From Gammaproteobacteria bacterium (GTDB lineage Bacteria; Pseudomonadota; Gammaproteobacteria; SZUA-152): 35,028 bases of DNA. Numbering within the stretch: the first letter of the stretch is position 1; every line of letters begins with the position of its first letter. Below the pieces are notes generated by a model. That model searched no databases, was not told where the DNA came from, and saw nothing but the letters and a program-made list of their open reading frames with translations. This document shows, one piece after another, positions 1 to 35,028 of this stretch. The translations under genes and the position numbers were made by a program. The stretch lies in assembly GCA_029882975.1 (NCBI GenBank), contig JAOUJW010000045.1, positions 1 to 35,028 on the forward strand, written 5' to 3'.

Positions 1-1
1 A

Positions 2-1075
2 GTCGCCGAGGAAGGTTTTCGTCTGGTGGGCGCTCACACCGACAGCCCCTGTCTAAAAGTGAAGCCCAGACCGGAACAGGTGAACAAGGGGTATCTCCAA
101 CTTGGGGTAGAGGTCTACGGCGGTGTTTTGTTAAACCCGTGGTTTGATCGCGATTTGTCATTAGCCGGTCGAGTGAGCTATATGACCAAGGAGCAAAAGA
201 TCAAACAGGGTTTGATCAATCTGGATTACCCCATTGCCACGATTCCCAGTCTTGCTATTCACCTGGACAGGGAAGCCAATGAAAACCGCAGCATTAATGC
301 GCAAAAACACATTGTGCCGGTGTTGATGGGAATGGAAGAGGATGAAGAAACCGATTTGCGCGAAATGCTCACCGTGCACTTGCGTAGCAATTATAACGAA
401 GAAGATGTGGAACAGGTGCTGGATTATGAGTTGAGTTTTTATGACACACAACCTCCGGCCGTTATCGGAATGAATAAGGACTATATTGCCGGTGCCCGCT
501 TGGATAATTTGCTCAGTTGCTATGTGGGTTTAATGAGCTTTTTTGAAGCCGGTGAAGATGTGTCCTGTATGCTGGTGTACACCGATCACGAAGAGGTAGG
601 CAGCCAAAGCGCCGCCGGTGCTCAGGGTAATTTCCTGCGTTCTGTGATGCAACGCATTGCCAAAACCCCGGAAGATCAGGCCCGAATTATTGACCGCTCC
701 GTGTTAATTTCCGCGGACAATGCTCATGCCATTCACCCCAATTACGCCGACAAACACGACGACAAACACGGTCCGGTGATTAATCAGGGGCCGGTGATTA
801 AAATGAACTCCAATCAGCGTTACGCGACCAATAGTGAAACCTCAGCCATATTCCGTTTAATGTGTAAGCGTGCCGAAGTACCGGTGCAGTCCTTTGTGGT
901 GCGCAGCGATATGGCTTGTGGCAGTACCATTGGTCCCATCACTGCCAGTGGTTTGGGCGTGAAAACCGTGGACATCGGTGTGCCCACCTTCGGCATGCAT
1001 TCCATTCGTGAGTTGGCCGGCACTAAAGACGCGTTTGGATTGTATAAAGCCCTACGGGAGTTTTTTAATCAGTAG
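2..1075 (+). CDS. apeB: M18 family aminopeptidase, 5' partial
   Basis: Zinc-dependent cytosolic aminopeptidase of the M18 (aspartyl aminopeptidase) family, which removes N-terminal residues from peptides. The reading frame is open from base 2 to the TAG at 1073-1075 and gives 357 visible residues. Family members are about 425-430 residues, so roughly 70 N-terminal residues lie outside the window; a GTG at 26 is internal and not the true start. Family motifs seen in order are GAHTDSP (first metal-binding His and Asp), the DHEEVGS catalytic Glu region, the SADNAHA metal Asp, and GMHSIRE near the end (last metal His). These motifs make the family call firm. The substrate preference (Asp/Glu or otherwise) cannot be read from sequence. 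The next gene is convergent, so this is the end of a transcription unit. Confidence 0.93.
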
Positions 1076-1084
1076 GTCGGGTTT

Positions 1085-1111
1085 GTAGGGCGGACTACGT
1101 ATCCGCTCTAC
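1085..1111. repeat. Short palindromic repeat (GTAGGGCGGA family), copy 1
   Basis: GTAGGGCGGA (1085-1094) faces TCCGCTCTAC (1102-1111) across a 7-nt spacer, giving a 10-bp stem with one G-T type mismatch. It lies 10 bp after the aminopeptidase stop, between two convergent genes. Related arms recur at 2494-2518, 2613-2637 and 22215-22227, which points to a dispersed REP-like element. There is no T-run, so it is not a standard intrinsic terminator. Confidence 0.6.
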
Positions 1112-1191
1112 GGTCCTTTCGGGGAAACACCTCTACCCCTGCGGTCGAATCACCTTGTGTATTTTGCCACAATCGACCTGTCCAACCAAAA

Positions 1192-2358
1192 TCAATCCCT
1201 TCTCAATTTGTCCGACACTGCCACCGGTGTGGGGTAGCGCAGCACCACCAAATACGATGACACAATAAACGTAATCAAGGTGCTCATTTGTATCAAGTAT
1301 CCGGCCTGTTGACTGATAACACTCATATCCAATGCCAGCACCGCAATCAATAAGGAAAACTCACTGGCTTGTCCCAAGCGCACACCGACTTCCAATGACA
1401 CATGCGGGTTTTCCCCGGATTGGCGCAACAGGCCTTTGAATATCAGTGGTTTCAACAGCAATAAAGCGATGGCTAAAATAATCGCAGGTAGGAACACATC
1501 CATGGCCATGCGTAAATCCAGTAATGCACCAATGGAGAAGAAAAATAGAATCAGAAAGAAATCACGCAATGGTTTCAAAATTTCGGCGATGTACAAGGCA
1601 ATTTTGTTGGATGCTAAGGTGATGCCGGCGATAAAGGCGCCAATTTCATAGGACAAGCCGGCGAAGTGGGTTAGTTGGGCGATACCCAGACACCAACCGA
1701 TGGTAATGAGAAACATATACTCGGGGATTTTGTCGAATTTCAACATGACTTTCATTAAGATCCAACGGCTGAAAGCGTAGGCAAACAAACTGATACCCAA
1801 CAAAGAAAGTAGTAGTAGGCCCACTGCAGCGATGGGCACCGATCCCTTGCCGCTGGACAGGAATAACAGTAAAAAAATAGCCAGGAAATCCTGTAACAGC
1901 AGAATGCTGATAATGATTTCACCCGTATGACGGTGGTGCAAAATACTCGTCGGCAACAGTTTCAAGCCAATGATGGTACTGGAAAACATCATGGCGGCAC
2001 CAACAATGATACCGTCTGTTGTGCTGAAGCCAAACATCCAGGCGACGCCGGCACCGATCAGGCCGAACAAGGTTGAGCTGATGCCGGTAATGAAAGTGGT
2101 TTGCTTGACCAACTGCACCAGCTTTGCCGGGGGTAGGTTCATGCCCAAAAGGAACAACAAAAAAATGATTCCCACATGGGCAATTTGTTTAACCAGACTG
2201 GGATCAGAGACCCACTCCACCCCCGAAGGCCCCATAAATACACCCAGGAGTATGTAAGCAACCAACAAGGATTGTCTTGCATACAGTGCAATTGTTGCCA
2301 GAACAGCAGCACCGGTAAAAATTAGAAAGATGGTGAAAACGATGGTTTCGTTGTTCAT
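1192..2358 (-). CDS. CPA2-family cation:proton antiporter, membrane domain only
   Basis: Predicted inner-membrane monovalent cation/proton antiporter of the KefB/CPA2 (Na_H_Exchanger) type, 388 residues. The protein is almost wholly hydrophobic, with about 11-13 membrane segments. The LLLQD segment near residue 155 matches the family's ion-binding Asp region, and YEIGAFIAGI near residue 240 is a second conserved signature. It ends about 15 residues after the last membrane segment, with no TrkA-N nucleotide-binding domain, so the cytosolic regulatory part of KefB/KefC is absent. It may be an unregulated exchanger or depend on a separate partner. The start ATG (2356-2358) has no evident Shine-Dalgarno and overlaps the stop of a six-codon leader ORF carrying a near-copy of its own first codons. 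The ion (K+ or Na+) is not determinable here. Confidence 0.88.
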   Translation of the reverse strand: MNNETIVFTIFLIFTGAAVLATIALYARQSLLVAYILLGVFMGPSGVEWVSDPSLVKQIAHVGIIFLLFLLGMNLPPAKLVQLVKQTTFITGISSTLFGLIGAGVAWMFGFSTTDGIIVGAAMMFSSTIIGLKLLPTSILHHRHTGEIIISILLLQDFLAIFLLLFLSSGKGSVPIAAVGLLLLSLLGISLFAYAFSRWILMKVMLKFDKIPEYMFLITIGWCLGIAQLTHFAGLSYEIGAFIAGITLASNKIALYIAEILKPLRDFFLILFFFSIGALLDLRMAMDVFLPAIILAIALLLLKPLIFKGLLRQSGENPHVSLEVGVRLGQASEFSLLIAVLALDMSVISQQAGYLIQMSTLITFIVSSYLVVLRYPTPVAVSDKLRRD

Positions 2359-2378
2359 TATATTGTTTCGTTATTCAT
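2358..2378 (-). other. Leader mini-ORF MNNETI duplicating the antiporter start
   Basis: Reading the minus strand, ATG AAT AAC GAA ACA ATA TAA (2378 to 2358) encodes MNNETI and stop. The antiporter then begins ATG AAC AAC GAA ACC ATC, also MNNETI, and its ATG shares one base with the leader's TAA. The two copies are a 20-nt imperfect tandem duplication, which is out of frame (offset 20). All three differences within the six codons are synonymous. It could allow termination-reinitiation or be a replication slip; translation is not shown. Confidence 0.4.
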
Positions 2379-2493
2379 TGTTATCACTTTACAAGGCTAG
2401 CACCAAAGCCGCAATGGCATTGTCGAAGAGGCGGGGAGTTTTTACAAATGGTTGTTTGTCGGTGGGATCGGGGTAAGCGGTGAGGGGCAGGGG

Positions 2494-2518
2494 GGCGGAT
2501 TAGTTTACGTAATCCGCC
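2494..2518. repeat. Short palindromic repeat, copy 2
   Basis: GGCGGATTA (2494-2502) and TAATCCGCC (2510-2518) form a perfect 9-bp stem with loop GTTTACG. It shares its arm with the repeat at 1085 and is the inverted partner of the copy at 2613-2637. It lies in the 282-bp gap between the antiporter start and the valS stop. No gene was seen in that gap apart from the antiporter leader. Confidence 0.65.
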
Positions 2519-2612
2519 AAGCGGTGTGGCTGTTACCAAAATAATGTACGTGTGCAAACTCGTTGGATATTGCTCATCGCTTTTGTATAAACGTGCGAAG
2601 TCTGTTCAGCCG

Positions 2613-2637
2613 ATTACGTAAACCAATCCGCCCTACA
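2613..2637. repeat. Short palindromic repeat, copy 3 (inverted relative to copy 2)
   Basis: The reverse complement of this stretch reads TGTAGGGCGGATT, then GGTTTACGTAAT. This matches copy 2 (GGGCGGATTAGTTTACGTAAT) apart from one base. The two copies face each other 94 bp apart, an arrangement like BIMEs built from REP sequences. Copy 3 ends only 3 bp before the valS stop codon, so it lies in the valS 3' untranslated region. Confidence 0.6.
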
Positions 2638-2640
2638 GTT

Positions 2641-5430
2641 CTACAATTTACTGATTTTTTCCAATTGTTGCTCCAAATTGCCAATGGCGGCTCGAATACC
2701 ATCAATACGTTCCCGCTCTTTGTTCACCACAGCTTCCGGCGCTTTCTCCACAAAGCTGGGGTTGTTGAGTCGGGCCTCGCCGCCGTCCAGGTCTTTTTGC
2801 AGTTTGGCCAGGTCTTTGTTCAGGCGTTTGATTTCGGCATCCTTGTCGATCAATCCCGCCATGGGAATAAGCACTTTCATATTGCCTACCAGGCAGGTGG
2901 CGGATTCCGGTGCTTCTTCCGCATCCAGAGAGGTGATGGATTCGGTTTTCGCCAGTTTTTCCACGTAGTTTTGATATTTGTGCAACAAGGCCCGATCATT
3001 TTCCGATGCATCCTGCAATAACACCGGCAGCGGCTTGCCCGGTTTTATATTCATTTCACTGCGAATCTTGCGCACACACATGATGAGACTTTGTAACCAG
3101 TGGATTTCTTCCACCGAGGTCGCGTCAATGAGGCTTTCGTCGCACTCAGGGTAGGCCTGGGTCATGATGCTGGAGTTAGACTCGAGCATCATGCCGGTTA
3201 GGGGTGCAACCCGTTGCCAGATTTCTTCGGTAATATACGGCATGATGGGGTGAGACAAACGCAGGATACTGTCCAGCACGTGAATCAAGGTGTGGCGTGT
3301 ACCGCGCAGGGCTTGCTCGCTGCTGTCTTTGTTGTTTAATACCGGCTTGGAAAGTTCCAAATACCAGTCACAGTACTCATTCCAGGTGAAGTCATAAATC
3401 GCCTGCGCCGCCAAGTCCATACGGTATTGTTTAAAACTTTGTATGACGTGTTTGGTGGTTTGTTGCAAGCGGGCGATAATCCATCGGTCCGCTGCATTGA
3501 GGCTGTAGTCTTTATTGCTTTGGCCGCAATCCTGGCCTTCCGTATTCATTAACACATAACGGGCAGCGTTCCATACTTTGTTGCAAAAGTTGCGATAACC
3601 TTCCACGCGGTTTAAATCAAAATTGATGTCGCGTCCGGTAGAGGCCATGGCGGCAAAAGTAAAGCGCAACGCATCGGTGCCGAAAGGGGGAATGCCGTCG
3701 GGATAGTCCTGGCGTGTGGCTTTTTCAATTTTCGGTGCCATTTGCGGTTGCATCAGTCCGGTGGTGCGTTTGCTGACCAGGGTTTCCAACTCCACGCCAT
3801 CGATCAAGTCAATGGGGTCCAGCACATTGCCTTTGGACTTGGACATTTTCTGCCCGTGAGAGTCACGCACCAGACCATGGATATACACTTCATGGAAGGG
3901 CACTTTGCCGGTGAATTTCAGACCCATCATGATCATGCGGGCTACCCAGAAGAAAATAATGTCGAAACCGGTGACCAGAACATTGGTGGGGTAAAAGGTG
4001 TCCATCTCCGGTGTTTGTTCCGGCCAACCCAAAGTGGAAAAGGGCCACAAGGCAGAGGAGAACCATGTGTCCAGCACGTCTTCGTCCTGGCGCAGGGTGA
4101 TGTCATTTCCCAGTTTATGTTCCCGACGAACCTCGGTTTCGTCTCGACCTACATACACATTGCCTTGCTCGTCGTACCAGGCCGGGATGCGATGTCCCCA
4201 CCACAGTTGTCGGCTGATGCACCAGTCTTGAATATTGCGCATCCAATCGTAATAGGTGTTTTTCCAGTTGTCAGGAACAAACTTAATATCGCCGTCTTCC
4301 ACGGCTTTGATGGCCGGTTCCGCCAGGGGAGCAATGCGTACATACCATTGATCGGTTAAGAAGGGTTCGATAACCGCGCCGGTACGATCGCCTCTGGGTA
4401 CCATAAGTTTGTGCGGTTCGATTTTCTCCATCAAGCCCAGTTCTTCCAGATCTTTGACGATTTGTTTGCGGGCCACGTAACGATCCATGCCACGGTATTT
4501 TTCCGGAGCGTTGTCATTGATGGCTGCATCGACGGTGAAAATATTGATTTTGGGTAATTGGTGTCGTTCGCCTACCTCGTAGTCATTGAAGTCGTGAGCC
4601 GGCGTAATTTTAACGCAGCCTGTGCCGAAATCCTTGTCCACGTATTCATCGGCTACCACGGGGATTTGCCGATCGGTGAGCGGCAGTTTGATGGATTTGC
4701 CAATAAACGCTTTATAGCGTTCGTCTTCCGGGTGTACCGCCACGGCGGTGTCACCGAGCATGGTTTCGGGCCGCGTCGTTGCGACCACAAGTTCACCACT
4801 GCCGTCGGCAAGGGGGTAGCGCATATGCCACATATGGCCATTTTCTTCTTCGGACAACACTTCCAGGTCGGAGACGGCGGTGTGCAGTACCGGATCCCAG
4901 TTCACCAGACGCTTGCCGCGGTAAATCAAGCCTTCCTGGTGCAAGCGAACAAAGACTTCTTTGACAGCTTCGGACAAACCTTCGTCCATGGTAAAGCGCT
5001 CCCGTGACCAATCCACGGATGCGCCCATGCGGCGTAATTGGCGGGTGATGGTGCCACCGCTGTGCTGTTTCCATTCCCAGACTTTTTTCACGAACGCTTC
5101 CCGGCCCAAGTCATGGCGAGTCAGGTTTTCGTTTTTCAACTGGCGTTCCACCACCATCTGGGTTGCGATTCCGGCATGGTCCGTACCTACTTGCCACAGA
5201 GTTTTGTGGCCCTTCATGCGATGAAAGCGGGTGAGGGCATCCATAATAGTGTCTTGAAACGCGTGGCCCATATGCAAGCTGCCGGTAACATTGGGCGGCG
5301 GTATCATGATGCAATAAGCCGAATCTTGATGAAGGTCTTGATGGGATTGGGATGGCGCAAAAACACCGTTTTTTTCCCAGGTTTCATACCAGTTTTGTTC
5401 TATGGCGTGTGGATCGTAGGTTTTTTCCAT
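2641..5430 (-). CDS. valS: Valine--tRNA ligase
   Basis: Class I aminoacyl-tRNA synthetase that charges tRNA-Val with valine in the cytosol. It is 929 residues, close to the 951 of E. coli ValS. The HIGH signature appears as HMGH at residues 53-56 after PPPNVTG. The CP1 editing domain carries [13 protein letters not shown] (218-230), and KMSKS lies at 528-532. The anticodon-binding region follows, and residues about 865-925 form the Lys/Glu-rich tRNA-binding coiled coil typical of ValS. The ATG at 5428-5430 fits the family N terminus ([11 protein letters not shown]). It is transcribed divergently from alaC across a 257-bp gap and seems to be a single-gene unit, since the upstream region contains the divergent promoters and the downstream gap holds repeats. 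Confidence 0.98.
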
Positions 5431-5687
5431 GGTGGTTCCAGTTTCATAGGCTGTTGTGACAACCCGAAAATAGTAGGCGCTTCAAAAAACCGCTTATTAT
5501 ACATGGCGCAGCCGATTCTTGGGCAGGTTTTTGTTCTTGTATCGTTGGCATTCCGCCGACTGTGGGGCTGAAACTCCCTGCCGACTCGCACATTTATACT
5601 GACTTGGATTTGTATAATAACGTAGAATTGACACTGACTCGCGCAATGAGTACCTTTAACCACTTTTTTTAACTCTGGCAGGCAAAC
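5431..5687. promoter_or_regulatory. Divergent valS/alaC promoter region
   Basis: This is the only sizeable gap between divergent genes on the left side, so promoters for both directions must lie here or nearby. On the plus strand a perfect TATAAT lies at 5613-5618, but no good -35 sits 16-18 bp before it. A perfect TTGACA lies at 5628-5633 with a weak TACCTT 17 bp later (5651-5656). These are candidates only. No T-box or riboswitch fold was recognised ahead of valS. Confidence 0.4.
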
Positions 5688-6890
5688 TTGAACACAGATT
5701 TCCCTAGAATCAAACGCTTACCTCCGTATGTGTTTAATATCGTCAACGAGCTCAAAGCGGCGGCACGAGCCCGGGGCGAGGATATTATTGATTTTGGTAT
5801 GGGCAACCCGGACCAGCCCACTCCGCAACATATTGTGGACAAATTGGTCGAGGTGGCACAGCGTAATGATACCCATCGCTATTCTTTGTCGAAGGGCATC
5901 CCGCGGTTACGTCGTGCCATTTGTAATTGGTATCGGCGTAAATATCAGGTTGAACTGGATATGGAAACCGAGGCCATTGTTACCATCGGTTCCAAAGAAG
6001 GTTTGGCCCATCTGGCGCTGGCGACCGTAGAGCCGGGGGATGCCGTTTTGGTTCCCAATCCCTCGTATCCCATACACCCCTACGGGTTTGTGATTGCCGG
6101 TGCAGATATTCGTCACGTACCCATTGTGCCCGGTGGAGATTTTTTTGAAGAGTTGGTGAGTGCCATTAAGAATTCCTGGCCCAAACCTAAAATGCTGGTA
6201 TTGAATTTTCCCGGTAACCCCACCACCCAGTGTGTGGAACTGGATTTTTTTGAAAAAGTGGTGGCCATTGCCAAAGAGCATGAAATCTGGGTGATCCACG
6301 ATTTGGCTTATGGTGAAATTGTGTTTGACGATTACGTACCGCCGTCCATTTTGCAGGTGCCGGGTGCCAAAGATGTCGCCGTTGAGTTCTACACATTGTC
6401 CAAAAGCTATAACATGCCAGGGTGGCGTGTGGGTTTTATGTGTGGCAATAAGCAGTTGGTGGCAGCGTTGGCGCGGATAAAATCCTATTTGGACTACGGT
6501 ATGTTTACCCCGATCCAGGTTGCCGCTATTGCGGCCTTGGACGGACCACAGGATTGTGTAAAAGAAATCAGCAATATGTATTTGAGCCGTCGCAATACCC
6601 TTTGCGATGGTTTGAACTCTGTGGGCTGGAAGGTGGAGCGGCCCAAGGCGACGATGTTTGTGTGGGCGCCTATTCCAGAGCAATACAAGCACATGGGTTC
6701 ACTGGAATTTTCCAAAAAGCTGTTGAGTGACGCCAAAGTGGCTGTGTCACCGGGTATCGGTTTTGGGGAATACGGTGACGATCATGTGCGCTTTAGCTTG
6801 ATTGAAAACGAACACCGAACCCGGCAAGCCATTCGTGGCATTCGCGATATGATACGTGCCGACAACAAGGCGGCAAAGGCTGCAGGTTAG
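5688..6890 (+). CDS. alaC: Alanine-synthesising transaminase, AlaC-like
   Basis: PLP-dependent class I/II aminotransferase, 400 residues, predicted to make alanine from pyruvate and glutamate in the cytosol. The N-terminal [11 protein letters not shown] and IDFGMGNPD segments are characteristic of AlaC. NFPGNPT (173-179), the Asp of HDLAY (205) and SKSYNMPG with the Schiff-base Lys at 239 are the expected cofactor-binding elements, followed by Arg 247. The start is a TTG at 5688: the in-frame stop TAA at 5670 lies upstream, and no ATG occurs between that stop and the conserved N terminus. It is followed by hom, whose start lies 36 bp after this stop. The alaC-hom-thrC order suggests an amino-acid biosynthetic operon fed by aspartate and pyruvate. 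Confidence 0.93.
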
Positions 6891-6911
6891 TTGCGGCGCC
6901 ACAAAGAACAT

Positions 6912-6929
6912 AAAGGAGAGTTAGAATTG
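6912..6929 (+). promoter_or_regulatory. Ribosome binding site that sets the hom TTG start
   Basis: AAAGGAGAG (6912-6920) is a strong Shine-Dalgarno followed by a 6-nt gap and TTG at 6927. The same frame is open back to an upstream TTG at 6891, but that codon lies immediately after the alaC stop and would place the Shine-Dalgarno inside the gene. The 6927 start gives MEPVKVGLLGLG, which fits the family N terminus. Confidence 0.8.
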
Positions 6930-8252
6930 GAACCGGTAAAAGTAGGTTTATTGGGTTTGGGTACGGTAGGCGGTGGTACGGTGAACGTACTGCGACGCAA
7001 TGCCGAGGAAATAGCCCGGCGTGCCGGAAGGGGTATTGTGGTCAGTAAAGCCTCGGCACGTGATATTAGTAAACCTCGCATTTGCGACACCTCCGACATC
7101 GAATTGTGCTCCAATCCTATGGATGTGATCACCGATCCGGACATTCAAATTGTGGTGGAGTTGATCGGCGGTGAAGATCTGGCCCGCGATTTGGTGATGC
7201 AAGCCATTTCCAATGGCAAGCATGTGGTGACCGCCAACAAAGCTTTGATTGCCAAGCACGGCAATAAAATATTTTCCGCTGCTCAAAATCAAGGGGTGAT
7301 GGTGGCCTTTGAAGCCGCAGTCGCCGGCGGCATTCCCGTTATCAAGGCGGTACGTGAGGGTTTAGCGGGTAACCAGATTCAATGGTTGGCCGGCATAATC
7401 AACGGCACCGGGAATTTCATTCTCACCGAAATGCGTGATAAAGGCAGTGATTTTGACGATGTGCTGGCTGAAGCACAACGCCTCGGTTATGCCGAAGCCG
7501 ATCCCACTTTTGATGTGGAAGGCATAGACGCGGCGCATAAGCTGACCATTCTCGCTTCCATTGCGTTCGGAATTCCTTTGCAGTTCGACAAAGTGTTTAC
7601 CGAAGGTATTCGCAATATTACCCGGGAGGATGTGGAGAACGCAGAACAGTTTGGTTATCGCATCAAACATCTGGGTATCGCCAAGAAAACCGAAAACGGC
7701 GTGGAAATGCGGGTGCATCCCACACTGATTCCCGAACGCCGTTTAATTGCCAATGTGGACGGGGTGATGAATGCCGTGTTGGTTAAAGGGGACGCTGTGG
7801 GTCCCACCTTGTATTACGGTGCCGGTGCGGGTGCCGATGCTACGGCATCCGCTGTGGTCGCTGATATTGTGGATGTGGTGCGAACGTTAACATCCGATCC
7901 GGAAAACCGGGTACCGCATTTGGCATTTCAACCCAATGCCTTAACGAATATTCCGGTACTGGGTATGGAAGAGGTTACCACGGCTTACTACCTGCGTTTG
8001 GAAGCCCAGGACAAACCCGGCGTATTGGCCGAAATAACCCGGATTCTGGGTGACAGCCAAATCAGTATCGAAGCTATTTTACAAAAAGAGCCGGCTGGAG
8101 TGGATGAAGGCGAAACCGGAAACGCCACCATTATTATGCTGACGCATAATGTACTGGAGGGCAGTATGAATCAGGCTATTGCCAAAATAGAAGCTCTGAA
8201 AAGCATCAGTGGCAAAGTCGCGCGTATACGTCTGGAACACCTGTCCCGCTAA
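6927..8252 (+). CDS. hom: Homoserine dehydrogenase
   Basis: Reduces aspartate semialdehyde to homoserine with NAD(P)H, the branch point to threonine and methionine. It is a 441-residue monofunctional enzyme, not fused to aspartokinase as in E. coli ThrA. The N terminus carries the nucleotide-binding GLGTVGGG loop. The HVVTANKALIAKHG segment holds the catalytic-region Lys. NGTGNFILTEM and YAEADPTFDVEGIDAAHK are the substrate-binding signatures. The C-terminal 90 residues are an ACT domain (RLEAQDKPGVLAEITRI), which usually carries threonine feedback regulation. The start was chosen from the Shine-Dalgarno at 6912. It is followed 33 bp later by thrC, so homoserine production and the last threonine step are co-located. 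Homoserine kinase is not in this window. Confidence 0.96.
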   Translation: MEPVKVGLLGLGTVGGGTVNVLRRNAEEIARRAGRGIVVSKASARDISKPRICDTSDIELCSNPMDVITDPDIQIVVELIGGEDLARDLVMQAISNGKHVVTANKALIAKHGNKIFSAAQNQGVMVAFEAAVAGGIPVIKAVREGLAGNQIQWLAGIINGTGNFILTEMRDKGSDFDDVLAEAQRLGYAEADPTFDVEGIDAAHKLTILASIAFGIPLQFDKVFTEGIRNITREDVENAEQFGYRIKHLGIAKKTENGVEMRVHPTLIPERRLIANVDGVMNAVLVKGDAVGPTLYYGAGAGADATASAVVADIVDVVRTLTSDPENRVPHLAFQPNALTNIPVLGMEEVTTAYYLRLEAQDKPGVLAEITRILGDSQISIEAILQKEPAGVDEGETGNATIIMLTHNVLEGSMNQAIAKIEALKSISGKVARIRLEHLSR

Positions 8253-8285
8253 TTATCAAATATTTGGAAATAACAAGGAAACATC

Positions 8286-9362
8286 ATGCCATTTCGACCT
8301 CGTTACACCGGTCTGATCGATAAGTACCGTGATCGACTGCCTGTTCATGACGATACCCGGGTTATCAGTCTGGGAGAGGGTAATACCCCATTAATTCGTC
8401 TTCATAATATTCCGGCTGCAACCGGCAAAGACGTGGATATTTACGTCAAATATGAAGGACTGAATCCTACCGGCAGTTTTAAGGATCGGGGTATGACCAT
8501 GGCGGTGACCAAAGCCGTGGAAGAGGGCAGTCGCGCTATCATTTGTGCCTCTACCGGCAATACTTCGGCGGCAGCAGCGGCCTATGCGGCCCGTGCCGGC
8601 ATCACCGCATTTGTGTTGATACCCGAAGGAAAAATTGCCATGGGTAAGCTGGCTCAAGCGATGATGCACGGCGCAGTGGTGATTCAAATTAAAGGCAATT
8701 TCGATGCCGGTATGCAATTGGTTAAGGATGTGGCCACCGAAGCGCCGGTGACGATTGTGAATTCCATCAATCCCTATCGTCTCCAGGGGCAGAAAACAGC
8801 GGCTTTTGAAATATTGGAGGAATTGGGTACGGCGCCTGATTATCATTGTTTGCCGGTTGGCAACGCCGGTAACATCAGCGCCCATTGGATGGGCTATAAG
8901 GAATACCACGAGCATGGCATTGTTAATAATCGTCCCGCCATGGTGGGATATCAGGCTTCGGGCGCTGCACCGTTTTTGCGTGGTGCCATGGTGGACAATC
9001 CCGAAACCGTAGCGACGGCTATTCGAATCGGTCATCCTCAAAGTTGGGATAAAGCCTGGGATGCGCAAAAAGACAGCGGCGGTTGGTTTGATGAATGCAG
9101 TGATGAAGAAATTCTGGCCGCGCAGAAACTGTTGGCGCAAAAAGAAGGCGTTTTTTGTGAACCGGCTTCCGCTACCTCTTTAGCCGGTGCTTTACGGGAT
9201 ATTGCTTCCGGTAAAATCAAAGAAGGTTGTAAAGTGGTGTGTACACTGACCGGACATGGTCTGAAAGACCCGGATACCGCCATTAAACAAAGCACCTCTC
9301 CCATGATTACTGTGGACGCCACCATGGACGCGGTAAAAAAAGCCATTTTAGATAATATTTGA
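8286..9362 (+). CDS. thrC: Threonine synthase
   Basis: PLP enzyme that converts O-phosphohomoserine to threonine, the final step of the pathway. It is 358 residues, the shorter form of the family rather than the roughly 430-residue E. coli form. [11 protein letters not shown] contains the Schiff-base Lys at residue 66. [13 protein letters not shown] is the phosphate-binding loop, and [12 protein letters not shown] is the glycine-rich cofactor phosphate site. The ATG at 8286 follows AAGGAAAC (about 8 nt upstream). Spacing to hom is 33 bp, so co-transcription is likely. The stop is followed by an imperfect inverted repeat before tgt. Confidence 0.96.
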
Positions 9363-9363
9363 G

Positions 9364-9405
9364 AGAACCTCTGATTAATTATCCAGGAATAAAACCGAGG
9401 TTTCT
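9364..9405 (+). other. Imperfect inverted repeat between thrC and tgt
   Basis: AGAACCTC (9364-9371) can pair with GAGGTTTCT (9397-9405) with one bulged base, across a 25-nt loop. It ends 8 nt before the tgt GTG start, so it could affect tgt translation. There is no U-tract, so intrinsic termination is unlikely. The stem is short and may be chance. Confidence 0.25.
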
Positions 9406-9407
9406 AA

Positions 9408-10514
<1,107 letters not shown>

Positions 10515-10571
10515 TAAATAATTAATAAAAACAAAAAGATATGATATTTTTCAGAGACAGTGCTGGAAAAT

Positions 10572-10585
10572 GGCCGATTTCGGCC
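10572..10585. other. Perfect hairpin in the tgt-yajC gap
   Basis: GGCCGATTTCGGCC is a perfect palindrome with 6-bp arms in the 202-bp gap between tgt and yajC. A second short palindrome, GGATATCC, lies further on, near 10650. Neither is followed by a U-tract. The gap may hold a promoter for yajC-secDF; no convincing -35/-10 pair was found. Confidence 0.25.
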
Positions 10586-10716
10586 TTATGTGCAAAGCAA
10601 TAGCGCTCACAAAAACAGCCTAAGTATGTAATAATAGCGCGCTTTCCGGGATATCCGGAGACCCGTTAAAGAAATTCAATATAAATCGAGAATTAACCCT
10701 AAGGTAAGGAAGGTCT

Positions 10717-11046
10717 ATGAGTTTTTTTATTTCAGACGCAATGGCGGAAACCGCACCGGCACAAGCGCAAGGTGATCCTTTCGGCCCATTGCTCATGATG
10801 GTTTTAATCTTTGTTTTGTTCTATTTTTTATTGATTCGTCCGCAAGCTAAACGAGCCAAAGAACACAAGCAAATGGTTGAAGCGCTGGCCAAAAACGATG
10901 AAGTTGTGACCAATGGCGGTATTCTGGGCAAGGTGGTTGAAGTGGATGAAAGCTTTCTCACCGTGGAAATCGCTGACAATGTAAGAATTAAGGTACAACG
11001 TCAGGCGGTGGCAACCTTGGTGCCCAAAGGTACCTACAAAGCTTAA
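10717..11046 (+). CDS. yajC: Preprotein translocase subunit YajC
   Basis: Small inner-membrane accessory subunit that associates with SecDF in the Sec translocon. It is 109 residues (E. coli 110). One membrane segment spans about residues 24-42 (LLMMVLIFVLFYFLLI), followed at once by the family signature RPQAKRAKEHKQM and the NDEVVTNGGILGKV segment in a cytosolic beta-rich domain. The ATG at 10717 follows AAGGAAGG at a good distance. It sits 73 bp before secD, as expected for a yajC-secD-secF operon. Confidence 0.97.
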   Translation: MSFFISDAMAETAPAQAQGDPFGPLLMMVLIFVLFYFLLIRPQAKRAKEHKQMVEALAKNDEVVTNGGILGKVVEVDESFLTVEIADNVRIKVQRQAVATLVPKGTYKA

Positions 11047-11119
11047 TAACCTGGGGCTCCAAGCACTCGACTTTAGGACGCTCTCTTTATTTTGAGTCAC
11101 TGAGATTCGGAAAACAACA

Positions 11120-13000
11120 ATGCTAAATCATTACCCGCTTTGGAAATACATTATTATCGTTGGCATACTGGTTGTGGGTTTGTTATATGCCACTCCCAAT
11201 ATATACGGTGAAGATCCGGCCTTACAAATATCCGCAACTCGCGGTGCCGAGGTTTCCCTGAACACACAGGAAACAGTACGCGAAGCATTGCAGGCGGGGG
11301 ACATCAGTGTTCGGGGTATGACCCTGGAAAATTCCCAATTATTGGTGCGCTTGACCAGCGAAGACGATCAATTAAAAGCTCAGGATTTGGTTAACAAAGC
11401 GCTGGCTCCGCCGGAAAACGAAAATCCCAAATACATCGTGGCGTTAAATTTGGCACCGCGCACTCCCAATTGGTTATTGTCCATCAATGCCTTGCCTATG
11501 TATCTGGGCCTGGATCTGCGCGGTGGTGTCCATTTTCTCATGGAAGTGGATGTGGAAACAGCGATCAAACAGGCTGAGGAGCGTTACATCAGTGAGTACC
11601 GTACCTTGTTGCGCGAAAACCGCATTCGCTACAGCAAGATCGGCCGGGTTGCGGATATACCGGGGGCCGTGGAAATCGGTTTCAAGAACGCCGATGCTCG
11701 TGATAAAGGCGAGAAAATTATCCGCCGCGAGTCTGATTTGGAGTTAAGCAGCGTCGATCAGGATGATTTGTTTTATATTCGCGCCACCATTAACGAGAAG
11801 CAAAAAACGGAAATTCGCTCTACCGCGGTTAAACAAAATATCACCATTTTAAGAAACCGGGTAAATGCTCTGGGGGTCAGCGAACCGTTGATTCAGCAAC
11901 AAGGTATCAACCGCATTGTGGTGCAGTTGCCGGGTGTACAAGATACGGCACGGGCCAAGGATATCCTGGGTGCTACGGCGACTCTGGAGTTTCGTTTGGT
12001 GGAAGAAACCGCAGATGTACAAGAAGCGGTAAAAGGCAAAATACCGGCAGGTACCCGTCTGTATCCGCAGCGCGATGGTGGTCATACGGTGTTAAAGAAC
12101 CGGGTTATGCTTACCGGTGACTACATTATGGATGCTTCTTCCGGCATAGATAATAATGGCAGCCCTGCTGTCTTTATTACTCTGGATGGTCGAGGTGCCA
12201 ACATTTTCAGTCGGGTTACCGGCGAAAACATCAAAAAGCTTATGGCGGTCGTGTTCATCGAAACCAAGGTGGAACGCAAAGAGCAGGAAGATGGCACGGT
12301 GGTCAAAACCCGTCGCAAAATTGCTGAGGTTATCAACGTCGCCCGAATTCAGGATCAACTGAGTAAGCGGTTTCAAATAACCGGTTTGGATGATACCTCG
12401 GAAGCCCGTAATCTGGCTCTGTTATTACGTGCCGGTGCTTTGGCGGCACCCATTGAAATTGTGGAAGAGCGTACTGTAGGGCCTTCGTTAGGCAAAGATA
12501 ATATCAGTAAAGGTTTCATGTCCGTCATTATCGGTTTTGTTCTGGTGTTGGCTTTCATGCTCATGTGGTACAAAGGGTTCGGTTTGGTGGCCAATATGGC
12601 GCTGGCCTTTAACCTGGTGATTATCATTGCGGTCATGTCTATATTCCAGTTCACGCTCACTCTACCCGGTATTGCCGGGATTGTGTTAACTGTGGGTATG
12701 GCCGTAGACGCTAACGTACTTATTTTTGAACGTATTCGTGAGGAAGTGGCCAACGGTAACAGTCCGCAAGCGAGCATTCACGCCGGATACGCCAAAGCAT
12801 TATCCACTATTGCGGATGCCAATATCACCACATTGATAGCGGCGGTCATCCTGTTTGCAGCCGGTACCGGGCCAATTAAGGGTTTTGCCATTACCCTGGC
12901 CATTGGGATCGTCACGTCCATGTTTACAGCTATTATGGGTACACGAGGTGTGATTAATCTGTGGTACGGCGGTAAGCGGGTGGAAAAACTATCGGTATAA
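11120..13000 (+). CDS. secD: Protein translocase subunit SecD
   Basis: Inner-membrane RND-type subunit that uses the proton motive force to complete Sec-dependent export from the periplasmic side. It is 626 residues (E. coli 615). There is one N-terminal membrane segment (about residues 9-25), then the signature YLGLDLRGGVHFLMEVD. A large periplasmic P1 domain includes LRNRVNALGVSEPLIQQQG. Five C-terminal membrane segments follow, with GMAVDANVLIFERIREE carrying the conserved Asp of the proton pathway. The ATG at 11120 fits the family N terminus (YPLWKY). secF follows after 55 bp. Confidence 0.98.
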   Translation: MLNHYPLWKYIIIVGILVVGLLYATPNIYGEDPALQISATRGAEVSLNTQETVREALQAGDISVRGMTLENSQLLVRLTSEDDQLKAQDLVNKALAPPENENPKYIVALNLAPRTPNWLLSINALPMYLGLDLRGGVHFLMEVDVETAIKQAEERYISEYRTLLRENRIRYSKIGRVADIPGAVEIGFKNADARDKGEKIIRRESDLELSSVDQDDLFYIRATINEKQKTEIRSTAVKQNITILRNRVNALGVSEPLIQQQGINRIVVQLPGVQDTARAKDILGATATLEFRLVEETADVQEAVKGKIPAGTRLYPQRDGGHTVLKNRVMLTGDYIMDASSGIDNNGSPAVFITLDGRGANIFSRVTGENIKKLMAVVFIETKVERKEQEDGTVVKTRRKIAEVINVARIQDQLSKRFQITGLDDTSEARNLALLLRAGALAAPIEIVEERTVGPSLGKDNISKGFMSVIIGFVLVLAFMLMWYKGFGLVANMALAFNLVIIIAVMSIFQFTLTLPGIAGIVLTVGMAVDANVLIFERIREEVANGNSPQASIHAGYAKALSTIADANITTLIAAVILFAAGTGPIKGFAITLAIGIVTSMFTAIMGTRGVINLWYGGKRVEKLSV

Positions 13001-13055
13001 CGGCCCGATTTCCAGCAAACAAAATATAGACGCGAACCAAATATAGGATAAAAAC

Positions 13056-14006
13056 ATGCATCTGTTTAGTAAAGTACCTCAAATTGCTTTTATGGCGCGA
13101 CGGCAAATTTCCATGATCGTCTCTCTGGTGCTGGTATTGGGATCCATGGTCAGCCTGGGTGTTCAAGGGCTGAACTTTGGCCTGGATTTTTCCGGCGGTA
13201 CCCTAATTGAATTAGGCTACAAAGAAGCAGTGGATATCACCAGAACCCGGGACGGCTTGGCCAAAGCCGGTTTTGATGATGCTGTCGTCCAACACTTTGG
13301 TACAGCGCGGGATGTGATCGTACGGCTGGCTCCCAGAGAAGGCGTGAGTGAGGCGGACTTGAGTTCGAAAGTGATTAAGTCCCTGGAAAACCTAGGTGGT
13401 GAATTCGAAACACGCCGGGTGGAATTTGTGGGTCCGCAAGTGGGTGAGGAACTCACTGAAGACGGTGGCTTGGCTGTGGTGTATGCACTGATTTGCATTT
13501 TTATTTACGTGTTTTTCCGGTTTGAATGGCGTTTTGCCCTGGGGGCGGTTATTGCCTTGTTTCATGACGTGTTGATAACCCTGGGCATTTTTTCCGCATT
13601 TCAACTGGAGTTTGATTTGACCGTGCTGGCGGCTTGTCTGGCAGTAATCGGTTATTCACTTAACGACACCATTGTGGTTTGTGATCGTATACGTGAGAAC
13701 TTCCGTAAGATGCGCAAAGGCACCAGCATGGAAATTGTGGATGCCTCATTGAATCAGACTCTGGCACGGACTCTAACCACTTCTGTAACTACGTTGCTGG
13801 TATTGATTGCCTTGTTGTTTTTTGGCGGTGAATTGATTCGCGGATTTTCCATAGCCTTGATCATTGGTATCGTGGTGGGAACCTACTCCTCTATTTATGT
13901 GGCCAGCAGCAGTGCCTTGGCATTGGGTATCAGCAAAGCCGATTTGATGCCGGTTAAGAAGGAAGGTTTGGAAGGCGAGGAAGAGGGTGCAGACTACGTG
14001 CCCTAG
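13056..14006 (+). CDS. secF: Protein translocase subunit SecF
   Basis: Partner of SecD in the inner membrane. It is 316 residues (E. coli 323). The family elements are present: one N-terminal membrane segment, the GLDFSGGTLIEL motif, a small periplasmic domain with RRVEFVGPQVG, and five membrane segments including IGYSLNDTIVVCDRIRENFR and TRTLTTSVTTL-type helices. The C-terminal tail is short and acidic (EGEEEGADYVP). The order and 55-bp spacing after secD support one transcript. glyA begins 50 bp downstream, so read-through into the next block is possible. Confidence 0.98.
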   Translation: MHLFSKVPQIAFMARRQISMIVSLVLVLGSMVSLGVQGLNFGLDFSGGTLIELGYKEAVDITRTRDGLAKAGFDDAVVQHFGTARDVIVRLAPREGVSEADLSSKVIKSLENLGGEFETRRVEFVGPQVGEELTEDGGLAVVYALICIFIYVFFRFEWRFALGAVIALFHDVLITLGIFSAFQLEFDLTVLAACLAVIGYSLNDTIVVCDRIRENFRKMRKGTSMEIVDASLNQTLARTLTTSVTTLLVLIALLFFGGELIRGFSIALIIGIVVGTYSSIYVASSSALALGISKADLMPVKKEGLEGEEEGADYVP

Positions 14007-14056
14007 AGCGAGAGGCGGTACAAAACGAATTGGAATGACTAACTACGGGATGCAAT

Positions 14057-15313
14057 ATGTTCAGCAAAGATATGACCATAGCGGGTTTTGACGAGGAATT
14101 GTGGCAGGCCATTCTGCACGAACAAGACCGTCAGGAAGAGCACATCGAATTAATCGCTTCGGAAAACTACACCAGCCCACGCGTCATGCAGGCACAGGGT
14201 TCTGTGCTGACCAATAAGTACGCTGAGGGTTATCCCAAAAAACGTTATTACGGCGGTTGTGAAAATGTGGATGTGGCTGAGCAGTTGGCCATCGATCGTG
14301 CCAAACAGTTATTCGGCGCCGATTATGCCAACGTACAACCTCACTCCGGTTCCCAAGCTAATGCAGCGGTATATCTGGCACTGTTACAACCGGGCGATAC
14401 CATTTTGGGTATGAGCTTGGCCCACGGAGGGCATTTAACCCACGGTTCTAAAGTGAATTTTTCCGGTAAGCTGTTTAATGCTATTCAATACGGTTTGAAC
14501 GAGACCACCGGTGAAATCGACTACGATCAGGTCGACGCCTTAGCGCGCGAACACAAACCCAAAATGATTGTAGCCGGATTCAGTGCTTATTCTCGTGTGG
14601 TGGATTGGCAGCGTTTTCGCTCCATCGCCGACGAAGTGGGGGCTTATTTATTTGTGGATATGGCTCATGTGGCCGGCCTGGTGGCTGCCGGGGTGTATCC
14701 CAGCCCGGTGGCGATAGCCGACGTCACCACAACCACCACACACAAGACCTTGCGTGGCCCTCGCGGCGGCTTGATTCTGGCCCAAGCCAATCCGGAGATC
14801 GAAAAAAAGCTCAATTCCTTGGTGTTTCCGGGTACCCAGGGGGGGCCTTTGATGCATGTCATTGCAGCCAAAGCCGTGGCGTTTAAAGAAGCTCTACAAG
14901 ACGATTTTAAAACCTATCAACAGCAAGTGGTGCAAAACGCCAGAGCCATGGCTGATGTGATGCAGCAACGCGGTTATAAAGTGGTATCCGGTGGCACGGA
15001 TAATCATTTGTTTTTATTGGATCTGATTGATAAAGGCATTACCGGCAAAGATGCCGACGCCGCTTTAGGGCGCGCCAATATCACTGTGAACAAGAACAGT
15101 GTCCCCAATGATCCCCAGTCTCCTTTTGTGACCAGCGGTTTGCGTATCGGTACGCCGGCGGCCACCACCCGAGGTTTTGGTGAAGCGGAAGTGCGGGATG
15201 TGGCCAATTGGATGTGCGACGTCCTGGACGATATCAATAACGAAGACACAATCCAGAAAGTGAAACAGCACGTACTGGATCTGTGCAAACGGCATCCCGT
15301 ATACCGCGGCTGA
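14057..15313 (+). CDS. glyA: Serine hydroxymethyltransferase
   Basis: PLP enzyme that converts serine and tetrahydrofolate to glycine and 5,10-methylene-THF in the cytosol, the main source of one-carbon units. It is 418 residues (E. coli 417). [18 protein letters not shown] and [15 protein letters not shown] are the N-terminal signatures. [14 protein letters not shown] contains the Schiff-base Lys at 230. The ATG at 14057 is the only start that fits; an internal ATG five codons on is less consistent with family length. glyA directly ahead of nrdR is a common gammaproteobacterial arrangement, linking one-carbon supply with the nucleotide and riboflavin genes. Confidence 0.98.
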
Positions 15314-15374
15314 TATTGTTCGGGAGCGGTTCGCAGATTCGGACCTAACTTAAAAAATCCGTCAGGGTACCCTT

Positions 15375-15884
15375 ATGCGTTGTCCATTTTGCGAAGCGGA
15401 TGAAACCAAAGTTATCGATTCCCGTCTGGCGGAAGAAGGATTTGTGGTGCGGCGGCGGCGAGAATGTTTAAGCTGCAGTGAACGCTTCACCACCTTTGAA
15501 AATGCCGAATTGGTGATGCCGCAGGTGATTAAAAACGATGGTTTGCGTGAGTCCTTCAATGAAGACAAACTGAAGGTCGGTTTTTTAAGAGCCCTGGAAA
15601 AGCGACCGGTACCGGTGGATGCTATTGAATCGGCCATGGGACGCATCAAAAAACGCCTGCGCGCGTTGGGCGATCGGGAAGTCAAGTCCATTGTCATTGG
15701 TGAATGGGTAATGGACGAGTTAAAAAATCTCGACCAAGTGGCCTACGTGCGTTATGCCTCGGTTTACCGCAGTTTTCAGGATGTAAAAGCCTTTCGCGAA
15801 GAAATCGAACGCTTGGAACAGCAACCGACCCCAGAGCAAAAACAGGCGCAAATTTCCTTATTGGATGATGAGGAAAAGCGGTGA
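15375..15884 (+). CDS. nrdR: Transcriptional repressor NrdR
   Basis: ATP/dATP-sensing repressor of ribonucleotide reductase genes. It is 169 residues. The N-terminal zinc ribbon has Cys 3, 6, 31 and 34 (MRCPFC and CLSC), and residues about 49-139 are an ATP-cone. The C-terminal tail is Gln/Glu-rich. The ATG at 15375 gives the invariant MRCPFC start. Its TGA stop lies inside the ribD GTG start (GTGA overlap), so translation is likely coupled. No NrdR-box pair was recognised in the window, consistent with targets (nrdAB and others) lying elsewhere. Confidence 0.97.
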
Positions 15885-17005
15885 ACGGCCAGGATGAGCG
15901 GTATATGGCCATGGCACTTCGTCTGGCCGAAAGGGGTATGAACACTACCCGGCCTAACCCGCGGGTGGGATGTGTGTTGGTCAAAGACGGTGAAATCGTG
16001 GGCGAGGGCTGGCATGAGCGGGCCGGAGAACCCCACGCGGAAATTCATGCTTTAAACCAAGCGGGCGATAAAGCCAAAGGCGCGGTAGCCTACGTGAGTT
16101 TGGAGCCGTGCTGTCATCAGGGACGCACCGGCCCTTGTTCTCAGGCCTTGATTCAGGCTGGAGTGCGCCGAGTGGTGGCTGCCATGTTGGACCCCAATCC
16201 CAAGGTGGCAGGTCAGGGGCTGGCACAATTGCATCAGGCCGGTGTGGAAACCCTTCATGGTCTATTACAGGCTCAGGCTGAGGAATTAAATACGGGGTTT
16301 ATTTTCCGTATGCGCCACGGCCGGCCCAGGATCACCTGCAAACTGGCCGTAAGTCTGGACGGTCATACCGCCATGGCCAATGGCGAAAGTCAATGGATAA
16401 CCTCCGAGCCGGCTCGATTGGATGTGCACATGCTCAGAGCTCGCAGTTGCGCCATCCTAACCGGTGTCGGAACCATACTCAGTGATGATCCCTCGCTAAC
16501 GGTCCGCTTGCCCGATTGGGACCCGGAGTTTCAACCGCTACGCGTTATAATGGACAGTCAACTGCAGACACCGCCCAATGCACGTTGTCTGGCTTTGCCG
16601 GGACGAACGTTGATACTGACGCTGGGTGCCGGTTCGGATAAACAACGGGTTTTGGAGCGGGCCGGTGCGGAGATAGTGGCTTTACCTGCCGATGCGCAGG
16701 GACGTGTGGATTTGTCGACAGCAATGTCTCATCTGGGTCGGTTGGAGATTAATGAGCTAATGGTGGAGGCCGGAGCCGCCTTAAACGGTGCGCTTTTGGA
16801 GTCCGGTTTGATGGATCAGTGTGTGATTTATGTGGCACCTCATTTTATGGGCAGCCAGACCCGGCCCATGTTGGAAACACCGGCTTTGGGTACCATGGCG
16901 GATCGAGTGCAATTGGACATCAAGGAATGGCGTGCGGTGGGCCGGGATTGGCGGATTACCGCAGTACCCGAAGTAGAACCAAAAAAAAATGCAATGAGGA
17001 ATTGA
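15881..17005 (+). CDS. ribD: Bifunctional pyrimidine deaminase/reductase RibD
   Basis: Performs the second and third steps of riboflavin synthesis: deamination of the pyrimidine and NADPH reduction of the ribosyl side chain. It is 374 residues. The deaminase domain (1-145) carries the zinc site HAE (52-54) with [11 protein letters not shown] (Cys 77 and 86). The reductase domain (about 148-365) starts at [16 protein letters not shown] and includes SQWITSE. The GTG start at 15881 overlaps the nrdR stop by 4 nt and follows GAGGAAAAG at a good distance. The stop shares one base with the ribE start, so nrdR-ribD-ribE form a tightly coupled unit. Confidence 0.97.
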
Positions 17006-17673
17006 TGTTTACCGGAATCATTCAGGCCGTGGGCAGTGTCAATGCGTGTCGCCGTGAAACGGGCGATATGGTGTTGAATCTGGATACGGGCAAAATGCCT
17101 ATGCAGCATGTGCAACTGGGTGACAGTATAGCGGTTAATGGTGTGTGTCTGACCGTGGTGCGTAAAAGCGATAGGGGGTTTGATGCGGATGTTTCAGCGG
17201 AATCGCTGCAGAGGACGACCCTGGGTGAGATCCAAATCGGCAGTCGTGTCAATTTGGAGCAAGCCTTAACCCCAACCACTCATTTGGGCGGACATATTGT
17301 CAGTGGCCATGTGGACGGTGTAGGGGCAGTGTTGAAACGCTGGAGTGATGGGCGTTCGGAGCGGTTTCGCTTTGAAGTACCGCAAAATCTGGCTCGCTAT
17401 ATCGCTGAAAAAGGTTCCATTTGCATTGATGGTATTAGTCTTACGGTGAATTCAGTGGAAAACAACACCTTTGAAGTGAATATCGTACCCCACACACTGC
17501 AGGAAACCACGATGGGTGAATTTAAACCGGGAAGGAAAGTAAACCTGGAAGTGGATATAATAGCCCGATACTTGGAACGCTTGATTCAGGGGGGAGTCCT
17601 GGAATCCAAGGATGCCGGGCAGGGTATTACCCAGGCATTGCTGGCACAACACGGTTTTATAAAGCCCGTGTAA
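17005..17673 (+). CDS. ribE: Riboflavin synthase, alpha subunit
   Basis: Dismutates two 6,7-dimethyl-8-ribityllumazine molecules to riboflavin. It is 222 residues, made of two lumazine-binding repeats. The first begins [12 protein letters not shown] and includes NGVCLTVV. The second includes GHIVSGHVDGVG and IDGISLTVN. The frame is open back to 16819, but the conserved N terminus begins at the ATG at 17005-17007, preceded by GAGGA at 16996-17000 and overlapping the ribD TGA by one base. That choice removes 62 spurious residues that are out-of-frame ribD. ribB(X) starts 47 bp downstream. Confidence 0.97.
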   Translation: MFTGIIQAVGSVNACRRETGDMVLNLDTGKMPMQHVQLGDSIAVNGVCLTVVRKSDRGFDADVSAESLQRTTLGEIQIGSRVNLEQALTPTTHLGGHIVSGHVDGVGAVLKRWSDGRSERFRFEVPQNLARYIAEKGSICIDGISLTVNSVENNTFEVNIVPHTLQETTMGEFKPGRKVNLEVDIIARYLERLIQGGVLESKDAGQGITQALLAQHGFIKPV

Positions 17674-17720
17674 CACACGTATTGATACGGTTTTTGAAGA
17701 AGTTATAAAGCAGACCAAAC

Positions 17721-18830
17721 ATGAAATTAAACAATATTGAAGAGATCATCGCAGACATCCGTGAAGGCAAGATGGTAATCCTAATGGATGACGAGGACCG
17801 CGAAAACGAAGGTGACATTATTATGGCTGCCTCCAAGGTTGAGGCGGTGGATATTAATTTCATGGCACGTTACGGTCGTGGTTTGATATGCCTTACTCTG
17901 ACTCGGGATCGTTGCGAACAACTAAAGTTGCCGTTAATGGTGAATGATAATTCCGCCGCTTACGGTACCAATTTTACTTTATCCATAGAAGCGGCACACG
18001 GGGTGACGACAGGAATTTCTGCGGCTGATCGAGCCACTACCGTCCAAGCGGCGGTTGCGCCGGACGCGGGACCTGCAGACATTGTTCAGCCTGGACATAT
18101 TTTTCCCATTATGGCGCAGCCCGGAGGGGTATTGACCCGCGCCGGCCATACCGAGGCCGGGTGTGATCTGGCTCGTCTGGCCGGACTGGAGCCTGCCGCC
18201 GTGATTGTGGAAGTGCTTAATGAAGATGGAAGCATGGCTCGGCGTCCGGACCTGGAGGTGTTTGCCAAGGAGTTTGGTTTAAAAATCGGTACCATTGCTG
18301 ATTTGATCGAATATCGGTTGCAAAAAGAGCACAATCTGGATCGCATTGCTGAGTGTCAGTTAAAAAACAGCATTGGCGAATTTAAGTTAGTAAGTTATCG
18401 TGATCTCATCGACAATCAAGTGCATCTTGCCATTGTAAAAGGGGAGATCGACGGTGACACACCAACGTTGGTGCGTGTCCACATGCCGCACTATTTGCAT
18501 GATGTGTTGGGAATGGAAAGACCCGACAGCGGTTGGCCTTTGAAGGATGCGATGAAACTCATCGAATCCGAGGGCAGTGGCGTTATTATCATGTTGAGCC
18601 AGCAAGACGCCCAAGAGGGCATGGTAGAGCGCATAAAAACCTATCAGGCGGAAGATGAAGGCCGGGACATGCCGCACCGGGAACCCAGTAACGATCTGCG
18701 TATGTACGGTCGCGGTGCGCAAATTTTGCTAAACCTGGGCGTGCGCAAAATGCGGGTCCTCAGTGCTCCCAAACGTATGCACGGTCTGTCCGGCTTTGGG
18801 CTGGAAGTGGTGGAATATGTCTCCGGTTAA
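17721..18830 (+). CDS. ribB: 3,4-dihydroxy-2-butanone 4-phosphate synthase with degenerate GTP cyclohydrolase II-like domain
   Basis: The N-terminal domain (1-200) is RibB, which makes the four-carbon riboflavin precursor from ribulose 5-phosphate. [12 protein letters not shown] (22-32) and the [14 protein letters not shown] region (140-153) hold its acidic and phosphate-binding residues. Residues about 205-369 align with RibA, but the zinc-binding RVHSECLTGD motif is replaced by [10 protein letters not shown] (252-261), and no Cys replaces the downstream CDC pair. The GTP cyclohydrolase II zinc site is therefore absent. This matches the RibBX type described in proteobacteria rather than a bifunctional RibBA. 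A separate ribA would be needed elsewhere. It is part of the rib cluster, 71 bp before ribH. Confidence 0.93.
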
Positions 18831-18864
18831 ATCGGTATTTAAACCGGGCATCGGGTATTTAAAG
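18823..18864 (+). repeat. Small palindrome and tandem repeat between ribB(X) and ribH
   Basis: CCGGTTAA (18823-18830) can pair with TTTAAACCGG (18838-18847) with one bulge. ATCGGTATTTAAA (18831-18843) recurs as ATCGGGTATTTAAAG (18850-18864). The structure lies about 37 bp ahead of the ribH start. It does not resemble an FMN riboswitch, whose conserved multi-stem core would need over 100 nt. It may be chance or a minor processing site. Confidence 0.3.
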
Positions 18865-18901
18865 AATAGTGTTAAAGAATTGAAAGAATCGAGGAAAATC
18901 A

Positions 18902-19375
18902 ATGACAATCCAAAACCTTATTGAAGGCGAATTGGTGGTACGGGGTTCCAGCTTCTGTATTATTGCATCGCGTTTTAATGACTTTATTGTAGAAAATCTG
19001 GTGAACGGCGCCGTGGATACCTTAAAGCGTCATGGTGCTGAAGACAAGGATATCACCCTGGTGCGTATTCCCGGGGCGTTTGAAATGCCTTTGGCGGCCA
19101 AACGGATTGCTGCGAAGGACCAATACGATGCCATTATTGCTTTAGGTGCGGTTATTCGTGGTGGTACTCCTCATTTTGAATATGTAGCCGGAGAATGTAC
19201 CAAAGGTCTGGCCTCCGTGTCTTCCGAGTTTGATATTCCAGTGGCCTTTGGCGTACTCACTGTAGACACCATTGAGCAGGCGATAGAACGTGCGGGCACC
19301 AAGGCCGGTAACAAAGGGGTGGAAGCCGCCCTTTCCGCTATTGAAATGGTAAACGTTTTGCGGTTGATCAGTTAA
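18902..19375 (+). CDS. ribH: 6,7-dimethyl-8-ribityllumazine synthase
   Basis: Condenses the ribitylamino-uracil and the four-carbon phosphate to lumazine, the penultimate riboflavin step. It forms icosahedral or pentameric shells in other bacteria. It is 157 residues (E. coli 156). Signatures are [16 protein letters not shown], the substrate-loop [29 protein letters not shown] with the catalytic-region His, and [14 protein letters not shown]. The ATG at 18902 follows GAGGAAAATC. nusB begins 65 bp later, and the ribH-nusB pair is widely conserved. Confidence 0.98.
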
Positions 19376-19440
19376 TCGGTCTCCACGAGTTTTGTAATCC
19401 CCTTTTGTGATCCCCTACTATGGGGTAGCAGGTAACAGGT

Positions 19441-19875
19441 ATGAGTAAGGCCAGAAGCCTCGCCAGAAAACGTGCGGTACAAGCACTGTATATGTGGCAA
19501 ATGACCGGTCAGAATATTTCTGATATTGACCAACAGTTTGTGTTGGAAAACGATATGGATAAAGTGGATATGGAGTATTTCCACGAATTGTTACATCGTG
19601 TTCCTGCGGTGGTGGATGAACTGGATACCCATATTGAGCCGGTGCTGGATCGCCCATTGGCTGAGTTGGATCCGGTGGAATACACGGTAATGCGCATCGG
19701 GGTTTACGAACTGCAGTTCCGACTGGATATTCCGTACAAGGTGGCCATCAACGAAGCGGTGAAACTGGCGAAAACGTACGGTGCAGAAGAAGGTCATAAA
19801 TACGTCAACAGCATTCTTGACCATATAGCTCGCAAATTGCGCGCGGTGGAAATCAAAGCCGCTGCCAATAAGTAG
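19441..19875 (+). CDS. nusB: Transcription antitermination protein NusB
   Basis: RNA-binding protein that, with NusE/S10, binds boxA and supports antitermination on rRNA operons. It is 144 residues (E. coli 139), all-helical. ARKRAVQALYMWQMT near the N terminus and the C-terminal VAINEAVKLAKTYGAEEGHKYVNSILD are the family signatures. The ATG at 19441 follows a purine-rich AGCAGGTAACAGG stretch. A weak inverted pair, CCCC...GGGG, lies just before it (around 19410-19425). thiL follows almost immediately. Confidence 0.97.
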   Translation: MSKARSLARKRAVQALYMWQMTGQNISDIDQQFVLENDMDKVDMEYFHELLHRVPAVVDELDTHIEPVLDRPLAELDPVEYTVMRIGVYELQFRLDIPYKVAINEAVKLAKTYGAEEGHKYVNSILDHIARKLRAVEIKAAANK

Positions 19876-19883
19876 AGTTGGCA

Positions 19884-20885
19884 GTGTCTTCTACGCTTTC
19901 ATCATCCTCATCGTTGAACGAATTTCAATTTATCCGGAATTATCTCAAGCAGCGCAACACTCGGCCGGATGATGTCATTCTGGATATTGGCGACGATTGC
20001 GCCATTTTAAAAGTCCCTGACACGAAACAACTGGCTGTTACATTAGACACCATGGTGGCCGGAGTTCACTTCCCGGAGGCTGCATCGGCTGCTCACATTG
20101 GGCATAAATGTTTGGCAGTCAGTCTTAGTGATTTGGCCGCCATGGGAGCCGAACCGGCTTGGGTCACTTTGGCCTTAACCCTGCCGTGTTTGGATGAGAC
20201 TTGGTTGCAAGATTTTTGCGACGGGTTTTTCAACCTCGCTCGTCAGTTCAAGGTGCAGCTGGTGGGTGGCGATGTGACCCGTGGTCCACTCTGTATTAGT
20301 ACCCAGTGTCATGGGTTTGTGAGTCCGGGAAAAGCTCTACGCCGCGACGGTGCCGGAGCTGGGGATAAAATATATGTCAGCGGGACTATCGGTGAGGCAG
20401 CCTTGGGTTTGATGTTGATGCAAAACCGTTTGTCGTTGCCACAGGAGTTAAAGCAACAGTCAGATCTATGGTTACAACGTTTGAATCGGCCGGCACCCAG
20501 AGTGTCTTTGGGTATGGCGATTGCTGAGGTGGCTTCGGCGGCGATCGACATATCCGATGGCTTAGCCGCAGATCTACAGCATATATTGGCGCAAAGCGGG
20601 GTAGGGGCGGTAATTCATGTGGAGCGAATACCTTTGCCGCAGTGTTTGCCTGAAGTATTTGAACGTGTGGGGGGGTGGGAGACCATCATTGGCGGAGGGG
20701 ATGATTTCGAGCTTTGTTTTACCGTATCCCCGCAACACGAAGTTGAGCTATTGCGCGTCGTTCAGGGGCTGGATTGTGCCATCCACTGCATTGGTGAAAT
20801 ACAGCAAGGGGATGGTTTGGAGATTCGGGAAAACGGGCAGACGATTGAATTGCAGCGTGCCGGATATGAACATTTTACTAATTGA
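19884..20885 (+). CDS. thiL: Thiamine-monophosphate kinase
   Basis: Phosphorylates thiamine monophosphate to the active cofactor thiamine pyrophosphate. It is about 333 residues. Family elements are the metal-binding DIGDDCAIL, TLDTMVAGVHF, LAVSLSDLAAMGA, the GGDVTRG loop and DISDGLAADL. The start is ambiguous. A TTG at 19878 is open, but AGTAGAG (19871-19877) abuts it, whereas that site sits 6 nt before the GTG at 19884, so 19884 is preferred. Either choice leaves an unusual Ser-rich lead (SSTLSSSSS) before the conserved EFQFIRNYL. The stop is directly followed by pgpA with no gap. Confidence 0.94.
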   Translation: MSSTLSSSSSLNEFQFIRNYLKQRNTRPDDVILDIGDDCAILKVPDTKQLAVTLDTMVAGVHFPEAASAAHIGHKCLAVSLSDLAAMGAEPAWVTLALTLPCLDETWLQDFCDGFFNLARQFKVQLVGGDVTRGPLCISTQCHGFVSPGKALRRDGAGAGDKIYVSGTIGEAALGLMLMQNRLSLPQELKQQSDLWLQRLNRPAPRVSLGMAIAEVASAAIDISDGLAADLQHILAQSGVGAVIHVERIPLPQCLPEVFERVGGWETIIGGGDDFELCFTVSPQHEVELLRVVQGLDCAIHCIGEIQQGDGLEIRENGQTIELQRAGYEHFTN

Positions 20886-21380
20886 ATGCATATGAAACGC
20901 AACCACGTCCCCATCAATATTTTTAAAAACCCCATCCATTTCTTAGCTTTCGGGCTGGGTAGCGGATTGTCACCCTATGCGCCGGGTACAGCAGGTACCC
21001 TGGCTGCAGTTCCCCTGGTATGGTGGATGCAGCATTTATCCCCGTCGACCTACGTGCTGTTAACCGCACTGTTTTTTTTGCTGGGGATCTGGTTGTGTCA
21101 TGTGACCGCCAAGGACATGAATGAACACGATCATTCCGGCATTGTCTGGGATGAGTTTGTGGGTTATATGATTACTATGTTTGCAGCACCACTCGGATGG
21201 ATGTGGTTGTTTGTCGGATTCCTGTTATTTCGGTTTTTTGATGTAGTCAAACCCTGGCCGGTATCGGTGTTGGACAAAAAGGTTCAAGGCGGATTGGGAA
21301 TTATGTTGGATGACGTTATGGCCGGAGTTTATGCCTGGCTGGTTATGTGGATTGCTGTGTATTTCATGGGCGCTAATTGA
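20886..21380 (+). CDS. pgpA: Phosphatidylglycerophosphatase A
   Basis: Inner-membrane phosphatase that converts phosphatidylglycerophosphate to phosphatidylglycerol. It is 164 residues (E. coli 172). Seen are FGLGSGLSPYAPGTAGTLAAVP near the N terminus, the acidic IVWDEFVGYMI active-site segment, FRFFDVVKPWPV, and the C-terminal GGLGIMLDDVMAGVYAW. Three to four hydrophobic segments are visible. The ATG at 20886 follows the thiL stop without a gap; a second in-frame ATG at 20892 is also possible. The thiL-pgpA pairing is common in gammaproteobacteria. This gene ends the housekeeping run. Confidence 0.96.
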   Translation: MHMKRNHVPINIFKNPIHFLAFGLGSGLSPYAPGTAGTLAAVPLVWWMQHLSPSTYVLLTALFFLLGIWLCHVTAKDMNEHDHSGIVWDEFVGYMITMFAAPLGWMWLFVGFLLFRFFDVVKPWPVSVLDKKVQGGLGIMLDDVMAGVYAWLVMWIAVYFMGAN

Positions 21381-21410
21381 TTACACGGTAGAGTGAAATA
21401 GTTCCTTTTG

Positions 21411-21460
21411 GAGTTACGATTTAACTCTACTTGATGGAATAAGCAAAAAACGCTATTCCA
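21411..21460 (+). terminator. Possible 3' end structures of the rib-nusB-thiL-pgpA unit
   Basis: Two inverted repeats follow pgpA. GAGTTA (21411-21416) pairs with TAACTC (21422-21427). TGGAATA-AGC (21435-21444) pairs with GCTATTCCA (21452-21460) with one bulged A, around an A-rich loop. No U-tract follows, so these are weak terminator candidates; the first may be chance. The rest of the 189-bp gap holds the start region of the next gene, with a TATAAC at about 21507 as a possible -10. Confidence 0.3.
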
Positions 21461-21569
21461 GCTTACAAACATCGCAAATTGTGGAATTGAAACGACGTTG
21501 TGGTATAACGATTAGGGCTGTTTCCCTCTGCTCGTGCTTTTTGCGACAGTATAAAATGAGGTTCTTCGC

Positions 21570-22193
21570 GTGAACAAATTCAAGTCACCCATTGGAGTTA
21601 TTTTTCTGTTCTTTTTAATACCATCAACCGTATCAGCCGGTGGCTCTCTATCCGCCACACGAACCCAAATGCGGTTCAGCGACACCGATTTCATTTTGAA
21701 CGGTAATTTGCTTCGTTTTGATTCCGGTAATGTGGAAGGTGCCCAGTTGGATTTCCGATATCAATTTAATAACGGACTGAGTGTTGGTGCCTCCTTAAAC
21801 GTCAGTGACTGGGACATTGACTACGATCAAGCCAGTTCTTATGGCGGCGACGCAAATGTTTATCAGCGCCTGGCGGTAGGTCAGATGAATTTCCTGCCGA
21901 AACGCGTGGTTCAACCATTAATCGGTGTATCTATAGGTCAAATGGAAGTTAGCGTACACTCTGCAACCAGCGTTCGCTTAACAGGCATAACCCGGTCATT
22001 CTACGGTGGTTTTGAAGTACGACCCAGAAGAAAACTGGGTTTGGAATTTAAATATCAACGTTCCTATGCGGATTTGGACGATGTTAGCGGCAATGAAATG
22101 AAGACAAACTATGCTATGTTGAGTGCTTCGGTTAAAGTTTATTTTTCCAGTCGAGTGAAAAATAATGACAGCTGGAACCCGGTTCTTGACTGA
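21570..22193 (+). CDS. Predicted outer-membrane beta-barrel protein
   Basis: 207 residues starting at GTG (21570), with GAGG about 10 nt upstream. Residues 1-22 form a signal peptide (Lys, a hydrophobic stretch IGVIFLFFLIP, then SAG cleavage). The mature part alternates polar and hydrophobic residues in short strands such as LDFRYQFNNGLSVGASLNV and FYGGFEVRPRRKLGLEFKYQ. About eight strands are apparent, suggesting a small OmpA/OmpX-size barrel in the outer membrane. A short hydrophilic tail (KNNDSWNPVLD) follows the last strand, unlike barrels that end in Phe. No specific family was recognised. It stands alone between pgpA and a second barrel gene. Confidence 0.7.
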   Translation: MNKFKSPIGVIFLFFLIPSTVSAGGSLSATRTQMRFSDTDFILNGNLLRFDSGNVEGAQLDFRYQFNNGLSVGASLNVSDWDIDYDQASSYGGDANVYQRLAVGQMNFLPKRVVQPLIGVSIGQMEVSVHSATSVRLTGITRSFYGGFEVRPRRKLGLEFKYQRSYADLDDVSGNEMKTNYAMLSASVKVYFSSRVKNNDSWNPVLD

Positions 22194-22214
22194 TTTTTTA
22201 CAATGAATGAATAG

Positions 22215-22227
22215 TGTAGGGCGGATT
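22215..22227. repeat. Half copy of the GTAGGGCGGATT palindromic repeat
   Basis: TGTAGGGCGGATT matches the left arm of the repeats near 1085 and 2613. No matching right arm follows, so it appears to be a truncated copy. It lies in the 187-bp gap between two barrel-protein genes. Confidence 0.45.
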
Positions 22228-22315
22228 CGGCTCAGAAATCAGCAATACAGATGATGTCACGCATGGGGGTGCTTACAAAGCAATCTCTATGTACATATCA
22301 CGAAAATTTCAAATT

Positions 22316-22345
22316 TTTCTAAAAATGCAATGGGTGTGATATGAT
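22316..22345 (+). promoter_or_regulatory. Candidate promoter of the DUF481-like gene
   Basis: TATGAT (22340-22345) is a good -10, placed 35 bp before the gene's ATG. A weak -35 (TTTCTA, 22316-22321) lies 18 bp upstream in an AT-rich run. The call rests mainly on the -10 and its position. Confidence 0.35.
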
Positions 22346-22380
22346 TCGCTGCCTCAGGATAAAATCTCTCGAGGGACGCT

Positions 22381-23172
22381 ATGAGTTTAATTCGCCAAAA
22401 GGCAAGAGCTGGGCGTTACTTTCTTGCTGGTACATTATTGATTTGGTCGTCCACTGCATTTGCTATCGTCAACATGGAAAGTTTGCACTTGGGTAAGCCC
22501 GTTGTTGGGTTTTCGGGCGAATTTGATGTGACGGCAGATGCCGAATACGGAAATACAGAAAAACAAAGCGTGGGCACCGGGATAAAGCTGCAATGGGCGC
22601 AGGAAGGTTATACCAGTTTCGTGCTTGCCGATTATGCTTACGGTGAAAATGCAGGGATAACCAACAAAAACAAATCCTTTGTTCATGTGCGGCATATTCG
22701 CGAATTGGGAGCGAAATTGTCTTGGGAGGCGTTTTCTCAGATATCCAATAATGAATTTACCCGGCTGAATTTACGTGCCTTACTTGGCGGTGGCTTACGT
22801 TTAAAGCTTACTGAGGATAGTACACAATCTGCTGTGTTCCTTGGGCTGGGAGGTTTTTATGAAAAAGAAGAACTGGATATAAGCAGCTCCGAAGGCGACA
22901 GCCGCCGTTCTGCTCTACGCGGTAATTTGTATTTGGTTGCCAAGTACCCGTTTAATGAAAATGTATCCTTGCTCAGTAGTACTTATTATCAACCAGACCT
23001 GGGTGAGGTTTCAGATTTTCGGGCTATCGAAAATGCTTCTTTGGTTAGCAAGCTTAGTCAGGATTTGTCTCTGAAATTAGGGTTGGATATCCAACACGAC
23101 AGTAATCCGGCCCCTGGCGTAGAACACACCGATGCTGGATTGACCATAGGGATTTCTGTCAGTTTTCAATAG
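22381..23172 (+). CDS. DUF481-like outer-membrane protein
   Basis: 263 residues, with GAGGGACGCT directly before the ATG. A signal peptide spans about residues 1-28 (GTLLIWSSTAFA). The mature protein resembles the DUF481 (YdiY-like) beta-barrel family: repeated strands of alternating hydrophobicity, the FVHVRHIRELGAKLSWEAF region followed by NNEFTRLNLRALLGGGLR, and a final strand LTIGISVSFQ. Such proteins sit in the outer membrane; their function is largely unknown, though some are salt- or acid-responsive. It is probably monocistronic and is convergent with the methyltransferase gene across a 39-bp gap without a clear terminator. Confidence 0.72.
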   Translation: MSLIRQKARAGRYFLAGTLLIWSSTAFAIVNMESLHLGKPVVGFSGEFDVTADAEYGNTEKQSVGTGIKLQWAQEGYTSFVLADYAYGENAGITNKNKSFVHVRHIRELGAKLSWEAFSQISNNEFTRLNLRALLGGGLRLKLTEDSTQSAVFLGLGGFYEKEELDISSSEGDSRRSALRGNLYLVAKYPFNENVSLLSSTYYQPDLGEVSDFRAIENASLVSKLSQDLSLKLGLDIQHDSNPAPGVEHTDAGLTIGISVSFQ

Positions 23173-23211
23173 AACTTATATAGCTGTTAACTGGTTTTCT
23201 CTCCGATTCTG

Positions 23212-23886
23212 TCAACGTGGTGTAGGGCCGGCTTTTTTAGCAACGATGAGATATTCCTTGGGTTCAGCTGGGTTTTGTGTTTTCGTAAGAATGTGTAAGT
23301 GGTTTTGAGCGATGATTTTTTCCAGATCAGAGATGTCCAAACATGCCACGTAAGGAACCCAACCGGTTTTACTTATCCCGCGCATAACCTTGAGTAGTAA
23401 CGGGGGTTTCGGTCCTGCGCAAAAGGTCTTGGAGATGAATACTCCATCGGGTTTCAGTAGCTCTGTAATTCGCTGTAGGGCAGTAACGGGATTTTCCTGT
23501 AGATGTAATATATTAAACGCAAGAATGGCATCATAACCGTTCGGTTTCAGCTTAGGGCTGTAGAGGTTAGTGTGTTGATATTGAATATTCTCAATACTTT
23601 GGCCGGCAGTTCTTTGTTGAGCAATCTTCAACATTTTTTTAGATATGTCGATTCCATGAACGTTCGAGACTTTGTCCGAAATGGCGATACTGTAGGTTCC
23701 TGTACCGCAGCCAAAGTCGAGTACGCAATCTCCGGTGTTTAAGTATCTGCGAATGCTTTCCACCGTTTCATTGAAAGCTGCTTTGTTTTCAATGGGCTTT
23801 GCGGCATATCTGTCAGAAATCGCGTTCCAGAATATTTCATACTTGAACACAAGAGCTCCTTTGCTTGGTTTGTTGGTGGACATCAT
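23212..23886 (-). CDS. Class I SAM-dependent methyltransferase
   Basis: 224 residues from the ATG at 23884-23886. The frame extends three codons to a TTG at 23895, and a second ATG follows directly, so the exact start is uncertain; no clear Shine-Dalgarno was seen. Motif I is VLDFGCGTGTYS (SAM-binding glycine loop). The acidic end of beta-2 is VHGIDISKKML. Motif IV-like DAILAFNILHL and post-motif LLKPDGVFISKTF complete a Methyltransf_11/25 fold. The substrate cannot be inferred. ILHL in place of a metal-binding site argues for a small molecule or lipid-like substrate, but weakly. Neighbours are unrelated envelope genes. Confidence 0.85.
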   Translation of the reverse strand: MMSTNKPSKGALVFKYEIFWNAISDRYAAKPIENKAAFNETVESIRRYLNTGDCVLDFGCGTGTYSIAISDKVSNVHGIDISKKMLKIAQQRTAGQSIENIQYQHTNLYSPKLKPNGYDAILAFNILHLQENPVTALQRITELLKPDGVFISKTFCAGPKPPLLLKVMRGISKTGWVPYVACLDISDLEKIIAQNHLHILTKTQNPAEPKEYLIVAKKAGPTPR

Positions 23887-24075
23887 CGTCGTCAAGCAAC
23901 AATAGCAGCAGATTGAAAATTAAGGAAGTTTAGTCGGTACTGAAAAACACGGGTGATGTAAGCGTGATTAGAGTGATTCTAATTAAACAAGTGTTCCCTG
24001 TCGCCGATATTGCTTTTAGTGGTTTTGTATTTCGATGGACACTATAAGCCCAGCTTACTTCCTGAGGTCTGTTCG

Positions 24076-24522
24076 ATGAAAAAAATTATACTAACTCTAT
24101 TGTTGATGACTTTACCCATATCGGTTTTCGCAAATTACAATCCGGTTTTATTAAAAAAAGGAATAGAGACCGCTCCTATTTTTAACGGTAGTGGTTGGTC
24201 CGATAATGGCGGAATGTCTAAGCTGAGTACCACGGTGCCGGGTCTAAAAATCTTGGTTTTAAAAGAAAATGCAGCTCTGACGATGCGCTTGGAAAATGAT
24301 GCTCAGCTAGGCGATACCGTAAAACGGTGTGAACAGTTGGCCTTCATCGGAATGACCCCCGATGCCGATGGTAAGAGCGCAATAGTCGATATGGTTAACA
24401 GTGTTACAAAAGACGGCCCACCCAAAAACTTGACTCTTAATGGTGTGGAGCTGGTAGTGGAGTACGTTACCATAAAAAGACTGAAAAAGGCTGTATTCAG
24501 TTGTTCCTTATCTGCTAAGTAG
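24076..24522 (+). CDS. Small secreted protein of unknown function
   Basis: 148 residues from the ATG at 24076, preceded by GAGGT. The frame is open back to 24010, but the extra 22 residues do not look like a signal sequence, whereas MKKIILTLLLMTLPISVFA is a textbook signal peptide with cleavage after VFA. The mature part (about 129 residues) is probably periplasmic. It contains the phrases SGWSDNGGMSKLSTTVPGLK and two Cys (RCEQLAF and VFSCSLS) that could form a disulfide. No family was recognised. A strong intrinsic terminator 82 bp downstream indicates an independent unit. Confidence 0.7.
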   Translation: MKKIILTLLLMTLPISVFANYNPVLLKKGIETAPIFNGSGWSDNGGMSKLSTTVPGLKILVLKENAALTMRLENDAQLGDTVKRCEQLAFIGMTPDADGKSAIVDMVNSVTKDGPPKNLTLNGVELVVEYVTIKRLKKAVFSCSLSAK

Positions 24523-24603
24523 CCGGTTAAACGCCAAATATATTCTGGCGCGTGGCTACTAGATGATCCGTCCCTAAAATCCCTATCCGATATAGTCGAT
24601 TGC

Positions 24604-24640
24604 AAAGCTGGAAGCCGCGGCGGTTTCCAGCTTTTTTATT
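24604..24640 (+). terminator. Intrinsic terminator
   Basis: AAAGCTGGAAGCCG (24604-24617) pairs with CGGTTTCCAGCTTT (24621-24634) over 14 bp with a single G-U pair, a 3-nt loop, and a following T-rich TTTATT. It fits a rho-independent terminator for the small secreted protein gene. Because of the A-run on the left arm it could also work weakly in the other direction. Confidence 0.88.
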
Positions 24641-24848
24641 TATTAAACAATAAGATATAGTGTGCATGTCGGCCTGATGGATGTAGCGGTTTCAAAACGG
24701 ACTCCGTTTGTGGTCTTTTCAACCGTGTACCGGATCTTGTGGAAAGCCGGGAGATTATTCAATACACTAAGGGTCCTCTGGCCGGCTCTATGAGTGGCAT
24801 TTGCGACCGGAATCCGAGGTTCCTATCCGTGCTTACAGGAAACGACAT
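24641..24848. other. Non-coding leader region of the next barrel gene
   Basis: No gene was seen in this stretch. TATAGT (24656-24661) is a possible -10 without a good -35. The AGGA just before 24849 is the ribosome binding site of the next gene. Any transcript from that -10 would have a 5' leader of about 180 nt. Confidence 0.3.
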
Positions 24849-25448
24849 ATGAAGCGTGTTTTGATTTCGATTGTGGTAATCATGGCTATGGTTCCAGCTT
24901 TTGCGCATGCCTTTGATGATTATCGCCAGGGTTTCATTGCGGGTCTGGGCTTGGGTAAGCACGAAAGTGACGTTACCAATACAGACAATTTGCTGGGGTC
25001 CAGTGAAGTACAGTCTGTAGACGGTTCCAGTCTGAGTCTGCGTTTGGGTGCTGGAGTTGTCGATAGTGTACTTGTGTACTGGTTTATGGATTTAAGCCGT
25101 CACGAAGAATCAAATGTCATCACTGGCACAAATCACGATATGCTGGTCGGGTATTCCGGTTTAGGCCTGTCCGTTTATTTTACGCCACGTTCGACATCGC
25201 TTTATTTCAACGGCGCAGTGGGAGTGGCCGCGGCGGTGGACCCCGCTAAGCAAACTCGTTCCAACTTATACGAATATCAAGGTACCGGACATACCTTAGG
25301 GGTAGGGCTGGAATTGGGTGCCGGAATGAGTATCGAATTGAATCGGACCACCATAATCATGGAGCATAAGGATAATGATGGGACATTTGTCGACCAAAAC
25401 AAAGACTTAGAGACCACGCGCATTTCGTTCGTTTACACCTGGTATTGA
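24849..25448 (+). CDS. Predicted outer-membrane beta-barrel protein
   Basis: 199 residues from the ATG at 24849, with AGGAAACGACAT as the Shine-Dalgarno region. The open frame reaches back to 24801, but the added 16 residues precede an otherwise normal signal peptide (MKRVLISIVVIMAMVPAFAHA). The mature protein begins FDDYRQGFIAGLGLG and shows paired strands (SLSLRLGAGVVDSVLVYWFM, GLSVYFTPRSTSLYFNGAVG, LGVGLELGAGMSIELN) and a terminal aromatic strand RISFVYTWY. This fits an eight-stranded barrel of the Omp_b-brl type. Ligand and role are unknown. No operon partner is obvious; the next gene lies 174 bp downstream. Confidence 0.7.
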   Translation: MKRVLISIVVIMAMVPAFAHAFDDYRQGFIAGLGLGKHESDVTNTDNLLGSSEVQSVDGSSLSLRLGAGVVDSVLVYWFMDLSRHEESNVITGTNHDMLVGYSGLGLSVYFTPRSTSLYFNGAVGVAAAVDPAKQTRSNLYEYQGTGHTLGVGLELGAGMSIELNRTTIIMEHKDNDGTFVDQNKDLETTRISFVYTWY

Positions 25449-25622
25449 GTTTCCTGCTTTCTCTCTCCTTGGAATATTATCATTATATTATATAAGTGAA
25501 TTAAAGCGCCCAGTTTTGAAATGGGGCGCCCTGTCTGCGTTATTTTCCTAAATAAAATCGTGGTTTTTGACGATAAAACTAAGATTCGAGATGGTAAAAA
25601 AATACTTGCTAACGGGGTCTTA

Positions 25623-28600
25623 ATGTTAGGTAAAAATCGGCAGGATGCAGTACCTGGAGTGGAACGACGTTCCTCGGAGCGCGATCCGGCATTTTTGGGT
25701 GCAGTGTTGAGTACTGATGCCGGTCGCTTTCCCTGTATAGTGCGAAGTTTTTGCATGGGCGGAATCTATGCCGTATTTACTGATGGTATTCGGCATGATT
25801 TAAAAGCGAATACATCTGTGGATCTTCAGTGTTCCATTCCGTCTACCAGTGGTACCCAGTCACTACTCCAGTTTCAGGCCCAAGTGGTCCGGGTGGATAC
25901 GCACAGCGTGGGATTGTCATTTGTTAATCCTAATATGGAACGACTAACGCTTTTGCAACAGGCCGTCAAACAGGCCAGGCATAAAGCAGAGCAAATGCAG
26001 AGGAATAAAAAAGCCAAACCGACAGGAATCGACCAAAGAGCAATCACTTCAAATCGCCAGTCATTGATTATTCGTTGTAATAGTATTTGTAATGAATTTG
26101 CGCCAAAGATAATCCGACAATTTTTGAAGTCCATCGATACTGAGCTGCGCCAACTGGCACAAGTGAAGCGGGATGTGGCTGTGCAAAATTTGTATCTGGA
26201 GGGTAGAGACGAATTAGCTCGGGTTCAAAGCAAAGTCAGTCAGGAATTCACTGCCTTGATCCGTGGGGATTTGGCAGGATTCAAACCCACAAAGGTAGCA
26301 AAAGCCTCGGGTGAGTTAACGCTGACCTTGATGGAACAAACGGTATTTGACAATTGGTTGGCGGATACTGTTGTAGTTGACAAAATCGAGGAAAATAATC
26401 GCAAAGCGCTTGTAGATTTGGAGCAGCGTTTGAGTGTTTTATGGGCAGTGGAAATTGACAAGGATAGCAACCCTTATCGGCCTGGGTTTTGGTTAGGCAT
26501 ATTTCGAGACATTATTAAAGGGCTGGGTTTGAGTAAAGAGGTCAACTCGGTTTGCAATAAAGCCTTTGAACAATTGCTGTTGTCTGAGTTGGGTCATTTG
26601 TATTCTTCACTCAATAATTTCCTGATCAAACAAAAAGTTCTTCCTGTTATCGAACACAAAGTTAAAGTGGTAAAGGCGAAAATTCCGTTTGCAGACCTGG
26701 AGGAATCCCGGGAATCCATAGAGCACAATGTGCATGAACACGCTGCCTTGGAAATCAAGAGGGAATCCACTTTAGAACCCAGCGCGAAAAATTCGGCAAA
26801 CACTACGGAAAAAAATGCAGATACAACCACAGGCAAAACCACAGCAAAAACCATAACCACAAAAAATTCGGAAATCCAAACGGTAAAAGAAATTCCTGTG
26901 GGCAAGGATGCAGCCGTAAAACTGGAAGTCGTGGATCGGAATACAGCTCCGGAAGGGTCCAACGTAGCAACTGATACCGGTACTGCTGAAGCTGATATTG
27001 ATAGGGAAAAGGAGCGTGGTAGAGCCATCAGCGATAGTGGTTTGTACTTCTTGATCAGCAGGCTATATGGTTTACAGCATGAGCTTGGGCTCAGTCAGGA
27101 TAACCGTTGGTTTTCTTTTCAACAATCCACAGACGGAATGGTCCAACGCAGCGAGCTTTGTTCGGTTTTACGAGCACATGCCGCGGAAGAGCCCTTGGAG
27201 AAATCCGCGCTTAACTTGGAAGACTGGGTGGTGCAGGGATTAGAGAGGGGTGTGGAAAAGGGTTTGAATAACTGGCAGGCTAAGGAAGCTAAAAGGATAA
27301 AAATCGGAGCCAGGGAAGCCAGCATTATTCGGTTTTCAAGTCGTTTATTCTCCGCGTTAACTTTGGATTATCGTATCTCTGAAATGGCCCGCCTGTGGAT
27401 TAGAAGGCTGCAGTTACCGGTCTTAACCTTGACGTTGGAAGATGAGGCGGCATTGTTTTCCGGATCTCATATAGTACGGAAAGTACTACAGGGTTTATCT
27501 TGCTTGGAGTTATCCATACAAGCGGGGGATGCAGAGTATAACAATCGATTAGTTGCATTGCAGGATTGTTTGGAAACCCTGGTATCCGGCACCGGTGATA
27601 GGAACAGCGCTTTTGTCAAAACAGACGAAGCACTGAGTCAATTGCTGCCTATGCAGAAAAAAATATATCGGGAAAACCTGGATTCGGTGGTACGAGCCTG
27701 TATTAAAACCGGTGAGTCCTCTACGGCTAAATTGAATCCCAAAACGCACGCTAAAGCCAAGAAAATCATTAATCGTTTGAAAGGGGGAGAGTGGTTCCAT
27801 TTTCAGCTGACCCCGGATACGGCAATGAGACTTCGTTTAGCTTGGTATCCTGAGAATATGAGTTATTTTGTTTTTATTACCCCAATGGGCGTAAAAAACC
27901 GAACCTTATCCGTGTTGGATCTAGCCCAACGATTGGATTCGGGTGAGGTTTCTGTGAGTGCACATTTTGTTAAATCGCCGGTAGAAACGGTATTGTTGGA
28001 ACTTCTTCAGGGCATGCATACCGAACTGTTGCGTACTACTACGCACGATATGTTGACGGGGCTGTTGAATCGCCAGGCGTTTGAAAAGGTCTTGGAGCAA
28101 GCATTGGATCAAGTGAAGTGTCAGGATAAAAAGTTTGTATTTTGCCATATTGAATTTGACAATTTTAAAAGCATTAATGATCAATGCGGATACTCCGGTG
28201 GTGACAAACTGCTAAAACAGGCAGCGGAGAAATTGCAGGAGTTTTTAGGTAACCGAGGTGTCACAGCCCGATTGAGTGGTACCGAGTTTGCAGTATTATT
28301 AGAGAATTGTTCCGTGGAAGAGGCCCTGGATCTTGGTGAAAGTCAAATCAGAGCATTTTCATCGCACCGTTTCCATTGGAAAAATAAAGAGTACCGAATC
28401 TCAGTGAGTATGGGTATGGTGCCTGTGAGCAAGGCCTGGGAGAATGCGGAGGGATTGATGAAAGCGGCCGGCTCCAGTTGTGCCTTGGCTCGCAATATGG
28501 GAGGTGGACGTTTACAACTGTATCATTCGGGACATAGTAAACAAGCCCAACACAGCCAGATGTTGCAATGGATTAGTGAACTGGAAGATGCTTTGAAAAA

Positions 28601-29330
28601 CGATAGGCTGGGCTTGCGGGTTCAAAGAATCCAGCCCACCGGTTCGGATACAGCAAAGCGTCGATACGAAGTGTTGCTGACGGCAAGCGACAGTAAAGGT
28701 AATGATCTGTCAGTACACAAATTTATCAAAGCAGCCGAATGGTACAACAAAATCTCTCAGATTGACCGTTGGGTCATTAAAAGCGCAATGCAGTGGATGG
28801 TGCAACATACGGAGTTGCTGTCTAATATTGACAGCTTGTCTTTGAATCTATCGGCTATGTCGCTGAACGATGAAGATTTGGTTGCTTTTGTAGAAGAACA
28901 AATGTTAACTACAGGAGTTAATCCTCGACAAGTTTGTTTTGAAATAACTGAATTAGCCGGTATACAACCCCTTTCCGAAGCCGCGGAGTTTATTGACCGG
29001 ATACGACAAACTGGATGTAAATTTGCATTGGATGACTTTGGAGCCGGGTCGTCTTCATATGCTTATCTTTCGCAATTACCCATTGATTACTTTAAGGTGG
29101 ATGCGGGGTTTATTAAAGAATTTACCCGCAACAAAAACTCTTATGCTGTCGTGAAATCGATCTGTGAAATAGGGCGCTATTTAGGGAAAAACGTTGTAGC
29201 TGAATGCGTTGAAGATGAAAACACCATGGAGATGCTCATACAGGCCGGTGTGGATTATATTCAGGGATACGCGGTAGAAAAACCCATATCGTTGACAGAC
29301 CTAACAGATAACGGAAATTTTCCGAAGTAA
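25623..29330 (+). CDS. PilZ-like / DUF1631 / GGDEF (degenerate) / EAL protein
   Basis: 1235 residues, cytosolic, with no membrane segments. Residues 14-105 resemble a PilZ c-di-GMP receptor domain: RSSER (16-20) fits RxxxR, but the second motif is RSFCMGG (41-47) instead of the usual D/NxSxxG. Residues about 140-780 match DUF1631, including the signature NPYRPGFWLG and LYSSLNNFLIKQKVLP. A Thr/Lys-rich low-complexity linker interrupts it at about 395-470. A GGDEF domain follows (about 805-965) with SGTEF at 885 in the active site and no I-site, so it should not make c-di-GMP. The EAL domain (about 980-1230) keeps EVL (1016), the Asn, Glu, DDFGAG (1137), Lys and Gln positions, so phosphodiesterase activity is plausible. 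An in-frame ATG at 25521 would add 34 residues without family support. Confidence 0.85.
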   Translation: MLGKNRQDAVPGVERRSSERDPAFLGAVLSTDAGRFPCIVRSFCMGGIYAVFTDGIRHDLKANTSVDLQCSIPSTSGTQSLLQFQAQVVRVDTHSVGLSFVNPNMERLTLLQQAVKQARHKAEQMQRNKKAKPTGIDQRAITSNRQSLIIRCNSICNEFAPKIIRQFLKSIDTELRQLAQVKRDVAVQNLYLEGRDELARVQSKVSQEFTALIRGDLAGFKPTKVAKASGELTLTLMEQTVFDNWLADTVVVDKIEENNRKALVDLEQRLSVLWAVEIDKDSNPYRPGFWLGIFRDIIKGLGLSKEVNSVCNKAFEQLLLSELGHLYSSLNNFLIKQKVLPVIEHKVKVVKAKIPFADLEESRESIEHNVHEHAALEIKRESTLEPSAKNSANTTEKNADTTTGKTTAKTITTKNSEIQTVKEIPVGKDAAVKLEVVDRNTAPEGSNVATDTGTAEADIDREKERGRAISDSGLYFLISRLYGLQHELGLSQDNRWFSFQQSTDGMVQRSELCSVLRAHAAEEPLEKSALNLEDWVVQGLERGVEKGLNNWQAKEAKRIKIGAREASIIRFSSRLFSALTLDYRISEMARLWIRRLQLPVLTLTLEDEAALFSGSHIVRKVLQGLSCLELSIQAGDAEYNNRLVALQDCLETLVSGTGDRNSAFVKTDEALSQLLPMQKKIYRENLDSVVRACIKTGESSTAKLNPKTHAKAKKIINRLKGGEWFHFQLTPDTAMRLRLAWYPENMSYFVFITPMGVKNRTLSVLDLAQRLDSGEVSVSAHFVKSPVETVLLELLQGMHTELLRTTTHDMLTGLLNRQAFEKVLEQALDQVKCQDKKFVFCHIEFDNFKSINDQCGYSGGDKLLKQAAEKLQEFLGNRGVTARLSGTEFAVLLENCSVEEALDLGESQIRAFSSHRFHWKNKEYRISVSMGMVPVSKAWENAEGLMKAAGSSCALARNMGGGRLQLYHSGHSKQAQHSQMLQWISELEDALKNDRLGLRVQRIQPTGSDTAKRRYEVLLTASDSKGNDLSVHKFIKAAEWYNKISQIDRWVIKSAMQWMVQHTELLSNIDSLSLNLSAMSLNDEDLVAFVEEQMLTTGVNPRQVCFEITELAGIQPLSEAAEFIDRIRQTGCKFALDDFGAGSSSYAYLSQLPIDYFKVDAGFIKEFTRNKNSYAVVKSICEIGRYLGKNVVAECVEDENTMEMLIQAGVDYIQGYAVEKPISLTDLTDNGNFPK

Positions 29331-30524
29331 ATCCAATTCAGTGGGATCCGGGTAACGCCGGAAACGGTATCGTAACGGGGTAAAGTCGGTTGTTTCGAAT
29401 AGATGCGGGATGTTTCGAAATGCAGTTGACCAGTTAGTAACGATTTTCTCATCGGTGAGCGGGTCGAAAAACACCAAGGTATCCGCCCTGGGTAGCAGCG
29501 TGTCCACATCTTTGGTTACCACGCTTAAGGTTTCATAGAAACCGGTTTCATCGTTGGTGCTAAGCAGGCAGGATGCGGTGAAAATATCCGCTTGTTTTTG
29601 ATACAAGTAGCTACACAAAATATGTTTCTGTGCTTCGTAGTTTCTGCTTTTCCAATATTGATTCAAGTTGTACAGGGGTTTGCTGATTTCATCCTGCTGT
29701 TGTGGAAAATGCTCCAGTGTAAAATTATTGAGTGTGAGCGCGTAGCCAGTGATAACTTTAGGTTCTTCATCCAGTGCTTTGCGGGTGATTTCAGCCAAGT
29801 CTTCGATCCCTTGAGCGTCTTTAGATCCAGTGACGAGAATAGTGTTGCGTGTGGGTAGGGTGATTACCGGATCACCAAGCAACTCCAGGCGATGAAACAG
29901 TTCAGGAAGGAATATTCGGGAAGCATCATAATCATCCTGCCATTGAGATATGTATAGGCCGGGTTTCAAGCTTTCAAAGGGTTGATAACTGACTTTGCGG
30001 AGATTGTCCTGTGCCTGGGCGAATGCTTCATCAAAATCGATTTCCCATTTGGCTAACGTGTCTTTTCCCACAATTGCCATACTGTCCTTGTAGTCAAAGA
30101 TTAGCGTTTTATATAAACAGGGACTGATGGCTTGACGGGCTGAGGGTAAAAGGGAGTTTCCGCCTAACTCAGATAATAAGCGCAGGTATTCCCATTCTTC
30201 CGGTTCTCGAATTCCGGGATAGATGCGGGATTGTGCCTCGGAATAGGATTCCGGTAGTTCTTGTGCCGCCATACTCAATACACTCTGGGCGAACTGGTGC
30301 AGAATTTGCTTTTTTTCTTTTCCGTAGGAAGCACAGTATTGTTTGTACGCATTACGCAGATACCAATGTTGGCTCCACTCATCATTGACCAAAAACTCAA
30401 TACTAAAGTCCGGTTCGTTCAAGCGAAATTCGAATTCACAATTGTTTTGGCGCAGCGCAACAGTTGCCAGTTTTGCAAACTGTTTTTCGGTGGGATTAGA
30501 TGAGAAGAAACTGAAGATTCCCAT
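29301..30524 (-). CDS. DUF1444-like protein
   Basis: 407 residues, no signal peptide and no membrane segment. The central part resembles DUF1444 (YtpQ/UPF0354): NLRKVSYQPFESLKPGLYIS, then ASRIFLPELFHRLELLGDPVITLPTRNTILVTGS with the conserved pattern of an acidic strand, the P-x-R/T-N loop and a hydrophobic strand. Function of the family is not established. The ATG at 30522-30524 has AAGGCAG about 5 nt upstream. Its last 30 nt overlap the 3' end of the EAL gene in opposite orientation, so the two transcripts are complementary there. Assignment to DUF1444 is by motif pattern only. Confidence 0.72.
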   Translation of the reverse strand: MGIFSFFSSNPTEKQFAKLATVALRQNNCEFEFRLNEPDFSIEFLVNDEWSQHWYLRNAYKQYCASYGKEKKQILHQFAQSVLSMAAQELPESYSEAQSRIYPGIREPEEWEYLRLLSELGGNSLLPSARQAISPCLYKTLIFDYKDSMAIVGKDTLAKWEIDFDEAFAQAQDNLRKVSYQPFESLKPGLYISQWQDDYDASRIFLPELFHRLELLGDPVITLPTRNTILVTGSKDAQGIEDLAEITRKALDEEPKVITGYALTLNNFTLEHFPQQQDEISKPLYNLNQYWKSRNYEAQKHILCSYLYQKQADIFTASCLLSTNDETGFYETLSVVTKDVDTLLPRADTLVFFDPLTDEKIVTNWSTAFRNIPHLFETTDFTPLRYRFRRYPDPTELDLLRKISVIC

Positions 30525-30560
30525 GATACTGCCTTAGAACCTCTGCGACTGCGCTTTGTT

Positions 30561-30570
30561 ATGCCGGCAT
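30561..30570. other. Perfect 10-bp palindrome between divergent genes
   Basis: ATGCCGGCAT lies in the 152-bp gap between the divergent DUF1444-like and binding-protein genes. It could be an operator site or chance. No convincing promoter pair was found in this gap. AGGTAG just before 30677 serves the downstream gene. Confidence 0.2.
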
Positions 30571-30676
30571 GACGGTGCGCGGCGTTGTGTGAATTTACAT
30601 AGATTTAACAATTTCTCGGCTTGTTGCATTGGAATTTGCCGATAATTTGGCATTACTCGTTCAAGCGTAGGTAGAC

Positions 30677-31525
30677 ATGGCTAAAAAATATACAGCAAAT
30701 GGTGTGTATTTTCTATTGCTTTTAAACTTGTTTGCATTTAATTGCTTCGGCGAATCGTCGCGAACTACAGAAAAAATTCAACTAAAATGGGCAGTTATAC
30801 CTCAATTTTCAAGTACCACCACCCAAAAAAACTGGACTCCTTTTGTGGGATATTTGGAAAAAGTCACTCAAACTAAAATTCAACTACTGGTGTATGATGA
30901 TTTTTCTTCGTATAACAAAGACTTACAGAGTGGCGTGCCGGATTTGGCTTATGTGAATCCCTACAATGCGCTGCAAGCCAGGCGGAACCAAGGCTATATA
31001 CCCATAATTCGTGATGCGGCTGGGAAATTATCTGGAATATTGGTGGTACGTAAGGATAGCGGCATACAACGATTGGATGAGTTGATGGGGGCAGATATCG
31101 CGTTTCCAGCGCCAACCGCTTTCGGGGCCTCACTGTATCTAAGAGCACTTTTGCAGTTTCAATATAAGCTTAAATTTAATCCGGTATATACCGGATCCCA
31201 TGGCAATTCCTATCGTTCAGTTTTGTTTGGTCGGGTTTCGGCCGGTGGTGGTGTGATTCGAACTTTGGAAGCGGACCGCCCTCAGGTCAGTGACAATCTG
31301 CGGATACTATACAAAGCACCTAGTACAACACCACATCCCATTGTGGTTCATCCCAGGGTTGATACATCATTGCGGCAACAGCTGGTGGCCACTATTCTCG
31401 AAATGAACAAAAACCAACAAAGTCGCCGGTTATTGCTTGCGGTAAAGATTACCGAATCCATGGCAACCTCATATAGTGAATACGAGCCGTTGGAATTGTT
31501 ACAACTGGATCAGGTTCAACAATAA
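30677..31525 (+). CDS. PhnD-type periplasmic substrate-binding protein
   Basis: 282 residues, with AGGTAG ahead of the ATG. A signal peptide covers about residues 1-25 ([16 protein letters not shown]); the Cys is not in a proper lipobox, so the protein is probably soluble in the periplasm. The fold matches the phosphate/phosphite/phosphonate-binding (PhnD-like, PF12974) family: LDLAYVNPY-like [38 protein letters not shown] and the [22 protein letters not shown] loop. No ABC permease or ATPase gene is nearby. Instead a hybrid histidine kinase starts 13 bp after the stop, so a sensory role (ligand presented to the kinase) is more likely than transport. The ligand is not known and need not be a phosphonate. 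Confidence 0.85.
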
Positions 31526-31538
31526 AGGGCAAAACGGC

Positions 31539-33854
31539 ATGGGTTGGTTAAGACAATGGTTTTACTCTCGCAGTCTATCGGTTCAATTGCTGATGAAAAT
31601 CGGCACCACTCTCTTACTTTGCATGAGCCTGCTGATCTATTTTTACGGCAATAAGCTGATTATAGAAGAACGTTTGTCCCATATCCAAAGATTGCAATTG
31701 TTGAGCGCAACTATAGCCTCAACGCTGTTGCCTATGATGATTCAAAAAGACTATACCGCCATTGAAAAGTATTTGGTAACTGCAGCAAGAAATCCCGAAT
31801 TGTTGAACATAGTTGCCGTGAATTCAACAGGACAGGTAATTGGAAATGTGCATCGTATCGGTTTAGAGGCATCATCAAATGGGCTTGTGGTCCCCGACTA
31901 TTCTCTACAAACCATAAAAACTCCAAAAAGAGATTCCGTCGCTGACAATTTGGTGCAGGAATATCCGGGAGGTATGGAGATTTGGCAAACGGTTGTTAAT
32001 GGCCCGTTGGTGGGTTGGGTTAGAATAAACGTGAGTAATCGCCAGTTTCGGTTGATCCAGAATAGAATATGGTTTAGTTCCATTGCGATGAATCTTGGTG
32101 CAGCCCTCGTGTATATCGTGTTATTGTTTTTATTGATGCGTCGACCCCTGCGAATTGTGGAAAAGGCGGCGAAGTTTGCTGCGCGGCTGAGGGATAACAA
32201 AGGTGTGAAGATGGTTGTGAAACCATCGGCAAAGGAGTTGGACGATTTAGTTACTTCCTTGAATTTTACTTCTGAAATTTTGCAGCAACAGGAACTGTTG
32301 ATCCAGAAAAAAACCGAATCATTGGAGCAAGCACGGGAACTGGAAGTGAAGGCCAATTGGGCTAAATCCGAATTCCTTGCCAGTATGAGTCATGAAATCA
32401 GGACGCCTATGAACGGCATATTGGGCATGCTGACCTTACTGCGTGAGACGGAACTGGATACCCGCCAAAAGGATATATTGGATACGGGATACCAATCCGG
32501 AGAATATTTGCTCGCGCTCATAAATGATATTCTTGATTTTTCTAAAATCGAATCGGGTAAAATCACACTGGAAGCGATCCCTTTCGATATGAGAAAGTCA
32601 ATCGAAGGGATGATGGAATTGTTGTATGCGTCAGCTCAAGCCAAGGGTTTGGAGTTACTCTTGGATATGTCACCACAATTTCCCCGTATGTTGGAAGGGG
32701 ATTCCACACGCTTTATTCAAATTGTTACCAACTTGACCAGCAATGCCATTAAGTTTACCAACGAAGGAGAAGTGGTGATTCGGTGCGAGCTAAGGCAGTC
32801 TGAAACCGGTAATTGCAACATCTTAGTTGAAGTGATCGATTCCGGAATTGGCATTGACCAAGGTAAGCTGTCTGTGATTTTTGACTCCTTTACTCAGGCC
32901 AACAGCAGTATCACTCGCGAGTATGGTGGCACAGGCTTGGGTTTGGCTATTTCTAAAAAACTGGTCCATTTGATGGGAGGGGATTTAGCTGCGGAATCGG
33001 TTGAAGGCCGTGGCAGCCGTTTCTGGTTCACGGTACGGATGCCGGTTCATACCCCGTCTTCGTTACGATCTTCAAGCAACCGGAAAATACTTTTACTTTT
33101 GGACAACGCGCGGCAGGCTGACATCCTTCAACGCTTCTTTCAAGACGCTCATCTACAATGTGATCTGTGTACAGCGGACAACTTGCAACAGCGTCTGAAG
33201 CAACAATATGACGTGTTGGTTGCCGATATTACGCAAGGCGAGGCGATTTCCGCATTACTGCAAAGTGATTTCGCCCAATCAGGGCAACGATTGAAAGTGA
33301 TTTTGCTCAGTAAGCTTAGCCTTGATGATAAGCCGCAAATGTCTCTGGTAAAAGTGCTTCATAAACCGGTTAAATCTATGCAATTATTGGAAAATATTCT
33401 TGGTAAAGAATCGTTTGCAGAGACTCCCAAGGAATTGGCGGCTGCAAAAACGGGAAAGGGACTAAAGGGATTGGTTGTGGAAGATAACCGGATCAACCAA
33501 AAAGTGGCGGTGGGGATGCTGGAAAAATTGGGTATGCGCTTGGATGTTGCCAATAACGGAGTTGAGGGGTTGGCTGCGGTCAAAATTAAAAAGTACGATA
33601 TAGTATTCATGGATTGTAATATGCCTGAGATGGATGGATATGAATGTACTCAAAACATTCGGATGTGGGAACGCGATACAGGTGCCCGACGAGTGCCCAT
33701 TGTTGCCATGACGGCAAACGCCATTGACGGTGATCGCGACAAGTGTCTGCAACAGGGGATGGACGATTACATAACTAAACCCATAAAAATCGATCAGTTG
33801 GCGCGCCTATTGGCTGTGTGGGGTAAAGACAGTTCCAACTCGGATGTCGCTTGA
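31539..33854 (+). CDS. Hybrid sensor histidine kinase
   Basis: 771 residues, inner membrane. The ATG at 31539 (AAAGGG upstream) fits; the frame is open to 31476, inside the upstream gene. Membrane segments span about 19-36 and 183-200, enclosing a 145-residue periplasmic domain. A HAMP-like segment (200-255) and a coiled coil follow. HisKA carries SHEIRTP with His 285. HATPase has NLTSNAIKF (Asn 402), DSGIGID (434-440) and GGTGLGL (463-469). Residues 515-622 form a receiver-like domain with only one Asp in the acidic pocket. Residues 643-763 form a standard receiver with phospho-acceptor Asp 692, Thr 725 and Lys 748. No HPt domain is present. It probably pairs with the adjacent binding protein and the downstream receiver. 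Confidence 0.95.
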
Positions 33855-33901
33855 GCATTTTTTACGCAAGGTTTTACAAAGTTTCACCCTGTTGAGGTTT
33901 A

Positions 33902-33907
33902 TATAAT
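33902..33907 (+). promoter_or_regulatory. Candidate -10 element before the receiver gene
   Basis: TATAAT lies in the 145-bp gap after the kinase gene, about 93 bp before the next start codon. No good -35 lies 16-18 bp upstream. It suggests the receiver-second sensor pair could be transcribed separately from the kinase, but this is weak. Confidence 0.3.
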
Positions 33908-33999
33908 ATTTGTGAGAACCGATAGTTAGCTAAGTCTACGTGGTTTATGAACCTGTGCTTGAGTTTGAATGCATAATGCGAAATACAAGCTAATATTCT

Positions 34000-34503
34000 A
34001 TGGGGCAGACTGGAAAAACGGATAGTAATCAACAAATAGTGGATGTCAGCCAAACAAAACTGCGAAAATTCCCAATGACAAATAAATTAGAGGACAGACC
34101 AAGCGGGCAAAAGCCAAAATCCGGGCAATATCTGGTACTTTATGTGGAAGATAACCCTGCGAATTTGCGTCTTATGCAACAAATCATTCGTCTACGTGAG
34201 GATCTAAAATTGATTCACGCCGCGTCGGGGCAGATGGCCATTGATATGGTTGAACAAGAAAATCCGGATTTAATATTAATGGATATAAACTTGCCGGATA
34301 TTGATGGATTTAGCGCTCTGTTTATTCTGAAAGATAACGAAAGCACTAAGGACATTCCGGTGATTGCAGTGACTGCGAATGCCATGCCGGACGATGTTCA
34401 AAGGGGAAAGGATGCCGGCTTTTTTGATTACATAACCAAACCCGTCGAATTGGACCGCTTGTTGGAAAGTGTCGACAAAGGTATACGGTCGTTAGAACAA
34501 TGA
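34000..34503 (+). CDS. Stand-alone receiver-domain response regulator
   Basis: 167 residues: a variable, charged 40-residue N-terminal extension, then one CheY-like receiver domain (about 43-165). The acidic pocket is VEDN (Glu 50, Asp 51), the phospho-acceptor is Asp 95 in LMDINLPD, Thr 125 lies in VTANAMP, and Lys 147 lies in ITKPVE. There is no DNA-binding or enzymatic output, so it likely acts as a phospho-relay intermediate or by protein contact. Neither the ATG at 34000 nor that at 34075 has a good Shine-Dalgarno; 34075 would trim most of the extension. Its TGA overlaps the start of the next gene by 4 nt (ATGA), so the two are translationally coupled. Confidence 0.9.
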   Translation: MGQTGKTDSNQQIVDVSQTKLRKFPMTNKLEDRPSGQKPKSGQYLVLYVEDNPANLRLMQQIIRLREDLKLIHAASGQMAIDMVEQENPDLILMDINLPDIDGFSALFILKDNESTKDIPVIAVTANAMPDDVQRGKDAGFFDYITKPVELDRLLESVDKGIRSLEQ

Positions 34504-35028
34504 AAAACCTATGGGAAAGCATATTATTGGCCGCGGGGGTTACTGTCGTTTGTGGTGGAGTTTTGCTTTATTGGAGTTCTAAGTACGAAAATAACCAGTA
34601 CCAGTTAGAGCGCACTTGGGGTCAGGCATTGGCCCAATCATTGGCTATCTCGCTATCCGAAAAAACGGCAAACAAGGATAAGGTAGATACTACCGAATTG
34701 AACCAGTTCCTGAAAGAGATCGTACAGACAAATCCGTATTTGCAATTCGCTTACCTTGAAACCCAGGGGCATGAGATTATTGCCCAAAGTTCCCCGCAAG
34801 TTCGACACAGTACGGTTGCCGGCGATTCAGGTCAGGTTTTGCAGAGGCCCGTCGAATGGGTTGCGGCCAGAGTGGTTATCCCGACAAATTCCCGCACGCA
34901 TCTTAAGCTGGGCTATGTTTCCGGTTTTATTGCACGTGGCGAACCGAGGAATGGTACGGACACACTCCTGCTGATTACGGCAATAATCACTATTTTTGTT
35001 ACGGTGTTGTTTTGGAGTTACACTTTAC
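34500..35028 (+). CDS. Membrane sensor protein, N-terminal part (3' truncated by window end)
   Basis: The frame starts at ATG 34500, overlaps the receiver stop by 4 nt, and stays open to the window edge (176 codons). It begins MKNLWESILLAAGVTVVCGG, with a first membrane segment at about residues 7-24. A periplasmic domain of about 130 residues follows (for example NPYLQFAYLETQGHEIIAQ), and a second membrane segment (LLLITAIITIFVTVLFW) lies near the visible end. This two-helix layout with an extracytoplasmic loop is typical of sensor kinases, chemoreceptors and cyclic-di-GMP enzymes. The cytosolic output domain is beyond the window, so the class is undetermined. Coupling to the receiver gene suggests a second input into the same pathway. 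Confidence 0.8.
   Translation, partial: MKNLWESILLAAGVTVVCGGVLLYWSSKYENNQYQLERTWGQALAQSLAISLSEKTANKDKVDTTELNQFLKEIVQTNPYLQFAYLETQGHEIIAQSSPQVRHSTVAGDSGQVLQRPVEWVAARVVIPTNSRTHLKLGYVSGFIARGEPRNGTDTLLLITAIITIFVTVLFWSYTL

Follow-up and report, generated by a model that had tools for sequence, protein, structure and literature searches.

A PhnD-like binding protein gene beside a hybrid kinase and a putative HPt-phosphodiesterase in a gammaproteobacterium

Why should a PhnD-like periplasmic binding protein be encoded with signal transducers and no transporter? The window (the whole stretch of DNA analysed, 35,028 nucleotides of a gammaproteobacterial genome) is an entire contig, C45, and ends in such a cluster. 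The sequence-only reading had described it as a binding protein gene, a hybrid kinase, a lone receiver and a second membrane sensor; the coordinates, domains, 13-bp gap and ATG/stop overlap it gave were all recovered from the reading frames and Pfam. The features, including those on a second contig of the same genome (C30), are the following.

30677..31525, plus strand: PhnD-like binding protein gene (PF12974), 282 aa; Pfam E 2.8e-49
31539..33854, plus strand: hybrid histidine kinase gene, 771 aa; HisKA, HATPase_c and REC matches
31572..32195, plus strand: sensor domain of the kinase, residues 12-219, by profile matches
33855..33999: spacer of 145 bp between kinase and receiver, which may hold a second transcription start
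34000..34503, plus strand: lone receiver gene, 167 aa; REC E 4e-28
34500..35028, plus strand: first 176 aa of S2, the second two-TM protein; frame open at the contig end
35006..35028, equal to C30:61544-61566 (minus): overlap of 23 bp, the last bases of both contigs
C30:61543 down to about 59262, minus strand: rest of S2, in a frame joined across the overlap
C30:58089-59249: MCP-like gene, behind the S2 frame
C30:57768-58073: STAS gene, behind the MCP-like gene
C30:56080-57747: REC-PP2C-HATPase gene, behind the STAS gene

The kinase ATG at 31539 lies 13 bp past the stop of the binding protein, whose N-terminus is hydrophobic and, by eye, looks like a signal peptide. The lone receiver, with phosphorylation residues that appear intact by eye, has an alternative in-frame ATG at 34075, and its stop is overlapped by the S2 ATG at 34500. 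Since the first receiver ATG comes 145 bp after the kinase stop, a common transcript of both is not required; a consensus scan of 30400-34600 gave no excess over shuffled sequence of promoter-like sites (9 versus 8.6) or of terminator-like sites (3 versus 4.2). As had been noted earlier, no transporter gene adjoins the cluster within the window, and the operon holds no permease or ATPase gene.

The kinase is composed of a transmembrane segment (position 17), a periplasmic sensor domain of about 146 aa, a second transmembrane segment (position 182), HisKA, HATPase_c, a degenerate receiver-like stretch recognised by eye, and REC. Its best NCBIfam resemblance is to BarA, at 437.8 bits for a cut-off of 890, and it stays below the TorS and LuxQ equivalogs as well (377.6 bits versus 676.5, and 314.9 versus 1200). 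No HPt match was found in it. The missing domain is found on S2: the last 23 bases of the window are the end of C30, and the joined C45-C30 frame, which rests on these 23 bp, the open frame and domain logic rather than on reads, predicts a protein of 936 aa, a membrane-anchored REC-HPt-REC-EAL without any kinase match. S2 would thus be an EAL effector with a transmembrane domain, not a second kinase, and the contig join bears out the earlier guess at a c-di-GMP output. The REC-EAL half scores 330.6 bits against the PvrR family NF052596, below the cut-off of 580; compared with PvrR, a response-regulator phosphodiesterase, S2 adds a transmembrane domain, a REC and an HPt in front. For its periplasmic part, 142 other genomes of the class yielded no relative at E 1e-3, a search of PDB sequences with its N-terminus gave nothing up to E 10, and contig scans with this N-terminus and with the binding protein as queries gave no relative.

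Extension past 35028, as the sequence-only reading had advised, thus located both the output domain of S2 and a REC-PP2C-HATPase gene. The MCP-like, STAS and REC-PP2C-HATPase genes follow S2 at a spacing of 12-20 bp, the last of them matching Response_reg, SpoIIE and HATPase_c_2 in Pfam (the latter at 23 bits, below the cut-off of 27.4), while the STAS protein scores 44.6 bits as an NCBIfam anti-sigma factor antagonist, below the cut-off of 53.45. The set has the predicted architecture of the HsbA/HsbR partner switch, a likeness that rests on domain architecture and not on direct sequence comparison. Among 20 loci examined for this trio, the MCP-like and STAS genes stand beside the PP2C gene in five, and a binding protein-kinase pair adjoins the trio in one; a trio-type locus, L145, has a CheB gene upstream. 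These five loci and the CheB gene imply that the module also works elsewhere.

Taking these elements together, we consider it fairly probable, from domain content and gene order, that the cluster is a binding-protein-gated phosphorelay controlling the breakdown of c-di-GMP and probably also a sigma-factor partner switch. A small ligand would bind the PhnD-like protein in the periplasm, and the complex would dock on the hybrid kinase at its sensor domain, altering the activity of the kinase. Phosphate would then pass from the kinase histidine to its own REC and on to the HPt of membrane-anchored S2. From the HPt it may reach the REC adjoining the EAL domain, setting phosphodiesterase activity, and also the lone receiver; a further transfer, to the REC-PP2C-HATPase protein, would govern whether the STAS protein is phosphorylated, in the way that HsbR acts on HsbA.

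If the binding protein serves a sensor, its pairing with transducers should be conserved. The PhnD-like subfamily was found in 53 genomes, sampled by relatedness and not at random, and in 57 of the 69 members examined the next gene encodes a histidine kinase, a hybrid kinase, a GGDEF or a GGDEF-EAL protein (50 of 60, with a median gap of 4 bp, 6 of 9, and L205 by Pfam). A simple longest-frame script called the genes, so that starts are rough; domains were sought by phmmer, with those of the window as queries, and by Pfam for selected proteins. Diverged partners can therefore be missed (L205 and L105 were found with Pfam). Twelve binding proteins have no direct same-strand HK, GGDEF or EAL neighbour, and six of these have no recognised transducer neighbour at all (L038, L049, L167, L184, L188, L193). 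Other partners are an MCP (L039), a split hybrid kinase (L189), a truncated two-TM PAS protein (L192) and a divergent hybrid kinase (L206), the last two carrying the sensor domain; in L198 and L207 the binding protein follows a CheA-type gene. In the control comparison, 55 of 61 pairs stood against 13 of 528 (p 1e-57), so that a lack of conservation, which had been named as an argument against the system, is not what is seen. In the genome of the window itself, a kinase gene comes directly after 10 of 12 PhnD-like matches; given 107 HATPase matches and an assumed 4000-5000 genes, the binomial chance of this is about 1e-17 to 1e-18. Of the 18 PF12974 loci of this genome, all but C34, C2 and C4:15708 were covered, and about a dozen of its PF12974 proteins are linked to a transducer. 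The adjacency of binding protein and kinase is beyond chance.

Receptors paired with other PhnD-like binding proteins carry the same sensor domain, irrespective of their output. An iterated profile matches 51 of 52 partners, a count that is partly circular because the profile was trained on those same partners. A periplasmic-only profile matched just 3 of 874 other frames, one of them the split partner (L189) and one a kinase beside another PhnD-like protein (L052). With an independent 21-row profile, each of the seven best matches in the own genome comes directly after a PhnD-like gene, and two further matches, on C1 and C24, have as neighbours a PhnD-like binding protein and one of PF04392. 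Single-sequence AlphaFold models were too poor for use, both for the kinase sensor (pLDDT 49) and for the binding protein (pLDDT 31).

The outputs vary. The exact four-gene order was seen in just one other of 68 relatives (L037). HK-REC-HPt-REC-EAL occurs as a single protein in two other genomes (G176 and G263); elsewhere we find a binding protein, hybrid kinase, lone REC and HPt-REC-REC-GGDEF (G068), a binding protein, kinase, REC-HD-GYP, MCP, STAS and REC-PP2C-HATPase (G058), or a REC-EAL gene ahead of the binding protein and kinase (L208). In the nearest binding-protein clade (98/90), coupling to GGDEF and GGDEF-EAL is direct (L159, L160). The partners have one common sensor domain, and their outputs were exchanged repeatedly. 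A more far-reaching proposal, which we hold to be unlikely, is that the subfamily and a common docking sensor domain form a general plug-in receptor class, one conserved module for ligand and docking being freely joined to kinases, cyclases, phosphodiesterases or chemoreceptors as outputs. One binding protein would here gate both the hybrid kinase and the membrane-anchored HPt-phosphodiesterase, which would be a receptor with a phosphotransfer domain of its own, splitting one signal between c-di-GMP breakdown and the sigma-factor partner switch in a self-contained lifestyle switch.

The gene order can also be read as two units: the binding protein and kinase may be a closed AioX/ArrX-like pair acting on a distant regulator, and the receiver, S2 and partner-switch genes a separate operon served by other kinases. 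The 145-bp gap ahead of the receiver would fit, most relatives have the pair alone, without a downstream receiver cluster, HsbR-like modules exist elsewhere without a binding protein, and the many HATPase matches in the genome imply that other phosphate donors exist. However, the hybrid kinase is without an HPt and the next operon provides one, the pair stands beside HPt/REC or c-di-GMP effectors in independent genomes (L037, L140, L208), and the closest binding proteins have GGDEF/EAL proteins as their direct partners; we regard two units as possible, though not probable. In a further variant, S2 too would respond to the binding protein, by means of a sensor domain akin to that of the kinase, and one binding protein would gate two receptors. 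This draws on the common topology of S2 and kinase and on a score of 22.1 bits against the partner-sensor profile, the best of 2000 shuffles of the periplasmic part reaching 18.3; the independent profile ranks S2 16th of 16 matches (20.4 bits, E 9.6e-4). The periplasmic-only profile, however, misses S2 at E up to 10, which implies that much of the score comes from the transmembrane segments. We therefore keep a homologous docking domain on S2 just as a weak possibility, and two receptors seem quite doubtful.

Alternatively, the binding protein could be part of an ABC importer whose other genes lie elsewhere, the kinase only monitoring uptake, as BctC-BctE does for citrate, BctC being a published importer protein that gates a kinase (PMC9602780). 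Among 93 stretches, which include the close relatives and cover part of the wider PhnD-like matches (E above 1e-25), proteins of the wider PF12974 family stand beside ABC genes in three (L069, L085, L097), and in the close relative L159 an ABC ATPase gene of the oligopeptide type precedes the binding protein gene by 28 bp. Yet a screen of the neighbours of the 69 subfamily members, by motif and TM count and for some by Pfam, revealed no phn- or pst-type permease, the neighbour that had been said to speak against a sensory role; this negative is limited by a truncated 5-TM frame without family assignment in the neighbourhood of L193. No importer genes were recognised beside the other members, and the defining neighbour is a signal transducer. 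We find an importer component very unlikely; that the binding protein is dedicated to the sensor is supported.

As to the ligand, the nearest solved chains are those of ArrX (6x8w and 6x6b, E 4e-15), and an arsenic oxyanion was considered for this reason. When the AioX pocket residues Cys106, Ser161, Ser163, His192 and Asp210 are placed through the ArrX alignment, a mapping that leaves Tyr88 and Tyr131 aside, the window protein has Asn94, Ala148, Gly150, His175 and Ser188. His alone is kept among these five positions; with both Ser and the Cys replaced, arsenic-oxyanion sensing was set aside, and the small-anion ligand suggested earlier lacks support. The window holds no arsenic genes. The PhnD equivalog TIGR03431 gives 63.3 bits, for a curated cut-off of 261.

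How new is such a system? TorT-TorS and LuxP-LuxQ have a binding-protein-like input to a kinase; TorT and LuxP are of another binding-protein type, and NspS is of the PotD type. Kinases gated by a PhnD-fold binding protein are already published: in AioX-AioS-AioR, ArrX and ArxX, a PhnD-fold periplasmic protein is likewise encoded with a kinase (PMC5908839), so that the label 'undescribed' was too strong as far as the principle goes. In contrast to these, the window has a hybrid kinase, an HPt/EAL and partner-switch output and no DNA-binding regulator, and its protein is without the Cys and both Ser of the AioX pocket. In TtrS/ThsS, the PhnD-like domain lies within the sensor kinase itself (PMC5408782), whereas here it is a separate protein. 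NspS-MbaA and ScrB-ScrC join a binding protein to a GGDEF-EAL receptor (PMC9602780, PMC10269520), so that c-di-GMP turnover is gated by a binding protein, and the same two-gene form occurs in L160 and L033; the window interposes a kinase relay. What it shares with these pairs and TorT-TorS is a binding protein that is dedicated to a transmembrane transducer and encoded beside it. With the partner switches HptB-HsbR-HsbA of Pseudomonas aeruginosa and CrsR-CrsA of Shewanella (PMC6482189), it shares an HPt-less hybrid kinase with the HPt elsewhere, a REC-PP2C-kinase/anti-sigma protein beside a STAS antagonist, and a link to c-di-GMP. It differs from both in that the HPt is a domain of the membrane-anchored S2, in the MCP-like gene of the operon and in the binding-protein input. 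The cluster is a variant of a known principle, that of the AioX/ArrX-kinase, NspS-MbaA and ScrB-ScrC pairs; in the open-licence PMC literature we found neither this cluster nor a PhnD-like protein with a c-di-GMP receptor.

Only about ten binding-protein-activated kinases are described as characterised (PMC9602780), and the PBP clan is reported as common in c-di-GMP proteins, just one of its 27 Pfam families having been studied there (PMC8846402). If the proposed phosphorelay is correct, an HsbR/HsbA-like switch would gain an input, and identifying one ligand would reveal at a stroke what many orphan kinases, cyclases and phosphodiesterases respond to.

Gene and domain search bore out the positions that the sequence-only reading had given for all four genes of the cluster (30677 onward), and the cluster appears to continue on a second contig of the same genome, C30:

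Genes of the cluster, in order
30677-31525, PhnD-like binding protein gene (PF12974, E 2.8e-49)
31539-33854, hybrid kinase gene (HisKA, HATPase_c, REC), 13 bp after the binding-protein gene
34000-34503, lone receiver gene
34500 (ATG) onward, two-TM protein gene (S2), overlapping the stop of the lone receiver; joined protein TM - periplasmic part - TM - REC (271-383) - HPt (429-503) - REC - EAL (675-908)
C30, next after S2 (12 bp between frames), MCP-signalling protein, 386 aa
C30, after the MCP-signalling gene (15 bp between frames), STAS protein, 101 aa
C30, after the STAS gene (20 bp between frames), REC-SpoIIE(PP2C)-HATPase protein, 555 aa

The 145 bp that separate the kinase from the receiver went unmentioned in the earlier description, and the domain search found no HPt match in the hybrid kinase. 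The window is the entire contig C45, whose final 23 bases are exactly the final 23 bases of C30 on the opposite strand (61544-61566 of 61566 bases), the single other occurrence of this 23-mer in the genome as searched. By our own arithmetic with uniform bases, the odds that 23 bases match by chance in 5.2 Mb are about 1.5e-7, a figure that excludes the further demands of location at both contig ends and of a frame staying open. The joined S2 frame has 936 codons, with catalytic and phosphorylation residues apparently intact by eye. S2 had been read as a second membrane sensor: it is indeed a membrane protein with two TM segments, but the domain search gave no histidine-kinase match in it, REC-HPt-REC-EAL being present instead. 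The guess of a c-di-GMP output agrees with the joined contigs, as extension past 35028 onto C30 brings in the EAL domain.

The remaining window genes are of housekeeping type by eye, with one exception upstream of the cluster, a PilZ-DUF1631-GGDEF-EAL protein (25521-29330, 1269 aa). Its GGDEF and EAL motifs read SGTEF and EVL (by eye), so that an inactive receptor for c-di-GMP is a possible reading. Elsewhere on C30 (3703-5421, minus strand) lies an HDOD-SpoIIE(PP2C) gene (572 aa). Behind it come three frames (146 aa, 115 aa, and 262 aa with six TM) and then genes for an ABC ATPase and for MlaD; the region might be another partner switch, one linked to an operon for lipid transport.

The REC-PP2C-HATPase and STAS genes behind S2 resemble in architecture HsbR-HsbA and CrsR-CrsA, described as a REC-PP2C-kinase with a STAS antagonist (PMC6482189). 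In the HsbR-HsbA pathway, hybrid kinases described as having no HPt of their own signal via the separate protein HptB (PMC6482189), whereas here the EAL protein itself carries the HPt domain. Among 20 loci of HsbR-like genes, MCP-like and STAS genes both adjoin in five, and a binding protein in one. With the 767 aa of the EAL protein that C30 encodes as query, 274 genomes of the class were searched (E 1e-60); 31 genomes had matches, mostly to the REC-EAL half alone, for which the nearest NCBIfam family is PvrR (330.6 bits, under the cut-off of 580). Full-span matches came from three other genomes: in G075 the visible frame begins at the first REC, and in G176 and G263 PAS-HisKA-HATPase precedes REC-HPt-REC-EAL within one frame. 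The relay thus exists in nature in single-protein form too. This is support, though no proof, that a kinase feeds the window's protein.

We infer that the window's binding protein belongs to a dedicated sensor subfamily. The subfamily was drawn from 96 relatives and from a class-wide set of 369 genomes (65 matches in 51 of them at E 1e-25), giving 69 members in 53 genomes, and all 69 loci were examined (60 in a first set, 9 in a second). In the first set, 50 of 60 have a transducer directly behind on the same strand (13 kinases, 18 hybrid kinases, 6 GGDEF, 13 GGDEF-EAL), with a median gap of 4 bp; in the second, 7 of 9 do (GGDEF-EAL at L204 and L210; kinase at L205, L208 and L209; hybrid kinase at L211 and L212). 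The proposed binding-protein-kinase adjacency is therefore conserved in the broader form of a transducer directly behind, in 57 of 69 members. At the same loci, 55 of 61 same-strand pairs led by the binding protein have an HK, GGDEF or EAL gene second, against 13 of 528 pairs led by other genes.

Among the 12 members without a direct HK, GGDEF or EAL partner, L039 has an MCP. At L189 the neighbour is a split hybrid kinase; at L192 and L206 it carries the sensor domain, as a truncated two-TM PAS protein and as a hybrid kinase in divergent orientation, respectively. At L198 and L207 the gene directly in front is of CheA type and encodes CheW and REC domains, which suggests input to a chemosensory array. 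No transducer neighbour was recognised at L038, L049, L167, L184, L188 and L193; at L038, an MCP matching the sensor profile lies about 7 kb away. The L049 protein is extended far at its N-terminus, its frame (9059-10627) counting 523 aa, and is followed by a DUF4261 protein. Against a purely sensory role, L159, which is among the two closest relatives, has an ABC ATPase gene of oligopeptide type (two ABC_tran, oligo_HPY) ending 28 bp upstream, and in the wider PF12974 set (93 stretches) ABC genes lie behind in L069, L085 and L097. Three consecutive PhnD-like genes precede one kinase at L078, and a 551-aa protein at L063 carries two PF12974 domains ahead of a kinase. In the window's own genome, a kinase lies behind 10 of 12 PhnD-like matches. 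Pfam search gave 18 PF12974 proteins above cut-off, of which 11 are single-domain proteins adjoining a kinase or cyclase, two lie in frames also holding HATPase (C4, 856 aa; C1, 815 aa) and two have no transducer neighbour (C1:34418 and C7), the neighbour check covering 15 of the 18.

The simple binding protein-transducer pair is the rule. The four-gene order was found again in G068 (binding protein, hybrid kinase, 125-aa lone receiver, HPt-REC-REC-GGDEF), by domain order the window's plan with the opposite enzyme, but comparable loci are a handful among 69. G058 (binding protein, PAS kinase, REC-HD-GYP, MCP, STAS, REC-PP2C-HATPase) likewise reads as the extended plan with a different phosphodiesterase type; L162 and L163 have binding protein, kinase and lone receiver in order, and L208 REC-EAL, binding protein and kinase.

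Gating of kinases and c-di-GMP enzymes by binding proteins is an accepted mechanism (PMC9602780), of which AioX and ArrX are PhnD-fold cases (PMC5908839). TtrS and ThsS sense through a PhnD-like part fused to the kinase (PMC5408782), whereas the window's binding protein is a separate gene. The principle is thus already known; the open-licence papers searched held no description of the subfamily as a general receptor plug, nor of a binding protein coupled to a relay made up of HPt-EAL and a partner switch, and both roles are proposed here from sequence. The nearest solved relative is ArrX. Through its alignment, five positions of the AioX pocket (Tyr88, Cys106, Tyr131, Ser161, Ser163, His192, Asp210; PMC5908839) map to Asn94, Ala148, Gly150, His175 and Ser188, so that the window's protein has His175 at the mapped His but differs at the other four. 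An alignment of 20 members has Asn94 and His175 throughout and Ala at position 148 in 19 of them; the predicted subfamily pocket is thus uniform and unlike that of the oxyanion sensors.

The partners share a sensor domain. A profile grown from the first 235 residues of the window's kinase matches 51 of 52 partners (kinases, cyclases, MCP), which also served to train it, and a periplasmic-only profile matches 3 of 874 other frames, two of these being partners by another name. The periplasmic part of S2 scores 22.1 bits with the partner-sensor profile, where the best of 2000 shuffles reached 18.3, and 20.4 bits with an independent profile, but the periplasmic-only profile misses it. That S2 docks the same binding protein is thus a weak possibility. 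Over the own genome, a separate 21-row profile gave 16 matches: the top seven are receptors directly behind PhnD-like genes, and the next five are a GGDEF protein behind a further PhnD-like gene (C1), a receptor behind a PF04392 binding protein (C24), and three proteins without an adjoining binding protein, namely C25, C19 and C33, the last a Ser/Thr kinase that has a cache domain. At C24 the PF04392 (ABC_sub_bind) gene overlaps that of a hybrid kinase whose sensor domain is the one shared by the PhnD-like partners, so more than one family of binding proteins may use this docking domain. A tree built from 60 binding proteins places the window's protein in one group (98/90) with L159 (GGDEF) and L160 (GGDEF-EAL); it requires at least 7 switches between kinase and c-di-GMP partners over the 50 labelled rows, and at least 16 among five output types. 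Outputs thus form clusters on the tree, yet have often been exchanged.
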